The notes under the pieces: generated by a model
Told to the model about the DNA's origin: nothing
Databases searched by the model: none
The model's input: only the letters and a program-made list of their open reading frames with translations
Assembly (NCBI RefSeq): GCF_027853335.1
Contig: NZ_JAFEUS010000002.1
Span: forward strand, 1,348,514 to 1,412,513
DNA: 64,000 bases
Direction of reading: 5' to 3'
Origin: Leucobacter sp. UCMA 4100
GTDB taxonomy: Bacteria > Actinomycetota > Actinomycetes > Actinomycetales > Microbacteriaceae
Shown: positions 1-64,000 of the stretch, one piece after another
How positions within the stretch are numbered: position 1 is the stretch's first letter
How the letters are laid out: every line of letters begins with the position of its first letter
Made by a program: the position numbers and the translations under genes

Positions 1-753
1 GACGAGGGTGCCGACCGTGAGGCCGACGATGGTGAGAATGGGCAAGCCCGCGTTCTTCAGCGTGTGCGTGAACAGCAGACGTACGTTGCTCACGCCACGC
101 GACCTGGCTGCATCAATGTAGTCAGAGCTCAGCACGTCAAGCACGGCAGCCCTTGTCGTGCGGGTAATGAGCGCCGCCACAATCGCGCCGAGGGCAACAC
201 CTGGAAGAATGAGGGTTTTCATGCCCGCTGAAAAGTCGAGCATTGGGTTCACGTAACCGGCGACCGGTACCCAACGAAGCTTGACCGCAAACAGCAGCAT
301 GAGTAGCAAACCAAGCACGAATGAAGGCACCGCCATGCCGAGAAGCGTAAACGCCATGACCCCGCGGTCGAGCCCCGTGCCCCGGTACCTAGCAGCGAGC
401 GTGCCAAGGGGAATCGCGAGAATCAGCGCCACCGTGATGGCAATCGTGGCGAGTTGCAGTGTCGGCGTAAGGTTATCGCCGATCGCGCTCAGAACTGACT
501 TGCGCAAGAAGAACGAGTCGCCGAGATCGCCGGTCAAGACTCCACCGAGCCAGCTGAAGTACTGCGTCACGAGAGGGGCGTTCAAGCCGAGCGACTCGCG
601 AAGAGCCTGCACCTGTTCCGGGCTCGCATCAGGGCCAAGAATCGTTCGTGCAGGGTCACCCGGTGTGAGGTAGGTGATCGAAAAGATGACAATCGAGACA
701 ACCACCACGACTGGAATAAGGCTCAATAACCGTTTGAGCACAAAGCTCGTCAT
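1..753 (-). CDS. ABC transporter permease, DppB/OppB type (partial)
   Basis: Inner-membrane permease of a peptide/opine/nickel-type ABC importer. The gene starts with ATG at 753, preceded by GGAGGGAGCG, and runs off the left edge, giving 251 residues without the C-terminus. The N-terminus has the usual first membrane helix (residues about 8-26) followed by the TPGDPA motif of the DppB family. Near the cut end is an EAA-type loop (YIDAARSRGVSN) that contacts the ATPase. Further subunits should lie to the left of the window. It is divergent from a GntR/FCD regulator at 1072, which is the natural candidate to control it. The substrate cannot be told from sequence. Confidence 0.85.
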   Translation of the reverse strand, partial: MTSFVLKRLLSLIPVVVVVSIVIFSITYLTPGDPARTILGPDASPEQVQALRESLGLNAPLVTQYFSWLGGVLTGDLGDSFFLRKSVLSAIGDNLTPTLQLATIAITVALILAIPLGTLAARYRGTGLDRGVMAFTLLGMAVPSFVLGLLLMLLFAVKLRWVPVAGYVNPMLDFSAGMKTLILPGVALGAIVAALITRTTRAAVLDVLSSDYIDAARSRGVSNVRLLFTHTLKNAGLPILTIVGLTVGTLV

Positions 754-1071
754 CGTGCGCTCCCTCCGTTCACTCCGAACGTGGTCGCGCCTTTCGATAA
801 GCGTTGCTGAGTCACGCGAATCTGCTCCTTTGCATAATTCCTGGCGAAAACACTGTTGGCTGGCGCAGCACCTTCCCTATCTGAGAGGGGCGGTGTAGGT
901 TAGCTAGAAGCCTTCCCCCAACTAGTACTATGAATACTAGATGATATATTTCTAAAAAGGCAACCGTTGTTTTTGCGATCAGTTTTGGGAGCACCCTTCG
1001 CAGCACCCGAAATCTCGGGTTACGCGTTCGTTTTCCCCACGCATCGCCACTGAATCTGACTAGGGAATCGG
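754..1071. promoter_or_regulatory. Divergent promoter region with an operator-like inverted repeat (922-940)
   Basis: A 318-bp gap between the permease and the divergent GntR-type gene. CTAGTA at 922-927 and TACTAG at 935-940 form a perfect 6-bp inverted repeat with a 7-bp spacer, next to an AT-rich stretch (941-957) unlike the surrounding GC-rich DNA. Size and placement fit a GntR/FadR-family operator. Assigning it to the adjacent regulator is inference. Confidence 0.45.
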
Positions 1072-1824
1072 GTGAGTGTCATGGATACACCGAATTGGAA
1101 CGAGCTTTTGCAACCCGTCACCTCCGCTGGCGTCTCCGAAGCGGTCATGCGCCGGCTCGGCGAATTAATTGGCTCAGGAATGCTCAAGCCTGGCGACCGT
1201 TTACCACCCGAGGCCGAGCTAGCACAGCACTTTGACGTCGCTCCGATGACGGTGCGCAATGCTCTGCAAGTCATGCGTGACCGAGAGATACTTCGCACCA
1301 CCCGCGGTCGCGGCGCCGGAACCTTCGTGCAGAGCGACATTCGAGAAAAGCTCTGGTACCAGGCAGCCGATTTTCCAACAGTCTCAGAATTCGAAGATTT
1401 CACCCGATGGCGTGAAGCTATCTCGGGAGAATGTTGCGCCATCGTTGCTGCTCAAGCAACGCCTGACGAGCTCGTCGAGATCAAAGAGCTAGCCCATGCG
1501 GTCGATGGCGAAGAACTCACACCAGACGAGTACCGATTTGCCGATGCCCGCCTGCACATTCGCATCGCCGAGCTCACCGGCTCATCACGGCTCATCACGG
1601 CCGAGCAACAAATTCAGGCATACCTTACGAGCTCACTGACCGATGAGGGGCCTCGCACTGACCCGCGCAGACTCAAAACTCAAAAACACACACACCTCAT
1701 CAAGGCCATCACCGACCAAAAGCCAGAAGAGGCTCGGCAACGACTCAAGGAACACGCCCGCGCAACGTTCGACGTTATGGTCGGCGTCGGCCGCATTCGG
1801 CAGGACGAACCCGGCGAACGCTAG
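1072..1824 (+). CDS. GntR-family transcriptional regulator, FadR/FCD subfamily
   Basis: DNA-binding regulator of 250 residues. Residues about 20-90 form the winged helix of the GntR family (LGELIGSGMLKPGDRLPPEA, then the AQHFDVAPMTVRNALQVM recognition region and a TRGRGAGTFV wing). The rest is a helical FCD-type ligand domain with conserved Asp/His positions (FADARLHIRIAELTGS, HTHLIKAI). The GTG at 1072 has AGGGA at 1062-1066; ATG at 1081 is an alternative start. It is divergent from an ABC permease and probably controls it in response to an organic acid or similar effector. The effector is unknown. Confidence 0.85.
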   Translation: MSVMDTPNWNELLQPVTSAGVSEAVMRRLGELIGSGMLKPGDRLPPEAELAQHFDVAPMTVRNALQVMRDREILRTTRGRGAGTFVQSDIREKLWYQAADFPTVSEFEDFTRWREAISGECCAIVAAQATPDELVEIKELAHAVDGEELTPDEYRFADARLHIRIAELTGSSRLITAEQQIQAYLTSSLTDEGPRTDPRRLKTQKHTHLIKAITDQKPEEARQRLKEHARATFDVMVGVGRIRQDEPGER

Positions 1825-1862
1825 CTGGGTACACGCGCGTGCGTGCGGGCACCCAGCTAGCG
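1819..1862 (+). terminator. Long hairpin overlapping the stop codon of the GntR gene
   Basis: Perfect 12-bp arms (1819-1830 and 1851-1862, CGCTAGCTGGGT and its complement) around a 20-nt loop. The left arm contains the TAG stop of the regulator. There is no T-run, so it would be a non-canonical terminator or mRNA-end structure. Confidence 0.45.
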
Positions 1863-1909
1863 TGCTGGGGCATACTTGCGTGCGGGCGCGTAGGTCGCGC
1901 GGCGCACAC

Positions 1910-1946
1910 AAAAACGGCGGCCCAGAACCGAAGCTCTGGGCCGCCG
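1910..1946 (-). terminator. Rho-independent terminator of dps
   Basis: Perfect 12-bp stem (1935-1946 with 1915-1926) and an 8-nt loop, followed on the minus strand by TTTTT (1914-1910). It starts 19 bp after the dps stop codon. Confidence 0.85.
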
Positions 1947-1964
1947 CGCAAGGGGGTTGATGCG

Positions 1965-2462
1965 TTAGTCGTCGAGGTCGTCGAGGTGCGCGCTCAAGAA
2001 CCAGCGGTCCTTGTCGAGCTCCTGCGCAACCGCGATGACGAGATCCTGGCTCACCGGGTCAATCTCGTCGAGGGCCTTGATCGCCGTCGTCGCGTCCTGG
2101 CGGGTCGCGTCGATCTGAGCGATGATCGCGCGGATCGTTGCCTTCGCGCCCTGGAAGCCAGCAGTCAGCTCGGGGGTGCGAGTCTTCTCCGCTACCTGGC
2201 CGAGGCGGCCGTCAACCGGGTGCCCGAGGGCGACCACGCGCTCGGCGAGGGTGTCAGATGCCTCGCGGGCGTGATCGACAACCTCGTCAAGAAACTCGTG
2301 GGTGCGCACAAAATTCATGCCGCGCACGTGCCAGTGGGCCTGTTTGCCGTTCACAGACAAGGCGATGAGGTCTTGAACAACCGGCTCGAGGTATCGGGTC
2401 ACCTCGGCTGCCGCGCCTACGTCAGCAATGCTTCCTGGAAGAACTTCTGTCGGGGTACTCAT
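1965..2462 (-). CDS. dps: DNA starvation/stationary-phase protection protein (Dps, ferritin-like)
   Basis: Dps-family protein of 165 residues, forming dodecameric cages that oxidise Fe(II) with peroxide and store iron, often while binding DNA. The ferroxidase signature is visible: AHWHVRGMNF supplies the His, and HEFLDEVVDHAREASDTLAE supplies the Asp/Glu ligands at the subunit interface. The ATG at 2462 is chosen because GTGGAGG lies 7 nt upstream; an in-frame ATG at 2480 has no ribosome binding site. The acidic C-terminus ends HLDDLDD. It is monocistronic with its own terminator. Confidence 0.92.
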   Translation of the reverse strand: MSTPTEVLPGSIADVGAAAEVTRYLEPVVQDLIALSVNGKQAHWHVRGMNFVRTHEFLDEVVDHAREASDTLAERVVALGHPVDGRLGQVAEKTRTPELTAGFQGAKATIRAIIAQIDATRQDATTAIKALDEIDPVSQDLVIAVAQELDKDRWFLSAHLDDLDD

Positions 2463-2684
2463 CGTAAACCTCCACTTCATTTGGCGAGTAGGCGGCTAAA
2501 ATTTCTCCACCTAGTCGGTACGTTACCCTCGCTGCCTGAGTCGCCGCAATGAACGTTCAGGGGGCTCACTGCTTGCTCTCAGGCCTCTTCATCGCCCTGT
2601 GCATAACCGGCCACCTGAGCCGCCAAACTCTGCGACAATAGAGGGGTCTTGTCCCGTTCGACCCCACGTGGAGTGTTCACCAAT

Positions 2685-4073
2685 ATGTCTGAGACCACGA
2701 GTCTTCCCCCGCAGCCCATCAGCCCCCTCGACGGGCGGTACCGCGCGGCCGTCGCTGGCCTCGGCGACTACCTCTCAGAGGCAGGCCTCAACCGTGCCCG
2801 CGTGCACGTCGAGGTCGAGTGGCTCGCGTACCTCACCGAGCACTCGCTGCTGGGCGGCTCGCCCATGGGAGCCGAGCAGCTCGCGTCGCTGCGCGAGTGG
2901 GCAGCGCAGTTCGGCCAGGCCGAGATTGACGAGCTCGCCGAGACCGAGCGCGTCACGCAGCACGACGTGAAGGCCGTCGAGTACCTCGTGCGCGCCCGCC
3001 TCGAGCAGCAGGGCCTCGGCCAGTTCGCCGAGCTCACCCACGTGTGCTGCACGAGCGAAGACATCAATAACCTCTCGTACGCCCTCACCGTGAAGCACTC
3101 GATCGAACAAGTGTGGATCCCCCGCTTCGAGACCGTCATCGACGAACTCACGCGCCAAGCCCGCGAGTACCAAGAGCTCCCCATGATGAGCCGCACGCAC
3201 GGCCAGCCCGCGACCCCCACGACGCTCGGCAAGGAGCTCGCGGTATTCGTGCACCGCCTGCGCCGCCAGCTCGACCAGATTCGCGAGATTCCGTACTACG
3301 GCAAGTTCTCGGGTGCGACGGGTACGTTCGCGGCGCACCTCGCGGCCGATCCACACGCCGATTGGCCCGCGATCTCGCGCGACTTCGTCGAGGGCCTCGG
3401 CCTCACGTTCAACCCGCTCACCACCCAGATCGAATCGCACGACTGGCAGGCCGAGCTGTTCACGCGCATTGCGCACGCGAACCGCATTCTGCACAACCTC
3501 GCGACCGACATTTGGAGCTACATCTCAATCGGCTACTTCAGGCAGATTCCTGTCGAGGGCGCAACCGGCTCATCGACCATGCCGCACAAGGTCAACCCGA
3601 TTCGCTTCGAAAACGCCGAGGCAAACCTCGAGCTGTCGAACGCGATTCTCGACTCACTCGCCGCAACCCTCGTGACGAGCCGCTGGCAGCGCGACCTCAC
3701 CGACTCGTCGGCGCAGCGCAACATCGGCGTCGGCATAGGCCACTCGGTGCTCGCGCTCGACAACATTCGTAAGGGCCTCGGCCAGATCGACGCCGCACCC
3801 GAGGTGCTCGCGTCCGACCTCGACGCCAACTGGGAGGTACTCGGCGAGGCGATTCAGACCGTGATTCGCGCCGAGGTCACCGCCGGCCGCTCAACCATCA
3901 GCGACCCCTACGCCGCCCTCAAAGAACTCACCCGCGGCCGCCGCATCGGCCAGGCCGAACTCATCGAGTTCGTGAGCGGCCTCGACATCGGCGCCGAAGC
4001 CAAGGAGCGCCTGCTCGCGCTCACCCCCGCGACCTACACGGGCGTCGCTGCGGCGCTCGTCGACCGCGTGTAG
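2685..4073 (+). CDS. purB: Adenylosuccinate lyase
   Basis: PurB, 462 residues, cleaves SAICAR and adenylosuccinate to release fumarate in purine synthesis. It is of the E. coli-length type. Residues about 296-306 carry the fumarase/ASL signature GSSTMPHKVNP on the flexible loop with the catalytic Ser; the general-acid His lies in SRTHGQPATP (about residue 172), and TSEDINN is also conserved. ATG at 2685 is preferred, with GGAG at 2670-2673; an upstream in-frame TTG (2649) would add 12 non-conserved residues. It converges on hemL and is not operonic with it. Confidence 0.96.
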   Translation: MSETTSLPPQPISPLDGRYRAAVAGLGDYLSEAGLNRARVHVEVEWLAYLTEHSLLGGSPMGAEQLASLREWAAQFGQAEIDELAETERVTQHDVKAVEYLVRARLEQQGLGQFAELTHVCCTSEDINNLSYALTVKHSIEQVWIPRFETVIDELTRQAREYQELPMMSRTHGQPATPTTLGKELAVFVHRLRRQLDQIREIPYYGKFSGATGTFAAHLAADPHADWPAISRDFVEGLGLTFNPLTTQIESHDWQAELFTRIAHANRILHNLATDIWSYISIGYFRQIPVEGATGSSTMPHKVNPIRFENAEANLELSNAILDSLAATLVTSRWQRDLTDSSAQRNIGVGIGHSVLALDNIRKGLGQIDAAPEVLASDLDANWEVLGEAIQTVIRAEVTAGRSTISDPYAALKELTRGRRIGQAELIEFVSGLDIGAEAKERLLALTPATYTGVAAALVDRV

Positions 4074-4508
4074 CGCGGCGCCCGCGCCCCGCGCGCCCTC
4101 GCTAGAGCGCCCTCACCCGCGCGCACTCGGTATTCGGCACTCGCTGCCCCGCCCCGCCCTCGCCCGCGTCCCACCCCGGCCCACCGGCCTGGGCTGTGGC
4201 GCGGGCGTTTGCGTTTTGGGGTGCGGGCAGGGTCACGGCCTGGGGAGCGGTCAGGGCGCCTCGGCGGGCCCGTTCTGGCGCAATCTGACACTCTTCTCTG
4301 CGCGATCCGCCCCCATCCAGCAAATTGTTTGCACTTTTCGGACCAAAACACCCTAAAACGGCCCAAAAGTGCAAACAATTTGGTGCGGCAGGGTGAATTC
4401 GGGAGGAATCAGCCCTGGACCGGGCCAAGCCAGGCAAAACCGGGCTGGCCCAGCCGTGGGAGGGGCGGGCCAGCCGCGAGACCGCGAGAGCGCGGGCCGC
4501 GGCGCGGG
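4074..4508. other. 435-bp convergent intergenic region with an 18-bp perfect inverted repeat (4321-4382)
   Basis: No convincing gene lies between the purB and hemL stop codons. The only clear structure is a perfect 18-bp inverted repeat, arms 4321-4338 (CAAATTGTTTGCACTTTT) and 4365-4382, around a 26-nt loop containing AAAACACCCT. The AT-rich arms stand out against very GC-rich flanks. It could act as a bidirectional terminator or be a mobile palindromic repeat; hairpins sharing AAACACCCT occur at 27357-27398 and 31177-31226. Confidence 0.6.
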
Positions 4509-5915
4509 TCAGGCGCGAGCCGCGGCGCGGGCGGCAGAGGGCAGGGCCTCCGCGATCCGCGAAAGGATTGCTTCGTCGTGGGCCGCGCTCACAAACCACG
4601 TCTCGAAGGGGCTCGGCGGCAGGTGCACGCCGCCGTCGAGCATCGCGTGGAAGAACGCCCGGTGCTGTGCCACGTTCTGGCCGAGCACGTCATCGTAGGT
4701 TCGCGGGGCGTCATCGAAGTCGCCGAAGAGTACGCTCATGAGGGTTCCGGCGCGCTGCACCCGGTGTGCGACCCCGGCCTCGGCGAGGGCGCCGCTCACC
4801 TCACCCGCGAGGGTGTCGGCGGCAAAGGTGAGCCGCTCGTACGCAGCAGCATCGGCGGCGCGCAGCGTGGTGAGGCCGGCGGTGACGGCGAGGGGGTTGC
4901 CTGAGAGGGTTCCGCCTTGGTAGACCGGTCCGAGCGGGGCGAGCAGGTTCATGAGTTCGGCGCGGCCGGCGACCGCCGCGATCGGAAGGCCGCCGCCGAT
5001 CACCTTGCCGAAGGTGAAGAGGTCGGGCCGCAGCCCGCCCGCGTCAGCCCCAGCCCCGGCACCCGCGTCGGCACCGGCACCAGCACCAGCAGCACCACCC
5101 TGCACGGCCTCCCGCTCAAGCCCCCAGTAGCCGCCAGGGCCCGCCCGGAAGCCAGTGAGCACCTCGTCGGTGATGACGAGCGCGCCGTTTGCGTGGGCGA
5201 GGCGCAGCAGGCCCTCGGTGAAGCCCGGCTCAGGGGGCAGCACGCCCATGTTGGCGGCGGCCGACTCGGTGATGACGGCGGCGATCTGGCCCTCGTGGCG
5301 GGCGAAGGCCTCCTCGAGAGCCGGGAGGTCGTTGTAGTCGAGCACGAGGGTTTGGGCGGCGGTGGCCTCGGTCACGCCGGCCGAGCCGGGCAGGCCGAAG
5401 GTCGCAAGCCCCGAGCCGGCAGCGGCGAGCAGCCCGTCGGAGTGCCCGTGGTAGTGCCCCGCAAACTTGATGATGAGGGGGCGTCCGGTGTGGCCTCGGG
5501 CGATGCGGATCGCGGTCATCGTCGCCTCAGTTCCCGTCGAAACGAGGCGTACTCGCTCGGCTTCGAGCACTCGCTCGATGATCGCCTCGGCGAGTTCGGC
5601 TTCCTCGGGCACCGAGGCACCGAAGCCAAAGCCACGCGCCGCAGCCCGTTGCACCGCGTCAACGACCTCGGGTACGGCGTGGCCGAGCAGGGCCGGGCCC
5701 CACGCACCGATGAGGTCGACGTACTCGTTGCCCTCGACGTCGGTCACGATGGCACCGCGTCCGCCGGTGAGGAAGCGTGGGGTTCCGCCGACAGATCCGA
5801 AGGCTCGTACGGGTGAGTTCACGCCGCCGGGAATGACGCGCGCCGCTTTCTCGGCGAGCACGGCGTTATCGGCGACGGGAGCGCCGCCAGCAGCAGGGTT
5901 CAGGGTGTTGGTCAT
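4509..5915 (-). CDS. hemL: Glutamate-1-semialdehyde 2,1-aminomutase
   Basis: PLP enzyme converting glutamate-1-semialdehyde to 5-aminolevulinate, the second step of C5-pathway tetrapyrrole synthesis after HemA. Length is 468 residues against about 430-445 usually. The PLP lysine is in TFGKVIGGG (Lys304); [11 protein letters not shown] carries the cofactor Asp, and [12 protein letters not shown] the phosphate-binding region. The excess length comes from a Gly/Ala/Asp low-complexity insert (about residues 271-294) just before the lysine segment. ATG at 5915 overlaps the hemB TGA as ATGA, so it is translationally coupled as the last gene of the heme operon. Confidence 0.95.
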
Positions 5916-6904
5916 GATGGGTTGCTCGCAATCTCGGTGGCGAAGTAGGTCAGGATGGCGTCGGCGCCTGCGCGCTTGATGCTCACGAGCGATTCTTCGA
6001 TGGCGGCACGGCGGTTGATCCACCCGTTGGCCGCGGCGGCCTCGATCATGGCCGCCTCGCCCGACACCTGGTAGGCCCACACAGGCACGGGGCTCTCGGC
6101 GGCGACGTCTGAGAGCACGTCGAGGTAGCTCATGGCGGGTTTCACCATGACGACCTCGGCGCCCTCGGCGATGTCGAGCTGCGCCTCGCGCAGGCCCTCG
6201 CGGCGGTTGGCCGGATCCATCTGGTAGCTGCGACGGTCGCCCGTGAGCTGCGAGTCGACGGCCTCGCGAAAGGGGCCGTAGAACGCCGAGGCGTACTTGG
6301 CGGAGTAGGCGAGCACGGCGGTGTCGTGGTGGCCGGCGGCATCGAGCATGTCGCGCACGGCGGCAACCTGCCCGTCCATCATGCCCGAGAGTCCGAGCAG
6401 TTGTGAGCCGGCCTCGGCCTGTGCGAGGGCCATCGACCGGTAGCGTTCGAGCGTCGCGTCATTATCGACGCGGGGTTGACCCGCAGCGGATCGCCCCTGA
6501 TCACTCAGCACGCCACAGTGTCCGTGGTCGGTGAACTCGTCGAGGCACAGGTCGGTCTGCACGACGAGCGCGTCGCCGACCTCGCTCGCGACGGCACGGG
6601 TCGCGAGGTTCAAAATGCCGTCGGGGTCATCGGCCGCGCTGCCCAGGGCGTCGCGCGTCTCGGGAACGCCGAAGAGCATGACGCCGCCGACGCCCGCTTC
6701 GGCGGCCTCGGCTGCGGCTGCGCGAAGGGAGTCAAGCGTGTGCTGCATGACGCCCGGCATTGAGGTGATGGGACGCGGCTCGTGGATCCCTTCGCGCACG
6801 AAGAGCGGCAGCACGAGTTCGCCCGGGTGCAGCCGGGTCTCGGTGGCGAGGCGGCGCAGCGCCGGGGTGGCGCGCAGGCGCCTCGGTCGATTGGTCAGGG
6901 TCAT
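5912..6904 (-). CDS. hemB: Porphobilinogen synthase (delta-aminolevulinate dehydratase)
   Basis: Condenses two 5-aminolevulinates to porphobilinogen. It has 330 residues. Schiff-base lysines are seen in YSAKYASAF (Lys203) and [11 protein letters not shown] (Lys255). The metal-site segment reads [14 protein letters not shown]: Cys120 and Cys130 remain but the middle Cys of the classical zinc triad is Asp122. The start at 6904 is chosen for AAGGAG 5-6 nt upstream, rather than the ATG at 6925. It sits between hemD and hemL in the operon and overlaps hemL by 4 bp. Confidence 0.95.
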
Positions 6905-6938
6905 CAGGTCTCCTTGCGGTTGCATTGCGGCACCTTCT

Positions 6939-7808
6939 TCACGATGGTTTGCTGGTTTCGGTGAGCCTCGCGAGCGCCGTCACCGTGCCTGAGGCGGTGT
7001 GCTGGCGGGCGACGACGGCGGGCGGCATGCCGAGGCTTCTGAGTTCTCTTGCGGTGGGTTCGCCGATCGCTGCGAGGCGCGCATGCTCGTGGAGCGTCGG
7101 GAAGCGTGCGGCGAGCGCCCTCGCTGCCGAGGCGCTCAGCACGAGCGCGGCGTCGATCGAGGGGGCGAGGGCCGCATCAGCCTCGGGGTCTCCCGCGACG
7201 GGGCTGGTGCGGTAGGCGTCGATCCGCTCGGGGCGGTGACCGGCAGCGATGAGCCCGGTTTCAAGCGTGGTGTCGGCGATCGCCGAGAGGGGCAGCAGCA
7301 CGCTCGCTCTGCCGTCGGGGGCTGGCCAGCTCATGAGTTTCGCGACGAGTGCCCTCGCGAGACTCTCGCCGGTAAAGCGTTCGGGTTCGAGGTCGACGCA
7401 GAAGCCGAGTGACTCGAGGGCTGCGGTCGTGGTGCTTCCGACTGAGGCGATGCGGCCGCCGCTCGGCGTTGCCCCTGCTCGCGCGAAGGCCTGGGCGCCT
7501 CGCACGCTCGTGATGGCAGCCCAGTCGTAGGCGCCAGCGTTCCAGCGATCGATCGCGGCGGCGAAGGCCGCCTCGTCGGCCGGAGGCGTGTGCTCGATGA
7601 GCGGAACCATGACGGGCTCACCGCCGAGGCTCAGAACGAGCTCAGCGAGGTGATCGCCGCGGGCTTCGGCGCGCGGCACGAGCACCCGCTGGCCCGCGAG
7701 TGCGCCCTCAAGCGAGCCGCCGTGGGAGCCGCCGTGCGGGCCCGCGTGCAAGCCACCGTGGGAACCCCCGGGAGGCCCACCGTGGGTGTGGCGATCGGGG
7801 GCACTCAC
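6939..7808 (-). CDS. hemD: Uroporphyrinogen-III synthase with a His/Gly-rich N-terminal extension
   Basis: Closes and inverts ring D of hydroxymethylbilane to give uroporphyrinogen III. It has 289 residues. The family is poorly conserved, but the two-domain HemD pattern is clear: [18 protein letters not shown] at the start, [12 protein letters not shown] for the first-domain Ser/Thr loop, [11 protein letters not shown]-like and [16 protein letters not shown] segments at the end. Residues 7-32 are an unusual repeat-like stretch with six His among Gly/Pro. The GTG start at 7808 overlaps the hemC TGA as GTGA; without it, translation could begin only at a later codon. Confidence 0.88.
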
Positions 7809-8848
7809 CGCGTCGCCCCGAGGGGTGCGAGTTCGGCGGCGCCCTGATCAAGCAGCTGTTTCGCGACGCTCGCGCCGAGCTCGTGAGCCGTGCGATCGGT
7901 GAGGCTTGAGCGGTAGCGCGCGTCGCGATCCGCCTCGGGTGACGCGAGGGGAGAACGTTCGACGGCCATCAGCTGCTCCTGCCCGTCGAGGCGGTACACG
8001 GTCGCGCTCAGCGTGAGCTCGCCGTTCGCGGCCACGGCCGTTGCGCCGATCGGGGCCGCGCACCCTGCCTCGAGCGTTGCGAGCAGGGCGCGTTCGGCGA
8101 GCGCCTCGGCGCGGGCAGCGGGGTCGTTGAGGGCGACGAGCGCGTCGTGCAGCGGCCCCGTCTCGGTTTCGGCGCTGCGCACCTCGATCGCGAGCGCGCC
8201 CTGGCCCGGGGCGGGCGGGGCGACGTCGAGCGAGAAGCGCTCAGAGATGGCGGCGTCGCGACCAATGCGGTCGAGGCCGGCGGCGGCAAGCACGACCGCG
8301 TCAAGGTCGGTTCCGACCCGGCCAAGCCGCGTGTCAACGTTGCCGCGCAGGTCGCTGACCTGCAGGTCGGGGCGGCGGGAGAGCAGCTGGGCTGCGCGGC
8401 GGGGGGAGCCGGTGCCGACGAGCGCGCCCTCGGGAAGCGTCTCGAGGGTGAGCCCGTCGCGAGCGCACAGGGCGTCGCGCGCATCGGCACGCTCGGGAAT
8501 CGCGCCGAGGGTGATGCCCTCGCAGGGCCCCGTCGGGAGGTCTTTGAGCGAGTGCACCGCGACGTCGCACTCGCCGGCGAGCAGGGCGTCACGCAGGGCG
8601 CTCACGAACACGCCGGTTCCGCCGAGCTGGGCGAGCGGGGCACGCGACACGTCACCCTTCGTGGTGACGATGACGAGCACGACGTCGAGGCCCGTCGCAC
8701 GGGCAATCGTCTCGGCGACAGTCGTGGTCTGCGACACCGCGAGCACGCTGCCCCTCGTGCCCACCCTGATGATGCCGGGAGCGGCCTCGACGGGGCCCTC
8801 AGCCCTCGTCACGCTCGCGGTGCGCTCGGTCTGCTTCGTTTCGGTCAT
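7805..8848 (-). CDS. hemC: Hydroxymethylbilane synthase (porphobilinogen deaminase)
   Basis: Polymerises four porphobilinogens to hydroxymethylbilane on a covalent dipyrromethane cofactor. Of 347 residues, the first 25 or so are a non-conserved extension. Seen motifs: RVGTRGSVLAVSQ at the start of domain 1, HSLKDLPT with the catalytic Asp (about 103), GTGSPRRAAQL and LRGNVDTRL for substrate binding, and LEAGCAAPIGA with the cofactor-bearing Cys263. Its ATG overlaps the hemY TGA (ATGA) and its stop overlaps the hemD start, so it is tightly coupled in the operon. Confidence 0.95.
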   Translation of the reverse strand: MTETKQTERTASVTRAEGPVEAAPGIIRVGTRGSVLAVSQTTTVAETIARATGLDVVLVIVTTKGDVSRAPLAQLGGTGVFVSALRDALLAGECDVAVHSLKDLPTGPCEGITLGAIPERADARDALCARDGLTLETLPEGALVGTGSPRRAAQLLSRRPDLQVSDLRGNVDTRLGRVGTDLDAVVLAAAGLDRIGRDAAISERFSLDVAPPAPGQGALAIEVRSAETETGPLHDALVALNDPAARAEALAERALLATLEAGCAAPIGATAVAANGELTLSATVYRLDGQEQLMAVERSPLASPEADRDARYRSSLTDRTAHELGASVAKQLLDQGAAELAPLGATR

Positions 8849-10305
8849 GCTGGTCGCACCGTGCTTTCTTGCTGTGGGGTCGATGAGGGATCGGTCGGGT
8901 GGAGGGGCGCAAGCCGCCCCAGGAGGTCGTTCGCCGCGCCGCGGGCACCCGCGACAACCGAGGCGAGGCCGGTGCCGTGCACCCAGTCTCCCGCGAGGGC
9001 CACCGTCGCCGGGGTCTGCGGCTCGGGCCGGGCGCCGGGAGGCGGGCTCACCGACCAGGGCTGCCTGACCGCGTCGGCAAGCGAGTCGGGAGCGAGCTCA
9101 ATACCGAGCAGCAGGCTCGCGTCGCGCAGGGCGAGCGCAAAGGCGTCGGCGTCGGCGAGCGCTGCCGTCTCTGGAGCGCTGCCCGTGCGGCCGTACGAGA
9201 GGCGCAGCACGTGCTCGCCGGGGCCGCGCACCACCGCGCGATCGGGCCACTTCGCCGTCGCGTGCGTGAGCGCCTTCGCGGTCACCCGCGGATCGCCGGG
9301 CGCGACGAGCACGCCGGTGCCGCGGGGAGCCCCGTCGAGCCGTTCGTCATGCACCGCGAGGGCAATGACCTCGATATCGCTCGGCGCGGGGGCCGCATCG
9401 CCCGGGCCACCGAGCAGCCCGCCGAGCAAATCGCGCGCCGCCCGCTCCGGGGCCGCGATGACCACGGCATCGGCGCTCGCGAGGCACGAGCCCTCGGCGT
9501 CGTGCACCTGCCAGCTCGGCTCGGTGTCAAACGGCGGCACGAGCGCAACCACCTGCGTGCCGCGCACGATCTCGCAGCCGCGACCGAGCAGGTCAGCCTC
9601 GAGGGCAGCGACGAGCGGGGTCATGCCTCCCTCGAGGGCAGCGACGGCCCCTCCCGCGGCCGAACTCGCGGCACGGAGCTCACGGGCTGCACCCACGAGT
9701 GATCCGCTGCGCTCGAAAGCCTCGCGAAGCCCGGGAACCTGCGCGATCCGCAGCTCGGTCGGGTCGGTCGAGTAGACCCCCAGCGCGATCGGGCGCACGA
9801 GCCGCTCGAGCACGCGTGCCCCGAGACGCTCGGTCACGAGGGCCGCGACCGTCGTTTCGTCGTTCGTGGGGGTGGCCAGGCGGCGAAGGGGTTCGAGCGC
9901 GGCGCGCAGCGCGGCCCCAAAGCCGAGCACGCGTCGTGACTCAGCGTTCATGGGGCTCGCAGGAATGCCGAGCGCGCCGCCCTTCGGCAACGGCCTGGCG
10001 ACACCCTCGGCGTACACCCACGAGCCGAGCGGCGCCGGCGAAACCACCCGCTGGGCGAGCCCCAGCTCGGTGATGAGGCGCTGCACCCCGCCCCCGCGGG
10101 TCGCGAACGCCTCGGCGCCAACATCGACCGCGTGGCCGTGAAGGGGCGCCGATGCGACCCGGCCGCCGAGCTGCCAGCCCGCTTCAATGAGCGTGACGGC
10201 CGCGCCGCCAAGGCTCAGCTCTCTGGCCGCAACGAGACCCGCGACGCCTCCGCCCACAACGACAATGCACTGTGGGCTGGTGTCGCGGGTCTCGCTAGAA
10301 GGCAT
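8845..10305 (-). CDS. hemY: Protoporphyrinogen/coproporphyrinogen-III oxidase, FAD-dependent (HemY/CgoX)
   Basis: Oxygen-dependent flavoenzyme of 486 residues. In actinobacteria this family mostly oxidises coproporphyrinogen III to coproporphyrin III in the coproporphyrin-dependent route; that assignment is from family knowledge. An N-terminal dinucleotide fold is clear (IVVVGGGVAGLVAARELSL, then an acidic end of strand 2 in LIEAG and GGRV). The C-terminus carries a second FAD contact (VALAGDWVHGTGLASVVAGA). ATG at 10305 overlaps the end of hemE by 11 bp. Second gene of the heme operon. Confidence 0.92.
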   Translation of the reverse strand: MPSSETRDTSPQCIVVVGGGVAGLVAARELSLGGAAVTLIEAGWQLGGRVASAPLHGHAVDVGAEAFATRGGGVQRLITELGLAQRVVSPAPLGSWVYAEGVARPLPKGGALGIPASPMNAESRRVLGFGAALRAALEPLRRLATPTNDETTVAALVTERLGARVLERLVRPIALGVYSTDPTELRIAQVPGLREAFERSGSLVGAARELRAASSAAGGAVAALEGGMTPLVAALEADLLGRGCEIVRGTQVVALVPPFDTEPSWQVHDAEGSCLASADAVVIAAPERAARDLLGGLLGGPGDAAPAPSDIEVIALAVHDERLDGAPRGTGVLVAPGDPRVTAKALTHATAKWPDRAVVRGPGEHVLRLSYGRTGSAPETAALADADAFALALRDASLLLGIELAPDSLADAVRQPWSVSPPPGARPEPQTPATVALAGDWVHGTGLASVVAGARGAANDLLGRLAPLHPTDPSSTPQQESTVRPA

Positions 10306-11413
10306 GCGCGAGCTCGACGATGCGGGTGAGCACGGCCGGGTCGGTTTCGGGAGGGACCCCGTGGCCAAGGTTGAGAATATGGGCGGGGGCGTGCTGCCCG
10401 CGCGTGAGCACGTCGGCGAGGTGTGCCTCGAGGGCCTCGTCGGGGGCACCAAGCAGAGCCGGGTCGAGGTTGCCCTGCAGCGGCATCTCAGAGCCGAGAC
10501 GCTCGCTCGCCTCGTCGAGCGGAATGCGCCAGTCGACGCCAACGGCGTCTGGGCCGAGCTCGGCGAGCGCCTCGAGCAGGTGCCCCGAGCCGACCGCAAA
10601 GTGGATCACGGGTACCTGAAGCGCCACGTCGGCGTAGCCGTGCCAGCCCGGGTGGTGAAAGCCCAGTTGCCTCACGAGCGAGAGCGCGCGGGCCGAGGCC
10701 GGGGCCACGTGTTCGCGGTAGTCGTTCACGCTGAGCGAGCCTGCCCACGAGTCGAAGAGCTGCACGGCGCTCGCGCCAGCCTCAACCTGGGCCTCGAGAA
10801 ACACGGCGCTGAGGTCGGCGACCCACTCGAGCAGGTCGCGCCACACCTCTGGCTCGCTCTGCATGAGCGTGCGCGCGCGCAGGTGCTCGCGTGACGGGCC
10901 TCCCTCGACGAGATAGGCCGCGAGGGTGAAGGGGGCGCCGGCGAAGCCCACGAGCGGCGTCTCGCCAAGCTCGGCGACCGTGAGTCTCACGGCCTCGCGC
11001 ACGGGTTCGAGGGCCTCGCGCAGGCGCTCGGGAGTGTAGGTCGCGCGGAAGTGCTCGACGTCGGCCGCGGTGCGCACGGGGTGGGCAAAGACGGGGCCCT
11101 TGCCAGCCACGAGGTCAACCTCGACCCCGGCGAGCAAGAGGGGCACGACGATGTCGCTAAAAAACACCGCGGCGTCGACTCCGTGCCTGCGCACGGGCTG
11201 CAGCGTGATCTCGCTCGCGAGCGCGGGGTCAAGACATGCATCGAGCATTCGGGTTTCTTGGCGCAGCGCGCGGTACTCTGGCAACGAACGGCCTGCCTGG
11301 CGCATAAACCAGACGGGAACGCGCTCTGGGCGGTCGCCGCGCAGCGCGCGCACGAGCGGGGCATCGCTGGTGACACCGGTCACGAGCGGGTGGGTTTCAC
11401 TCAAAAGTCTCAT
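10295..11413 (-). CDS. hemE: Uroporphyrinogen decarboxylase
   Basis: Removes four carboxyl groups from uroporphyrinogen III to give coproporphyrinogen III. It has 372 residues. The N-terminal signature PVWFMRQAGRSLPEYR with substrate-binding arginines is intact, and FFSDIVVPL holds the catalytic Asp. GFAGAPFTLAAYLVEGG is the second family signature. It is the first gene of the six-gene operon hemE-hemY-hemC-hemD-hemB-hemL and lies back to back with hemA across 121 bp containing a perfect palindrome, so both directions are probably co-regulated. Confidence 0.96.
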   Translation of the reverse strand: MRLLSETHPLVTGVTSDAPLVRALRGDRPERVPVWFMRQAGRSLPEYRALRQETRMLDACLDPALASEITLQPVRRHGVDAAVFFSDIVVPLLLAGVEVDLVAGKGPVFAHPVRTAADVEHFRATYTPERLREALEPVREAVRLTVAELGETPLVGFAGAPFTLAAYLVEGGPSREHLRARTLMQSEPEVWRDLLEWVADLSAVFLEAQVEAGASAVQLFDSWAGSLSVNDYREHVAPASARALSLVRQLGFHHPGWHGYADVALQVPVIHFAVGSGHLLEALAELGPDAVGVDWRIPLDEASERLGSEMPLQGNLDPALLGAPDEALEAHLADVLTRGQHAPAHILNLGHGVPPETDPAVLTRIVELAHAF

Positions 11414-11434
11414 CGCACCAGATGCTAACGCATA

Positions 11435-11452
11435 GATCTGATGTATCAGATC
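11435..11452. promoter_or_regulatory. Operator-like perfect palindrome between hemE and hemA
   Basis: GATCTGAT (11435-11442), a 2-bp spacer GT, then ATCAGATC (11445-11452): a perfect 8-bp inverted repeat. A second half-like copy, AGATGTATTCAG, follows at 11453-11464. It lies in the 121-bp divergent region of the heme genes, 22 bp upstream of the hemE start codon, ideal for a shared repressor. The cognate regulator is not identifiable here. Confidence 0.6.
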
Positions 11453-11534
11453 AGATGTATTCAGGTTCGAGTGATTTGCTTGACGTATTCACTGACACGC
11501 GACCCACCGAACCACCCCGGAGCACCCGCGACCC

Positions 11535-12848
11535 ATGCTTACCTCACTGTCATTCACGCTTGAGCGCACCCCCTTTGAAACGCTCGAGCACCTCTCGCGT
11601 CACCACGAGAGCATCAGCGACGCCTTCGACGACCCCTCACTCACCCAGGGCTCGGTCGTGCTCAGCACCTGCAATCGCTTTGAGATTTACGCCGACACCG
11701 GCGCGGGGCAGGAGCAGGCGCTCCTCACGAGACTCTCGCGCGTGACCGGCCTCGACGCCGAGACACTCGGCGCGGCAGCCGACGCAAAAGCGGGCCGCGA
11801 AACGGCAGAGCACCTCTTTGCCGTCGCCTCGGGCCTCGAGTCGGCCGTCGTTGGCGAGGGCGAAATCGCGGGCCAGGTGCGCCGAGCCCACGACGACGCC
11901 AGGCAGCGAGCGACGCTCACGCACGACCTCGAGCACCTCTTTCGCACCGCGACCCGCACCTCACGCGAGGTCGGGCACCGCACCGAGATTCGCTCGGCGG
12001 GCCGCTCACTCGTGCGCCTTTCGCTGCGCATGGCCGAGGCACGGGTGCCCGACTGGCAGGAGGCCCGCGTGCTGCTCATCGGCACGGGCGCCTACGCCGG
12101 CGCGACCGTCACCGCGCTGCAGGCCCGCGGCGTCACCCAGCTGCGCGTCTTCTCACCTTCTGGCCGGGCCGAGGGCTACGCCGCCGAGCGCGGCCTCGAG
12201 GCCGTTGCTCAGGGCGAGCTGCAGGCGGAGCTCAAGGCCGCCGACCTCGTCATCGCGTGCAGCAGGGCCGACGACCCCGTGCTCACCGCCGACCTTGTGC
12301 GCGAGGCACTCGAAGCCGAACGCCGCCGCGAGCTCCTGCTCATCGATCTCGGGTTGCCCCGAAACATCGACCCGCTCGTCGCCGAGCTTCCCGGCGCCTG
12401 GCTGCTCGACCTCGAGACCATCAGCAAGCACGCCCCCGTGACCGAGCTGAGCGCCGAGGCCGAAGCACTCGAGATCGTTCGCACAGCCGCCGCCGAGTTC
12501 AGCGCATCGCAGGCCGAGCGCGAGGCGCTTCCCGCCCTGCTCGCCCTGCGCACCCACGTCGCCGGCATTCTCGAAGACGAGCTGTGCCGCGCCCGAAAGG
12601 CGACGGCGCAGCTCGCGCCCGAGGCGCCGAACGGCAGCGAGGCCACGGCCGAGGGCGACCCGCTCGGCAACACCTCATCGGCCGAGATCGAGGCCGCCCT
12701 GCGCCGCTTCTCGGGCAAGCTGCTGCACCTACCTATGACCCGCATCAGAACCCTCGGGCGAGAGGGCCGCGTGAACGACGCCGCGGCAGCGCTCGAAACC
12801 CTCTTCGGCATCGACGCGCTGCCGTCTGATGACGGGAGCGGGGTCTAG
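11535..12848 (+). CDS. hemA: Glutamyl-tRNA reductase
   Basis: NADPH-dependent reduction of glutamyl-tRNA(Glu) to glutamate-1-semialdehyde, the first committed heme step. It has 437 residues. The nucleophilic Cys is in LSTCNRFEIY (Cys46). ASGLESAVVGEGEIAGQVR is the conserved catalytic-domain helix. The Rossmann domain begins near LLIGTGAYAGATVTAL, and LLIDLGLPRNIDP is also typical. The C-terminal dimerisation helices follow (LHLPMTRIRTL). It is divergent from the rest of the heme genes and shares their regulatory region. The product feeds HemL. Confidence 0.96.
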   Translation: MLTSLSFTLERTPFETLEHLSRHHESISDAFDDPSLTQGSVVLSTCNRFEIYADTGAGQEQALLTRLSRVTGLDAETLGAAADAKAGRETAEHLFAVASGLESAVVGEGEIAGQVRRAHDDARQRATLTHDLEHLFRTATRTSREVGHRTEIRSAGRSLVRLSLRMAEARVPDWQEARVLLIGTGAYAGATVTALQARGVTQLRVFSPSGRAEGYAAERGLEAVAQGELQAELKAADLVIACSRADDPVLTADLVREALEAERRRELLLIDLGLPRNIDPLVAELPGAWLLDLETISKHAPVTELSAEAEALEIVRTAAAEFSASQAEREALPALLALRTHVAGILEDELCRARKATAQLAPEAPNGSEATAEGDPLGNTSSAEIEAALRRFSGKLLHLPMTRIRTLGREGRVNDAAAALETLFGIDALPSDDGSGV

Positions 12849-12862
12849 GGCGGGATCCGCCG

Positions 12863-14206
12863 CTATACCTTGCTCAGGTCGATACCGCGGGTCTCGGGCA
12901 GGCGCGTGACCGCGAAGAAGGTCACGCAGCACAGCACGATCACGTACACGCTCGAGAGCCAGCCGAGATCGAGGCTGTTGAACAACTGGTTGAGGTACGG
13001 CGCCGATCCACCGAACACCGCGACCGAGAAGCCGTAGGCGATGCCGATGTTGCGGGTACGGGTGGCGGTCGGGAAAATCTCTGACATGTAGCTCGACAGC
13101 AGGCAGCCCGCGGCGCCGACGATGAGCAGTGCGACCGCCGAGGCGACAAACAGGGTCCACGCCTGATCGTTAATGAGGCTCATGAGCGGGAACTGCGCGA
13201 TGGCCATCGCGATCGCGAAGCCGTACAGCATCGGTTTGCGGCCGATGCGGTCTGAGAGCTTGCCCCAGAACGGCAGCGCCACGCAGGCGATCACCTGCGC
13301 GAGCACGATGGCCCAGTAGGCCGACTGCGTCGGCATGCCCCGCTCGACAATCGCGTAGGTCGAAACGTACGAGCTCCAGGTGTAGTGCGCCGCGGTGATG
13401 CCCGTGACCATCGCGATGAGCAGCAGGACCGAGCGCAGCTGGCTCTTCGGGCGGCCAGCGATCGCGGTCGCGGTGTGCTGGGTCGCGGGGGTTCCGTCGT
13501 CTTCGAGCAGCGCCTCAACGGCCTCTTCGGCAAAGACCTCAGACTCGATCATGCCGCGTCGCAGCCAGAGCGCCACGACGGCGAGCACGGCACCCAGCAG
13601 AAACGGAATGCGCCAGCCCCACGCCGCAACCGCCGACTCATCGAGCACGTTCGTGATCGCGCCGCCGAGCGAGTAGGCGATGATCGTGCCGCCAAAGATC
13701 GCGATAAACACGACACTGCCCCACTGTCCGCGCTTGTGCCTCGGGGCGATCTCGGCGACGTACGAGTTGGCGGTGGCCGACTCGCCGCCGTGGGCGAAGC
13801 CCTGAATCATGCGGGCGACGAGCAGCCCGACCGAGGCCCAGATGCCGATCTGCGCGTACGAGGGCATGAGGCCAATCGCGACCGAGGCGATCGCCATCGA
13901 GAGCATCGTCGTGACGAGCACGAACTTGCGGCCCTTGCGGTCGGCGATGACGCCGAACACGAGGCCGCCGAGGGGCCGCATGAGAAAGCCGACCGCAAAC
14001 ACCGCGAAGGTCGCGAGCAGTGCCGAGACCGGGTTCTCTGGATTAAACATCATCGCGGCAATGAACGGCGCGAACACGGCGTAGGCGCTCCACTCATACC
14101 ACTCGAGCACCTGCCCGACGCTGCTCGCGATCATCGACTTTTTATGTGCAGCACTCACGGTGTGCTTGGCTGAGGGCTCGCGCACCTCGGTTGAAACGGT
14201 TGTCAC
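12863..14206 (-). CDS. MFS transporter, metabolite:H+ symporter type (ShiA/KgtP/ProP-like)
   Basis: Twelve-helix membrane carrier of 447 residues. Family features: GQVLEWYEWSAYAVFAPF in helix 1, the loop 2-3 motif FGVIADRKGRKFVL, QGFAHGGESATANSYVAE of the organic-acid symporters, and a second-half copy of the loop motif, GKLSDRIGRKPML. The GTG at 14206 is chosen because AAGGAG lies about 8 nt upstream; no nearby ATG is in frame. It follows the AMP-dependent ligase by about 100 bp on the same strand, so it probably imports the acid that the ligase activates. The exact substrate is unknown. Confidence 0.87.
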   Translation of the reverse strand: MTTVSTEVREPSAKHTVSAAHKKSMIASSVGQVLEWYEWSAYAVFAPFIAAMMFNPENPVSALLATFAVFAVGFLMRPLGGLVFGVIADRKGRKFVLVTTMLSMAIASVAIGLMPSYAQIGIWASVGLLVARMIQGFAHGGESATANSYVAEIAPRHKRGQWGSVVFIAIFGGTIIAYSLGGAITNVLDESAVAAWGWRIPFLLGAVLAVVALWLRRGMIESEVFAEEAVEALLEDDGTPATQHTATAIAGRPKSQLRSVLLLIAMVTGITAAHYTWSSYVSTYAIVERGMPTQSAYWAIVLAQVIACVALPFWGKLSDRIGRKPMLYGFAIAMAIAQFPLMSLINDQAWTLFVASAVALLIVGAAGCLLSSYMSEIFPTATRTRNIGIAYGFSVAVFGGSAPYLNQLFNSLDLGWLSSVYVIVLCCVTFFAVTRLPETRGIDLSKV

Positions 14207-14307
14207 TGAACTGCTCCTTTGCAATCGTTGACGGTGGCGCACCTCGTTGTGCACTCCACATGGTGTTCGGTTGATCGTGCGGGGCTCCCTTCGCCCTGCA
14301 CGCGTGG

Positions 14308-15954
14308 TCACTCGCGCAGCGCGAGACGTTGGATCTTTCCGGTTGCCGTTTTCGGTAGGTCGGGCAAAATGTGCACCTCGCGCGGGGTCTTGTAGCTCGC
14401 GAGCCTGGCCTTGACGTGCGCCTGAATCTCGGCTTCTTCGGCCCTGGCGTCCGACTGCAGCGAGACGAAGGCGATGACCTCTTCGCCGCTGTACGGGTGT
14501 GGCCGGCCAATCACGGCAGCCTCCCGCACCGCCTCGTGCTCGTACAGCACGTCTTCGACCTCGCGCGGCCACACCTTGTAACCCGACACGTTGATTTGGT
14601 CTTTCTTGCGGTCAATGAGGTACACCCACCCCGCCTCGTCGATGCAGGCAATGTCGCCCGTGCGCAGCCAGCCGTCAACGATCGTCTCAGCCGTGGCCTC
14701 TGGCTTATTGAGGTACTCGGCCGTGACGCTCGGGCCCTTGATCTCGAGCTCACCGAGCTCGCCGGCCTGCGCGATGCGCCCCGCGCTTTCGCGAACGCGC
14801 ACCCGCACGCCGGGAAGCGCCACCCCGATCGCGAGCGTTTGCGTGGCCTCGTCGATCGGGGCCTCACGGTCGCGCGGCACCGCGATGCACGCCGAAGCGG
14901 TCTCGGTCATGCCGTAGATGTTGCGAATGTAGTGGCCGAAGCGCTCGGCAAAGCGCTCGACCGTGCGCGGCGGCACGGGTGCGCCGCCCGAGAACACGGT
15001 GCGCAGTGAGCGCAGTTCGCGGGCGCCCCCGTGCGGCAGGTCGAGCAGCGCGTTGTAGGCCGTGATCGAACCACAAATATGGTGGATCCCGTAGTCGTCA
15101 ATCGCCTCAAGAAAGTACTCCGGCTTCAGCCGGCCGATAAACACGAGTTCGGCGCCCGAGACGAGCGCCATGACGCCCGTCGCGACGGCGCCGGTGATGT
15201 GAAAGAGCGGTGCGACGGCAAGCACCCGCTCGCCCTGCTGAACACCGAGCCACTGCCTGGTCGCTTCTGCCGTCGCGAGCAGGTTGCGGTGCGTCGCGAC
15301 CGCGCCCTTCGGCGCACCCGTCGTGCCCGAGGTGTAGGTAAGCAGGGCGGGGCTTGCGGCGTTCACGTGCGCCGGCGCAGGCTTCGCGCCACGGTTTCGT
15401 TCGATGAGCCCGAAGAGGTCGGTCTCAGGCAGCGCCCCCTCGACTGGCCTGCCAAGCTCGCCTGGGCGACGCCCCTGACGGCCCTGCACCTCGTACTCGC
15501 GCGTCGTGAGCACCCAGCCCGGGGCGAGCTCGCCGAGTTCGCGCATCGTCTGCTCAATGGTGCCCTCGGCCCCGATCACACCCACGGGCTCAGCGTCGGC
15601 GAGGATCGTGCTGAGCTCGCGCTGCTTGTACATCGGATTGAGCACGAGCGCCACGGCACCGATGCGCCAGAGGGCGAGCTCTACGAGCGAGAACTGCGGA
15701 ATGTTTTGCAGCTGAATGCCGACGACATCGCCCTGGCCCACGCCGAGGCCCTGCAGCCCCGCCGCGAGCGCATCGGCGGTCTCGTCGACCGTCCTGGCCG
15801 AGTACTCGGCCTCGAAGTATCTGAGCGCAGCACCCTCGGGGTCGCGCTTCACGCGCTTCGCCCAGGCCTCGGTGAGCGTTTCGTGGGCAATGTCGAGCCC
15901 CGGCGTGACGTGCTCGGGGTACCACTGATGCCAGCGTTCCAGAGTTTCGATCAT
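14308..15954 (-). CDS. AMP-dependent acyl-CoA synthetase/ligase
   Basis: Activates a carboxylic acid to acyl-AMP and then the CoA thioester. It has 548 residues. Seen ANL motifs: P-loop-like LLTYTSGTTGAPKGAV, GMTETASA, the hinge region YLIDRKKDQINVSGYKVWP, and the C-terminal catalytic lysine in KTATGKIQRL. The start at 15954 is chosen over 15975 from the nearby AAGGATCAAGG. It is expressed from a promoter bearing the 23-bp palindromic site at 16016-16038 and is followed by the MFS carrier. With the TetR gene divergent, this looks like a catabolic unit; chain length or aromatic preference cannot be read. Confidence 0.9.
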   Translation of the reverse strand: MIETLERWHQWYPEHVTPGLDIAHETLTEAWAKRVKRDPEGAALRYFEAEYSARTVDETADALAAGLQGLGVGQGDVVGIQLQNIPQFSLVELALWRIGAVALVLNPMYKQRELSTILADAEPVGVIGAEGTIEQTMRELGELAPGWVLTTREYEVQGRQGRRPGELGRPVEGALPETDLFGLIERNRGAKPAPAHVNAASPALLTYTSGTTGAPKGAVATHRNLLATAEATRQWLGVQQGERVLAVAPLFHITGAVATGVMALVSGAELVFIGRLKPEYFLEAIDDYGIHHICGSITAYNALLDLPHGGARELRSLRTVFSGGAPVPPRTVERFAERFGHYIRNIYGMTETASACIAVPRDREAPIDEATQTLAIGVALPGVRVRVRESAGRIAQAGELGELEIKGPSVTAEYLNKPEATAETIVDGWLRTGDIACIDEAGWVYLIDRKKDQINVSGYKVWPREVEDVLYEHEAVREAAVIGRPHPYSGEEVIAFVSLQSDARAEEAEIQAHVKARLASYKTPREVHILPDLPKTATGKIQRLALRE

Positions 15955-16015
15955 CCTTGATCCTTCTCGGTGCAACCAATACGTGCGCGGGGGAATCAGG
16001 CCCCCGACTTCCCTC

Positions 16016-16038
16016 CCGACCGATCACTCGCTCGGTAC
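16016..16038. promoter_or_regulatory. TetR-type operator candidate, copy 1
   Basis: A 23-bp site with ACCGA/TCGGT arms 8 bp apart. The identical 23 bases recur at 19995-20017 in front of the SDR operon. This copy lies between the ligase start (15954) and the divergent tetR gene (16143), a classic autoregulatory position. Confidence 0.75.
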
Positions 16039-16142
16039 AGGTAATATAACCACGCTTTGCGCGAGAGAGCAAGCCCCCACTGCACAAAAGCCCTCGCCTG
16101 GCGCAGTTGCGCAATTCGGCCCGGCGTGCAATTCTGGCACAC

Positions 16143-16736
16143 ATGACCGACCCCCATTTTCCGCAGCCAATCGTCTTCGACACCTGCTGCAACGCCGCTC
16201 TCACCTGCTTCGCGAAGAACGGCTTTCACGGCACCTCGATTCGCGAAATCGCGAGCGAGGCGGGCCTGTCGGTTCCCGGCCTCTACCACCACTACCCCTC
16301 GAAGGCGGCGCTGCTCGAGAAGCTCTGCGAGATCTCGATGATCGAGCTGCACACCGCCCTCGTGAAGGCGCGCGACGCGGCGACGACCACACTCGAACGC
16401 TTCGACAACCTCGTCGCCTGCCTGCTCGAGTTTCACGCCGAGTTCGGCGCCGTCGCCTTCGTGACCTACAGCGAAATTCGCTCCCTCAAGCCAGGCCCCC
16501 GAGAGGCGCACATTGAGGCGCGCAGGGGCGTGCAACAGTTCATCACCGACGCGGTCGTCGACGGCACGGCCGAGGGCATCTTCCAGGCCGAAGAGCCCCG
16601 CCACGTGGCACGCGCGATCACCCACATTTGCCTCGGCGTCGCACAGTGGTTTCGGCCAAGTGGCGAGCTCAGCGTCGACGAGCTCGTGGCGGTGTACACC
16701 GAGATTTGCCGCGACACCGCGCGCTTCGTTCGGTAG
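16143..16736 (+). CDS. TetR/AcrR-family transcriptional regulator
   Basis: Repressor-type regulator of 197 residues. The helix-turn-helix domain is at residues about 10-55: AALTCFAKNGFHGTSIREIA, then SEAGLSVPGLYHHYPSKAAL. The C-terminal helices form an effector pocket not assignable to a ligand, though the layout (acidic FAVTYSE-type core, GVAQWF) matches fatty-acyl-CoA-responsive members. ATG at 16143 is preferred to 16107. It is divergent from the ligase gene and lies beside one of two identical palindromic sites, so it probably represses itself, the ligase-MFS unit and the SDR-ACAD-APH operon. Confidence 0.85.
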   Translation: MTDPHFPQPIVFDTCCNAALTCFAKNGFHGTSIREIASEAGLSVPGLYHHYPSKAALLEKLCEISMIELHTALVKARDAATTTLERFDNLVACLLEFHAEFGAVAFVTYSEIRSLKPGPREAHIEARRGVQQFITDAVVDGTAEGIFQAEEPRHVARAITHICLGVAQWFRPSGELSVDELVAVYTEICRDTARFVR

Positions 16737-16767
16737 CGCGCGGCGCCGCTGCGCCCCTCCGAGCTCG

Positions 16768-17844
16768 TTATCGGGTGATCGCCTGAGCGCACTCGAGCAC
16801 GCGCGGCACCTCGAACTCGAGCGTGTGCGCAAAGTCGTCACCGGGTCGCTCCCCCGCTTGCCAGCGGCTGTAAATCGCCTCGAGAAACACCGACGACTTC
16901 CAAAGCGCGAGCGTCTGATACCAGGGCAGGTCGCTCACGTCGAGGCCCGTGCCCGCGGCGTAACGCTCGGCGATCTCGGCGCGGTTCAGGTACCCCTCTT
17001 CGAGCGTTGCGCTCGTGAGTTCCATGACCGTGCCCTGCGAGGTCGGGTCGCTGTAGGTGACCGTGAGGTAGCCGAGATCAGCGAGCGGATCGCCGAGCGT
17101 CGCCATCTCCCAATCGAGCACCGCAAGCACTCGCGGGTCACCAGCGGGCTCAAACATGACGTTGCCGAAGCGGTAATCACCGTGCACCAGGGCGGGCCGC
17201 TGCGTCGCCGGTCGGTTCGCCTCAAGCCAGCGCGAGAGCTCGCCGATGAGCGGCAGCTCGCGCTGCGATACCTGGCCCGCGAGCCCCGTGAACGTCTTGA
17301 CCTGGCGCTCAAGATAGCCGTCGGCGCGGCCGAACGAGGCGAGTCCCGCCCGCTCGAGATCAAGGCCGTGCAGCCCCACGAGCGTATCGACGAGCGCCTC
17401 TGACGCCTTGCGCCTGCCCGCGACCGTGTCAAAGAACCCGGGCGTCTCGTCGAGCAGAATGACGCCCTCAAGATACTCCATGACGTAAAACGGGACGCCC
17501 AGCACCGAGACCTCCTCGCACACCGCGAGAATGTTCGGCACCGGCTCGCCCACCCGGTGCAGCCCCTGCTGCACCGTCGCCTCGCGAATCATGTCGTGGG
17601 TCGATTTGGGCAGCGGCGGCCTCGGGCCGCGGCGCAGCACGACCCTGGTCTGACCCCGCTCGATGAGGTAGGTGATGTTCGACTGGCCGTCACCAATGCG
17701 CTGCCACGCAATCGGGCCCTCGCCAATGCCGCGCTCGTCGAGAAACTTCGTGACCCGATCGACGATGAGCAGCGGCGGCATCGCAAGCCCGGCCGCGTCT
17801 TCAAGCGTTGCAACGACCTCTGTTCCGTCTGGAGTCGTGATCAT
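16768..17844 (-). CDS. Phosphotransferase family protein (APH-like, ACAD10/11 N-domain type)
   Basis: Protein-kinase-like small-molecule phosphotransferase of 358 residues. The nucleotide-binding start is GDGQSNITYLIERG with VVLRR lysine/arginine region; the catalytic loop is LVHGDYRFGNVMF and the metal-binding segment VLDWEMATLGDPLADLGY. In animals this domain is fused to an acyl-CoA dehydrogenase (ACAD10/11), where it phosphorylates 4-hydroxyacyl groups; here the two are adjacent genes overlapping as ATGA. By that parallel it may act on 4-hydroxyacyl-CoAs. Last gene of the SDR-ACAD-APH operon. Confidence 0.88.
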   Translation of the reverse strand: MITTPDGTEVVATLEDAAGLAMPPLLIVDRVTKFLDERGIGEGPIAWQRIGDGQSNITYLIERGQTRVVLRRGPRPPLPKSTHDMIREATVQQGLHRVGEPVPNILAVCEEVSVLGVPFYVMEYLEGVILLDETPGFFDTVAGRRKASEALVDTLVGLHGLDLERAGLASFGRADGYLERQVKTFTGLAGQVSQRELPLIGELSRWLEANRPATQRPALVHGDYRFGNVMFEPAGDPRVLAVLDWEMATLGDPLADLGYLTVTYSDPTSQGTVMELTSATLEEGYLNRAEIAERYAAGTGLDVSDLPWYQTLALWKSSVFLEAIYSRWQAGERPGDDFAHTLEFEVPRVLECAQAITR

Positions 17845-19106
17845 TGCTGCCCCCAAATATCGTTGCCGTGCTCGTTGACGGTGTCAAGCGGCAGAGCCCC
17901 GGCCTCAACCTCACGGCGCCTGCGAGACGAGGCGCGGCGGGCAATGGCCCACTTATGGGTCTCGTTCGATCCGTCATAGATGCGAAACGGGCGCACCTCG
18001 TTCGCGTACGAGGCGAGCGGCAGCGCGTCGGTCACGCCATCGCCACCGCACAGCTGAATTGCCCGGTCGATGATGCGGCCGATCGCATCGGCGCAGTGCA
18101 CCTTCGCGATGCCGGAGAGCGCCGCGCCGGCCTTCGGGTCGTGTTCGAGCATGGCCGCGGTGCGGTCGATGATCGCCTCTGAGGTCGCGATGTCGATCTC
18201 AGACTGCGCAAGCATCTCTTGCGCGATACCGAGCTCGCGCAACTGCGAGCCAAACATCTCACGCCTCGCCGCGCGGTCAAGCGCGATGTCCTGCGCGCGC
18301 TTCGCAAGACCGAGCCAGCGCATGCAGTGCGTGAGCCGGGCCGGCCCAAGCCGCACCTGCGCGTAGGCAAAGCCCTCGCCCGGAGCCCCGAGCACCGCGT
18401 CGTCGGTCACCACGCAGTCTTCGAAGTACACGTGCGGGTGGCCGCCCGCAATCGCGGTATCGATCGCGTTGATCGGGTTGCCAAGCCGCACCCCGGGGTG
18501 ATCCATATCGATGAGAAACATCGTGGCTCCCGCGGGAAAACCCTCGTCGGCCGAGGCCTCGGTGCGCGCCATGAGAATGCAGTACGCCGCGCCCTCGGCC
18601 CCGCTGATGAAGCGCTTGTGCGCGTTGATCCGCCAGCCTCCGTCGACTCGCTCCGCGGTCGATTGCAATGCGAGCGGATCAGAGCCGGCCCCCGGGTGCG
18701 GCTCCGTCATGCCGAAGCACGAGCGCACGTCGCCCGACCCGAGCGGCACGAGATACCGCGCCTTCTGCTCGTCGGTCGCGATGAGCTCGAGCATGTGCAT
18801 ATTGCCCTCGTCGGGCGCCATGCAGTTGAGCACGGCGGGGCCGATGGGTGAGTAGCCGGCCTCGATGAAGATCGCCGGCCAGTGCTCGAGCGGCACCCCC
18901 TGGCCGCCGTACTCAGTCGCAAGGTGGGGCGCAAACACGCCCGCCGCTTTGGCTTTGCTCATGAGGTCGCGGCGCGTGGCCTCGGTCAGGGTCGTGCCAG
19001 GCTTCGGCTCGGCTGGTATGACGACGTCGCGAATGAAGGCGCGCGTCTTGAGGCGCAGCGTCTCGTAGGGTTCGGGAAGCATGCTTGCCTTCGTTGCCGC
19101 GCTCAT
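17841..19106 (-). CDS. Acyl-CoA dehydrogenase (ACAD10/11-like)
   Basis: FAD enzyme of 421 residues. Typical ACAD segments: APHLATEYGGQGVPLEHWP in the N-terminal helical domain, CFGMTEPHPGAGSDP for flavin and substrate contact, NAHKRFISGAEGAAY, and IQLCGGDGVTDALPLASY in the C-terminal helical domain. EVRPFRIYDGSNETHKWAIA is the end segment of this subclass. ATG at 19106 overlaps the SDR TGA and its own TGA overlaps the APH start, so the three proteins are made together. This pairing with an APH protein is the ACAD10/11 arrangement seen as separate genes. Confidence 0.92.
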   Translation of the reverse strand: MSAATKASMLPEPYETLRLKTRAFIRDVVIPAEPKPGTTLTEATRRDLMSKAKAAGVFAPHLATEYGGQGVPLEHWPAIFIEAGYSPIGPAVLNCMAPDEGNMHMLELIATDEQKARYLVPLGSGDVRSCFGMTEPHPGAGSDPLALQSTAERVDGGWRINAHKRFISGAEGAAYCILMARTEASADEGFPAGATMFLIDMDHPGVRLGNPINAIDTAIAGGHPHVYFEDCVVTDDAVLGAPGEGFAYAQVRLGPARLTHCMRWLGLAKRAQDIALDRAARREMFGSQLRELGIAQEMLAQSEIDIATSEAIIDRTAAMLEHDPKAGAALSGIAKVHCADAIGRIIDRAIQLCGGDGVTDALPLASYANEVRPFRIYDGSNETHKWAIARRASSRRRREVEAGALPLDTVNEHGNDIWGQQ

Positions 19107-19879
19107 GCCGCACCTCCCGCAGCGAGCAGCCCGCCATCAAGCACGAGCGTTTGCCCCGTGACCCACGAGGCGTCGGGCGAGACGAGGTAGGCGACGGCTC
19201 CCGCGATGTCTTCGGGGGTGCCCAGGCGCTTCGCCGGGTACGCAGCCGCGACCTCTTCTTCGCGCCCCTCGTAGAGCGCCTTCGCGAAATCAGTCTTGAC
19301 GACGGCCGGAGCGACCGCGTTCACGCGCACCTCGGGGCCGAGCTCGGCGGCGAGCGTGGTCGTCAGGTGCATGACCGCGGCCTTCGTCACGCCGTACATG
19401 CCGATGCCTGGCGAGGGGGTGCGGCCCGAGACCGACGAGAGGTTCACGACCGAACCGCCGTGCTCAGCGAAGCCGAGCCCCTCGTGGTGGTAGGCGGCCT
19501 GCGCCCAGGCGAGCATCGACACGACGTTCACCTCGATGAGCTTGCGCACGGCGCCGAGATCGATGTCGATGAGCTTGCCGTAGACGGGGTTGATGCCCGC
19601 GTTGTTGACGAGAATATCGAGCCGACCCCACTTCGCGGCGATCTGCTGCATCACGGCCTCGCGGTGCTCGGCATCGTCTGACTTGCCTGCCACGACCATG
19701 ACGCTGCCCTCTGGCAAGGCACTCGCCACCTCGGTGAGCGTCTCTTCGGTGCGGGCGGTGATGCACACCTTCGCGCCATCGGCTACGAGCCGCTCAGCGA
19801 TGGCGCGGCCAATGCCACGGCTCGCTCCGGTTACGATTGCCACCTTGCCTTCCAGCGGCTTGGGGGTACTGTGTGTCAT
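19103..19879 (-). CDS. SDR-family NAD(P)-dependent oxidoreductase
   Basis: Short-chain dehydrogenase of 258 residues. Cofactor motif VTGASRGIGRAIAERL (TGxxxGxG), NNAGINP, the catalytic Ser in LSSVSGRT and the YGVTK pair (Tyr-x-x-x-Lys), then the C-terminal TGQTLVLDGG. ATG at 19879 has GGAG 8 nt upstream; the in-frame ATG at 19891 has none. First gene of the operon with the acyl-CoA dehydrogenase and the phosphotransferase, and preceded by copy 2 of the 23-bp operator. Probably oxidises a hydroxyacyl intermediate; the substrate is not known. Confidence 0.9.
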   Translation of the reverse strand: MTHSTPKPLEGKVAIVTGASRGIGRAIAERLVADGAKVCITARTEETLTEVASALPEGSVMVVAGKSDDAEHREAVMQQIAAKWGRLDILVNNAGINPVYGKLIDIDLGAVRKLIEVNVVSMLAWAQAAYHHEGLGFAEHGGSVVNLSSVSGRTPSPGIGMYGVTKAAVMHLTTTLAAELGPEVRVNAVAPAVVKTDFAKALYEGREEEVAAAYPAKRLGTPEDIAGAVAYLVSPDASWVTGQTLVLDGGLLAAGGAA

Positions 19880-19994
19880 GTGAAACTCCATCGTCGTTGA
19901 GGGTGCATCTTCTTGCTCATGCGCCGCGGCCGTATGCCCGTTGCACGGTCGAGCAGGCGGCCTGTGGAAGGCCGATCGTGCGGCAACAGCGCTG

Positions 19995-20017
19995 CCGACC
20001 GATCACTCGCTCGGTAC
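19995..20017. promoter_or_regulatory. TetR-type operator candidate, copy 2
   Basis: Identical over 23 bp to 16016-16038 and about 115 bp upstream of the SDR start codon. The surrounding gap (19880-20235) otherwise holds only the long hairpin at 20145-20190. Confidence 0.75.
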
Positions 20018-20144
20018 TACTCTAGCCCCGGCCAGCGCTCCCTCACAAGCTACCAAATGCGCGGGCGCGCGGGTTGGTGATGTTTCCTAGAGATCAGGGC
20101 CGTGGCACCAGTCACCGTTCATCCCACGGTGTGTGCTGTGCGCA

Positions 20145-20190
20145 AACGACAGAGGGAGCCTTCCATCCGTGGAAGGCTCCCTCTGTCGTT
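20145..20190 (-). terminator. Strong hairpin terminator after the small membrane-protein operon
   Basis: Perfect 21-bp stem with a TCCG tetraloop (20145-20165 with 20170-20190). It lies 45 bp after the stop of the 88-residue membrane protein on the minus strand. It also insulates the SDR operon that follows. Confidence 0.8.
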
Positions 20191-20235
20191 GAGCGTGAGG
20201 TGCGGGAGCGGTGAACGCTTGCCCGCGGCGGCTCG

Positions 20236-20502
20236 TTACTCGTGTGCGTCGTCGATGCTCTTGCGCGCCTCAACGTCTTCGGGGTTTGGCTTCATGCCGA
20301 GGCCCGCGAGTGCGAAGACGACGAGGCAGACGATGAACGCGATGACGAAGCAGATGAGCGCGAGCTTGATGTCTCGGGTCGCCATGAGAATCACGAGGGT
20401 TGCAAACACCGAGAGAACCGCCGAGAGACCGAGCAGCTCGGCTGGGCGCAAGCGATCTTTCTTCGATGGTGAGATGGGCTGGTGCTGTTCTTCGTGCGTC
20501 AT
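20236..20502 (-). CDS. Small membrane protein of unknown function
   Basis: An 88-residue protein with two predicted membrane helices (LLGLSAVLSVFATLVILMA and LALICFVIAFIVCLVVFALA) between a charged N-terminus and an acidic C-terminal tail (NPEDVEARKSIDDAHE). I recognise no family. It starts 36 bp after the six-helix membrane protein on the same strand and is followed by a strong terminator, so the two form a small operon. Confidence 0.75.
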   Translation of the reverse strand: MTHEEQHQPISPSKKDRLRPAELLGLSAVLSVFATLVILMATRDIKLALICFVIAFIVCLVVFALAGLGMKPNPEDVEARKSIDDAHE

Positions 20503-20538
20503 GATCCGTTTTCCGTGAGAGTGCGTGCGTAGGAGTGC

Positions 20539-21099
20539 TTAGAGCACTTCAGGCGCAGCTGCTTTGGCAGTGCGATCGAAGGCGGCGATACCGAGGTACA
20601 CCCCAACGATGATGCAGTAGGCGGCAAAAAAGCCCATCACTGCGGGAAGACCTCGCGCGGCAAACGCGAGAATGAATGCGAGCAGCCCGGCAACGAGCGC
20701 GACGGTGAGAAACTCGCCCTCGCGTGTTTGTACCCACTGCCACACTGAGGCGATGGTGGTGAGTGACGCCCACACGAGCAGGAGCATCGAGAGTGCCGCG
20801 GTGCTTGGCATGAATGGCGCAGCGATACCGGTGACGACCGCGAGCGCTGCGAGTGCCAGGGTGAGCGGGCGCTGTGCGGTTTCGGCCGCGGCCTTGCTCG
20901 TGGCTGCCAGCGCGACACCGTAGACGATGCCGAATACCGCGACGATCCACCGGTTAAATGCCAGCTGGTCGTGCATCTCTTGCGTGAAGGTCACCGCGAA
21001 GCCGGTGAGCAGCAAGACAATTGCCGGTACGAAAAGATTATTGCGAACGGTCGTGCGCTGCTTAGCCACCGCGAGGTCTGCGATATTGCTTCCTGCCAT
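20539..21099 (-). CDS. Six-helix integral membrane protein of unknown function
   Basis: A 186-residue protein with about six hydrophobic helices (for example LFVPAIVLLLTGFAVTF, IVAVFGIVYGVALAA, FFAAYCIIVGVYLGIAAF) and a short cytoplasmic N-terminus. The ATG at 21099 has GGGAGG upstream; longer in-frame versions have none. No catalytic motif is visible and I cannot assign a family. The downstream 88-residue membrane protein is probably co-transcribed. Confidence 0.75.
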   Translation of the reverse strand: MAGSNIADLAVAKQRTTVRNNLFVPAIVLLLTGFAVTFTQEMHDQLAFNRWIVAVFGIVYGVALAATSKAAAETAQRPLTLALAALAVVTGIAAPFMPSTAALSMLLLVWASLTTIASVWQWVQTREGEFLTVALVAGLLAFILAFAARGLPAVMGFFAAYCIIVGVYLGIAAFDRTAKAAAPEVL

Positions 21100-21184
21100 G
21101 TCTAGCCACCTCCCTACAGAGACACTGCTTGAATTCCAACTTCTTATTGTAGCCGCTTCACCGTACTGGCGCCTGTGCGCAACG

Positions 21185-22093
21185 TCACCGGTTTTTGTGC
21201 GCGGTTTCGGCAAAATTTGGGGGCAGGAGCGGCGGCCTCGCGCCCTGGTGCGGGCCCTGTTGTGCCCACTCGCGCGTGCTCACCCGAATGGAGTGCTCGT
21301 GTTCGTCGTATACGTGCCTCGCCGCGAGGCGCCCTTCACCGAGCCGGCCGGCGATCCACGTGAAGGTGCGGGCGTCGACGTACTCGCCGCCGCGCCTGGC
21401 CCGCATGAGCTGCAGGGTGAGCATTTCGGCGAGCCTCGGGTGCGGCCCATGCCGGTGGTTTTGGCCGAGCAGTGGTGGCGCTTGGCCTCCTGGCACCACC
21501 GCGAGCGACCAGAAGGTTGCGGCGACGCTGACGCGGGTGTTTGCCGAGCGTTCGGCCCCGCTACCCTCGGCGGCGTCGGCCGCGATGGGCCACTCGAGCA
21601 GCTGAAACTCTGCGACGATCTCGCTCGAGAGGGTGAGCTTGGGGGCGCCCTCGCACCGGTCGAAGGCCGCGCTCCACTGCTCGCTCCCCTGGCCGAGCGG
21701 CGTGAGCACGACCTCGAGCTGATCATCGGCTTCGAGCCTCGCCGCGAGCGCGCCAAGGTCGAGGCCCTGCTCGGTCCAGTGCGCGACCGTTGGCGTTTCA
21801 AGTTCGGGCCAGAGCGCCTCGGCATCGGCGAAGGCACGCCACACTCGTTGGCGGATCGGCTCGGCCAGGTCATCAAGGCCGAGCGCCTCGAACGCCCCGC
21901 CCGGAACGGTCAGGGTTTCGGCCTTCGCGTCGAGCCGTTCGGCGATGCGCGCTGCGGGATTCGCGACGCCCGCGCGATCTGCCGCGAGGAGCGCCTGCGT
22001 CGTTGGGCCGCCGAGGAGCCCGGCGAGGCGCACGCCGTCTCGGTGCCGCTCTGGCTCTGAGAGCACGCGTTCTTCAACCACCATGCCTACCAT
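21185..22093 (-). CDS. Protein of unknown function downstream of the VWA gene
   Basis: A soluble, acidic protein of 302 residues with no signal peptide or membrane helix. I recognise no domain. Features seen: an Ala/Leu-rich helical N-terminal half, a middle segment with AEFQLLEWPIAAD, and a His/Arg-rich C-terminal region (GQNHRHGPHPRLAEML, AARHVYDEHEHSIRVSTREW). ATG at 22084 is an alternative start. It follows the VWA gene by 58 bp on the same strand, opposite a MoxR ATPase, so by position it may be the third component of that machine. That role is inference. Confidence 0.6.
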   Translation of the reverse strand: MVGMVVEERVLSEPERHRDGVRLAGLLGGPTTQALLAADRAGVANPAARIAERLDAKAETLTVPGGAFEALGLDDLAEPIRQRVWRAFADAEALWPELETPTVAHWTEQGLDLGALAARLEADDQLEVVLTPLGQGSEQWSAAFDRCEGAPKLTLSSEIVAEFQLLEWPIAADAAEGSGAERSANTRVSVAATFWSLAVVPGGQAPPLLGQNHRHGPHPRLAEMLTLQLMRARRGGEYVDARTFTWIAGRLGEGRLAARHVYDEHEHSIRVSTREWAQQGPHQGARPPLLPPNFAETAHKNR

Positions 22094-22151
22094 CTTCTCA
22101 CTGCCGCCTCATCACTTGCCCACTGCCAGACTTGCTCGCTGCCTGCCACGG

Positions 22152-23963
22152 TCACGTCGCCGCGTCGATGATGAGGCGTTCGAGGGCCCCGGCGAGGTCT
22201 CGGGCGTCGTCAACCCGCTGGGCGGTCGGGGCATACCTGGCGACAAGCTCATCTGAGCGCATGCCGAGACCGAAGACGGTGACCCCGCGCGCTCGCATGT
22301 GCTGCAGGAGCGCCCTGGCCGCGAGCTCGTCGTCTGAGCCGCCATCAGAGATGACGATGACGAGGCGCTGGCGCTCGGTACCACCCGTAGCCCGCTCGAT
22401 GCCGAGCTCACGCATTGCGAGTTCGAGGGCTCGTGCATCGTTCGTGCCGCCGCTTGAACTCAGTGCTTCGCCAAGGAGCCTCGCTCGCGAAGCATCGTCG
22501 TTTGCGGCCGCAAGCGGCTTGACGAGCACGGGCTCAGCGTCGAACACGATGAGCCCGGTGCGAAGCCGCATATCGAGGTCGATACCGAGGCGGCGTTCTT
22601 CGGTCTCAACGTCTCTCGCTACCGCGGCGAGCGCCTCAATGACGACGAGAGCGGCGTCGGCGGCGACCGGAGCCACATGACGCATTGAGCCCGAGCGATC
22701 GATGAGCAGCACGATGTCGAGGTTGCCGGGCTCTTCACGGCGTCGAATGACGCGCTCCCTGCGGGCATAGGCTCTGGGCCTCGCAACACCCGAGAGCGCC
22801 TCGGCGACGGCGCCGGGGAGCGCCTGCCGCATGAGCGTCTCGCCCTGCGTCTCAGCAACCCGGCTCTCTCGCCTGAGCGGCGTTTTTCGCTCGGCGATCA
22901 GCTGCTCAAACACCGCACGGAGCGCCTCAATGTCGCTTTCCCGCGACGCGACGCGTTCTCGGTAGGTCGCAAGCCGCACCTGGCCGAGCGCCCTCGCAGC
23001 AGCGACAGACTCTCGCTGACCGCCCTGGCCTCGCGCCTCGGCACCGCTCGCCTCCCACTCAGAGAGCGCCCTCGCGGCTTCGCTCGACAACGGCATTGGG
23101 GTGTCGAGCATCGCCTTCACCTCACCCGCCTTCTGCGCCTCAAAGAGGTCAGCGCCCTCGGCCTGTTCTGGGCCTTCGCCGGCCCTTGCCTGCTCGTTTC
23201 CCTCTTGCGCGCTCGCATCTTCTGAGGCCGAGCCCGCGTCACCCTGTACGGCGTCGGCTTCGTCGCCCTCGCCGCCCTGCTCAAACCCTTCACTACCGAT
23301 GTCGCCCTCAGAAGCCTGCCGCTCTGCATGCTCACCGTGGGTCGCGAGGCCCCTCGAGCGCGAGGCGAGCAACCGCTCGTACGGGTCGAGCGTCAGAGCG
23401 AGCAACCGCGCAAAGGTTTGTTCGGGATGCGGGTCGGCGAGTGGGGCCATCGCAACCCACAGGGTCTCAGCACCAATGCGCTCCTCGAGCACCTCGCCGC
23501 TCACCGCAACCGTCGCGTTTGGCGAGAGCGCATCACCGAGCAGCAGCGCAAGCCACTGCAGGTCGGCTGTCGCCTCACTCAGGTCGCGTGCGAGCATTGC
23601 TGCCGTACTGACCTCGAGGCCCGCGCGAAAGCCAGGAAAGGCGGTCAGCATTTCGCCCGCCGCCTGGAGCCGGTCGAGCGTCACGAGCAACGGTTCGACC
23701 TCGGGGCGCGTCGCACCGAGCGTCACGCGTTGCTGCGTTCTGCGCTCTGCGCCGACCGGCAGCCGACCCACGACCCAGAGGTCGAGCATGATGAGTGCTG
23801 TAAGCGCATCGTCGCTCAGCTCGGCGCCCAGAGCGCCGTATGCTCTCGTGCCCACCACGACTGCGCCCTCGTGAACACCCCAGGCATCGGCCTCGGTCAC
23901 CTGAACCGAGACCCCGAGCAGCTTCGCAGCCGCCGTAACCCTTGTATGAACACCCTCTGTCAT
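22152..23963 (-). CDS. VWA-domain protein, partner of a MoxR-type ATPase
   Basis: A 603-residue protein. The N-terminal half (to about 205) is helical and unassigned; about 207-278 is an acidic Glu/Gly/Ala linker; the C-terminal 190 residues are a von Willebrand A domain with a complete MIDAS: DIVLLIDRSGSM (DxSxS), a Thr in SSGGTNDARAL, and an Asp in VIVISDGGSDD. Such proteins act with MoxR AAA+ ATPases to bind and remodel protein targets or insert metals. The layout resembles CobT but I see no cobalt-chelatase neighbours. GTG at 23969 is another possible start. Divergent from the MoxR gene by 98 bp. Confidence 0.85.
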   Translation of the reverse strand: MTEGVHTRVTAAAKLLGVSVQVTEADAWGVHEGAVVVGTRAYGALGAELSDDALTALIMLDLWVVGRLPVGAERRTQQRVTLGATRPEVEPLLVTLDRLQAAGEMLTAFPGFRAGLEVSTAAMLARDLSEATADLQWLALLLGDALSPNATVAVSGEVLEERIGAETLWVAMAPLADPHPEQTFARLLALTLDPYERLLASRSRGLATHGEHAERQASEGDIGSEGFEQGGEGDEADAVQGDAGSASEDASAQEGNEQARAGEGPEQAEGADLFEAQKAGEVKAMLDTPMPLSSEAARALSEWEASGAEARGQGGQRESVAAARALGQVRLATYRERVASRESDIEALRAVFEQLIAERKTPLRRESRVAETQGETLMRQALPGAVAEALSGVARPRAYARRERVIRRREEPGNLDIVLLIDRSGSMRHVAPVAADAALVVIEALAAVARDVETEERRLGIDLDMRLRTGLIVFDAEPVLVKPLAAANDDASRARLLGEALSSSGGTNDARALELAMRELGIERATGGTERQRLVIVISDGGSDDELAARALLQHMRARGVTVFGLGMRSDELVARYAPTAQRVDDARDLAGALERLIIDAAT

Positions 23964-24061
23964 GATCACACTGTATCGAGAGCCACCGACATCGCAGGCG
24001 GCGCGACACCGTCGTTCCCCACAGGCCTCACTCTGTCGGTGCCCCGTGCTAACGTGACCGC

Positions 24062-25630
24062 ATGGTGTCAGCTCAAGCCAATCCGGTTCTTCTCGAAGCC
24101 CTCGAACTCGCCGAGGCTCTTCGGGTCATTCGACGTGCTGCGGTGCGCGATCAGCGCACCCTCTCTGGCCACGCTGTGACCCCCGAGCAGGCTGAGCAGT
24201 TGCGAGGCGCCATCGCCTCGGCGCTCAGAAGCACTGAAGCGACAAGCCACGACCAGGCCACAGAGCTCCCGCACGCGCCGTTTGCCGCGCCGGTACGCGA
24301 GCACCTCCGCGAGCTCGCCGTTACCGCCGCACGCTGGAACGCGTTGTGGCGCGATCACCACGACATGCTGGCTCCCGCACTCGACGAGCACCTGACCGCC
24401 CTTCGCCAAGCCATCGCCCTGCACAAACTTGAAGACGATTCGCGCGCTCGCTCGCAAGGCCAAGACGAGGTACGCCAGCTCGCGGCCGCGAGCGACCGAG
24501 TGCTCACACCCGCCGAACGGCGCCGACTCGCAAGCGATGTTCCACGTGCAACATCGCTCCCCGAAGCAAGCGAAGCAGCTCACACCCTCAGCGCCGAGGC
24601 CGCCAACCCCGAAGCTGTCGCACGCGCACTCGGCCAGATCACCCTCAAGCGGGCGACCAGCGAACTCAGCCAGGGGCTTCTCGTCACCGACCAGATGCGA
24701 GACATCATCACCGAGGCGGTACCCGTGCTGCACAGGGGCGATCCGCTCCTGCTCATCGGTGAGACGGGTGGGGCAAAAACCGCGCTTGCCGAGCACCTCG
24801 CCCGCACGGCCGTAGCCGGCGAGCCAGAGTTCGTGTCGGGCTACGGCGACATCACGAGCGCACAGGTCATCGGCACGCACGAGCTGCGGGCCGTCGACGG
24901 GGCAACGCTCACCGAGTTCGTTCCCGGGCCGCTCGTGCGGGCAATGACGCTCGGAAAGCCGATCATTCTCGACGAGATCAACGCGATGCCGCCCGAGTTC
25001 TTGAAGCGACTCAACCGTATTCTGCAGCTCGGGCCCGGCGACCGCTTCAGCGTGCAAGAAAACGCAGGCGCCCAGGTTCGCATCGCCGAGGGCTTCGTCA
25101 TTCTGGCCACGGCCAACGAGCAGTCGCGCAGACGCTACCGCGGCATCGAACAGCTGAGCGCCGAGCTCGTGAACCGCTTCGGGGCCAACACGTTCAGGGT
25201 GCTCTACCCCGACGCGCAGCGCAGCTTTCATGAAACCCCCACCGAAAACCTACTGCTCGCCTCGGCCGCAGCGAGCGGAGCCGACGGGCGCCTGCTCCCG
25301 GGCATGTCGTCTGAACTCCTCGAGCGGGTGGCCCGCGTAGCCTTCGTGAGCCAACAGGTTTTTGCCGGTTCGCAGGCCGAGGGCTTCAGCGACTACGTGA
25401 GTACCGAGCACGCCGTTGACGGGCGCCCGGGTCTCGAAGAGTCAGTCATTGCACCCCGCACGCTCGTGTCGATCGTGCGCAAGGTCTCACGCAGCGCAGG
25501 CGCGCTCACCCTCGACCACGCGCTCTCGCGCTTCGTCTCGGGCGTCATGCACAGCGAAGACCGCCAGGTCCTGACCCTCATTCTGCACGGCCAGGGCTTC
25601 GGCCTCACCGAACTCGCGACCGGGCGCTGA
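24062..25630 (+). CDS. MoxR-type AAA+ ATPase with a long N-terminal extension
   Basis: A 522-residue protein; typical MoxR proteins are about 320-380. The first 200 or so residues are helical, charged and not recognisable. The AAA+ module follows: Walker A GETGGAKT (233-240), Walker B IILDEIN (301-307), sensor 1 ILATANE (347-353) and a NRFG-type arginine segment. The Walker A has Gly-Ala-Lys in place of the common Gly-Lys spacing. It is divergent from a VWA protein, the standard MoxR partner. It converges on dnaB, whose stop lies 10 bp away. A near-palindromic parS-like site sits inside the gene at 24533-24558. Confidence 0.85.
   Translation: MVSAQANPVLLEALELAEALRVIRRAAVRDQRTLSGHAVTPEQAEQLRGAIASALRSTEATSHDQATELPHAPFAAPVREHLRELAVTAARWNALWRDHHDMLAPALDEHLTALRQAIALHKLEDDSRARSQGQDEVRQLAAASDRVLTPAERRRLASDVPRATSLPEASEAAHTLSAEAANPEAVARALGQITLKRATSELSQGLLVTDQMRDIITEAVPVLHRGDPLLLIGETGGAKTALAEHLARTAVAGEPEFVSGYGDITSAQVIGTHELRAVDGATLTEFVPGPLVRAMTLGKPIILDEINAMPPEFLKRLNRILQLGPGDRFSVQENAGAQVRIAEGFVILATANEQSRRRYRGIEQLSAELVNRFGANTFRVLYPDAQRSFHETPTENLLLASAAASGADGRLLPGMSSELLERVARVAFVSQQVFAGSQAEGFSDYVSTEHAVDGRPGLEESVIAPRTLVSIVRKVSRSAGALTLDHALSRFVSGVMHSEDRQVLTLILHGQGFGLTELATGR
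24533..24558. other. 26-bp near-perfect palindrome, parS-like, inside the MoxR gene
   Basis: Nine-bp arms AGCGATGTT/AACATCGCT surround C-CACGTG-C. The core TGTTCCACGTGCAACA (24538-24553) differs from the ParB-site consensus TGTTNCACGTGAAACA at one position. Confidence 0.45.
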
Positions 25631-25639
25631 GCCGCCCGG

Positions 25640-27016
25640 CTAGATGCCGCTCGGCATATCCTGAAAGCGCGAGAAGTGGCCCTGGAAGGCGACCGTGACG
25701 GTACCCGTGGGGCCGTTACGCTGCTTCGCGAGAATAAAGTCTGCCTCGCCAGCACGCGGGTGATCTTTCTCGTGAACCGCCTCACGGTGCAGCAAGATCA
25801 CCATATCGGCGTCCTGCTCCAGTGAGCCCGACTCACGCAGGTCACTGATCGCGGGAAGCTTATCAGCACGCTGCTCAGAAGCACGGTTCAGCTGCGACAG
25901 GGCCACGACCGGCACATCGAGCTCTTTCGACAACAGCTTGAGCGCACGCGAGAACTCACTGACCTCTTGCTGACGGCTCTCAACCTTCTTACCGCTCGTG
26001 AGCAGCTGCAGGTAGTCAATGACAATCATGCGCAGGTTATCGGTCTGCTTCAGCCGGCGGCATTTCGCGCGGATCTCAGCGAGCGTCATATTGGCGCTGT
26101 CGTCGATGAACAGCGGCGCGTCGTGAATACGGCTCTGCGTCGCAGCGAGCTTCGTCCAGTCACGCGGCTCAAGGTTGCCCTTACGCAGCACCTGCATAGG
26201 AATCGAGGCCTCAGCGGCGAGCATACGCGTCGCGATCTCGGCGCGACCCATCTCGAGTGAGAAGAACACCGTCGCAGCGCCGTGACCCACCGATGCGGCC
26301 CTCGCCACGTCGAGCGCAAGCGTCGACTTACCCATCGCGGGACGAGCAGCAATGATGATCATCTGGCCGCCGCCAAAACCGTTCGTAAGCTCATCGAGCT
26401 CCTGGAACCCGGTAGGAACACCGGTCATACCGTCTTCGAGCGTGCCGGCGCGTTCAATCTCGGCCACGGCATCATCCATGGCAAGCGACAACGGCACGTA
26501 GTCTTCGCCAGCGCTACCACCGGCAACGTTGTACACCTCGGCCTGCGCGTTATTCAGCAGGTCGACGGCCTCGCCCTCCCCCGAGTAACCCATCTGGGCG
26601 ATGCGGGTGCCCGCGTCAACGAGCCTGCGCAAGAGCGCCTTGTCGCCGACGATCTCGGCGTAGTAGCCCGCGTTTGCCGCGGTGGGCACGACCGCGGTGA
26701 GCGAGTGCAGGTAGGCAACGCCACCGGCACGCTGCAGATTGCCGAGCTTGGTCAGCTGGTCTGAGACCGCGATCTCATCGGTTGGCTCGCCGTGCGCGTA
26801 GAGATCCATGATCGCGTCATAGATCACCTCGTGCTTTGGCACGTAAAAGTCAGCGCCGCGCAGCAAGCCGTACACGTCGGCAACAGCGTCTTTCGAGAGC
26901 ATCATGCCGCCGAGAACACTCTGCTCAGCGAGCAAATCGTGCGGCGGTGTGCGCTCAGCCCCCTGTTCGAAGGAGCCTTGCGACGGGTCTGTAGCGCTGA
27001 TGTGCGCGAGTGACAT
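25640..27016 (-). CDS. dnaB: Replicative DNA helicase
   Basis: DnaB, 458 residues, unwinds DNA at the fork. N-terminal primase-interacting domain (PHDLLAEQSVLGGMML), linker helix, then the RecA-like domain: Walker A ARPAMGKST, FFSLEMGR, Walker B MIVIDYLQLL, and the DnaB finger region QEVSEFSRALK plus SQLNRASEQR. No intein is present, in contrast to some actinobacterial DnaB. ATG at 27016 has GGAGG upstream. Its 431-bp upstream region contains several DnaA-box-like 9-mers, suggesting control by DnaA. Confidence 0.96.
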   Translation of the reverse strand: MSLAHISATDPSQGSFEQGAERTPPHDLLAEQSVLGGMMLSKDAVADVYGLLRGADFYVPKHEVIYDAIMDLYAHGEPTDEIAVSDQLTKLGNLQRAGGVAYLHSLTAVVPTAANAGYYAEIVGDKALLRRLVDAGTRIAQMGYSGEGEAVDLLNNAQAEVYNVAGGSAGEDYVPLSLAMDDAVAEIERAGTLEDGMTGVPTGFQELDELTNGFGGGQMIIIAARPAMGKSTLALDVARAASVGHGAATVFFSLEMGRAEIATRMLAAEASIPMQVLRKGNLEPRDWTKLAATQSRIHDAPLFIDDSANMTLAEIRAKCRRLKQTDNLRMIVIDYLQLLTSGKKVESRQQEVSEFSRALKLLSKELDVPVVALSQLNRASEQRADKLPAISDLRESGSLEQDADMVILLHREAVHEKDHPRAGEADFILAKQRNGPTGTVTVAFQGHFSRFQDMPSGI

Positions 27017-27447
27017 GGGGCCTCCGAACAGTGAATGCTTCGTGAACGACAATCACGAGTATTGCCGAAACTACTGACACAACCGTAGGCACTTTCAGGC
27101 GGTTGATCAACTCGCCGTTTTCTCACCTGTGGATAACTATGTGCATAAGGCACCAATACAGTGGGTACTTTATTCACACAAGCTGTTAGTAACTGTGTAT
27201 AAGTTTTTTGTTCAAAAAATCTTTGATGCCCTGACCTGGGATTTTGGTGTTCTTGTGCTGTGCACAACAAGAACCTTTAACCACAGGTTCAACCTTAAAC
27301 CGCTGACTTGACTGTGGAGAAAAGAGGGGGTAAGAGGTGCTTTACAGGCCTTTTTTGAGGGGGTTTTCCACGTCATTTTTCGTGACATAAACACCCTCGA
27401 TCCCACTCCCGCGTAGGGTAGAGAGGTAACGCAGAAGGGAACGTTCA
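27017..27447. promoter_or_regulatory. AT-rich dnaB upstream region with a cluster of DnaA-box-like sites
   Basis: A 431-bp gap between dnaB and the DUF1684 gene. One perfect DnaA box, TGTGGATAA at 27128-27136, and one-mismatch versions at 27140-27148, 27170-27178, 27194-27202, 27277-27285 and 27313-27321. The stretch is much more AT-rich than the coding DNA around it. A hairpin with GAGGG..GTTT and AAACACCCTC arms spans 27357-27398. It may serve DnaA-dependent regulation, DnaA titration, or replication start. Confidence 0.6.
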
Positions 27448-28314
27448 ATGTCATTCGATGAACATCTTCACGCCCGTTGGAGGGTGTGGCGCCACGCCCG
27501 ACACGCCGATCTGACACACCCGTACGGTTGGAGTGCGCCAATTGCTCAACACTGGCTTCCCGATGGCTCGACCGATATCACGCTCCCCGATCTCCCGGGC
27601 CGGTGGAGCGCACACCATGGCGAAGTGACGTACACCCCCGACCCAGCCGCGATCGCAGGCAACACCGCTATCGACGCCGCCACCGCCCCGCCGCTCACGG
27701 TGCAGGGCGCTCCAATCACCAGGCCCACCGTCATCGAGAACGGCCGATATCTCATGGGCGGGCATCCCGAGGCGCAACTCATCCTCTCCGGCGAACGAGA
27801 AGTCGAGACGATCGTTCGCCGAACGCCATCAGGCGGCAATATTTATGCCGTGCGCGTGCGCGATCCCAGATCGGCGGCAACGGCAGAGACGCTGCCCATC
27901 ACGAGCTACGACTACGACGCCGCCTGGCGCATCCCGGCCCACTTCGAGCCCCACGCGGCCACCGAGGTGGTGCGCGAAACCCTCGCAGAGGGCGTCATCG
28001 ATATCGTGCGAAGCATCGGCACCCTGAGCTTCACGCTCGGCGACGGTCTGGCGCCTCAACAGCTTGTCGTCTTTGGCACGCCCGGCCGCGCCTTCACGCA
28101 CTTTCGCGACGCGACCAGTGGAGCCGAGACCCACGGCAATGGCCGCATGATCGAGCTCGAGATCACCGATGTCACTGAGCCAGCCGAGATCATCGTCGAC
28201 TGGAACTACGCCTACAGCATGCCCTGCTCACTGACTCCTTACGTCTCGTGCCCCGTGCCCATCGCCGAGAACACCCTCGACGTGGCGGTCACGGCGGGTG
28301 AGCGGCTGCGGTAA
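27448..28314 (+). CDS. DUF1684 family protein
   Basis: A 288-residue cytoplasmic protein. The end of the family is well matched: IVDWNYAYSMPCSLTPYVSCPVP then ENTLDVAVTAGERLR, with the paired Cys residues (PCS, SCP) and the Asn-Tyr-Ala-Tyr core. The N-terminus has the Trp-rich WRVWRHARHADLTHPYGW pattern. The function of DUF1684 is not established. GAAGGGAA precedes the ATG. It converges on the DUF418 gene. Confidence 0.85.
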   Translation: MSFDEHLHARWRVWRHARHADLTHPYGWSAPIAQHWLPDGSTDITLPDLPGRWSAHHGEVTYTPDPAAIAGNTAIDAATAPPLTVQGAPITRPTVIENGRYLMGGHPEAQLILSGEREVETIVRRTPSGGNIYAVRVRDPRSAATAETLPITSYDYDAAWRIPAHFEPHAATEVVRETLAEGVIDIVRSIGTLSFTLGDGLAPQQLVVFGTPGRAFTHFRDATSGAETHGNGRMIELEITDVTEPAEIIVDWNYAYSMPCSLTPYVSCPVPIAENTLDVAVTAGERLR

Positions 28315-28339
28315 CCGCACCCGCGTTCGCCCGCTCGCA

Positions 28340-29572
28340 TCACGCCTTTTCGACACGACCGTAGGTCAGCCTGCGCAGAATAGCCTCGGCCGGGCCTCGG
28401 AGCTGACGCCGCTCGAGAACTACTGCGGCGATGAGCGACGTGATCCACACGAGGATCGCGATCGCGAATGCGTCGCTGGTGCTGACCGCCGACCCGAGGC
28501 CGAAGCCCCACGGCGCCAAGAGCGGTGCAAAGATGAGCGACTGCCACAGGTAGCAGCTGAGCGAGCGCTTCCCGACGGCTGCGATTGCGGCCGTCACGTG
28601 TCCGAGCGGCTTTGCCTGCAGCTTCGCACCAATGACCCCGCAGAGTGCCACGTAGCCCAGGCCACCCCCGATGCCGCCGAGCTGCGCAAGGAGCATGACC
28701 GCCGTACCGCCCATGGTTCCGAGATCGAGTACACCGAGGTGCATGAGCGCCGCTGGCAGCGAGAGCACTGTCGCGATGACGATGCCCCAGAGCGCCACGC
28801 GCTGCATGGTGAGGCGCAGCGTGTGCCCCTCAAGGAAGCGATAGCGTGCCGCATAGCCACCGAGCAACACCGCAAAAGGAATGATGAGGCTGACGACCGA
28901 GAAGAAGGTTGCCAGCAGCCAGACGCCCAACCGCACCAGCATCGTTGCACCGTAGCCCTGGGTCGTGCCAGCCAAGATTTCAGCGTCGACGTCGAGTTGG
29001 CCGCTCTGCGCGACATCAAACACGCCGGGAGCGGCGAGCGAGACCATGGTGAACACCCCCGCGAGAAGAAGCATGGAGCCAGCAATGATGCTGCCGCTCA
29101 CGATGAGGAGCACGCGCAATGTTTTCTCACTGCCCCGCAAGAGCAGCGGTGCGACGATAAGCCCCGTGAGTGCGTATGCGCCCAGAATGTCGCCCGAGAA
29201 CAGGAGCAGTGCGTGCACGGCGCCAAACACGAAGAGCCACAGATGACGGCGCAGCAACATCGAACCGACCTCGTTCGGCGAAACATTTCGAGCGATGCGC
29301 GACTGTGCAAACTGCGTAATTCCGTACCCAAAGAGAAACGCAAACATCGGGTAAACATGGCCGTCAATGAAGAGTAACGCGAACGCAGAGAGCGCCCGGT
29401 CGAGCCCGCCCTCTGCCGCGGGGTGAAGCGAATAGGAACTGAGCTCACGCCCCCACACATGCCCTGAAACATTGGCCAGGGCGATGAATAACAGCATCAT
29501 TCCACGTGCCAAATCTGGCGCGAGGACTCGCCTGCTTGCCGTGGCCGTACCGGGATATTCTGGATCATGCAT
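28340..29572 (-). CDS. DUF418-domain multi-pass membrane protein
   Basis: A 410-residue membrane protein of about ten helices. The N-terminal half reads RVLAPDLARGMMLLFIALAN and FLFGYGITQFA, as in the acyltransferase-like membrane family linked to DUF418. The C-terminal third matches DUF418 (VGKRSLSCYLWQSLIFAPLL, then a last helix and positively charged tail). Family function is unclear; an acyl transfer or transport role is often suggested. The ATG at 29572 is chosen because upstream in-frame codons overlap the divergent regulator gene. Promoters of the two face each other across 79 bp. Confidence 0.8.
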   Translation of the reverse strand: MHDPEYPGTATASRRVLAPDLARGMMLLFIALANVSGHVWGRELSSYSLHPAAEGGLDRALSAFALLFIDGHVYPMFAFLFGYGITQFAQSRIARNVSPNEVGSMLLRRHLWLFVFGAVHALLLFSGDILGAYALTGLIVAPLLLRGSEKTLRVLLIVSGSIIAGSMLLLAGVFTMVSLAAPGVFDVAQSGQLDVDAEILAGTTQGYGATMLVRLGVWLLATFFSVVSLIIPFAVLLGGYAARYRFLEGHTLRLTMQRVALWGIVIATVLSLPAALMHLGVLDLGTMGGTAVMLLAQLGGIGGGLGYVALCGVIGAKLQAKPLGHVTAAIAAVGKRSLSCYLWQSLIFAPLLAPWGFGLGSAVSTSDAFAIAILVWITSLIAAVVLERRQLRGPAEAILRRLTYGRVEKA

Positions 29573-29632
29573 ATCTCTAGGTATAGCGCATGCCACCGAC
29601 AATCGTAGATAAGCCTTGCGTTTAGATACGCT

Positions 29633-29653
29633 ATTACGTACTATCGTACTAAT
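29633..29653. promoter_or_regulatory. Candidate regulator site overlapping the ArsR-like gene start
   Basis: ATTACGTACTATCGTACTAAT, split here as ATTACGTAC and CGTACTAAT, forms two imperfect half-sites with repeated CGTAC. It covers the ATG of the ArsR-like gene (29652) and faces the DUF418 gene. Weak but suggestive of autoregulation. Confidence 0.3.
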
Positions 29654-30254
29654 GACGAACGCGAGCGATTCATCCGCCCCAATCGACGCCGAAGCCGCAA
29701 GCCCGGTGAAGTCGACGCCCTCAATCGCCGAGCTCACGGCGACGCTGCACTCGGTACTCGAACGCCTCGACGCCCTCGAAGCTGCGGACCCAACTCCCCC
29801 AGCTTCAGCCCACGACGGCGTGCATGCCCGGGCTCACGATGCAGACACGTTCTGGGCCCTCAACACTCTCGCCGCTAGCCGCCCCGAGCACCCGCTCACC
29901 AAACAGGGCGCTGTACTCGTGGCGGGTTCACTCTCGCTGCCCACGGGTGAACCCATTGCCTGGCAGGTCACGAGCGGAACCGAGCAGCTCTTCGAGCTCG
30001 ACTGGTCACACCGGGCAAGTGCCCTCGCGGCCCTCGGCAACCCCGTTCGTCTCGAAATACTCAGGGCAATACTCAGCGGATCGCGCCTCACCAGCGAACT
30101 CGCCGAACTCGAGGCGCTCGGCACGACCGGCCAACTGCACCACCACCTGCGCCAGCTCGTCGCAGCGGGCTGGGTACAGCAGACCGGCCGGGCACACTAC
30201 GAGGTGCCGCCAGCCAAGGTCGTGCCGCTGCTCGCGCTGATCGCCGAGGCCTAA
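29652..30254 (+). CDS. ArsR-like winged-helix protein with an N-terminal extension
   Basis: A 200-residue protein. The C-terminal about 75 residues form the winged helix: ALAALGNPVRLEILRAIL, then SELAELEALGTTGQLHHHLR and a wing ending HYEVPPAK. The N-terminal 120 residues contain a short coiled segment (LHSVLERLDALEAAD) and an unassigned sensory part with FELDW. No metal-binding ELCVC motif is seen, so metal sensing is unlikely. Divergent from the DUF418 gene and 3 bp from the M23 peptidase gene downstream, which is probably translated with it. Confidence 0.8.
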   Translation: MTNASDSSAPIDAEAASPVKSTPSIAELTATLHSVLERLDALEAADPTPPASAHDGVHARAHDADTFWALNTLAASRPEHPLTKQGAVLVAGSLSLPTGEPIAWQVTSGTEQLFELDWSHRASALAALGNPVRLEILRAILSGSRLTSELAELEALGTTGQLHHHLRQLVAAGWVQQTGRAHYEVPPAKVVPLLALIAEA

Positions 30255-30257
30255 CGC

Positions 30258-31115
30258 ATGAGAATCCCCACACGCGTGCTATACCGCCGTCGCTACCCCA
30301 TGATGCTGCTCGCCTGCGCCCTCCTGCTCGGGCTCGCATTCGCGCCCTCGTCACTCGTTCCGCGCCCTGCCCGAACCGTCATCGCACTCGCTGGCGTCAC
30401 TGCCCTCGCCCTCGCACTCGCACTCACTGCCCTGCGCCGCTTCATCGCAGAGCCAGCCGGCGAAGCGATATCGGTCACCCCACCCGTCACGGGCCGCTGG
30501 CTCGTGCTCAACGGCCCGTCGTCTGCCGTGCCGAGCCACGGGGTTCGGCTCTGGGGTCAGGCGTATGCGGTCGATCTCGTGGCGGATCCGCTGCCCTCTC
30601 TGCCCACTCCCGAACCCGCGGCGACTCGCCCCGAGTTCGGGTCGCCGGCCTTTCGCGAGACGCAGGCCTACCCCGCATTCGGCCAACCAGTGTATGCGAT
30701 GGTGAGCGGCGAGGTTGTGGCTGTGCACAGGGCCAGGCGCGATCACCGTGCCCGCTCTTCGCACCTTTCGCTGCTCTGGCTCATAGCGGAGGGCTTTGTG
30801 CGGCAGCTCGGCGGCACGCGCTGGCTGCTCGGCAATTACGTGACGATTCGCGCCGAGGGAACGGGCGGTCGGAGCGTCTACGCGACCGTCGCGCACCTGC
30901 AGCGCGGGTCTGTGCTCGTGCGGGCGGGCGACCGCGTAACTGCGGGGCAGCGCATCGCCTCGTGCGGCAACACCGGCAACAGCTCTGAGCCGCACGTGCA
31001 CGCGCAGCTGCAGGATCACCCGCGGGCGATGCTCGCCGATGGGCTGCCGATGACGTTTACGCCGCTCGCTGCGCTGCCTGTGAACGGTGAACACCTTGAT
31101 GTAGGGGTGCGGTAG
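30258..31115 (+). CDS. Membrane-anchored M23 (LytM-type) metallopeptidase
   Basis: Cell-wall peptidase-like protein of 285 residues. Two N-terminal helices (MMLLACALLLGLAFAPS and VIALAGVTALALALALTAL) anchor it. The zinc-site pattern is present: His and Asp in SHGVRLWGQAYAVDLV, and the HxH in EPHVHAQL. PVYAMVSGEVVAV and RAGDRVTAGQRIA are the usual beta-barrel segments of LytM domains. The first motif has a longer spacing than the common HxxxD, so activity is not certain. Translated right after the ArsR-like gene. Confidence 0.85.
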   Translation: MRIPTRVLYRRRYPMMLLACALLLGLAFAPSSLVPRPARTVIALAGVTALALALALTALRRFIAEPAGEAISVTPPVTGRWLVLNGPSSAVPSHGVRLWGQAYAVDLVADPLPSLPTPEPAATRPEFGSPAFRETQAYPAFGQPVYAMVSGEVVAVHRARRDHRARSSHLSLLWLIAEGFVRQLGGTRWLLGNYVTIRAEGTGGRSVYATVAHLQRGSVLVRAGDRVTAGQRIASCGNTGNSSEPHVHAQLQDHPRAMLADGLPMTFTPLAALPVNGEHLDVGVR

Positions 31116-31176
31116 GGGGCTGCCGCAGTTCGGCCGGGGCCGGCCCCGGGGCTCGTGCACGCGTTTTTGGGGTTTA

Positions 31177-31226
31177 CTTGACAGAAAGCAGGGTGTTTTC
31201 GCCGAAACACCCTGCTTTTCGTCAAG
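31177..31226. terminator. Large hairpin between convergent M23 and rplI genes
   Basis: Two 22-nt arms (31177-31198 and 31205-31226) pair with two mismatches around a 6-nt loop. The inner arm contains AAACACCCT, also found in hairpins at 4321-4382 and 27357-27398. The rest of 31116-31409 has no gene; 31247-31350 carries Ala/Pro-like GC repeats. Confidence 0.6.
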
Positions 31227-31355
31227 TGGATCCAGAACCAGCCCAAAACCAGCCCGAAGTGAACGCCAAGCAGCCACAACCGTCGCAACCACCACAAGCG
31301 CCGCCCGAAAGCCACAGAGTCGCGCCAGAAACACCACAGAAACGCCCCGAAACGC

Positions 31356-31392
31356 CACAGCGGCCGGCCCCCGAGGGGAACCGGCCGCTGTG
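31356..31392 (-). terminator. Hairpin terminator downstream of rplI
   Basis: Perfect 12-bp stem (31381-31392 with 31356-31367) around a 13-nt loop that itself can fold (CCCC/GGGG). It starts 18 bp after the rplI stop. No long T-run follows. Confidence 0.6.
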
Positions 31393-31409
31393 TGCGTGCG
31401 ATGAGCGCC

Positions 31410-31859
31410 TTAGCGCTGGCTGATGACCTGAAGCGTGAGCTTCGCGTCGACACCATCGTGAAGGTGTGCGACGGCCTTGTATTCGCCAGTCGTCTTGATG
31501 ACGGGAAGCGTCACCTTGCGCTTGTCGATCTCGCCGAGACCCTGCGACTGTACAGCGTCTGCAACAGCTACGGGCTTAACCGAGCCGAAGAGACGGCCGC
31601 CAACGCCAGCCTTGACGATGAGACGAATCTTCTCGCCCTCGAGCTTCTGCTTGAGCGCTACTGCGTCTTCGTGGTTTGCGATGGCACGTGCCTCGCGTGC
31701 TGCACGAATGTCAGCAACCTGCGATGCGCCGCCACGGGTCCAAGCAACAGCGAATCCGCGGGGAACAAGGTAGTTACGTGCGTAACCGTTCTTGACCTCA
31801 ACGACGTCGCCGGCTGAGCCGAGACCCTGAACTTCATTGGTAAGAATAACCTTTGCCAT
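31410..31859 (-). CDS. rplI: 50S ribosomal protein L9
   Basis: L9, 149 residues, binds 23S rRNA near the L1 stalk. The N-domain signature [22 protein letters not shown] is nearly canonical, followed by the long connecting helix and the C-domain ending LTLQVISQR. Last gene of rpsF-ssb-rpsR-rplI, 11 bp after rpsR. Confidence 0.97.
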
Positions 31860-31870
31860 GTGAGTGCCCC

Positions 31871-32128
31871 CTAGCGGCCTGAGCCGGAGTAAGGGAGAAG
31901 GGCCATCTCGCGGGCGTTCTTAACTGCCTTTGCGATGAGACGCTGCTCCTGGACTGAAACACCAGTGATGCGACGTGAGCGAATCTTGCCACGCTCTGAA
32001 ACGAACTTGCGAAGAGTCGCAATGTCCTTGTAGTCGATAACACCGACGGTAATTGATTTTGCGGGTGCGACGGGCTTTACGTTCTTGCCACGACCCTTGC
32101 GGCCTGCGCCGCTTGCCTTGCCTGCCAT
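31871..32128 (-). CDS. rpsR: 30S ribosomal protein S18
   Basis: S18, 85 residues, pairs with S6 on the central domain of 16S rRNA. Family core [20 protein letters not shown] and [20 protein letters not shown]. The N-terminal Lys/Gly-rich tail lacks the zinc-type cysteines found in some actinobacterial S18 paralogues. Third gene of the operon. Confidence 0.97.
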
Positions 32129-32176
32129 GTACTTTTCTTTCGTGAGAATTCAGGGGACGAGCCCCCAAAACAATGC

Positions 32177-32719
32177 TTAAAAAGGTGCTTCGTTGTCGAA
32201 TGACTGGCCGGGGTTTGCCCAACCGTCGTTCGACGAAGCTCCGCGCCCCCAGGGCTGGTCTGACTGAGTCTGCTGCTGCTGAGGCGCCGACATGTTGTCG
32301 CCGCCCTGCTGCTGCTGACCGCCACCGAAACCGCCTCCGCCGCCCGCGCCACCGCGGGGCGGGGTACGCGTGACCTGTGCGGTCGCGTACCGGAGCGATG
32401 GGCCAATTTCGTCAACGTCGAGCTCGTACGAGGTGCGGCGCTGGCCTTCAACCTCGTAGTTACGCTGGCGAAGTGAACCGGTCACGATGACGCGGGTGCC
32501 CTTCGTCAGAGTGTTTGCAACGTTTTCTGCAGCTTCGCGCCACACCGTGCAGCGCAGGAACAATGCCTCGCCGTCACGCCACTCGTTCGCCTTGCGGTCG
32601 AACACGCGGGGGGTTGATGCTACTGAGAACGATGCGAGAGCGACGCCATTGTTGGTCCAACGCAGCTCGGGATCGGCAGTGAGGTTGCCAATCACCGTGA
32701 TAACGGTCTCGCCTGCCAT
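32177..32719 (-). CDS. ssb: Single-stranded DNA-binding protein
   Basis: SSB, 180 residues. OB fold over residues 1-110 ([55 protein letters not shown]), then a Gly/Gln-rich linker with QQQQ runs, and the acidic protein-recruiting tip FDNEAPF. It follows rpsF by 2 bp, in the universal order rpsF-ssb-rpsR. Confidence 0.96.
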
Positions 32720-32721
32720 GG

Positions 32722-33081
32722 TTAGGCGCTCTTCGCTGCTGCGCGAGCTGCCTTCGCTGCGTCGCGTGCCGCCTGGGCACCACGCTGAGCGATGAGCTCG
32801 TCTGCACGGAGAACCTTCGTGCGCATGATTGACTCTGCAAGGCCGAGCTGACGATCAAGCTCAGCGGTTGCTGCGGGGGTTGCCGTGAAGTTCACGACGA
32901 CGTAGATGCCTTCGTTCTTCTTATCGATCTCGTAGGCCAGGCGACGCTTGCCCCAGATATCGGTGTTCTCGATGACGCCACCGTCAGCGGTGATGACCGT
33001 GAGAAACTTCTCCATCGTCGGAGCGACAGTGCGCTCATCAACTCCGGGATCAAGGATCACCATGAGTTCGTATGGATGCAT
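32722..33081 (-). CDS. rpsF: 30S ribosomal protein S6
   Basis: S6, 119 residues, with the family start [16 protein letters not shown] and the [19 protein letters not shown] core. The C-terminal tail is Ala/Lys rich. ATG at 33081 is chosen for the strong AAGGAGGTG about 8 nt upstream; a longer in-frame version would overlap the promoter. It heads rpsF-ssb-rpsR-rplI and is preceded by a structured leader likely bound by the S6:S18 complex. Confidence 0.97.
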
Positions 33082-33141
33082 TATTGACCCACCTCCTTCG
33101 GACTCTTCGGCTACAGCGTTTCTGTAGCAGGAGGGTATATA
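33082..33141 (-). promoter_or_regulatory. rpsF leader: TATATA -10 and candidate S6:S18-binding hairpin
   Basis: On the minus strand, TATATA (about 33141-33136) is followed by CCTCC, a hairpin with CTACAG (33127-33122), loop AAACG, CTGTAG (33116-33111), then an unpaired CCG (33110-33108), and later the AAGGAGG ribosome site that can pair with CCTCC. A CCG bulge beside a stem that masks the ribosome site is the pattern of the known S6:S18 autoregulatory motif. Assignment is by inspection only. Confidence 0.5.
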
Positions 33142-33194
33142 TGCAGTGCTCGCCCAGAAAAACAGACGAACAAACGTCGATTCTAGCAGAAAAA

Positions 33195-33236
33195 CGCCTC
33201 GGCCCCGCACCTTTTCACAGGAACGGGGCCGAGGCG
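33195..33236 (-). terminator. Terminator of the HdeD-like gene
   Basis: Perfect 13-bp stem (33224-33236 with 33195-33207), 16-nt loop, followed on the minus strand by TTTT (33194-33191). It begins 21 bp after the stop codon and separates the gene from the rpsF promoter. Confidence 0.85.
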
Positions 33237-33257
33237 ATGCTGGCGAATGCCACGTGA

Positions 33258-33842
33258 CTAGAGCACGTGGCCTCCGAGCGTCTTAGCGCGCATCGCGCGA
33301 ACGACCTGAATGAGGCCGAGCACAACGAGCGAGACGCCGAGTACCCACCACAGAATAACCGCGCTGTAGAGCGGGCTCATGACGAGCACGATACCGGCGA
33401 TGAGGCTCAAGATGCCCGAGATGATGGTGATTGCCTTGTGATCGGTCTTGCCGACGAACGCAAATGAGACGAACGCTTCAATGATCCACAGCACACCAAC
33501 GGTGATCGCGATGAAGACGGTGACCGTGAGCGCGGCGAACATGAGGTTCGAAAGGATCGCAATGCCACCGATGATGAAGAGCACGCCGAGCAGGGTGTAG
33601 CCGGTGCGCGCCCAACCGCCGCGGCTCTTCGAGAAGAAGCCGACGCCAATGTTGATCGCACCGTTGACGAGCACCCAAAAGCCGAGAATCGCGGCGACCG
33701 CGGTCATGACGGTTTTGCCGCTCTTGTCTGGCCAGATAAGGATGAGCAGGCCCATCACGATCGCGATGAGCCCCGCGGTCCCGAACAAAAACCTCGATGT
33801 CTCATGAATACGCTGTTCTTCTGACGGCGTTACATACGTCAT
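33258..33842 (-). CDS. HdeD-family (DUF308) membrane protein
   Basis: A 194-residue protein with about six membrane helices grouped in pairs, as in HdeD/DUF308: [97 protein letters not shown]. In E. coli HdeD aids acid resistance at high cell density; that role is not shown in actinobacteria. ATG at 33842 has AGGGGGAA upstream. Monocistronic. Confidence 0.85.
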
Positions 33843-33964
33843 CGCGTTCCCCCTAATTACTCGTTCCAAAAAATGGTTCTTACGTATTCACTGTAGCTCT
33901 TGGGCGGTTTACTGTATAGACTCCGGTCGACCACTGGCGCCCTTCACTTGCCTACACTTGAGGC

Positions 33965-35254
33965 ATGCGCATCGGGCTCGTATCTCTGCACACCTCTCCC
34001 CTCGAAACCCCGGGTGGGGGCGACGCGGGCGGTCTCAACGTCGTTGTGCGCGAGGCTGCTCTCGCACTCGAGGCGCTCGGCTACGAGGTCACGATCGCGA
34101 CCAGGGCATCGCTCAGGCAGCCCGCGGGTACTTTTCCACTCTCCAGCGATTCGAGCGTTACGGTTGTCGCGTTCGAGGTGGGCGACCCTGGCCTCAAGAA
34201 GCAAGCGCTCCACGCGCATACCCGCGAGTTTGGCCGGGCACTCGCCGCGCACCCGCTGCTCGGCGAGGTCGATGTGCTGCACGCACACTACTGGCTGAGC
34301 GGCATTGCGGCCCTCGAGGCGGGGCACGCTCCCGTCGTGACAACTCTGCACACGGTTGGCGCACAGAAGAACGCGCACCGCGCGGCCGCCGACGCACCCG
34401 AGCCTGGTTCCCGGCTCGACGCAGAGCGCCGGCTCGTCTCCGAGACCGCGCTCGTCGCGGGCAGTAGGAGCGAGCTCGCGGCGATCACCGAGGCTTACTG
34501 CAGCCCTGGCGGGGCGCCAATCACATCGCGGATCATTCACCCCGGCGTCGACACACGCCTCTTTTCACCGGAGAGCGAGACTCCTCCCGCGCCTCCCGAA
34601 CGGTCGGGGCCGGAGGCGAAAAGTGGGGCAGGCACAAGCACAGCGCCAAGGCGTCGAGACGAAGCCGCTCGCGGCGCGGCATTTCTTGTCATCGGGCGGG
34701 TACAGCCCCTCAAGGGGCAGGATCTCGCCGTCGAGGCGTTCATTGCCTTCGCTCAGCTCGAGCCCGAGCTCGCGCGGGGGGCAAGCCTCACGGTCGCGGG
34801 TCAGGCGACGCCGGGGCAGGAGCCTTTCTTGGCAGCGCTCCAAGAGCGGGCGGGCGCCTCGGGGCTCGACATTCGGTTCTTGCCGGCCCAGTCTCGAGAG
34901 GGCGCGGCTCGCCTCATGCGCGAGAGCACCGTGACCCTCATTCCCTCGCACTCTGAAACCTTCGGTCTCGTCGCGCTCGAGTCGGCGGCATCGGGCACCC
35001 CCGTGATCGCCGCTCACACCACCGGTCTCGTCGAATCTGTCAGCGAAGGTGTGAGCGGTGTGCTCGTGAGCGGGCGCGATGCGCTTCACTGGGCTCAGGC
35101 GATGGCCCACACGGTGCGCGACACCGAGGCGACTGAGGCGCTTGGCAGCTCTGCGCGTGCATACGCACAGAGGCACGACTGGCACGCGCACGCACAGTCT
35201 CTTGAAGCGTACTTCACTGAAATCGCCTCCGTACAACGAAAGCGTAACGTATGA
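33965..35254 (+). CDS. mshA: Glycosyltransferase family 4, MshA-like (D-inositol 3-phosphate glycosyltransferase)
   Basis: First mycothiol-pathway enzyme by similarity: joins GlcNAc from UDP-GlcNAc to inositol 3-phosphate. It has 429 residues. The N-terminal LVSLHTSPLETPGGGDAGGL matches the MshA pattern closely; HAHYWLSGIAAL, VIGRVQPLKGQDLAVEAF and HSETFGLVALESAASGTPVI are the later GT-B segments, with the E(x)7E pair. Between the two Rossmann halves is a Pro/Ser-rich linker (about 203-233) not typical of the family. ino1 (40683) and mshB (41833) nearby support a mycothiol role; another GT4 sugar transferase is possible. Confidence 0.75.
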   Translation: MRIGLVSLHTSPLETPGGGDAGGLNVVVREAALALEALGYEVTIATRASLRQPAGTFPLSSDSSVTVVAFEVGDPGLKKQALHAHTREFGRALAAHPLLGEVDVLHAHYWLSGIAALEAGHAPVVTTLHTVGAQKNAHRAAADAPEPGSRLDAERRLVSETALVAGSRSELAAITEAYCSPGGAPITSRIIHPGVDTRLFSPESETPPAPPERSGPEAKSGAGTSTAPRRRDEAARGAAFLVIGRVQPLKGQDLAVEAFIAFAQLEPELARGASLTVAGQATPGQEPFLAALQERAGASGLDIRFLPAQSREGAARLMRESTVTLIPSHSETFGLVALESAASGTPVIAAHTTGLVESVSEGVSGVLVSGRDALHWAQAMAHTVRDTEATEALGSSARAYAQRHDWHAHAQSLEAYFTEIASVQRKRNV

Positions 35255-35384
35255 CATTTTGTGAAGATATGCGTGCGATTGCTTATGAGATCGCGTATCG
35301 TCGTAACCGCGCCCAGCACCCCGGGCATCACCGACCCGCGCACCGCACCCGAGCGCACGGGCACCCACAGCACAGGAAGTTCGC

Positions 35385-36137
35385 ATGACCGACCGCGATG
35401 CGGCGCTCACGTTTACGAAGGTGAGCAAACAGTACGAAGGCCCCGCGCCCGTTCTGGCGTTACACAACGTTTCTCTTGAGATCGCCCAGGGTGAAATCTT
35501 TGGCATCGTGGGGGAGTCGGGGTCTGGTAAGTCGACGTTCCTTGACCTGTGCGTTGGCCTGTTGCAGCCAACGAGCGGATCAGTGCGGGTGCTCGGTACC
35601 TCTGTCTCCGGCCTTTCTGACCGTGCGCTGCGCAAGCTGCGCCGCACCATCGGGGTCGTGTTTCAGGGCAATAATCTGCTCAGCAATGAGACGGTCGAAG
35701 ACAACATCGAGTTGCCACTGAAGCTCACGGGTGCCAAGAACCCGAAGCGCGTTGCCGAGCTCCTCTCGTTCGTGGGCCTTTCGCACCGCGCCAAGCAATA
35801 CCCGGGGGCGCTCTCAGGCGGCGAGCGGCAGCGCGTCGCGATCGCGCGGGCCCTCATGACGCAGCCGAGCATCGTGCTCTTTGACGAGCCGACCTCGGCC
35901 CTCGACCTCTCAACGCGCGACGACATTCTGCGCCTCATTCGCGCCACGAACACCGAGTTTTCAACCACCTGCGTGCTCGTTTCGCACGAGCTCGACGCGG
36001 TCAGAGCCATCTGCCAGCGAGCAGCCCTCTTCGAGAACGGCAAGCTGCGCGAGGTCGTAGAGGTTGCGACCTCGTTCAACGGCGACGATGATGAAACGCC
36101 GTACCTTGACTACGCGAAAGGCTACCTCGGGTCATGA
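35385..36137 (+). CDS. metN: Methionine-type ABC importer, ATP-binding protein (short form)
   Basis: ATPase of a MetNIQ-like importer, 250 residues. Walker A GESGSGKST, Q-loop VVFQGNNLL, signature LSGGERQRVAIARA, Walker B IVLFDEPTSALD and H-loop VSHELDAV are intact. Full-length MetN has about 340 residues because of a C-terminal NIL/ACT-like domain that binds methionine and inhibits uptake; this protein stops soon after the nucleotide domain, so that feedback is missing. Its TGA overlaps the metI ATG (ATGA). Substrate is assigned from the permease and lipoproteins. Confidence 0.85.
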   Translation: MTDRDAALTFTKVSKQYEGPAPVLALHNVSLEIAQGEIFGIVGESGSGKSTFLDLCVGLLQPTSGSVRVLGTSVSGLSDRALRKLRRTIGVVFQGNNLLSNETVEDNIELPLKLTGAKNPKRVAELLSFVGLSHRAKQYPGALSGGERQRVAIARALMTQPSIVLFDEPTSALDLSTRDDILRLIRATNTEFSTTCVLVSHELDAVRAICQRAALFENGKLREVVEVATSFNGDDDETPYLDYAKGYLGS

Positions 36138-36796
36138 TCGACGCCATTGTGAGTAACTGGCCCGCGCTCGGCACAGCGCTCATCGAGACCGGCATCATGG
36201 TGTTTTTTGCGTTGCTCGCGGCGGTGTTGCTCGGCCTGCCGCTCGGCACCGTCATCTTTCTCACCGGGAAAGGGGGCATCAGGAAGAATCGCTTCGTGTG
36301 GCTCATCGCCGACTCGTACGTCACGGTCGTGCGCGCCTTCCCCTTCCTCCTCTTCATTGTCTTCCTCATCCCGTTCACTCGCCTCGTGCTCGGCACATCT
36401 TTCGGAGTAGCGGGAGGAACCTTCCCGCTACTTTTCGTCGCCGTCGCGATTTTCGCGAGGCTCACCGAGCAGATTCTGCGTGAGATTCCCCCCGGCATTC
36501 TTCGAGCCGCCCAGGCGATGGGGGCGAGCACCCTGCAAATCGTCACCCGTTTCCTGCTCTCTGAGGGCCGCCCCGGGCTCGTCTACGCCCTCACCTCGGC
36601 GACCGTCACCCTCGTCTCATACTCGACCGTGCTCGGGGTTGTCGGTGGCGGCGGTATCGGAGACTTTGCGATGCGCCACGGGTACCAGCGATACGACTGG
36701 ACGCTCATGTACGCGGCAGTCATTCTCACCGTCGGTTGCGTACTCATCATTCAGTTCGTGGGCAACCGCATCTCAGCAGCACTCGACAAGCGTTAG
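36134..36796 (+). CDS. metI: Methionine-type ABC importer, permease
   Basis: MetI-like permease of 220 residues with about five helices. The N-terminus gives ALGTALIETGIMVFFALLAA; FARLTEQILREIPPGILRAAQAMGA is the EAA loop that docks on the ATPase; VVGGGGIGDFAMRHGY is highly typical of MetI. It overlaps metN by 4 bp and is followed by two substrate-binding lipoprotein genes. Confidence 0.92.
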   Translation: MIDAIVSNWPALGTALIETGIMVFFALLAAVLLGLPLGTVIFLTGKGGIRKNRFVWLIADSYVTVVRAFPFLLFIVFLIPFTRLVLGTSFGVAGGTFPLLFVAVAIFARLTEQILREIPPGILRAAQAMGASTLQIVTRFLLSEGRPGLVYALTSATVTLVSYSTVLGVVGGGGIGDFAMRHGYQRYDWTLMYAAVILTVGCVLIIQFVGNRISAALDKR

Positions 36797-36860
36797 CAGC
36801 GCCAATCCTGGCGACGCTCCTCACCACCCCGCAACACCCACACCAATGAAGGAGATTCCC

Positions 36861-37694
36861 TTGAAGTTCTCACGCCGCCTCACCGCCGTGGGCGTCATCG
36901 CGATTGCGACCCTCGGCCTGAGCGCCTGCGCGCAGTCCGGCGATGCCGACAACAGCGACGACGCGAAATCACAAGACCCCGTCGTCATTCAGGTTGCCTC
37001 GTCGTCAACGCCCATGACCGACGTGGTGCTCGCCGCCGCCGAGGTCATCGAAGACGGCTACGAGGTGAAACTCGTCGAGACCTCGGGCGTCTTCACCCCG
37101 AACGTCATTCTCAACGACGGTGAGGTCGACGCAAACTTCATCCAGCATCCGCCGCACATGGAAGACTTCAACGAGGGAAACAATGGCACCCTCGCCGTCG
37201 TACAGCCCATCTACTACGTCGTGGGCGGCTTTTACGCGAAAGACCTGAAGTCGCTCGACGACCTCGCCGACGGCGCCAAGGTATCGATCCCGAACGACAG
37301 TAACCAGGGTAGGGCGCTCGGGCTGCTCGAGAGCGAAGGCCTCATCACGCTGAAGAAGGGCGTCGACAAGTTCGATGCCACGGTCGATGACGTCGAGAAG
37401 AACCCCAAGAACCTCGAGTTCATCGCGGTCGAGCTCGCAAACGCGAACGTCTCGTACGACGAGGCCGACCTCACCTACCTGCTCGCCTCGTACGCGCGCC
37501 AGCTCGAGCTCTTTCCCGACACCGACGCACTCGCAACCGATCAGGATGATCGCTTCGCGGTTTCGCTCGTCGCCCGCGAAGACAACGTCGACAGCCCAGA
37601 GATTGAGGCGCTAAAGCGCGCGTTCACCTCAGAGAAGGTGCTCGAGACGCTCGAAAGCTTCGACCAGCCCGCGGCCTTCACCCCCGCGAAGTAG
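36861..37694 (+). CDS. metQ: MetQ/NlpA-family substrate-binding lipoprotein 1
   Basis: Binding protein of the methionine-type importer, 277 residues, lipid-anchored outside the membrane: signal MKFSRRLTAVGVIAIA, lipobox LSAC. NlpA-family core: IQVASSSTPMTDVVLAAA, NDGEVDANFIQHPPHME, KVSIPNDSNQGRALGLL. The TTG at 36861 is chosen because AAGGAG (36849-36854) lies 6 nt upstream; the in-frame ATG at 36846 overlaps that site. Third gene of the importer operon, 64 bp after metI, and paralogous to the next gene. Confidence 0.88.
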   Translation: MKFSRRLTAVGVIAIATLGLSACAQSGDADNSDDAKSQDPVVIQVASSSTPMTDVVLAAAEVIEDGYEVKLVETSGVFTPNVILNDGEVDANFIQHPPHMEDFNEGNNGTLAVVQPIYYVVGGFYAKDLKSLDDLADGAKVSIPNDSNQGRALGLLESEGLITLKKGVDKFDATVDDVEKNPKNLEFIAVELANANVSYDEADLTYLLASYARQLELFPDTDALATDQDDRFAVSLVAREDNVDSPEIEALKRAFTSEKVLETLESFDQPAAFTPAK

Positions 37695-37770
37695 TTCAAG
37701 CCTCCCGAGCCGATCACCATCCGGGTTTTCGGCGTTCACAACACCCAATCATCACTCAGCAAGGAGAACC

Positions 37771-38589
37771 ATGACGTTCACAAGACGACTGCTCACCGTA
37801 GCCTCGGCCGCCATCATCGGCCTCGGCGTTACGGCATGTGGGGCCTCCGAGTCACCGGAGGCAGGGAAGTCAGGCGACGAGCCCGTCACGATTCGTGTCG
37901 CGGCGGTTTCAACGCCCATGACCGACGTCGTGCTCGCGGCAGCCGACTCGATTGAAGAGGGGTACGAGATCGAGCTCGTTGAGCTCGGCGACTACCCGAT
38001 CGTCAACAACGCGATTAAGGAGGGCGAGGTCGACGCGAGCTTCTCACAGCACATTCCGTACATGGAGGAGTTCAACGAGGCTAACAACGCCGACCTCGTC
38101 GCGGTGCAGCCCGTATACGACGCCATCGTGTCGTTCTACTCGCGCGAGTTCCGCTCGTGGGAGGAGCTGCCAGAGGGCGCAAAGCTATTCATTCCCGAAG
38201 ACACCTCAAACACGGGGCGCGCGCTCGACCTGCTCGAACAGGGCGGCGTGCTGAAGCTTGACCCGAAGGTTGAGCGCTTCGAGGCGGGCCTCGACGACAT
38301 CGTCGAGAACCCGAAGAACGTCGAGTTCACCCAGGTCGGCTTCTCTGAGCTGCCGGCCGCATACCCCGAGGCCGACGCGGTGTTCATGTACTACGCCTTC
38401 GCGCGCATGATCGACCTCGACCCCGAGAAAGACACGATCGCCTCAGAGACCGACGGTCCCTTCACCATTCAGCTCGTCACCCGTGCCGAGCTCGAAGACT
38501 CTGACGAGATCGCCGCACTCAAGAAGGCGTTCACGAGCGACAAGGTTCGCGAGGTCACCGAAGAGTCGGGCAACACCCCGGCGTTCTAA
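37771..38589 (+). CDS. MetQ/NlpA-family substrate-binding lipoprotein 2
   Basis: A second NlpA-type lipoprotein, 272 residues. Signal peptide with lipobox VTAC, then VRVAAVSTPMTDVVLAAADS-like core, KEGEVDASFSQHIPYMEEFN and FIPEDTSNTGRALDLLEQ. AAGGAG lies just before the ATG. It is clearly a duplicate of the preceding metQ but diverged, mainly in the pocket-lining regions, so it may widen the substrate range of one importer. 76 bp separate the two, with no clear terminator between them. Confidence 0.88.
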   Translation: MTFTRRLLTVASAAIIGLGVTACGASESPEAGKSGDEPVTIRVAAVSTPMTDVVLAAADSIEEGYEIELVELGDYPIVNNAIKEGEVDASFSQHIPYMEEFNEANNADLVAVQPVYDAIVSFYSREFRSWEELPEGAKLFIPEDTSNTGRALDLLEQGGVLKLDPKVERFEAGLDDIVENPKNVEFTQVGFSELPAAYPEADAVFMYYAFARMIDLDPEKDTIASETDGPFTIQLVTRAELEDSDEIAALKKAFTSDKVREVTEESGNTPAF

Positions 38590-38637
38590 GGCCCTGCGTC
38601 CAAGGCCCGGCGTCACGCACGCGCCCGGCCAACGCCC

Positions 38638-38671
38638 GCTTGGCCCGAGCAATTTACTGCTCGGGCCAAGC
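38638..38671. terminator. Hairpin between convergent metQ2 and DUF4166 genes
   Basis: Perfect 14-bp arms (38638-38651 and 38658-38671) with a 6-nt loop. The loop contains the TAA of the minus-strand DUF4166 gene, and the right arm encodes its last residues. Likely acts in both directions. Confidence 0.6.
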
Positions 38672-39301
38672 ATCAAATGATCCCTCGTACTCAAGCACCG
38701 TTCCCAGCAACGGGTTGCGCACGCGGGCCGCAACCGTCTGCAGACCGCCACGCTCGTCATACCCGTGCAGCACGTGAACCGACACCGAGGCAAACGACGG
38801 AAGCCTCAAGCGCAGCCCCGCAAGCCGCAGCCAGGCCCGCTCCGACCACAGCACGAGCTCGCCCCGATCGGTCGCCGAACAGCGAAGCCTCAGCTCGACC
38901 CTGCCGGCACCCCCGAGAACGTTCGTGAGCGTGCCCCGGTCAGGGCCCACGAAGAGCTCGTCAACGAACCGCTGCTCGCCGCCCTCAAAGCAAAACACCC
39001 TCGTCGCCGTGAGCTTCGTCGCCCCGTCGGGCGTGAGCGACTGCTCGTTACGCACGAGAAACGGCACGTTTCGCCCGAAACCGGTCATGAGCAGCTCGGG
39101 CCCCACGAAGGGCCTCGCGATGAGGTTCAAGCGGCCAAAGCGACTGCCGGCAACCCGAAAGACGCCCTCGCCAACCACCACGCCACGCTCGCCCTCGGCC
39201 CCACCGGGCCCCTCGGCGTACTCCCGCACCTTCGGGTGCAACAACTCAGCTTGCGACCCCATGGCCTCAAGAAATACCGAACGCTCGCGCCTCTGCCGCA
39301 T
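38654..39301 (-). CDS. DUF4166 family protein, copy 2
   Basis: A 215-residue soluble protein of the DUF4166 type: early HPKV and GVFRVAGSRFGRLNLIARPFV, then VPFLVRN, an arginine-bearing strand (LTATRVFCFEGG) and the end RNPLLGTVLEYEGSF. The family often lies in or next to membrane or saccharopine-dehydrogenase-like proteins; function unknown. The start overlaps the stop of the upstream paralogue (TGATG; GTG at 39304 is the alternative). Last gene of the SRPBCC-DUF4166-DUF4166 operon. Confidence 0.75.
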   Translation of the reverse strand: MRQRRERSVFLEAMGSQAELLHPKVREYAEGPGGAEGERGVVVGEGVFRVAGSRFGRLNLIARPFVGPELLMTGFGRNVPFLVRNEQSLTPDGATKLTATRVFCFEGGEQRFVDELFVGPDRGTLTNVLGGAGRVELRLRCSATDRGELVLWSERAWLRLAGLRLRLPSFASVSVHVLHGYDERGGLQTVAARVRNPLLGTVLEYEGSFDAWPEQ

Positions 39302-39987
39302 CACTCGCGCGCTTCCTCTCTCACGGGCTTCAACCGCGCCGGAGCGTCATCGCACTCGGGAAACTCGCACGTGAACTCGCCCCGGTACCCGAACAGCGCC
39401 CCCAAGAAGCGATTGCGCACCACCATGTCGATCACGTAGCACTGCCGCTCGTCATCGTAGAACTCCGTGAGCGAGGCATTGCCGCTGAACAACATCGGAA
39501 ACGCGAAGGCCACGGGCCCCTCGTAAAAGCGCTGCGCACCCGAGGTGAGCCGCAGCCCACCGCGCTCATCAACCGCGAGATCGAGGTCGACCACGAGGTG
39601 CTGGTGCGTGCCGAGGTAGTCAATCACGCGGCGCTCTCGCTCGCTAAAAATCATCGTCGCGTCAAAACGGCGCTGCCGCCTCGGCGTGACCTGCATCGTG
39701 CGCACGAAGGTCACGGTCTCGCGCCCAAAGCGATCGAGATAGGGGTAGTTCTCAATGCGAAAGGGCACATTGCTGCCGGCCTCAGGAAACATGATGTTTC
39801 GCAGCGCACCAAACCGCAAAAAGGGGCGAACCCACCAGGCACCGCGACGAATCTCGAGCATCGTCCCCTCGCCGACGCACCCGTAGCCCGCCGCAAGGCC
39901 CACCCCGAAGCGCCGTCGCATCATCGGGTGCAGCCGTTCAAAGTCATCTCCCAGAGCGCGCTCAAACACGCCTCGCTGTTCAGCCAT
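39301..39987 (-). CDS. DUF4166 family protein, copy 1
   Basis: A 228-residue paralogue of the next gene, with the same order of segments: LHPMMRRRFGVG, GEGTMLEIRRGAWWVRPFLR, VPFRIENYP, TFVRTMQVTPRRQRRFDATM and the end RNRFLGALFGYRGEF. ATG at 39987 has AAGGAG upstream and overlaps the SRPBCC gene by 8 bp. Function unknown; the tandem copies may form a heterodimer, which is only a suggestion. Confidence 0.75.
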   Translation of the reverse strand: MAEQRGVFERALGDDFERLHPMMRRRFGVGLAAGYGCVGEGTMLEIRRGAWWVRPFLRFGALRNIMFPEAGSNVPFRIENYPYLDRFGRETVTFVRTMQVTPRRQRRFDATMIFSERERRVIDYLGTHQHLVVDLDLAVDERGGLRLTSGAQRFYEGPVAFAFPMLFSGNASLTEFYDDERQCYVIDMVVRNRFLGALFGYRGEFTCEFPECDDAPARLKPVREEARE

Positions 39988-40642
39988 GGGCTGCTCCTTG
40001 ATCGTCGTCAAGCCTCGCGAGAAGCTCGGGCGCCTCGCGCATCGAGGGCCGAGTCGTCCGACCCTCCGGCGCACTGCGGCAGGCCGAGGCTCGCGCCCGC
40101 GGCCCGCCGAACCAGCCTCGCAGCGGGCCGATCCGCTCGGGTAGGGTGCCAGCCTCAGCCCACTGTCTCAGGCGATCGAAGCTCCAGGCGGTGATCCACC
40201 ACACCATGCGACGCACGATGAGCCGGTCGAGCACGCGCCCAACGGCACCAAAGCCGGGGGTGTAGTCGTAGCCGGTGATGAAACGCACGCCCTCGGCGGT
40301 GGGAACATAGCGCCAGTAGCCGCGGCCCGAGCGAAGCGGCGAGAACCAGCCATCGCTCTCAAACGTGAGCGCCGAGGTGCGCGAGCCGGCCGCGCCGAAG
40401 CGCTCGCCAGCCGAGACCCCCGTGCCGTGAATCGTCACGAGGGGGAGGGCGTCGAGCTCGTACCTGAACTGCTGCGCGCCGTCTTCGCGAAGCGTCGTCG
40501 GGATGATGCGCGAAAAGCGCGCGTCCCACCGCGTGTGCTGGGCGGGGTCTTGCGTGAGCTGCCACACGAGCTCGATCGGCGCGGCAATGTCGATCTCGAT
40601 GTACAGGGCACGCGAGGCTCGTCGAGATGCAAAAGGCGCCAT
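39980..40642 (-). CDS. SRPBCC-superfamily (START-like) protein
   Basis: A 220-residue protein. Residues about 15-160 show the SRPBCC fold: IEIDIAAPIELVWQLTQDPA, HTRWDARFSRI, a basic GRGYWRYVPTAEGVRF strand pair, and the long C-terminal helix (VRRMVWWITAWSFDRLRQW). The last 45 residues are disordered and Arg-rich. Such folds bind lipids or polyketides. First gene of an overlapping operon with two DUF4166 genes, so lipid handling by all three is a reasonable guess. Confidence 0.8.
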   Translation of the reverse strand: MAPFASRRASRALYIEIDIAAPIELVWQLTQDPAQHTRWDARFSRIIPTTLREDGAQQFRYELDALPLVTIHGTGVSAGERFGAAGSRTSALTFESDGWFSPLRSGRGYWRYVPTAEGVRFITGYDYTPGFGAVGRVLDRLIVRRMVWWITAWSFDRLRQWAEAGTLPERIGPLRGWFGGPRARASACRSAPEGRTTRPSMREAPELLARLDDDQGAAHG

Positions 40643-40682
40643 GGTGCGAGAATACCCGAACCATGGCGCCCTGTGCACGAAA

Positions 40683-41747
40683 CTACTGGGCGAGGAACGC
40701 CTCAAGATCAGCGCGAGCCTCGTCGTCAGGCTGCTGCACCGCGGGCGACTTCATGAAGTACGCCGACGCCGAAGCGAGGGGGCCCTTGTGCCCGCGGTCG
40801 AGCGCGACCTTCGCCGAGCGGATCGCGTCGATCATGGTGCCAGCCGAGTTGGGAGAATCCCACACCTCGAGCTTGTACTCGAGGCTCATGGGTACGTCGC
40901 CGAAGCCGCGGCCCTCGAGACGCACGAACGCGAACTTGCGGTCTTTGAGCCAGGGCACGTGGTCGCTCGGGCCAATGTGCACGTCGTCGGCGTCGAGATC
41001 GACGTCGATGTTCGAGGTGACGGCCTGGGTCTTTGAGATCTTCTTCGACTCGAGACGGTCGCGCTCGAGCATGTTCATGAAGTCCATGTTGCCGCCAACG
41101 TTGAGCTGGTAGGTGTGGTCGAGGGCAATGCCGCGCGACTCCATGAGGCGGGCGAGCACGCGGTGCGTGATCGTCGCGCCAACCTGGCTCTTAATGTCGT
41201 CGCCGACAATGGGCAGGCCAGCGTCAACGAACTTCTGCGCCCACACTGGGTCTGAAGCGACGAACACTGGCACGGCGTTCACAAACGCGATGCCGGCGTC
41301 GAGGGCGGCCTGCGCGTAGAACTTGACGGCCTCTTCTGAGCCAACGGGAAGGTAGCAGGCGAGCACGTCAGCGCCCGAGTCTTTGAGCGCCTGCACCACG
41401 TCGACGACGGGGGCCTCTGACTCGGTCGACACGTCCTGGTAGTACGAGCCGAAGCCGTCGAGCGTGGGGCCGCGAAGCACCTCGAGGCCGAGGTTCGGCA
41501 CCTCAGAGAATTTCACGGTGTTGTTGTGGCCCGACCAGATGGCCTCAGAGAGGTCTTTACCGACCTTCTGCGCGTCAACGTCGAACGCGGCAACGAACTG
41601 GAGGTCGCTCACGTGGTAGCCGCCGAGCCGAACGTGCATGAGTCCCGGAACCTGGGCGTCGTCGGCCGCATCGCGGTAGTACTCGACACCCTGTACCAGT
41701 GAGCTCACACAGTTTCCAATGCCCGCAAGAGCAACCTTTACACCCAT
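40683..41747 (-). CDS. ino1: Inositol-3-phosphate synthase
   Basis: Converts glucose 6-phosphate to 1L-myo-inositol 1-phosphate (D-inositol 3-phosphate) with NAD, feeding phosphatidylinositol lipids and mycothiol. It is the short actinobacterial type, 354 residues: [18 protein letters not shown] at the NAD fold, [38 protein letters not shown] and the catalytic-lysine region [17 protein letters not shown] at 41747 is preferred with GGGAG 6 nt upstream. Together with mshA and mshB it completes the inositol branch of mycothiol synthesis seen here. Confidence 0.95.
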
Positions 41748-41832
41748 CGACATCTCCCAAGTTTTCCTTGTGCTCGTGACTCTCATTAAGAAAGCCACCT
41801 TTTAGTGTAATACGACAGCCCTCGCGGGGCAG

Positions 41833-42600
41833 TCACGCATCTCCCAGTATCGGGGCTGCGCGAAGCATAAATCGCTCGACGCTCGCGATCGGCTCCCGCT
41901 GCCCACCGACGTGCTCGATCGTCTCGTCGTCAATGACGGTGAGCTGCGTCCCGTGCATGCGAAGCGCGCCGATCTTGCGATCGAGGCTCTCGGTGACGTC
42001 GTAGGCCTCGGCCGCTTCGTCGCTCGAGATCTCCCAGAACGGAACATCGATTGCCGCCGCTACCGCGCGCGCCGCCCGGTGGGCGAGAACGTGATCGGGG
42101 TGCCCGTAGCCACCCTCGTCGTTGTAGCTCACGATCGCGTCGCACTCGAGCGTGAGCACGCCGTAGAGCAGGTCGTTGATGAGCTCGGCTGCGGGGGCCT
42201 TCGTGAGCGCCTCGGCGCCGGTTTCGGCCGCGCTCACGGCCATGCCGTCGTCGCCCCATTCCATTCCCGAGTCTTCGTACACGCGTGGTTCCAGGCCGGC
42301 CTGGCGTGCGGGCGGCTCGCCGAGAAAGGCGTGGCCCTCGACGCCGAGCATGAGCATTGCGGCCTGCAACTCCTGCTCGCGGTGCGGCGCGAGTTGCGGA
42401 GTGCCCTGCAGCGAGGCGAAGGGGCCCGGGGTCACCTCGCCCCGCTCACCGCGGGTGAGAGTCACGAGGCCGGCGGGCTTTCCAGCCCCGCGAAGGGCAG
42501 CAATCGTGCCACCCGTCGCGATCGTCTCGTCGTCTGGGTGAGCGTGAACAAACACGACGCGCTCGGCGCCGCCAAACCAGGTTTCGGGGTGGTGATTCAC
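41833..42600 (-). CDS. mshB: PIG-L-family deacetylase, probably MshB (GlcNAc-inositol deacetylase)
   Basis: Zinc deacetylase, 255 residues. The metal motif HAHPDDETIATGG and the second His in GGYGHPDHVLAHRAA are intact. MshB removes the acetyl group from GlcNAc-inositol in mycothiol synthesis; the close paralogue Mca (conjugate amidase) has the same motifs, so the choice between them rests on family and context (mshA, ino1 nearby). GTG at 42600 overlaps the pcnA TGA as GTGA, so it is coupled to the CCA-adding enzyme. Confidence 0.78.
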   Translation of the reverse strand: MNHHPETWFGGAERVVFVHAHPDDETIATGGTIAALRGAGKPAGLVTLTRGERGEVTPGPFASLQGTPQLAPHREQELQAAMLMLGVEGHAFLGEPPARQAGLEPRVYEDSGMEWGDDGMAVSAAETGAEALTKAPAAELINDLLYGVLTLECDAIVSYNDEGGYGHPDHVLAHRAARAVAAAIDVPFWEISSDEAAEAYDVTESLDRKIGALRMHGTQLTVIDDETIEHVGGQREPIASVERFMLRAAPILGDA

Positions 42601-44066
42601 GATGCTTCGCCTTCTGTCTCGGTGCTCTGGGCGTCGCCCGACTGTTGCTCGGCCCACCAGGCGATGAGCCGCTCTGCTGCGGCCGCTTCACCGATGGGGC
42701 CCTCGTCGAGCCGTAGGTCGAGCAAAAACTTGTAGGCCAGCCCGACCTCGCGCCCGGGAGCGATGCCGAGCAGCTGCATAATCTGCTGCCCGTCAAGCTC
42801 TGGCCGTACGGCGTCGAGCGCTTCTTGCTCGGCAAGCTCGTCAATGCGACGCTCAATGTCGTCGTAGGCGAACTCAAGCCGGTCGGCCTTGCGCTTGTTG
42901 CGCGTCGTCACATCGGCCCGCGTGATGATGTGCAGCCGCTCAAGCTCGCTGCCCGCGTCGCGCACGTACCGGCGCACGGCCGAGTCGCTCCACGCCTGGT
43001 CGCTGTAGCCGAAAAAGCGCAGGTGCAATTCGACGAGCTTCGCGACCTGCGCGATGGTCTCGTTGTCGAAGCGCAGTTCGCGTAGTCGCTTCTTCGTGAG
43101 CTTCGCACCGACGACGTCGTGGTGGCGAAAGGTCACCTGCCCCTGCTCGTAGCGCCTGGTGGCGGGCTTGCCGATATCGTGCATGACGGCCGCGAGGCGC
43201 AGGGTGACGTCGGGCCCATCTGGGCTCGACCCCCGCGATTTCTCAAGCGCGATGGCCTGCTCAAGCACCGTGAGCGTGTGCTCGTACACGTCTTTGTGGC
43301 GACCGTGGTCGTCTTGCATCTCGCGAAGCGCACTGAACTCGGGCAAGAATCGGTCGCACAGCCCCGTGTCGACGAGAATGCGCAGGCCGGCGACCGGGTC
43401 ATCGGTCGAGAGCGTTTTCACGAGTTCGTCGCGCACGCGCTCCGCCGAGATGATGTCGAGGCGGTCGGCCATGTCGGTCATCGCCTTCGTGACCCGCGGA
43501 TCGACGGCGAAGCCGAGCTGTGACGCAAACCGTGCAGCTCGCATCATTCGCAGCGGATCGTCGCTAAACGACTGCTCGGCTGATCCCGGAGTCATGATCG
43601 TGCCCGCGATGAGATCTTCGACGCCACCCGAGACGTCAACGAGGCGCATTTCGGGCAGCATGAGCGCGAGCGCGTTGATCGTGAAGTCACGGCGCACAAG
43701 ATCGCCCTCGATGGTGTCGCCGAAGGCGACGACGGGCTTTCGCGAGTCTTCGCGGTACACGTCTGAACGGTAGGTGGTCACCTCGACCTGCTCACCGTGC
43801 ACCCTCGCCGCAATCGTGCCGAAGGCACGGCCGACATCCCAGGTCTTTTGGGCGATAGTCTCGAGAATCTCACGCGTCTCATCGGGTCGCGCAGAGGTCG
43901 CGAAATCGAGATCGGTGACGGGCCTGCCAATGAGCGCATCGCGCACGGGCCCGCCGACGAGCGCACACTCGTGACCGGCCGCCGCAAACGCTTCGGCAAG
44001 CGCCTTCACCGGTTTCGACTCGGCAATTTCTGTGAGTGTTGCCATCGATTCTGCGAGAGAAAGCAT
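42597..44066 (-). CDS. pcnA: CCA tRNA nucleotidyltransferase
   Basis: Adds or repairs the 3' CCA of tRNAs; 489 residues. Head domain: LVGGPVRDALIGRPVTDLDF (GGxVRD and DxD), RRDFTINALAL, and DDPLRMMRAARFA. A C-terminal HD domain is present (HDIGKPATRR with later HHD and His residues), as in actinobacterial members. ATG at 44045 is another possible start. In most relatives this gene neighbours DUF6049 and murJ; here DUF6049 is divergent. Confidence 0.93.
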   Translation of the reverse strand: MLSLAESMATLTEIAESKPVKALAEAFAAAGHECALVGGPVRDALIGRPVTDLDFATSARPDETREILETIAQKTWDVGRAFGTIAARVHGEQVEVTTYRSDVYREDSRKPVVAFGDTIEGDLVRRDFTINALALMLPEMRLVDVSGGVEDLIAGTIMTPGSAEQSFSDDPLRMMRAARFASQLGFAVDPRVTKAMTDMADRLDIISAERVRDELVKTLSTDDPVAGLRILVDTGLCDRFLPEFSALREMQDDHGRHKDVYEHTLTVLEQAIALEKSRGSSPDGPDVTLRLAAVMHDIGKPATRRYEQGQVTFRHHDVVGAKLTKKRLRELRFDNETIAQVAKLVELHLRFFGYSDQAWSDSAVRRYVRDAGSELERLHIITRADVTTRNKRKADRLEFAYDDIERRIDELAEQEALDAVRPELDGQQIMQLLGIAPGREVGLAYKFLLDLRLDEGPIGEAAAAERLIAWWAEQQSGDAQSTETEGEAS

Positions 44067-44134
44067 GCGTCACAGCTTACTTGGCGTCGCTGTCAAAACC
44101 CATTTGTCCAGCGTGGGCTCCTAGACTTGATCGC

Positions 44135-46417
44135 ATGCGTGCGGCCCTCACCACGATCGTCACTGCGGTTCTCCTCGTCTTTCCCGGAGTCTTCGCAGCA
44201 TCAGCCGCACCCTCGGCGCAGCCGCGGGACGCACAGCGCGAGGTTCAGACTGAAGTGCGACCCGCGACCGATGACGACGCCGGCAGCGACGCCGAGGCCG
44301 ATACCGAGGCAGATCCAGACGCCAATCGTGAGGGCGACGACCAAGCCGAGACCACCATCACGCTCAGCGCCGTGGCTGAATCGGCGTCGATGACCGAGTC
44401 AGGCGACCACACGTTCCTCGTCGAGGTTGCAAACCTCGGCGATGATCCGCTGCCCGCTGGCTCTGTGCAGGTTCGGATCTTGACCGACCCGGTCACGAAA
44501 CTCGACGAGATCACCGGCGACACCGTCACCACCGAACCAGCCGGCCTCGCCGTCGCGACCATCGAAACCCCGATCATCGCGGCGGGGGAGCGCTTCGCAT
44601 CAAAGGCAACCCCGGCCTCATCGTCGTTCGCGCTCAACGCTGAGAGCGCGGCAGGCGTGTACCAAACGCAGGTGAGCTGGACCGAAGCCGCAGAGAACAG
44701 CCCGAGCGACGGCCAACCCACCGAGAGCATCACACGCACCCAGCCCGGCACCCCGTTCGTGTGGAACGCCTCGAGCATCGAAGCACGCCTCAATCTCGCG
44801 ACCATCGTGCCGCTCGTGTACCCAGAAACCGACACACCCCCCGTCACCCCAGCCGAGGTCGACCTCGCACTCGGTGATCACCGCTCAATCGAACGACTGC
44901 TCGACGCGGCAGAAACGGCCGGGTCGCTCGTTGCTGTCGATCCGCGCGTTGTCGGCTACGTGCGCAGCCTCGGCGCGAGTGCATCGCCCGCAACCCGCGA
45001 ACTCGTCGACCGCATCACCTCGCAGTCTCTCGCGACCGCCGCGCTCGGCTACGCCGACGCTGACCCGGTCGCGACGGCGCTGCTCATGCCCGACGGGGCC
45101 CTCGAGCCAACGGGCCTCTCGTTTCTCGCGCGCCACTTCACCGAGCTCACCGAGCAGGCCGAGTCAGACTCTGCGCACAAGAGCCACGACCACTCGATCG
45201 CATCGCTGACCGATGGATCAATGCCTCCCGTGCTCGAAGAGCTCGTCACCTGGGATACGGCGATCGATGGTTTCGCTTGGCCCTCGGCCGCGAGCCTCAG
45301 CACCAAGGCCATCGAGGCGCTGGTCGCGCAGGGTCTCACGAACATTGTTGTGAACGGCGAAGACGCCGCTGGAGCGGCGCGGGGAACCCTCGGCGGTGCA
45401 ACCCTGTACCGCTCAGAAGCGGCACTCGAAGAAACCGCAAGGGCATTTCTCGCAGCCGAGAGCGACATTGACAGCGCCGAGGCCGCGGCACTGCTCGCCT
45501 CGGTCACAGCCGTACTCGGGTCAAGCGCTCAAGAGGGCAAAGCGGCAGAGGCACTGCTCGCGGTCGACCGCGGCACCGCTGCTGGCGGAGAGTCGCTCGA
45601 GGCCCTCTTCACCGAGATGAGCCGCCTGCCGTGGGTGAGCATGACCCCCGTCGAAAACCTCACGCCCGGCACCGTGACGCTCACCGGTGAGGCAGACGTG
45701 CAGAAAGCGCTCGACCAGATGGCCGAGGCCGTGCGCTCAGAAGAGCGCGTCGTCGAATACTCACGCGTACTCGCCGAGCCACAGTTGCTCGTTGACTACC
45801 AGCGCGACCGACTCGCGAGCACCCTCGCCGTGCGGGGCCCCCTCTCGGGATCGGAGCCCGCGCAGGACGCGCTCGAAAACCGCATCGGGGTGCACCTCGC
45901 GGGCAACGAGCGCCTGCAGCAGGGCGTTCGCATCGTCGACACCGAGCACACGAGGCTGCTCGGCAGCACCTCAAACCTGCCCATTCAGCTGCGCAACACC
46001 CTGCCATTCGACGCCCGCGTTGCCGGCACCGTCTCGACCGGATCGGCCGCACTCATCGTGCAGAAGCCCAAGCTCGAGCCCACCGTGATTCCGGCCGAGA
46101 GCACCATCAACCACCTCGTGCCGGTGAAAAGCCGCGCCTCAAGCGGGCAAGTCGACCTCAAGGTACAGCTGCGCGACACCACGAAGGGCGAAGACATCGC
46201 CTCGACCACTTTCGAGGTGACCCTGAGCGGCCAGACCGAGACGATCGCGCTCACGACCCTCGGCGTCATCGTCGTTGCCCTCTTTGTCGGCGGGCTCTGG
46301 CGTTCAATCACTCGCAAGCGGTCGACCCCGAGCGACGAGCCCCTCGAGCCCGCTGCAGCAACAGCATCAGCCGAGCCCGCAGAACCGGCCGAACCCCAGG
46401 CCGACGCCGAACGCTAG
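44135..46417 (+). CDS. DUF6049 family secreted/membrane-anchored protein
   Basis: A 760-residue extracytoplasmic protein: signal peptide (ALTTIVTAVLLVFPGVFAAS), an acidic low-complexity stretch (about 45-70), large extracellular domain, and a C-terminal membrane helix (LGVIVVALFVGGLWRSI) with a Pro/Ala/Glu tail. SNLPIQLRNTLPFDARV and the following beta strands match the family's late domain. The function is unknown, but it is almost always beside murJ near the origin, pointing to envelope growth. Here no murJ follows; a RimK-like gene does, on the other strand. Confidence 0.85.
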   Translation: MRAALTTIVTAVLLVFPGVFAASAAPSAQPRDAQREVQTEVRPATDDDAGSDAEADTEADPDANREGDDQAETTITLSAVAESASMTESGDHTFLVEVANLGDDPLPAGSVQVRILTDPVTKLDEITGDTVTTEPAGLAVATIETPIIAAGERFASKATPASSSFALNAESAAGVYQTQVSWTEAAENSPSDGQPTESITRTQPGTPFVWNASSIEARLNLATIVPLVYPETDTPPVTPAEVDLALGDHRSIERLLDAAETAGSLVAVDPRVVGYVRSLGASASPATRELVDRITSQSLATAALGYADADPVATALLMPDGALEPTGLSFLARHFTELTEQAESDSAHKSHDHSIASLTDGSMPPVLEELVTWDTAIDGFAWPSAASLSTKAIEALVAQGLTNIVVNGEDAAGAARGTLGGATLYRSEAALEETARAFLAAESDIDSAEAAALLASVTAVLGSSAQEGKAAEALLAVDRGTAAGGESLEALFTEMSRLPWVSMTPVENLTPGTVTLTGEADVQKALDQMAEAVRSEERVVEYSRVLAEPQLLVDYQRDRLASTLAVRGPLSGSEPAQDALENRIGVHLAGNERLQQGVRIVDTEHTRLLGSTSNLPIQLRNTLPFDARVAGTVSTGSAALIVQKPKLEPTVIPAESTINHLVPVKSRASSGQVDLKVQLRDTTKGEDIASTTFEVTLSGQTETIALTTLGVIVVALFVGGLWRSITRKRSTPSDEPLEPAAATASAEPAEPAEPQADAER

Positions 46418-46430
46418 CCGGTCGCGCGGC

Positions 46431-47651
46431 TCACAAATCTTCGGTCGATGAGGCCGCGTCGCCATACTCGTCGAGCGCGTCCTTCGGCAGCTTGTGAATG
46501 CGCTGCCGCCTCGCCGACCGTGCCGGAATGAGCGAGCGCATCTCTTCGAGCTTGCCGAAGCACAACAACCGGTCATCGTCTTCCAGCACCACGTGCTTGC
46601 GGGGGTTCGGAATCACCTGCACCCCGCGGTGCAGCGTGAGCACCGTGATGTCGCGCTCCCAAAGCCCCGAGTCGCCGAGGGTTTTGCCGATGAGTTCGGC
46701 CCCGGCGTGCACCTGCAGCTCAGCGACGCCGTACCCCGTCGAAACCGAGAGACGCTGCCGCACGTCGATCTCGGGAAACGCCACCTGATTCGAGATGAAG
46801 TCGATGATCGCGCCCGCGACATCGAGCCCCGTCGCCCGCTCGATGCCCTCGAGCCCCGGCGACGAGTTCACCTCCATCACGAGCGGCCCCTCGTCACCCT
46901 CGAGCATGTCAACGCCAGCAACCCTGAGGCCCATGATCTGCGCCGAGCGAACCGCGGCCTCTTCGTAGGCCGCGTCGAGCTTCACCGCCTCGACACTGCC
47001 GCCGCGGTGCACGTTCGAGCGAAACTCGTCGCCAGCCGCGGTGCGACGCATCGCCGCAACCACCCGATCGCCCACGACGAGCGCCCGAATGTCGCGCCCG
47101 GCGCTCTCCTGAACGAAACGCTGGATGAGCACGTTCTGGTTCGTCGAGTGCAGGGTCTCAATGATCGCCTCGGCCACCTTGACCTGCGGCGCGAGAATAA
47201 CCCCGACGCCCTGCGTGCCCTCGAGCAGCTTGATCACGACGGGGGCGCCGCCAACACTCTCGATCGCCGGCTTCACATCTGCGCGATTGCGCACAAACGC
47301 GGTCTCGGGCATACCAATGCCGTGCCGCGCAAGAATCTGACTCGCGCGCAGTTTGTCGCGAGAGTTCGTAATGCCGTTCGACGTGTTGGGCGTGTACACG
47401 TCCATCTGCTCAAACTGCCGCACCACGGCCGTGCCAAAGTAGGTAATCGAATTGCCGATGCGGGGCAGAATCGCGTCGTAGTCACTCAGCTGCGATCCGC
47501 GATATCTGAGATCTGGCACCCCGCCCGCGAGATCAATGCCAAAGCGCAGGGTGTTGAGCACACGAACTTCATGCCCGCGGTCTTCGGCTGCCTGGCGCAA
47601 CCTGCCGGTCGAGTACGACTGTGGAGCGCGAGAAAGGAGTGCAAGCTTCAC
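46431..47651 (-). CDS. rimK: RimK-type ATP-grasp ligase fused to an RCK_C (TrkA-C) domain
   Basis: A 406-residue protein. Residues 1-290 are a RimK-type glutamate ligase: LLSRAPQSYSTGRLRQAA, PRIGNSITYFG, PVVIKLLEGTQGVGV for ATP, and MEVNSSPGLEGIE with the metal Asn/Glu. RimK adds glutamates to the C-terminus of S6 in E. coli. Residues about 305-370 form a TrkA-C/RCK_C domain (ELIGKTLGDSGLWERDITVL, GVQVIPNPRK, LEDDDRLLCFG), which binds nucleotides or small anions in K+ channels. The GTG at 47651 lies 23 bp from the divergent protease-like gene's GTG. Confidence 0.87.
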   Translation of the reverse strand: MKLALLSRAPQSYSTGRLRQAAEDRGHEVRVLNTLRFGIDLAGGVPDLRYRGSQLSDYDAILPRIGNSITYFGTAVVRQFEQMDVYTPNTSNGITNSRDKLRASQILARHGIGMPETAFVRNRADVKPAIESVGGAPVVIKLLEGTQGVGVILAPQVKVAEAIIETLHSTNQNVLIQRFVQESAGRDIRALVVGDRVVAAMRRTAAGDEFRSNVHRGGSVEAVKLDAAYEEAAVRSAQIMGLRVAGVDMLEGDEGPLVMEVNSSPGLEGIERATGLDVAGAIIDFISNQVAFPEIDVRQRLSVSTGYGVAELQVHAGAELIGKTLGDSGLWERDITVLTLHRGVQVIPNPRKHVVLEDDDRLLCFGKLEEMRSLIPARSARRQRIHKLPKDALDEYGDAASSTEDL

Positions 47652-47674
47652 GGGTATCCTGCCAAAATAGAAGT

Positions 47675-48166
47675 GTGACCAACCATACTCATTCAAGCAC
47701 CTTCACCGGGTGGAGGGAATGGGTTTCAATGCCCAATATCTCGGTTCCCTGGATCAAAGCAAAAATCGATACCGGGGCCAGAACCTCAGCGCTTCATGCG
47801 TACGAACTCACCGAGTTTACACGCGCCGGGGCAGCCTGGGTGCGCTTTACCGTGCATCCTTTTCAGCACGGCGATTCGGGGGCGCTCAGGGTTGAACTTC
47901 CCGTGCACGACCGCCGCCTCGTGCGCAGCTCTTCGGGCCACGCCGAAGAGCGCATCACCGTGGTCACGAGCCTCGTGCTCGTCGGCCGCGTCATCGAGGC
48001 CGAAGTAACCCTCACCAACCGCGACGAAATGGGCTTTCGCATGCTCATCGGTCGCGAAGCCCTCGAGCAGGGATTCATCGTCGACCCGGCGGTCTCGTAC
48101 CTCGGCGGCAAACCCGACCAAACCACCCTCGCGCTCAATAACGCAACCTCCAGCTCCCGGGAATAG
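47675..48166 (+). CDS. Retropepsin-like ATP-dependent zinc protease family (COG4067/RimB-like)
   Basis: A 163-residue protein. The single DTG-type motif KIDTGARTSALHA is the hallmark of the family, together with GWREWVSMP at the start, the internal TNRDEMGFRMLIGREAL and the end VDPAVSYLGG. In Pseudomonas the equivalent gene (rimB) neighbours rimK and its product trims the glutamate tails RimK makes. Starting at the GTG 47675, its start is only 23 bp from the RimK start on the other strand, leaving no room for separate promoters with leaders. Confidence 0.82.
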   Translation: MTNHTHSSTFTGWREWVSMPNISVPWIKAKIDTGARTSALHAYELTEFTRAGAAWVRFTVHPFQHGDSGALRVELPVHDRRLVRSSSGHAEERITVVTSLVLVGRVIEAEVTLTNRDEMGFRMLIGREALEQGFIVDPAVSYLGGKPDQTTLALNNATSSSRE

Positions 48167-48229
48167 TCCCGGCCTAGGATTGTTGTACAGAACGTGCGCA
48201 ATAACAACGCAGTAAGCCAAGGAGACGGC

Positions 48230-49156
48230 ATGCATCAGATGATCATTATTGGTTCAGGACCAGCGGGCTACACCGCCGCAATTTACGCGGCACGCGCAGG
48301 GCTTGAACCCGTCATGTTTGCGAGCTCTGTCGCTCCCGGTGGCGAGCTCATGAACACGACCGAGGTCGAGAACTTTCCCGGTTTTCCCGAGGGCATTCAG
48401 GGCCCCGACCTCATGCAAAAGATGCAGGAGCAGGCCGAGAAGTTCGGCATGAAGCTCGTGTTTGACGACGTCACCGCGGTTGATCTCGCGGGCGAGGTCA
48501 AGAAGGTCACGACGAGCGACGGCACCGTACACGAGGCGAAGACCGTGATTCTCTCGACCGGTTCGGCCTACCGTAAGCTCGGCCTCGAGAACGAAGAAGC
48601 GCTCACGGGGCACGGCATCTCGTCGTGCGCGACCTGCGACGGCTTCTTCTTCCGCGATCGCGAGATCGCGGTCGTCGGCGGTGGCGACTCGGCAATGGAA
48701 GAGGCGATCTTCCTCACCCGCTTCGCCTCAAAGGTCACCATCATTCACCGCCGCGAAGAGTTTCGTGCCTCGAAAATCATGGCCGACCGCGCGCTGCAGC
48801 ACGAAAAGATCGAGGTACTCTGGAACACCGAGGTGCACGAGATTCACGGCGAGGGCCAGCTGACCGGCGTCACCCTCAACAACACGGTGAACGGCGAAAA
48901 GTCAGAACTTGCGATCGACGGCCTCTTCGTCGCGATCGGCAATGATCCGCGCGTCTCCCTCGTCGAGGGCCAGCTCGACCTCACGGCCGACGGCACCATC
49001 GCCGTCGAAGGTCGTTCGTCACGCACCTCGCTGCCAGGCGTCTTCGCCGCGGGCGATGTCATCGACCCGACCTACCGCCAGGCGATCACCGCGGCAGCGT
49101 CAGGCACCGCAGCAGCCCTTGACGCCGAGCACTACCTCTCGGCGCTCGACAACTAA
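48230..49156 (+). CDS. trxB: Thioredoxin-disulfide reductase
   Basis: FAD/NADPH reductase of thioredoxin, 308 residues. FAD fold IIGSGPAGYTAAIYAARAG, redox pair SSCATCDGFFF (CxxC), NADPH fold AVVGGGDSAMEEAIFL and HRREEFRASK, and the closing FAAGDVIDPTYRQ. AAGGAG precedes the ATG at 48230. It is followed 56 bp on by trxA, as in most actinobacteria, giving a two-gene redox operon. Confidence 0.96.
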   Translation: MHQMIIIGSGPAGYTAAIYAARAGLEPVMFASSVAPGGELMNTTEVENFPGFPEGIQGPDLMQKMQEQAEKFGMKLVFDDVTAVDLAGEVKKVTTSDGTVHEAKTVILSTGSAYRKLGLENEEALTGHGISSCATCDGFFFRDREIAVVGGGDSAMEEAIFLTRFASKVTIIHRREEFRASKIMADRALQHEKIEVLWNTEVHEIHGEGQLTGVTLNNTVNGEKSELAIDGLFVAIGNDPRVSLVEGQLDLTADGTIAVEGRSSRTSLPGVFAAGDVIDPTYRQAITAAASGTAAALDAEHYLSALDN

Positions 49157-49212
49157 CCACCACCACGGCGGAGTCGCCCAGCGGCCCGCACCGCCTGAGT
49201 AAGGAGAACAAC

Positions 49213-49536
49213 ATGGCAAACACCGTAGACGTTACCGACAGCACGTTCGACGCGGTCGTACTCGCGAGCGACACCCCGGTGCTCGTCGACTTCTGGGCAC
49301 CCTGGTGCGGCCCCTGCCGCATGGTGGGCCCCGTACTCGAAGAGATCGCGGGCGAGCGCGACGATGTTCGCATCGTCAAGGTCAATGTCGACGAGAACCC
49401 GCAGATCGCGGGCAAGTACCGCATCACGTCGATTCCCGCGATGAAGCTGTTCAAGGGTGGCGAAGAGGTTCACGAGATCATCGGCGCAATGCCCAAGGCC
49501 TCGATCGAGAACGAGCTCCAGCCGCACCTCGCCTAA
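49213..49536 (+). CDS. trxA: Thioredoxin
   Basis: Thioredoxin of 107 residues with the active site FWAPWCGPCRM and the cis-Pro loop ITSIPAMKLF. AAGGAG lies just upstream of the ATG. Reduced by the upstream TrxB. A terminator follows at 49552-49588. Confidence 0.97.
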   Translation: MANTVDVTDSTFDAVVLASDTPVLVDFWAPWCGPCRMVGPVLEEIAGERDDVRIVKVNVDENPQIAGKYRITSIPAMKLFKGGEEVHEIIGAMPKASIENELQPHLA

Positions 49537-49551
49537 GCGACGCAGGCAAAG

Positions 49552-49588
49552 AGAGCGCCCTTTCCCAGACCGGGGGAGGGCGCTCTTT
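49552..49588 (+). terminator. Terminator of trxB-trxA
   Basis: Stem AGAGCGCCCT (49552-49561) with AGGGCGCTCT (49577-49586), inner CCC/GGG pairs in the loop, then a short T-run. It lies 16 bp after the trxA stop and before the convergent SRPBCC gene. Confidence 0.75.
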
Positions 49589-49591
49589 CGT

Positions 49592-50062
49592 CTATCGGCC
49601 CGCTTGCGCTTCGCGCTCCGCGAGCGCACCAAGGCGGCGGATCGACGCCAGCAAATTCTCTGCTTGCGTGGCCCGCGCGCGGCGCATGCGTTGCTCGTCG
49701 CGCAGCTTCGTCCAGTCGTAGGTGTGCCGCACGAGCGTTGCCTCGCGCTCTCGTCCCGAGACGGGCTCGAGTTCCCAGCGCCAAAGATGTCCCGCCGGGG
49801 CTTCGCCCTGGGTCGCCGGGGCCCACGCGATGCGCTCACCCTCAACGAACTCGGTCACGAGGTTGTCTCGCACCGTGCCGTTGTGAATCTCCATGGCAAA
49901 GACGTCGCCCTCTTGGCGCACACGCTCCTGGCCTTCTGCAGCGACGAGATTGTCATTCCCGTCCCACTCTGGCTGCCTGGACGGGTTGGCGATGAGCTCA
50001 AAGATCGTCGCGGCTGGCGCCTCAATGACCGCCTCTGCTGTGATGATGTGCTGTTCGGTCAC
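49592..50062 (-). CDS. SRPBCC-family protein downstream of parB
   Basis: A 156-residue START/SRPBCC-like protein: ITAEAVIEAPAATIFELIAN at the first strand, RQPEWDGND, HLWRWELEPV and HTYDWTKL on later strands, then the long C-terminal helix (EQRMRRARATQAENLLASI). Probably binds a small hydrophobic ligand. It starts 29 bp after parB on the same strand and is likely carried on the parAB transcript; a link to segregation is not expected from its family. Confidence 0.8.
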   Translation of the reverse strand: MTEQHIITAEAVIEAPAATIFELIANPSRQPEWDGNDNLVAAEGQERVRQEGDVFAMEIHNGTVRDNLVTEFVEGERIAWAPATQGEAPAGHLWRWELEPVSGREREATLVRHTYDWTKLRDEQRMRRARATQAENLLASIRRLGALAEREAQAGR

Positions 50063-50091
50063 TGATGCTCCTTTGCGTCGTGGTGTGGCGT

Positions 50092-51084
50092 TTACTGGAA
50101 GCCGGGGTCGCCCAGCTCGTCGAGAATGCGCTTGAGATCGGCAATGGTCGCGAAGTCAATCGTGACCTGGCCCTTCTTAGCGCCCAGCTTCACCCTGACG
50201 GTCGTGTTGAAGCGATCACCGAGGCGTTCTGCGATGTCGTCGAGCTGCGCCTGCACGCCGCCGGCGCGCGGCTTCGGAAGCTTGCGCTTTGTGGCCTGCG
50301 ACGAGGCCTCCTCGGCCTGCCTCACCGAGAGTCCCTCGTTGATGATCTTGTCTGAAAGCTTCTCCATCGCCTCGGCATCGCCGTCGAGCGAGAGGATCGC
50401 ACGGGCGTGGCCAGCCGTGAGCACTCCGGCCGCGACCTTGGTCTGCACGTGCTCGGGAAGCTTCAGGAGGCGAATCGTGTTCGAAATCTGCGGGCGTGAA
50501 CGGCCAATGCGCTTCGCGAGCTCTTCCTGCGTCGTGCCGAAGTCTTGCAAGAGCTGCTGGTACGCCGACGCCTCTTCGAGGGGGTTCAGCTGTGCGCGGT
50601 GCAGGTTCTCGAGCAGCGCGTCACGCAGCATGTGCTCGTCTTCGGTGCCACGAACGATCGCGGGGATCGTGCTGAGGCCGGCGCGATTCGATGCCCTGAA
50701 GCGACGCTCACCCATGATGAGCTCGTAGCGGGGCTCGCCCTTCTTCGTCGGTGCCGGGAGAATCTCTCGCACGACGACGGGCTGGAACACACCGAACTCG
50801 CGAATCGAGTGCGTGAGCTCTTCGAGGGCCTCCTCGTCGAACTCGGTACGCGGCTGTACTCGGTTGGGCACGATATCGCTGAGGTCGAGCGTCGTGAGCT
50901 GTGCGCCAGGAACCTCGCGCAGCTGCTGCTCGTCAACGACGGTCTGCGCAACCGACGTTGCCTTGTCTTCCTTCGCCGGAGCATCGCCAAAGAAGACGTC
51001 GACTGGGCGCTCCTCGTTGGGATCCTGCTGCGGAATGAGCGCACCGATACCCCGACCGAGTCCTGACTTCTTTTTCGCAGCCAT
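50092..51084 (-). CDS. parB: Chromosome-partitioning protein ParB
   Basis: CTP-dependent sliding clamp that loads at parS; 330 residues. N-terminal ParA-activating segment (KKKSGLGRGIGALIPQ), ParB/Srx box NRVQPRTEFDEEALEELTHS and LIMGERRFRASNRAG with the CTP-binding GERRxR motif, helix-turn-helix about TQEELAKRIGRSRPQISNTI, and a C-terminal dimer domain. It starts directly after the parA TAA. parS sites lie at 52687, 59197 and 59239. Confidence 0.96.
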   Translation of the reverse strand: MAAKKKSGLGRGIGALIPQQDPNEERPVDVFFGDAPAKEDKATSVAQTVVDEQQLREVPGAQLTTLDLSDIVPNRVQPRTEFDEEALEELTHSIREFGVFQPVVVREILPAPTKKGEPRYELIMGERRFRASNRAGLSTIPAIVRGTEDEHMLRDALLENLHRAQLNPLEEASAYQQLLQDFGTTQEELAKRIGRSRPQISNTIRLLKLPEHVQTKVAAGVLTAGHARAILSLDGDAEAMEKLSDKIINEGLSVRQAEEASSQATKRKLPKPRAGGVQAQLDDIAERLGDRFNTTVRVKLGAKKGQVTIDFATIADLKRILDELGDPGFQ

Positions 51085-51993
51085 TTAGGCTCCTTCCGGG
51101 TATAAGCGGGCGTATTCAGCAGCGCTCCGCTCAGCAATCTCTGCAGCAGCTTCGAGGTAGGCAATCGCACCCACCGATGATCCATCATAGGCGTGCACGG
51201 TCTCGCCGTGGCTCGGAGCCTCTGAAATGCGAACCGAACGGGGAATCATGGTCGTGAGCGTTTGCGTGGGGAAGAACCCGCGCACCTCTTCAGCGACCTC
51301 GTTTGAGAGGTTGGTTCGCGAGTCGTGCATCGTGAGCAGAATCGTTGAGACGTGCAGCTGTGGGTTCAGGTGCTGCTCAATGAGCTCAATGTTGCCGAGC
51401 AGCTGGCTGAGCCCCTCGAGCGCGTAGTATTCGCACTGGATGGGAATGAGCACTTCTTGCGCCGCGACAAAGGCGTTCACCGTGAGCAGCCCGAGCGATG
51501 GCGGGCAGTCGATGAACACGTAGTGGTACATCTCGTCGCTCTGGCTCAAGAACTCAGCGAGTGCCTTCCGCAGGCGCTGCTCCCTCGCGACGAGAGAAAC
51601 AAGTTCAATTTCGGCTCCCGCGAGGTTAATCGTCGAGGGCACGCACATGAGGTTCTCATGGTCGGTGGTCTGCTGCACTGTGTCGCCAAGCTTCGCCTCG
51701 CCGAGCAACACCTCGTAAATGCTCGTGATGGTCGGGTCATGCTCGACTCCGAGCGCGGTCGAAGCATTACCCTGCGGATCAAGATCGATAACGAGCACCC
51801 GGGCGCCTCGCCTCGCGAGGCCAGATGCCAGGTTCACGGTCGTCGTGGTTTTCCCCACGCCGCCCTTCTGGTTCGAGACGGTCATGACGCGCGTGTGGTC
51901 GGGGAGTGGTGATGTCATCGATTCAAGCCTGCGTTTGCGCCGCACCTTGTCGACGAGCTGATCGCCCAGTAACGCGTTTTTTGGCTGCGTCAT
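51085..51993 (-). CDS. parA: Chromosome-partitioning ATPase ParA
   Basis: ParA/Soj ATPase, 302 residues, moves ParB-parS complexes to the cell poles. Deviant Walker A SNQKGGVGKTTT, then VLVIDLDPQGNASTALG and YVFIDCPPSLGLLTVNA. A 35-residue N-terminal extension precedes the first strand. AGGAG lies before the ATG. Upstream gene is rsmG (8-bp gap) and parB follows with no gap. Confidence 0.96.
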   Translation of the reverse strand: MTQPKNALLGDQLVDKVRRKRRLESMTSPLPDHTRVMTVSNQKGGVGKTTTTVNLASGLARRGARVLVIDLDPQGNASTALGVEHDPTITSIYEVLLGEAKLGDTVQQTTDHENLMCVPSTINLAGAEIELVSLVAREQRLRKALAEFLSQSDEMYHYVFIDCPPSLGLLTVNAFVAAQEVLIPIQCEYYALEGLSQLLGNIELIEQHLNPQLHVSTILLTMHDSRTNLSNEVAEEVRGFFPTQTLTTMIPRSVRISEAPSHGETVHAYDGSSVGAIAYLEAAAEIAERSAAEYARLYPEGA

Positions 51994-52001
51994 GATCTCC
52001 T

Positions 52002-52664
52002 CTAGCTCTGCGTACGAACACGTTCTACTGTAGCCCGAAACACTCGTGTGGTCTCGTCAAGAATGCCCTCGCCAAGAATCTCGACGCTGGGCCTGCGCAT
52101 CTTGAACTTCGAAAGCTGTTTTTTGGCGGCTTCGATCTCGGCATCAACGCCGGTTCCCTTAAGGAAGATCATCTCGCCACCATCGCGCAGCAGGGGAGCG
52201 GTGATGGGAACAAGCTTGCGCAAAGCGGTCACGGCCCTCGCGGTCACCACGTCAACCTCGAACGCGTCGTGGTACTCCTCGGCACGTCCTCGCAGCACCT
52301 CGGCATTCGTGAGGCCGAGCGCTTCGATCTGCTCGTTAAGCCAGACGCAGCGGCGCTCCATCGGCTCAATGAGTCGAAACTGCACGTCAGGCCGAACAAT
52401 TGCGAGCACGAGGCCGGGCATACCGCCGCCGGTACCAATGTCGGCGACCCGCTGTCCTTCCTGGAGCAGTGGCGCCATGATCGCAGAGTTCAGCACGTGT
52501 CTCGTCCATAACCGCGGGAGCTCGAGCGGCCCGATGAGCCCGAGCAGCTCACCCTTCTCGGCAAGAGCGTTCGTGAAGGCGCGCAAGACCTCGATCTGCT
52601 CACCGGCAAGTTCACTTGCGGCGGCAGGCTCAGCCTCAAGCTCAAGGCGCTGCTCATCACTCAT
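52002..52664 (-). CDS. rsmG: 16S rRNA (guanine-527-N7)-methyltransferase
   Basis: RsmG/GidB, 220 residues, methylates G527 of 16S rRNA; loss gives low-level streptomycin resistance in other bacteria. SAM motif VADIGTGGGMPGLVLAI, then FRLIEPMERRCVWL, TARAVTALRKLVPITAPLL and MIFLKG. ATG at 52664 is preferred to GTG 52676. A parS site lies 23-36 bp upstream of it, between it and jag. Confidence 0.95.
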   Translation of the reverse strand: MSDEQRLELEAEPAAASELAGEQIEVLRAFTNALAEKGELLGLIGPLELPRLWTRHVLNSAIMAPLLQEGQRVADIGTGGGMPGLVLAIVRPDVQFRLIEPMERRCVWLNEQIEALGLTNAEVLRGRAEEYHDAFEVDVVTARAVTALRKLVPITAPLLRDGGEMIFLKGTGVDAEIEAAKKQLSKFKMRRPSVEILGEGILDETTRVFRATVERVRTQS

Positions 52665-52686
52665 ACCGTGCTGCACTCTCTCTGAA

Positions 52687-52700
52687 GTTTCACGTGAAAC
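52687..52700. other. parS site (ParB binding), between jag and rsmG
   Basis: GTTTCACGTGAAAC, the exact palindromic core of bacterial parS. It sits in the short jag-rsmG gap. Confidence 0.92.
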
Positions 52701-52716
52701 GTTTGCGGTTTACGGT

Positions 52717-53211
52717 TTACGCTGCTGCGCTAATGACGAGACGACGACCGCGTCCCTCACCGTGCGACTCAGAGTGGTAGCCACGCTCGGCAACGTAGTC
52801 GTGCACAAGCTTGCGCTCGTATGATGACAGCGGATCCATCGCAACCTCATCTTTGCCAGCGGCAACCTGTGCGATCGCGTGATCGGCCAGCTCCCGCAGC
52901 TCGGTCTCGCGCGCTTCGCGCGAACCGGCGACATCGAGAATGAGTCCCGAGAAATCACCGGTTTTGCGCTGAACCGCGAGGCGGGTGAGCTCCTGCAACG
53001 CCTGAACCACCTCGGAGTTTGCGAGCTTCTCGAGATCAGCACCGCCACCGTTGATGGAAACATAGGCGCGGTTATTCTTCACCTCGAGGTCGAGATCACC
53101 GTCAAGGTCGGCAAGGTCGAGAAACTCTTCGATGTAATCAGCGGCGTGATCGCCCTGCGCCTCGAGCTCTTCGAGCGAGAGGGCAGAGGTCTGATTCGTT
53201 GCATTCGTCAT
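52717..53211 (-). CDS. jag: Jag/KhpB family KH-R3H RNA-binding protein
   Basis: A 164-residue protein of the SpoIIIJ-associated type. Middle KH-like domain (AYVSINGGGADLEKLAN, ALQELTRLAVQRK, LILDVAGSREARE) and a C-terminal R3H motif (SYERKLVHDYVAERGYHSES) that binds single-stranded RNA. The N-terminal Jag-N domain of firmicute homologues is missing, as usual in actinobacteria. Lies 4 bp after yidC. Confidence 0.93.
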   Translation of the reverse strand: MTNATNQTSALSLEELEAQGDHAADYIEEFLDLADLDGDLDLEVKNNRAYVSINGGGADLEKLANSEVVQALQELTRLAVQRKTGDFSGLILDVAGSREARETELRELADHAIAQVAAGKDEVAMDPLSSYERKLVHDYVAERGYHSESHGEGRGRRLVISAAA

Positions 53212-53215
53212 GTCG

Positions 53216-54193
53216 CTACTTCTTCTTTTTCTTAGCGCGCTTTGCGCTGATGGGCTGCTGACGTTGGCCGGCCTGCTGCTGGCGTGCCTCTTCGGCTTCG
53301 ATGACCTGCAGCTCTTCCTCGGTGAGCTTGCCCTTCTTGCGCAAGCGCTCCTGGCGAAGGCGGAAGGCCTCGGTGCCCGGGGTAGGCATGTTACGAATCA
53401 CGATTGCCTGCTGCGCCATGGTCCACATGTTCGAGCTGAACCAGTAGATGTTCAGGGCGAGCGGGAAGACGAGGCCCGAGAAGAGGAATGCGAAAGGAAT
53501 GATGTAGAGGAGCATCTGCTGCTGGCGGTACATCGAGCTCGACTTCGTCTCGTCTGAGACGTTCTTCGACATAATCTGCTTCTGTGTGAAGAACTGCGAG
53601 GCAATCATGAGCACCATGATGATGCCGAGAAAGATCATGACCTGGATCGGGCCGTCGTTCCAAGCCTGGGTGAAGGTCATCTTGACCGGAGCACCCCAGA
53701 TGGTGGCCTGGTTGAAGCTGTCGGTGAGCTCCTGGCTCATGAGGCCAATACCGGCCTGAGGTGAGCCCGAAGAGCCGGTGTTACTCACGCCTGATGCGGT
53801 ACGGAGCACGTAGAAGAGCGAGAAGAAGATGGGCATCTGCAGCAGCATCGGCAAGCACGAAGCCATAGGGTTTGTGCCGTGCTTCTTGTACAGGGCCATG
53901 GTCTCGCGGCTCATCGCTTCACGCGAGAACTGGTCAGTCTTGCCCTTGTACTTGGCCTGAATCTTCTTAACCTCGGGCGCGATCTCCATCATCTTGCGCT
54001 GCGACTTGATCTGCTTAACGGTGACGGGAATCAGCGCTGATCGCACAACCACCACAAGGCCAATAATCGACAGTACCCATGCGGCGCCGCTGTCGGGGTC
54101 GAGCCCGAGCGTGGTGAACAAGCCGTGCCACGCTACGAGCACCAGCTCGACGAGCCAACGCAACGGCCACAGAATTGTCTCGATGAAATTCAT
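53216..54193 (-). CDS. yidC: Membrane protein insertase YidC
   Basis: Insertase of 325 residues with about five helices and no lipobox: VLSIIGLVVVVRSALIPVTV, then the long amphipathic KQIKSQRKMMEI segment, PMASCLPMLLQMPIFFSLFYVL, IMVLMIASQFFTQKQIM and LPLALNIYW-type end. The C-terminus is Lys/Arg rich (SAKRAKKKKK), which helps ribosome binding. It follows yidD with no gap. Confidence 0.96.
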   Translation of the reverse strand: MNFIETILWPLRWLVELVLVAWHGLFTTLGLDPDSGAAWVLSIIGLVVVVRSALIPVTVKQIKSQRKMMEIAPEVKKIQAKYKGKTDQFSREAMSRETMALYKKHGTNPMASCLPMLLQMPIFFSLFYVLRTASGVSNTGSSGSPQAGIGLMSQELTDSFNQATIWGAPVKMTFTQAWNDGPIQVMIFLGIIMVLMIASQFFTQKQIMSKNVSDETKSSSMYRQQQMLLYIIPFAFLFSGLVFPLALNIYWFSSNMWTMAQQAIVIRNMPTPGTEAFRLRQERLRKKGKLTEEELQVIEAEEARQQQAGQRQQPISAKRAKKKKK

Positions 54194-54532
54194 TTAACGG
54201 GTTTTGCCCTTCTGCATCATTGATTCGTTCGCTTCAGGTGAGCGCCAAACGACGAATCCATACCGGTTCAATACTAGTTGTCTATTCCTGTGGGGTGGCG
54301 GATCATCAACACCACCCGAACTCCACGGGTTACAGCGAAGCAAGCGCCATATCGTGCGCACGCTTCCCTCGATAAAGCCACGCTGCTGAAATACCTCGAG
54401 TGCGTACCGGGAGCATGTCGGCCAGTAGCGGCACACCTCGCCGTACAGCGGCGAGATGAACTTGCGATACCCCTTCATGAACGCGATTGCGAGATTGCGG
54501 GGCAGGAGCCAGACGGCCACGAGGTACCGCAT
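54194..54532 (-). CDS. yidD: Membrane protein insertion efficiency factor YidD
   Basis: A 112-residue protein. The whole YidD core is present: FMKGYRKFISPLYGEVCRYW, PTCSRYALEVFQQRGFIEGS and RLLRCNPWSSGGVDDPP. The 35-residue C-terminal tail is charged and longer than the family norm. It starts 2 bp after rnpA and abuts yidC. Confidence 0.95.
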   Translation of the reverse strand: MRYLVAVWLLPRNLAIAFMKGYRKFISPLYGEVCRYWPTCSRYALEVFQQRGFIEGSVRTIWRLLRCNPWSSGGVDDPPPHRNRQLVLNRYGFVVWRSPEANESMMQKGKTR

Positions 54533-54534
54533 GA

Positions 54535-54879
54535 TTACTGTCGCGCCCGATCGAGCTTGGCGATTTCCCTCAAGACATCGTTTCGCAACTCAACGAACGG
54601 TGCGGCGGCTGCAGCCGGAGAAGCCCGAAAAACAACGTCATACCCGGTGAAGCCGTCACGTAAGACCTCGTCTGAAATTGCTTTCAGTCTTCGCGTAATG
54701 CGATTGCGTACAACGGCATTACCGACCTTCTTCGAAACGATGTAACCGAAGCGAGCTGGTTCATCCTGGGTACGCAAAACCGCGTGGGCGACCACAAATG
54801 GTCCGCCCACGCGGCGTCCGTGACGCATCACGCGTCGATAATCATCGCCCTGAGTAATACGGTGCAGCTGTTTCGGCAC
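54535..54879 (-). CDS. rnpA: Ribonuclease P protein component
   Basis: Protein subunit of RNase P, 114 residues, needed for 5' maturation of tRNAs. The RNA-binding signature VGNAVVRNRITRRLKAI is intact, with HRITQGDDYRRVMRHG at the start and YDVVFRASPAAA near the end. It uses a GTG start (54879). Second gene of the rpmH operon. Confidence 0.95.
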   Translation of the reverse strand: MPKQLHRITQGDDYRRVMRHGRRVGGPFVVAHAVLRTQDEPARFGYIVSKKVGNAVVRNRITRRLKAISDEVLRDGFTGYDVVFRASPAAAAAPFVELRNDVLREIAKLDRARQ

Positions 54880-54897
54880 TGCTCAGGCCACGATGAC

Positions 54898-55035
54898 TTA
54901 AGCTGAGAGCTTCGAGCGGCCCTTGCTCCGGCGTGCAGCAAGGATGCTGCGGCCCGCGCGGGTACGCATGCGAAGGCGGAAGCCGTGCTTCTTGGCGCGG
55001 CGGCGGTTGTTGGGCTGGAAAGTACGCTTGCTCAT
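54898..55035 (-). CDS. rpmH: 50S ribosomal protein L34
   Basis: L34, 45 residues, very basic: [19 protein letters not shown] at the start and [18 protein letters not shown] at the end, matching the family over its full length. GGAGAA precedes the ATG at 55035. Begins the rpmH-rnpA-yidD-yidC-jag transcript. Confidence 0.97.
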
Positions 55036-55404
55036 GATTTCTCCGTGGTTTCGGAACTGTCTCGGAACACCGGTTCGTGAGGTCCGAGGAAGAATTTGTG
55101 ACAACTAAGCGGAGCTATTGAGTCACACAAACACTTAACTTTACGCGTTTTTCTGTGATTCGTCAAAAAATGTTTTCAAGCTCGCGATTATCTCCCGTTC
55201 GCTGCAGTGCGCAGCGAACGGGCGGGGCGTGTCGTAAATTGCTTTCGCGACACGACATTTCCGCTTCTCCCCAGACACCTGTAAAGTTATCCACAGGTCG
55301 GATCGTTTCCGCCAAGGTTCCCGCTATTTCATTACTATTTTCTGTGTATAGCTTTGGGGATGAAGCTGTGAGACGGTGTGAATAGCTACTTATCTGGAGG
55401 TTAC
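55036..55404. promoter_or_regulatory. rpmH-dnaA divergent promoter region with DnaA box and cruciform
   Basis: A 369-bp gap. It contains a perfect DnaA box TTATCCACA (55287-55295) in front of dnaA, a 12-bp perfect inverted repeat (arms 55194-55205 and 55211-55222) and a smaller one (55228-55234 with 55248-55254). GGAGG at 55396-55400 is the dnaA ribosome site. Confidence 0.75.
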
Positions 55405-56964
55405 GTGAACGACGCCCAAGTGCGCGAGCTGTGGGGTGAAATCACTCTCTCAGTGATGAACGACCCAGAAATTTCGCCTTCGATGGCCGCGCAATTGGCG
55501 CTCGCTCTGCCTCGGGGCATGGGCGCGGGCATGCTCTACCTTGCAGTGCAGCACGAGTTCACACAGCGTCTTCTCGATAGCCAGCTTCGCCCCGTCATCA
55601 TGCAAGCCATCGCGCAGCACCCGAATGCCGGCTCGATTGATAACTTCGCCGTACTCGTCGACACCGACGTCAGTGAAGAGCTTGAGGCAGAGGCGCATGC
55701 CTACGAGCAACAGTCTTCTCGCGAGCAACAGCACGAAAATGTTCAAGCAGGGTCAACGGGTTCATCACGTACCGCGGCTCCATCATTAGATTCAGCCGAG
55801 TCGGCCAACCAAGAACGCGATTCAGATGCCCATGCTGAAGCCGGCTTCGTTCCTTCGGGCACGGCATCACATTCGGCAGCACCCTCACAGCGAAACTACG
55901 CTTCGACGCCAACAACGGCTCCAAAATCTGAAGAATCGTTCCACCTGAACGACCAATACCGCTTTGATTCATTCGTGATCGGGCAATCGAACAGTTTTGC
56001 TCACGCCGCTGCGGTTGCCGTCGCCGAGTCACCCGCAAAGTCGTACAACCCTTTGTTTATCTATGGCGATTCAGGTCTTGGCAAAACTCACCTCTTGCAC
56101 GCCATCGGCCACTACGCCATGGAGTTGTTTCATGGACTTCGCGTTCGTTACGTCAGTTCAGAAGACTTCACGAACGACTTCATTAACTCGATTGCCAATA
56201 ACCAGGGTCCACAATTCCAGCAGCGGTACCGCAGTGTCGATATTTTGCTCGTCGACGATATCCAGTTTTTGAAGGGCAAGGCCGAGACGCAAGAGGCGTT
56301 CTTCCACACCTTCAACAGCCTTGTTGGTCAGAACAAGCAAATCGTTATCACGAGTGATGTTTCACCCGCGCAGCTCAAGGGCTTCGAAGACCGTATGCTC
56401 TCACGCTTCAGTTCTGGTCTCACCACAGATATTCAGGTGCCTGACCTCGAGACGCGTATCGCGATTCTTCGCAAAAAATGCCAGCGCGAGAACATCATTG
56501 TTGACCCCGAGATTCTCGAACTCATCGCGTCGAAGCTCAACTCAAACATTCGTGAGCTTGAGGGAAGCCTCAACCGCGTTCGCGCATACGCGAGCCTCAA
56601 CGATCAGCCGATCGACCTTCACGTCGCGCAAACCGTTCTCAAAGACATCGTTTCGCTCGATGATAATGAAATCTTGCCGACCGACATCGTCGGGGTGGTC
56701 GCCAACTACTTCAATCTCAGCGTCGATGACCTCTACGGGCAGTCGCGCATCCAGGAAATTGCGTTTGCCCGGCAAATCGCGATGTACCTCTGCCGGGATC
56801 TGACGCCCCTTTCGCTTCCCAAGATTGGGCAGCTCTTCGGTGGGCGTGATCACAGCACCGTCATTTACGCGCATAAAAAAATTACGCAGCTCATCGCTGA
56901 ACGGCGCTCGGTCTACAACCAGGTGGCCGAATTGACCTCGAAATTGAAGCATAATTCGGCCTAA
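55405..56964 (+). CDS. dnaA: Chromosomal replication initiator DnaA
   Basis: Initiator ATPase, 519 residues. Domain I about 1-90, a Ser/Ala/Glu-rich disordered domain II (about 100-185), domain III with Walker A IYGDSGLGKTHLL, Walker B ILLVDDIQFL and the ISM/box VII region, and domain IV with the DnaA-box-binding GGRDHSTVIYAHKKI. GTG at 55405 is chosen because GGAGG lies 4 nt upstream. DnaA boxes lie on both sides of the gene, so it probably controls its own promoter. Confidence 0.97.
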   Translation: MNDAQVRELWGEITLSVMNDPEISPSMAAQLALALPRGMGAGMLYLAVQHEFTQRLLDSQLRPVIMQAIAQHPNAGSIDNFAVLVDTDVSEELEAEAHAYEQQSSREQQHENVQAGSTGSSRTAAPSLDSAESANQERDSDAHAEAGFVPSGTASHSAAPSQRNYASTPTTAPKSEESFHLNDQYRFDSFVIGQSNSFAHAAAVAVAESPAKSYNPLFIYGDSGLGKTHLLHAIGHYAMELFHGLRVRYVSSEDFTNDFINSIANNQGPQFQQRYRSVDILLVDDIQFLKGKAETQEAFFHTFNSLVGQNKQIVITSDVSPAQLKGFEDRMLSRFSSGLTTDIQVPDLETRIAILRKKCQRENIIVDPEILELIASKLNSNIRELEGSLNRVRAYASLNDQPIDLHVAQTVLKDIVSLDDNEILPTDIVGVVANYFNLSVDDLYGQSRIQEIAFARQIAMYLCRDLTPLSLPKIGQLFGGRDHSTVIYAHKKITQLIAERRSVYNQVAELTSKLKHNSA

Positions 56965-57331
56965 ATTTATCCACATCCACAGGAGGCTTGTGAATAACTC
57001 TTGATAAGTCATCCAATCTGTGGATAAGTTCTGGGCCGCTGTGGAGATCCTGTCATTCACAAGATCGGCATGATCAAGCCATTCCCAGCCCGTCCACCGC
57101 TTCTCCGCAAATGACAAAGATGTAGTTCCTTGTCCCAGAGCGGGCTGTCGGGAGTTATCCACAATATCCACAGGACTTATGACTATTACAGAATTACAAC
57201 TTATAGAGGCGAAACCCAATACCCAGGTGAAAACCGAAAATCGAGCGAGCTTCTGTGACACGCTTCGTAAGAGTTACAAAACTATGCAAAGATGTTGTTC
57301 GATAGTTTGTCATTCTGAGGAGGAGTAACGA
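56965..57331. other. Chromosome origin region (oriC), dnaA-dnaN spacer
   Basis: Perfect DnaA boxes at 56967-56975 (TTATCCACA), 57019-57027 (TGTGGATAA) and 57155-57163 (TTATCCACA); one-mismatch boxes at 56989-56997 (TGTGAATAA) and 57164-57172 (ATATCCACA). An AT-rich stretch (about 57172-57310) follows and could unwind. Position between dnaA and dnaN is the standard place in actinobacteria. The dnaN ribosome site AGGAGG is at 57317-57322. Confidence 0.85.
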
Positions 57332-58474
57332 GTGCGATTTACCGTCGACAGGGACGTGTTTAACGAAGCTGTTTCGTTTACTGCCAAGCTTCTCCCGCAG
57401 CGACCTACCCAGCCAATTTTGAGCGGGGTACTTCTTGTCGCTGAAGGAGAAAGCGTTGAGCTCGGTACGTTCGACTACGAGACCTCATCAAAAACTTCAG
57501 TGAAGGCTGACATTCTCGAGCCGGGCCGTGCGCTTGTCTCGGGTCGCCTGCTTGCTGAAATTGCGAGCAAACTTCCTCACTCAGACGTGACGGTTACCCG
57601 TGAAGACGATCGCATCCTCATTCGCTGCGGATCAGCCTCGTTCAGCCTCCCATCGATGCCCGTCGAAGAGTACCCACAGATCCCTGAAATTGCCGAGGCA
57701 AGTGGTTCGGTAGACGCTTCGACATTTGCTGAAGCGATCGCTCAGGTCTCTCTTGCTGCTTCGAAGGAAGACGTTACCCCGGTGATCACGGGTGTACAGT
57801 TCGAAATCGAAGAGGGAACGCTGACGCTTACCGCCACCGACCGCTATCGTGTGGCCACGCGTGGTATCGACTGGAGCTCAGCCGGCGAAACCAGTGCAAT
57901 CAATGCGCTTGTTCCAGCGAAAATTGTGACGGAGGTCGGTAAAACGTTCGGAAATGACTCAACCGTTCACATCACGATCGTCAAGGAACAAGACCGAGAG
58001 CTCATCGCATTCCGCGGTGGCTCAAAAACGGTCACCTCAGTGCTCATCAAGGGCAATTACCCTCCGGTTCAGCGCCTTTTCCCTGAGGTCGTTGACAACT
58101 ATGCTGTCGTGAGCACGAACGAAATTATCGAGGCAGTGGGCCGTGTTGGTCTCGTTCTTGAACGCGAAGCGGCCCTCCGCTTCAGCTTCAGCGAGGGAAG
58201 CGTGCAGCTCGAGGGCGCAGGATCTGAATCTGCACGTGCAAACGAGACAGCCGATGCTCACCTCGTCGGTGACGAAATGGTCGTCTCACTGAAGCCACAA
58301 TTCTTGCTCGATGGTTTGCGCTCAGCTCATGCCGAGTACGCGCGCATCGGCTTCACGAGAACCGATAACCCTGCAAAGCCCGGGCCAGTACTCATCTCAG
58401 GGCAGCACAGCCGAGACGAGCAGACTTCAGCAAGCTTTAAGTACCTTCTGCAGCCAAACCTGCTCTTGCGATAG
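57332..58474 (+). CDS. dnaN: DNA polymerase III beta sliding clamp
   Basis: Sliding clamp, 380 residues, in three repeated domains. Start MRFTVDRDVFNEAVSFTAKLLPQRPTQP is cut here to its key pattern (PQRPTQPILSGVLL); SFSLPSMPVEEYP ends domain 1; DRYRVATRGIDW is in domain 2; the end KYLLQPNLLLR replaces the usual MPMR motif. GTG start with AGGAGG upstream. Followed by recF after 12 bp. Confidence 0.97.
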   Translation: MRFTVDRDVFNEAVSFTAKLLPQRPTQPILSGVLLVAEGESVELGTFDYETSSKTSVKADILEPGRALVSGRLLAEIASKLPHSDVTVTREDDRILIRCGSASFSLPSMPVEEYPQIPEIAEASGSVDASTFAEAIAQVSLAASKEDVTPVITGVQFEIEEGTLTLTATDRYRVATRGIDWSSAGETSAINALVPAKIVTEVGKTFGNDSTVHITIVKEQDRELIAFRGGSKTVTSVLIKGNYPPVQRLFPEVVDNYAVVSTNEIIEAVGRVGLVLEREAALRFSFSEGSVQLEGAGSESARANETADAHLVGDEMVVSLKPQFLLDGLRSAHAEYARIGFTRTDNPAKPGPVLISGQHSRDEQTSASFKYLLQPNLLLR

Positions 58475-58486
58475 GGGCAACCCTGA

Positions 58487-59701
58487 GTGCAGATTCGTCA
58501 TCTCAGTCTTGCAAACTATCGAAACTATGCTCACGCTGAGCTAGTGTTTGCCCCAGGCATGAATATGCTGGTTGGGCGCAATGGTCAGGGCAAAACGAAC
58601 GTTGCAGAAGCGCTCATGTATCTCGCGACGCTTCGATCACACCGTATTTCGCAGGATGCTGCACTCATTAAAGCGGGGGAAGACTCCGCTATTATCCGAT
58701 GCAGGCTCGCCCAGGGCGAACGTGAGGCTCTTCTTGAGCTGCAGCTTAACCGCGGTAGCTCAAATAAAGCGCTCATTAACCGCCACAGCGTGAAAACTCG
58801 TGAACTCACGCAGCTTATCTCGGCTGTCCTGTTCGCCCCAGAAGATCTCATGATCGTTCGTGGAGAACCGGCCACTCGCCGATCGTTTCTTGACGATGCG
58901 CTTATCTCGCGTCACCCAGTGGCTGCTGGCGCCATTGCCGATTATGAGAAAATCCTCCGGCAGAGAAACACGATGCTCAGAGATTTCAAGCACACGGGCA
59001 GAAGCGCAAACTCGATCGAGACCCTCCTTGACGTCTGGGATGAGCAGCTTGTCGAAATGGGTTCGCAGATCATGCTGCACCGGCGAATGCTTATCGAAGA
59101 TTTACGAGATCCGCTGATCCAGGGCTATTTTTCGCTCGTTGACCAGGATCACCAGCCAACTATCGCGCTCATGGAAAGCGTTCAGGAGACACTGGGTGTT
59201 TCACGTGAAACAGGAGATGCGGCAACCGTAAGCGCGAGCGTTTCACGTGAAACAATAGCCGAAGAGTTTCGCGATGCATTGCGCCTCGTCAGGGGGAGGG
59301 AGCTCGAGCGCGGGCAGACACTCGTTGGTCCACATCGCGATGACGCGGTCCTTCAGCTGAAGTCGCTACCTGTAAAAGGATATGCGAGCCACGGAGAAAC
59401 CTGGTCCTATGTCCTCTCACTGAAGCTTGCCCTTGCGAGCGTTCTCAGCACTGACACCGTAGAGGGTGATCCAGTCTTGATTCTCGACGACGTTTTTGCC
59501 GAGCTTGATCTTGGTCGTCGTGAAAGGCTGTACGCTGCTGTCTCTGGTTATGAGCAGGTGATCGTAACAACTGCGGTCGAAGGTGACGTTCCGCAGGGGC
59601 ATGAGTGGCACACGATCCGCATCGAAGCCGGGGAAGTGGTTGCCATTGAACCGGTTGCTGCCCACGAAAGACCTGATCAGGCTGGTGATACTGATGAGTG
59701 A
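58487..59701 (+). CDS. recF: DNA replication and repair protein RecF
   Basis: SMC-like ATPase loading RecA at gaps, 404 residues. Walker A VGRNGQGKTNVAEAL, HRRMLIEDL region, signature-type LSLKLALAS and Walker B LILDDVFAELD are seen. Two copies of VSRET (about 239-243 and 253-257) are the translations of parS palindromes at 59197 and 59239, in a poorly conserved loop. GTG start; its end overlaps the DUF721 gene by 8 bp. Confidence 0.95.
   Translation: MQIRHLSLANYRNYAHAELVFAPGMNMLVGRNGQGKTNVAEALMYLATLRSHRISQDAALIKAGEDSAIIRCRLAQGEREALLELQLNRGSSNKALINRHSVKTRELTQLISAVLFAPEDLMIVRGEPATRRSFLDDALISRHPVAAGAIADYEKILRQRNTMLRDFKHTGRSANSIETLLDVWDEQLVEMGSQIMLHRRMLIEDLRDPLIQGYFSLVDQDHQPTIALMESVQETLGVSRETGDAATVSASVSRETIAEEFRDALRLVRGRELERGQTLVGPHRDDAVLQLKSLPVKGYASHGETWSYVLSLKLALASVLSTDTVEGDPVLILDDVFAELDLGRRERLYAAVSGYEQVIVTTAVEGDVPQGHEWHTIRIEAGEVVAIEPVAAHERPDQAGDTDE
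59197..59212. other. parS site inside recF (perfect 16-mer)
   Basis: TGTTTCACGTGAAACA, identical to the full consensus. In frame it encodes part of VSRET. Confidence 0.93.
59239..59254. other. parS site inside recF (second copy)
   Basis: CGTTTCACGTGAAACA, one base from the consensus, 42 bp after the first copy and in the same reading phase. Confidence 0.9.
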
Positions 59702-60179
59702 GCGCATCTCGTTTGCGAGCGAAGCCTATATTCATGCGAAGTCACTTTGGAGCGGTAAGCGCTATAGCGCGATGGCTGCGAGGCGTCGAAAGGTCGACGG
59801 GACGTCTATTCCTTACGCTAAGGGCAGGGACCCAAAGAGCATCGCAGCGGTTCTCGAGACCATGACCAAAGACATGGGGTGGGGAGAGCAGCTCAGTCAA
59901 ACGACGCTCATCGTTGAATGGCCTACCCTCGTCGGCAAGGATATCGCCGAGCACACAGAAGTCGTTGGCATCACCGGCAAAAAGCTCGAGATTCAATGTG
60001 ACTCGACCGCGTGGGCGACGCAGCTTCGACGAATGCGCCACCAAATCGTCACGAAGCTTTTGGAGCAGTATCCCGAAGCCGGGATAGAAGACATTCTCTT
60101 CCGTGGCCCGCACACGCCTTCGTGGCGTCACGGGCCACGAAGTGTGCCTGGAAGAGGCCCGCGAGACACCTACGGTTAA
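59694..60179 (+). CDS. DUF721/DciA-like protein
   Basis: A 161-residue protein of the DUF721 family between recF and gyrB. DciA, with the same fold, loads the replicative helicase in many bacteria. Core segments: WPTLVGKDIAEHTEVVGITG, LEIQCDSTAWATQLRRM and EAGIEDILFRGP; a basic N-terminal region (AARRRK) precedes them. ATG at 59694 overlaps recF. A DciA-like role is inferred from the fold; DnaB in this window has no DnaC partner visible. Confidence 0.88.
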   Translation: MSERISFASEAYIHAKSLWSGKRYSAMAARRRKVDGTSIPYAKGRDPKSIAAVLETMTKDMGWGEQLSQTTLIVEWPTLVGKDIAEHTEVVGITGKKLEIQCDSTAWATQLRRMRHQIVTKLLEQYPEAGIEDILFRGPHTPSWRHGPRSVPGRGPRDTYG

Positions 60180-60246
60180 CCTTGCTCTTGACCAGGGGGT
60201 GTCCCTGCTGAAAATAAGCGCTAAAACGGCCCTGTAATACGCCTAA

Positions 60247-64000
<3,754 letters not shown>

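Follow-up and report, generated by a model that had tools for sequence, protein, structure and literature searches.

A class-wide array of DnaA boxes upstream of dnaB in Leucobacter sp. UCMA 4100 and its probable role in the control of the helicase gene

The window analyzed in this study is a stretch of 64,000 nucleotides from Leucobacter sp. UCMA 4100 (contig NZ_JAFEUS010000002.1, positions 1,348,514 to 1,412,513). Compared by DnaB, the named genomes closest to it are those of Leucobacter. The gene for the replicative DNA helicase, dnaB, lies on its minus strand (25640..27016, ATG at 27016) and encodes a protein of 458 aa. It was identified from its Pfam domains (DnaB_C, E 1.1e-101; DnaB N-terminal domain, E 2.6e-31) and from its orthologues, which are 65-78% identical in the Micrococcales. 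A gene for a DUF1684 protein (27448..28314, plus strand) is divergent from dnaB and forms its upstream neighbour, whereas rplI holds this place in most Microbacteriaceae. The gap between the two genes is 431 bp long, with a GC content of 46% overall and 38% in its middle, compared with about 62% in the flanking genes. The AT-rich stretch at 27100..27300 (38-47% GC) contains DnaA boxes. The idea that the gap encodes a structured RNA or a leader element was rejected, as no Rfam match was obtained and folding of the array strand reached a z of only -1.46. Two side observations concern the dnaB gene of other genomes. In many other Actinomycetes the open frames that match dnaB are 800-1500 aa long and the match is interrupted at about residue 229 or 400, a pattern expected of inteins in DnaB. 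In addition, a MAG labelled Acidobacteria (JABBOB010000008.1) carries a dnaB that is 66% identical to that of the window, and because of this identity either the contig or its label is probably actinobacterial.

Boxes were scored by counting mismatches against the reference DnaA box, TTATCCACA. The first-pass annotation had described one perfect and five one-mismatch boxes in about 200 bp of AT-rich DNA, and this description proved exact: the gap, at 46% GC, holds one perfect TTATCCACA and five boxes with a single mismatch in 194 bp. The perfect box is promoter-proximal and defines position 0 of the array (27128..27136, minus strand), 17 bp upstream of the predicted -35 hexamer. It is followed at -12 by TTATGCACA (27140..27148, minus strand), and a -12 box is also found in 26 of 81 anchored loci. 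The box at -42, TTATTCACA (27170..27178, plus strand), has the opposite orientation; its counterparts in the anchored loci are -42(-) in 7 of 81 and -44(+) in 32 of 81. Further upstream are TTATACACA at -66 (27194..27202, minus strand), where 22 of the 81 loci have a (+) box at -66/-67, and TTCTCCACA at -185 (27313..27321, minus strand), for which about half of the anchored loci have a (+) box between -185 and -191. The remaining one-mismatch box, TTAACCACA (27277..27285, plus strand), is without a clear counterpart in the family grid. A weaker box, TTGTGCACA, stands at -131 (27259..27267, minus strand), near the -134(+) box of 22 of the 81 loci, and a weak box-like sequence with two mismatches, TTTTCCACG (27364..27372, plus strand), may be due to chance. 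The grid of this genome (0, -12, -42 inverted, -66, -131 and -185) can be set beside the boxes shared by its relatives, which, counted from the proximal box, occur at -12, -44 (or -42 inverted), -55/-57, -66/-67, -134 and about -190.

The boxes starting at 27128, 27140, 27170 and 27194 are all of the form TTATNCACA. Genome-wide pattern searches found only 25 exact copies of TTATNCACA in 2.84 Mb (2 contigs), four of them in the dnaB gap and four or five at dnaA/oriC. The gap is the densest DnaA-box stretch of the window and exceeds oriC in this respect. For comparison, the gene for the replication initiator and presumed ligand, dnaA (55378..56964, plus strand; Pfam Bac_DnaA, E 1.1e-69, and Bac_DnaA_C, E 4.4e-30), has a box upstream (55287..55295, plus strand), and the oriC boxes between dnaA and dnaN (56967..57172) are of the same type as those at dnaB. 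The distance to dnaA is about 28 kb (dnaA start at 55378), in agreement with the 30 kb first given. A box count no higher than expected from base composition had been set beforehand as the result that would speak against the cluster. Composition fails to explain it: dinucleotide-preserving shuffles of the gap contained on average 0.11 boxes (one mismatch or none) and never more than 3, and none of 20,000 shuffles reached the observed six.

The same gap was compared in relatives, as the first-pass annotation had proposed, and the boxes were conserved across the class. The sample comprised 110 loci: 80 species, almost all of them Micrococcales, contributed named dnaB loci, and genomes of the family contributed the other 30. 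In the 500 bp upstream of dnaB, TTNTNCACA occurred at 6.45/kb, versus 0.018/kb in the other 603 kb, and TTATNCACA occurred 116 times in these loci while permuted patterns of the same letters averaged less than 1; the loci are related, so these and the following counts are not independent events. Among 60 further genomes of Actinomycetes from about 30 families, 48 had at least one box within 700 bp upstream of dnaB, and TTNTCCACA was present 76 times, versus a permuted mean of 0.8. About a fifth of these 60 genomes had no TTNTNCACA upstream of dnaB. Boxes were sporadic in the other classes of the phylum (9 of 40 genomes, within the 1.4 kb taken). Judged by the box densities in the 110 loci and by 48 of 60 genomes against 9 of 40, the array is thus typical of the class and not of this genome alone.

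The upstream neighbour of dnaB was rplI in 63 Microbacteriaceae loci and another gene in 20, including this genome, and the number of boxes per 500 bp was 3.1 with rplI and 4.3 without it. Since the array is kept beside rplI, DUF1684 or other neighbours, it belongs to dnaB, and the possibility that it is a property of the neighbouring gene was rejected on the same ground. Within the genus, a second genome showed no change in 63 box bases versus 26 changes in the 430-bp gap; however, the whole promoter-proximal 197 bp is nearly invariant in this pair, so that conservation of the boxes is inseparable from conservation of the promoter. As a separate observation, a strongly conserved CGGCGTTTCGC separates the -44 box from the -12 box in the dnaB arrays of Microbacteriaceae, at about -28 to -17 relative to the proximal box. 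It is absent from the array in the window; in the arrays that have it, it is possibly the site of a second dnaB regulator.

The dnaB promoter was placed by comparison of relatives, and a strict sigma-70 scan of the gap found no promoter. The predicted -35 hexamer is TTGATC (27105..27110, minus strand), whose TTG is conserved and follows the last box at a distance of 7/8 or 17/18 bp, and the predicted -10 hexamer is TACGGT (27082..27087, minus strand), which fits TANNNT and stands 17 bp from the -35. The geometry was tested by seeking TTGNNN-17/18-TANNNT near every plus-oriented box in Microbacteriaceae without a preset distance. Promoter-like pairs downstream of a box numbered 52 at a distance of 7 bp, 7 at 8 bp and 8 at 17/18 bp, compared with 0.19 per offset in a rotation control. 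Echoes of this spacing at 19, 29 and 51 bp come from the boxes 12 and 44 bp further upstream. This genome and its congener both belong to the group with a spacing of 17-18 bp, as do three named Leucobacter loci. The step from 7/8 to 17/18 bp is about 10 bases, or one helical turn, so that helical phase is kept. The -10 was TANNGT in 76 of the 81 anchored relatives, with G at position 5, which is a conserved departure from TATAAT; such a conserved non-consensus -10 would be expected of an activated promoter. Across the anchored loci, between 40 and 277 bp separate the -10 from the start codon, and thus the array tracks the promoter and not the start codon. In two other families (f19 and f20) a similar promoter is preceded, at 4-5 bp, by an inverted TTATCCACA, which indicates that a box close to the -35 is shared beyond Microbacteriaceae, although its orientation differs.

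In our analysis the gap is therefore best read as the dnaB promoter region, with the boxes probably forming an upstream operator array for DnaA. The box-promoter geometry suggests that DnaA acts as a transcription factor of dnaB, most likely an activator, and DnaA very probably sets the amount of helicase through this array. DnaA would bind the high-affinity boxes cooperatively, and the proximal box, a set number of helical turns from a weak SigA-type promoter, would place DnaA on the face of RNA polymerase. DnaA at this box would be located at about -57 here and about -47 in most relatives, a usual position for an activator. By recruiting or stabilizing the polymerase, it would make dnaB transcription follow DnaA activity, so that the initiator would drive the supply of helicase. 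What we infer is that DnaA binds in this organism, where transcription starts, and that the regulation is positive, although it may become repressive when DnaA-ATP is high. DnaA-controlled expression of dnaB had been among the readings offered by the first-pass annotation, and it is now strongly supported by the class-wide conservation, the fixed promoter geometry and published mycobacterial data on binding and expression.

These data come from M. tuberculosis, where DnaA bound five regions strongly in vitro, one of them upstream of dnaB, and from M. smegmatis, where the homologues of the same five regions were bound in vivo (PMC7738170). The methods described there were IDAP-seq and ChIP-seq, and the DnaA variant I282T of M. 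tuberculosis bound the dnaB promoter less and uniquely under-expressed dnaB (PMC7738170). The mycobacterial site resembles the array described here in protein, target gene and class, and it binds strongly besides oriC; it differs in that binding of DnaA was shown there (PMC7738170), whereas it is predicted here. In Caulobacter crescentus, dnaB belongs to the DnaA regulon, with predicted upstream DnaA boxes, as found here, and DnaA-dependent expression (Hottes 2005, cited in PMC8203912), but this organism is an Alphaproteobacterium. Control of dnaB by DnaA has thus already been reported in two lineages, and the present array is a further case. We found no description of the class-wide extent, the box grid or the helical-phase spacing in the open-licence papers searched. 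A further likeness is E. coli nrdAB, a replication-supply gene with upstream DnaA boxes, of which the high-affinity ones activate. It differs in the gene, in having fewer boxes and in an ATP-DnaA-specific box, and the sign of its regulation depends on nucleotide state.

Another pair of boxes, TTATTCACA and TTATGCACA, was observed at C2:1418601-1418663 (starts 1418601 and 1418655; L111:6602-6664), flanked by a rhomboid gene and by the 3' end of a gene that we take to be crgA, presumably the same gene as Rv0011c. The pair lies about 6 kb past the end of the window. In M. tuberculosis the corresponding neighbourhood contains the DnaA-bound Rv0010c-Rv0011c region (PMC7738170), and the pair is likely a second conserved member of a DnaA network. 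The genome has only three copies of a palindrome, TTACACNNNTGTAATT (C2:1418633, 1552571 and 1556116; L111 at about 6634, L112 at about 6572 and 10117), and all three adjoin paired DnaA boxes. The palindrome was found in 32 of 60 family genomes, in some cases beside DnaA boxes (crgA end) and in others in promoter-like settings without boxes, and such pairs of palindrome and boxes recur at several family loci. The distance from the crgA palindrome to the other two is about 134 kb here (G000:C2) versus about 13 kb in the congener (G051:C17), which suggests that this genome has undergone a large insertion or rearrangement.

Several other explanations were weighed. First, DnaA may repress dnaB, with oligomers spreading from the array over the promoter, blocking RNA polymerase and limiting helicase when the initiator is abundant. 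DnaA does repress dnaA and rpoH and, when DnaA-ATP is high, also nrdAB (PMC8203912), and the boxes here come within 17 bp of the -35. However, no box overlaps the predicted -35 or -10, the fixed spacing with its one-turn step and the conserved weak -10 fit activation better, and in M. tuberculosis reduced binding accompanies reduced expression of dnaB (PMC7738170), so that repression is unlikely, though the strongest of these alternatives. Box position alone does not fix the sign, because DnaA both activates and represses E. coli nrdAB (PMC8203912). Repression, or a switch governed by the nucleotide state of DnaA like that at nrdAB, may act here in place of activation.

Secondly, the array may be a DnaA sink, as the first-pass annotation had also suggested, or a reset site. 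Its main effect would then be to titrate or remodel DnaA shortly after initiation, and dnaB would merely happen to host it. The box number equals that of oriC, and the array, at 28 kb from oriC, is for that reason duplicated early. Clusters of such a role are known elsewhere: DnaA boxes are clustered outside oriC, as they are here, at datA and DARS of E. coli, in Bacillus subtilis and in the D78-type clusters of Streptomyces. These clusters are defined by their effects on initiation timing and not by promoter geometry, and a sink need not hold a fixed distance to a promoter nor stay with dnaB as its neighbours change. Its being the main function is therefore improbable, while a sink as a secondary effect alongside regulation of dnaB is possible.

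Thirdly, a secondary or relic replication origin, also raised by the first-pass annotation, would account for clustered boxes in AT-rich DNA, but it is very improbable. The cumulative GC skew of the window does not reach a minimum at dnaB; it declines steadily across this gene towards dnaA. The boxes are arranged with respect to a promoter and are kept by GC-rich relatives; the gap here is AT-rich, AT at the matching positions in Microbacteriaceae is about 55%, and many members of the class are GC-rich. Lastly, a chance cluster arising from the AT-rich composition of the gap is already refuted by the shuffles and by the class-wide conservation, and its probability is negligible.

The reading preferred here thus remains that of an operator array through which DnaA probably activates dnaB. 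A broader proposal, which we regard as speculative and rather unlikely in full, is that the array is a class-wide switch from initiator to helicase, combining activation of dnaB in proportion to active DnaA with an origin-proximal reservoir of DnaA. If this were true, duplication of the locus just after initiation would reset DnaA, and Actinobacteria would have an equivalent of datA/DARS that forms part of a promoter. How bacteria match the supply of helicase to initiator activity has been little studied. The array at its fixed distance, its class-wide relatives and the mycobacterial binding together make the link from initiator to helicase testable by mutation of the boxes.

Follow-up and report, generated by a model that had tools for sequence, protein, structure and literature searches.

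Exact parS sequences within recF of Leucobacter point to a DNA site that sets the peptide it encodes

The recF gene of Leucobacter sp. UCMA 4100 contains two exact copies of the parS core, each read in the frame V-S-R-E-T. The best explanation, to which we give a probability of about 0.92, is that these palindromes are functional parS, that is, ParB-loading sites, and that the DNA site dictates the peptide. The window analysed is the whole 64,000-nucleotide stretch of DNA in which this gene lies. Here recF (58487..59701, + strand) encodes 404 residues and matches the family TIGR00611 (279.2 bits, cut-off 172); its best Foldseek matches are RecF entries, and its fold is like that of solved RecFs. 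The first site (59197..59212, no strand assigned) is a 16-bp perfect palindrome, TGTTTCACGTGAAACA, with its 14-bp core at 59198-59211, and codes for V238-S-R-E-T242. The second (59239..59254, no strand assigned) has a C at 59239, so it is perfect only over the 14-bp core at 59240-59253, and codes for V252-S-R-E-T256. Both cores are exact GTTTCACGTGAAAC, both lie in the recF codon frame and they are 42 bp apart. The first-pass annotation had described two palindromes sharing a frame, each giving V-S-R-E-T in a recF loop, and both were found exactly so. However, that both encode the same peptide is no special coincidence. The parS core can be read as GTT TCA CGT GAA AC (V-S-R-E-T) or TTT CAC GTG AAA (F-H-V-K), while TTC ACG TGA meets a stop; VSRET is one of two open frames.

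The gene order of the window is taken to be trxB-trxA-parB-parA-rsmG-jag-...-dnaA-dnaN-recF-gyrB; most of these names are assumed from the translations, and those of RecF and ParB were checked. The parB gene (50092..51084, - strand) is the sole match to this ParB in the genome at E <= 0.001. It is adjoined by 51085..51993 (- strand), presumably parA from its translation. The oriC region is placed in the interval between dnaA and dnaN (56965..57331, no strand assigned), with DnaA-box matches at 56967, 57019 and 57155, where the box consensus and the two gene names are our assumptions. The gyrB gene occupies 60331..62331 (+ strand), its start codon having been chosen inside the listed open reading frame 60259-62331. 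Between rsmG and jag lies a third exact parS (52687..52700, no strand assigned). Measured from oriC, this site is about 4.3 kb to the left and the recF pair about 2 kb to the right, so that all three are within about 4.5 kb of it. Three good parS near the origin, including the jag-rsmG copy, had been claimed, and the exact copies at 52687, 59198 and 59240 uphold this, but a fourth, frame-adapted parS-like site in gyrB had been missed.

Exact GTTTCACGTGAAAC occurs three times in the genome (2,843,863 bases, 2 contigs), always in the window, within a span of at most 6.6 kb around oriC, and the reversed control pattern occurs nowhere in the whole genome. When up to three mismatches were allowed, there were 9 copies in the window vs. 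a mean of 1.80 in 100 shuffled sequences (maximum 6). The same three copies match the consensus TGTTNCACGTGAAACA, given for Corynebacterium glutamicum parS in the available part of PMC7022226. There are 11 more copies with one mismatch in the genome, the gyrB sequence at 60767-60780 among them, and these may be secondary ParB sites. As a separate observation, the eleven (G000:C2, L004-L014) crowd toward oriC (KS p 0.0006; 0.0016 without gyrB), and the longest open frame of several gives a VSRET-like peptide; one of them, L004, outside recF, spells VSRET with a different valine codon.

In an alignment of the ParB to 6t1f, the specificity positions 173, 179, 184 and 201 were read by us as R, T, K and G. 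Absolute conservation in ParB is reported for R173 and G201, and about 28% of ParBs are reported to have lysine or arginine at position 184. The genome's single ParB, which has the R and G that parS-binding ParBs conserve, appears to be a cognate ParB with parS-type specificity residues. We infer ParB occupancy and a role in segregation, which leaves room for another DNA-binding protein as the true ligand of the palindromes. This is highly improbable because the sites have the exact parS core, cluster at oriC and share their exact sequence with the rsmG-jag site next to parAB and with the parAB-side sites of other genera.

Evidence that the DNA and not the protein is constrained comes from codon choice. 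It was evaluated in 55 distinct recFs with more than 49% identity and at least one exact in-frame site, and in a set of 60 that adds those of genus g6, using the first 440 residues of each. All 109 VSRETs in the 60 clade recFs (g1, g13, g44 and g6) are written as exact parS, although the chance of this, from codon usage in the rest of these genes, is 0.0011 per VSRET. A synonymous VSRET with a broken palindrome, which would speak for the protein, was searched for and none was found in recF among the 109. Furthermore, neither VSRET nor SRET is present in any of 125 other recFs, all lacking an in-frame parS. The peptide thus follows the presence of the site, a point that the first-pass annotation had proposed for checking. 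As a control, 95 RecF columns that are invariant in amino acid (Met and Trp excluded) were examined in the 55 rows. Only 3 use a single codon, one V, one R and one E, which from their letters we take to be part of the second VSRET; the commonest codon's share, averaged per residue, was 0.40-0.86.

The 55 recFs hold 104 exact sites and 7 that are one base off. All seven mismatches alter the peptide, giving VPRET (3), VSRGT (3) and VSRDT (1). In six of the seven it is one change seen on either strand (T4C/A11G, i.e. VPRET/VSRGT), which falls at N of the C. glutamicum consensus TGTTNCACGTGAAACA in the available text of PMC7022226. Protein-altering changes that nearly spare the DNA site therefore occur, while protein-sparing changes that break it were unseen in recF. 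That seven of seven are non-synonymous is not improbable by itself: by hand count 32 of the 42 possible one-base changes to the 14-mer alter the amino acid, and shared descent probably accounts for some of the mismatched sites. The telling point is the absence of synonymous change. Additionally, the base before the core is T in 56/104 sites (third-base background 18%) and the base after it is A in 51/104 (ACA background 11%), both toward the 16-mer T...A.

This pattern of conservation indicates that selection guards the DNA site and that VSRET is a by-product. Selection would act on the DNA, since ParB must recognise GTTTCACGTGAAAC, and the loop would tolerate a passenger peptide; VSRET can be regarded as the passenger because GTTTCACGTGAAAC in that frame spells only VSRE plus Thr. 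Alternatively, selection could act on VSRET as a RecF motif, which might contact RecR, RecO or the clamp, with the palindrome incidental. The peptide does recur in 60 clade RecFs, and in the structural model the second copy begins the arm helix. Nevertheless, this explanation is barely credible and was rejected on the codon evidence (109/109 exact parS): none of the 109 VSRETs has been rewritten synonymously, whereas other invariant RecF residues use mixed codons. The deviants exchange S for P or E for G or D and are still one base from parS, and sites 39-267 bp apart in a low-confidence loop leave no fixed protein geometry. Moreover, GFTWN is what near-identical DNA spells in gyrB of the clade and in the recF genes of neighbouring genera. 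The VSRET repeats in RecF of Leucobacter are not to be taken for a protein motif.

The loop that carries the sites (residues 236-253; codons 59192..59245, + strand) is predicted to be disordered. An AlphaFold2 model built from a 40-row alignment had a mean pLDDT of 89.7 and a pTM of 0.87, and places the loop between elements 231-235 and 254-267. The mean pLDDT of ten-residue blocks was 76 for 231-240 and 52 for 241-250, with residues 241-244 below 50. The VSRET copies are residues 238-242 and 252-256, the second lying where the predicted helix 254-267 begins. Alignment to RecF 5z67 shows a loop shorter by about ten residues there, and loop length varies among the clade recFs. The proposal that the recF loop has been shaped by the DNA site is thus sustained by the 109 exact spellings, the predicted disorder and the variable length. 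Neighbouring recF sites were 39 (27 cases), 42 (6), 45 (7), 48 (5) and 51 bp (2) apart, and more rarely 57 (2), 60 (2) or, once each, 81, 90, 99, 108 and 267 bp; the spacing is always a multiple of 3 because the reading frame requires it. Helical phasing of the pair as a requirement was considered and rejected, since spacings of 39-267 bp show no fixed helical register. The widest case is the recF of L200, in which the sites are 267 bp, or 89 residues, apart from start to start in an expanded loop.

The sites are conserved throughout the clade. From 57 genomes of g1, g13 (Leucobacter) and g44, recF was recovered in 55, and all 55 have an in-frame parS, including both g1 genomes and the single g44 genome sampled. 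At least two sites, with one mismatch allowed, are found in 54/55, 39-267 bp apart; the exact sites number two in 45 genes and three in 2, a single-mismatch site accompanies one exact site in 7, and the remaining gene has a single site. The pair is not indispensable because this last gene, that of L099 (G229), has a lone site. Each of the five g6 genomes has one exact recF site. In g13, exact parS were found in 52/54 genomes (three in 38, two in 9, four in 2 and five in 3); recF was likewise recovered in 52/54, and the remaining two, G330 and G333, are without a usable recF and without parS. Among 80 named RecF loci, two exact in-frame parS were seen in Leucobacter chinensis, whose RecF is 95% identical, in L. 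tardus and in two Leucobacter MAGs, and no exact parS in recF in the other 76. Of these, L. tardus and both MAGs belong to GTDB genus g13, as their identical recF loci show. When one genome from each of 34 further genera of the family was examined, exact parS was absent from recF in 33, and the 34th was g6. These species counts do not represent independent events.

A wider search used a detector for an exact parS followed, after 60-90 bases, by the RecF motif GGNCCNCAYCGNGA; such a detector is blind to parS elsewhere in recF. It returned only the window's own genome among 396 genomes of the order (362 outside the family) and among 396 of the phylum (390 outside the family). Within the family it found 14/388 genomes and 4/85 genera, namely g1 (2/2), g13 (9/9), g44 (1/1) and g6 (2/5); the three g6 genomes that it missed have the recF site at another distance. 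Two exact parS 19-49 bases apart occur in 60/398 family genomes. Thirty of these matches were read as loci, and recF lay beside 3 (G044, G300 and G143) and was absent from the short flanks of 27.

A single change accounts for the 60 recF-parS rows on a RecF tree of 132 rows built without the loop columns (SH-aLRT 85), giving moderate support for a single origin. Genus g6 stands beside the 55-row Leucobacter clade, with long branches flagged in g6. The simplest history would be one acquisition, of one site, in the common ancestor of Leucobacter and g6, and a later doubling in the Leucobacter line. One origin would also permit simple inheritance, so that the palindromes might be a relic or a mobile repeat with no present function. 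We consider this exceedingly improbable because the flanking and intervening sequence has diverged and changed in length, while the 55 recFs retain 104 exact sites and 7 that are one base off.

The sites also differ in position from those of related genera. In 97 loci without recF-parS, from other genera and some other families, the same exact 14-mer is found but to the left of oriC, with a mean of 2.00 exact sites on the left, 0.02 on the right and none in recF, over an interval that reaches from about 8-10 kb left of the recF start to no more than 3.6 kb right of it. The two exceptions on the right, L026 (at 1150 from the recF start) and L029 (at 1264), are Alpinimonas and a Microbacteriaceae MAG, and have an exact parS just beyond the recF stop codon. 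In the clade, 13 distinct recFs had loci reaching at least 6.9 kb to the left (L015, L016, L019, L183, L186, L189, L196 and L239-L244). All 13 have two or three sites in recF, and 12 have one exact parS 5.5-6.1 kb left of the recF start; in L240 (G291) the rsmG-side site is a one-mismatch copy only. Candidate ParB-loading sites thus flank oriC on either side in the Leucobacter clade. In some Leucobacter a further exact parS was observed 1.3-1.8 kb after the recF start, beyond the usual end of recF and before or near the gyrB start (L098 at 1335 and 1548, L131 at 1762, L192 and L194 at 1775, L196 and L201 at 1832).

In ParABS systems, ParA and SMC are recruited by ParB, which loads at parS and slides over neighbouring DNA as a CTP clamp. 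Here, ParB would load at the recF pair and the rsmG-jag site, so that oriC would be bracketed by loading sites, and after closing as a CTP-dependent clamp would slide across the oriC-recF-gyrB region and recruit ParA and SMC. ParB might instead bind the recF and gyrB sites mainly to tune expression of dnaA-dnaN-recF-gyrB and not for segregation. There is a precedent in Pseudomonas aeruginosa, where an excess of ParB lowers the expression of PA0004-PA0014 around parS1-4, and ParB at parS1/parS2 in recF is suggested as the likely cause for the dnaA-dnaN-recF-gyrB operon in the available part of PMC5521831. However, that same text reports that parB-null and parS-null mutants raise only PA0010-PA0015 and not the genes beside the intragenic sites. 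Moreover, the recF pair makes up two of the usually three exact Leucobacter sites (exactly three in 38/54 g13 genomes), so that segregation would otherwise rest on about one site. Expression tuning as the main role is therefore unlikely, and loading of ParB for segregation is preferred.

The fourth site, the variant GTTTCACGTGGAAC in gyrB (60767..60780, no strand assigned), is read as G-F-T-W-N (codons GGT TTC ACG TGG AAC); an exact parS there would be a stop codon. In each of the 36 clade gyrBs readable at this position (of 55 clade loci) these 15 bases are the same, whereas the invariant neighbouring residues V, R, L and S use several codons each. The variant was found in 0/5 g6 rows and 0/125 other rows, once the window's own L009 was set aside; the one other row with the site is presumably this truncated locus. 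The nearest other gyrB row has four mismatches to parS. The sequence is most simply a fourth, perhaps weaker, parS, in which one A-to-G change would keep Trp and leave two recognisable half-sites. It is probably a ParB-loading site, but it may be bound weakly or not at all. The 14 bases of the gyrB variant, again read as GFTWN, were also seen near the 3' end of recF in g4, g18 and g22 (one genome each; L109 at nucleotide 1126, L117 at 1147 and L237 at 1126, 0-based from the recF start), and these genera group next to the recF-parS clade on the RecF tree. Near the 3' end of Aurantimicrobium recF there is a one-mismatch copy, GTTTCACGTGAAAA, in the FHVK frame (L024, L025, L027 and L028, nucleotide 1076, 0-based; the peptide was read out for L024, L025 and L027). 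Both the GFTWN and the FHVK copies are taken as frame-adapted parS.

The recF-gyrB stretch could then be an evolutionary attractor for bacterial centromeres, which overwrite whichever frame they land in, a reading that we lean toward. The cases would be VSRET in Leucobacter and g6 recF; GFTWN, with the stop rescued by TGG, in Leucobacter gyrB and, separately, near the 3' end of recF in g4, g18 and g22; FHVK near the 3' end of Aurantimicrobium recF; and FHVE in Pseudomonas recF. If this is true, conserved proteins of replication and repair were rewritten in each of the three frames by the needs of segregation, which in Leucobacter also placed ParB and SMC loading on both sides of oriC. The recF sites provide a clean, genus-wide natural case in which amino acids of housekeeping proteins are set by a chromosomal DNA site instead of by protein function, and parS can evidently settle in replication and repair genes and persist. 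The case has an internal control, synonymous changes being absent and non-synonymous, nearly site-sparing ones present. Whether two-sided loading of ParB and SMC within the dnaN-recF-gyrB block alters segregation or expression is testable.

The presence of parS in recF is already known. The literature searched, mostly at listing level, gave no match for a VSRET pair across the genus, for the evidence from codons or for the variant in gyrB; 'VSRET' appeared in no paper of it, and its co-mentions of Leucobacter and parS were unrelated by title. In P. aeruginosa, parS1 and parS2 lie within recF (PMC5521831, PMC3909081, available portions), and any one of parS1-4 suffices for segregation (PMC4368675, available portion). 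The likeness to Leucobacter is that two parS in recF lie across oriC from parAB; in P. aeruginosa binding of ParB and the sufficiency of any one site were shown experimentally (available portions of PMC5521831, PMC3909081 and PMC4368675). The P. aeruginosa core is GTTCCACGTGGAAC, and the use of recF is apparently convergent because that lineage is unrelated. Its silent mutations fall at parS1 positions 2, 5, 8, 11 and 14 and at parS2 positions 5, 8, 11 and 14 (PMC4368675 Table 1, as available), from which we infer that these sites lie in the F-H-V-E frame and not in the VSRET frame.

C. glutamicum has an actinobacterial ParABS with a matching consensus and ParB-dependent loading of SMC at parS. 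However, only one of its ten parS (in trpCF) is in coding sequence, and the ten share one side of oriC, within a 35 kb region that lies 73 kb away, according to the available part of PMC7083940. In Caulobacter, the recF-gyrB region is a hot spot for parS insertion, with enrichment in recF, gyrB and the next gene, and the native sites lie in essential or costly genes. The difference is that this hot spot emerged from a transposon screen and does not represent native recF sites (PMC5815017, available portion).
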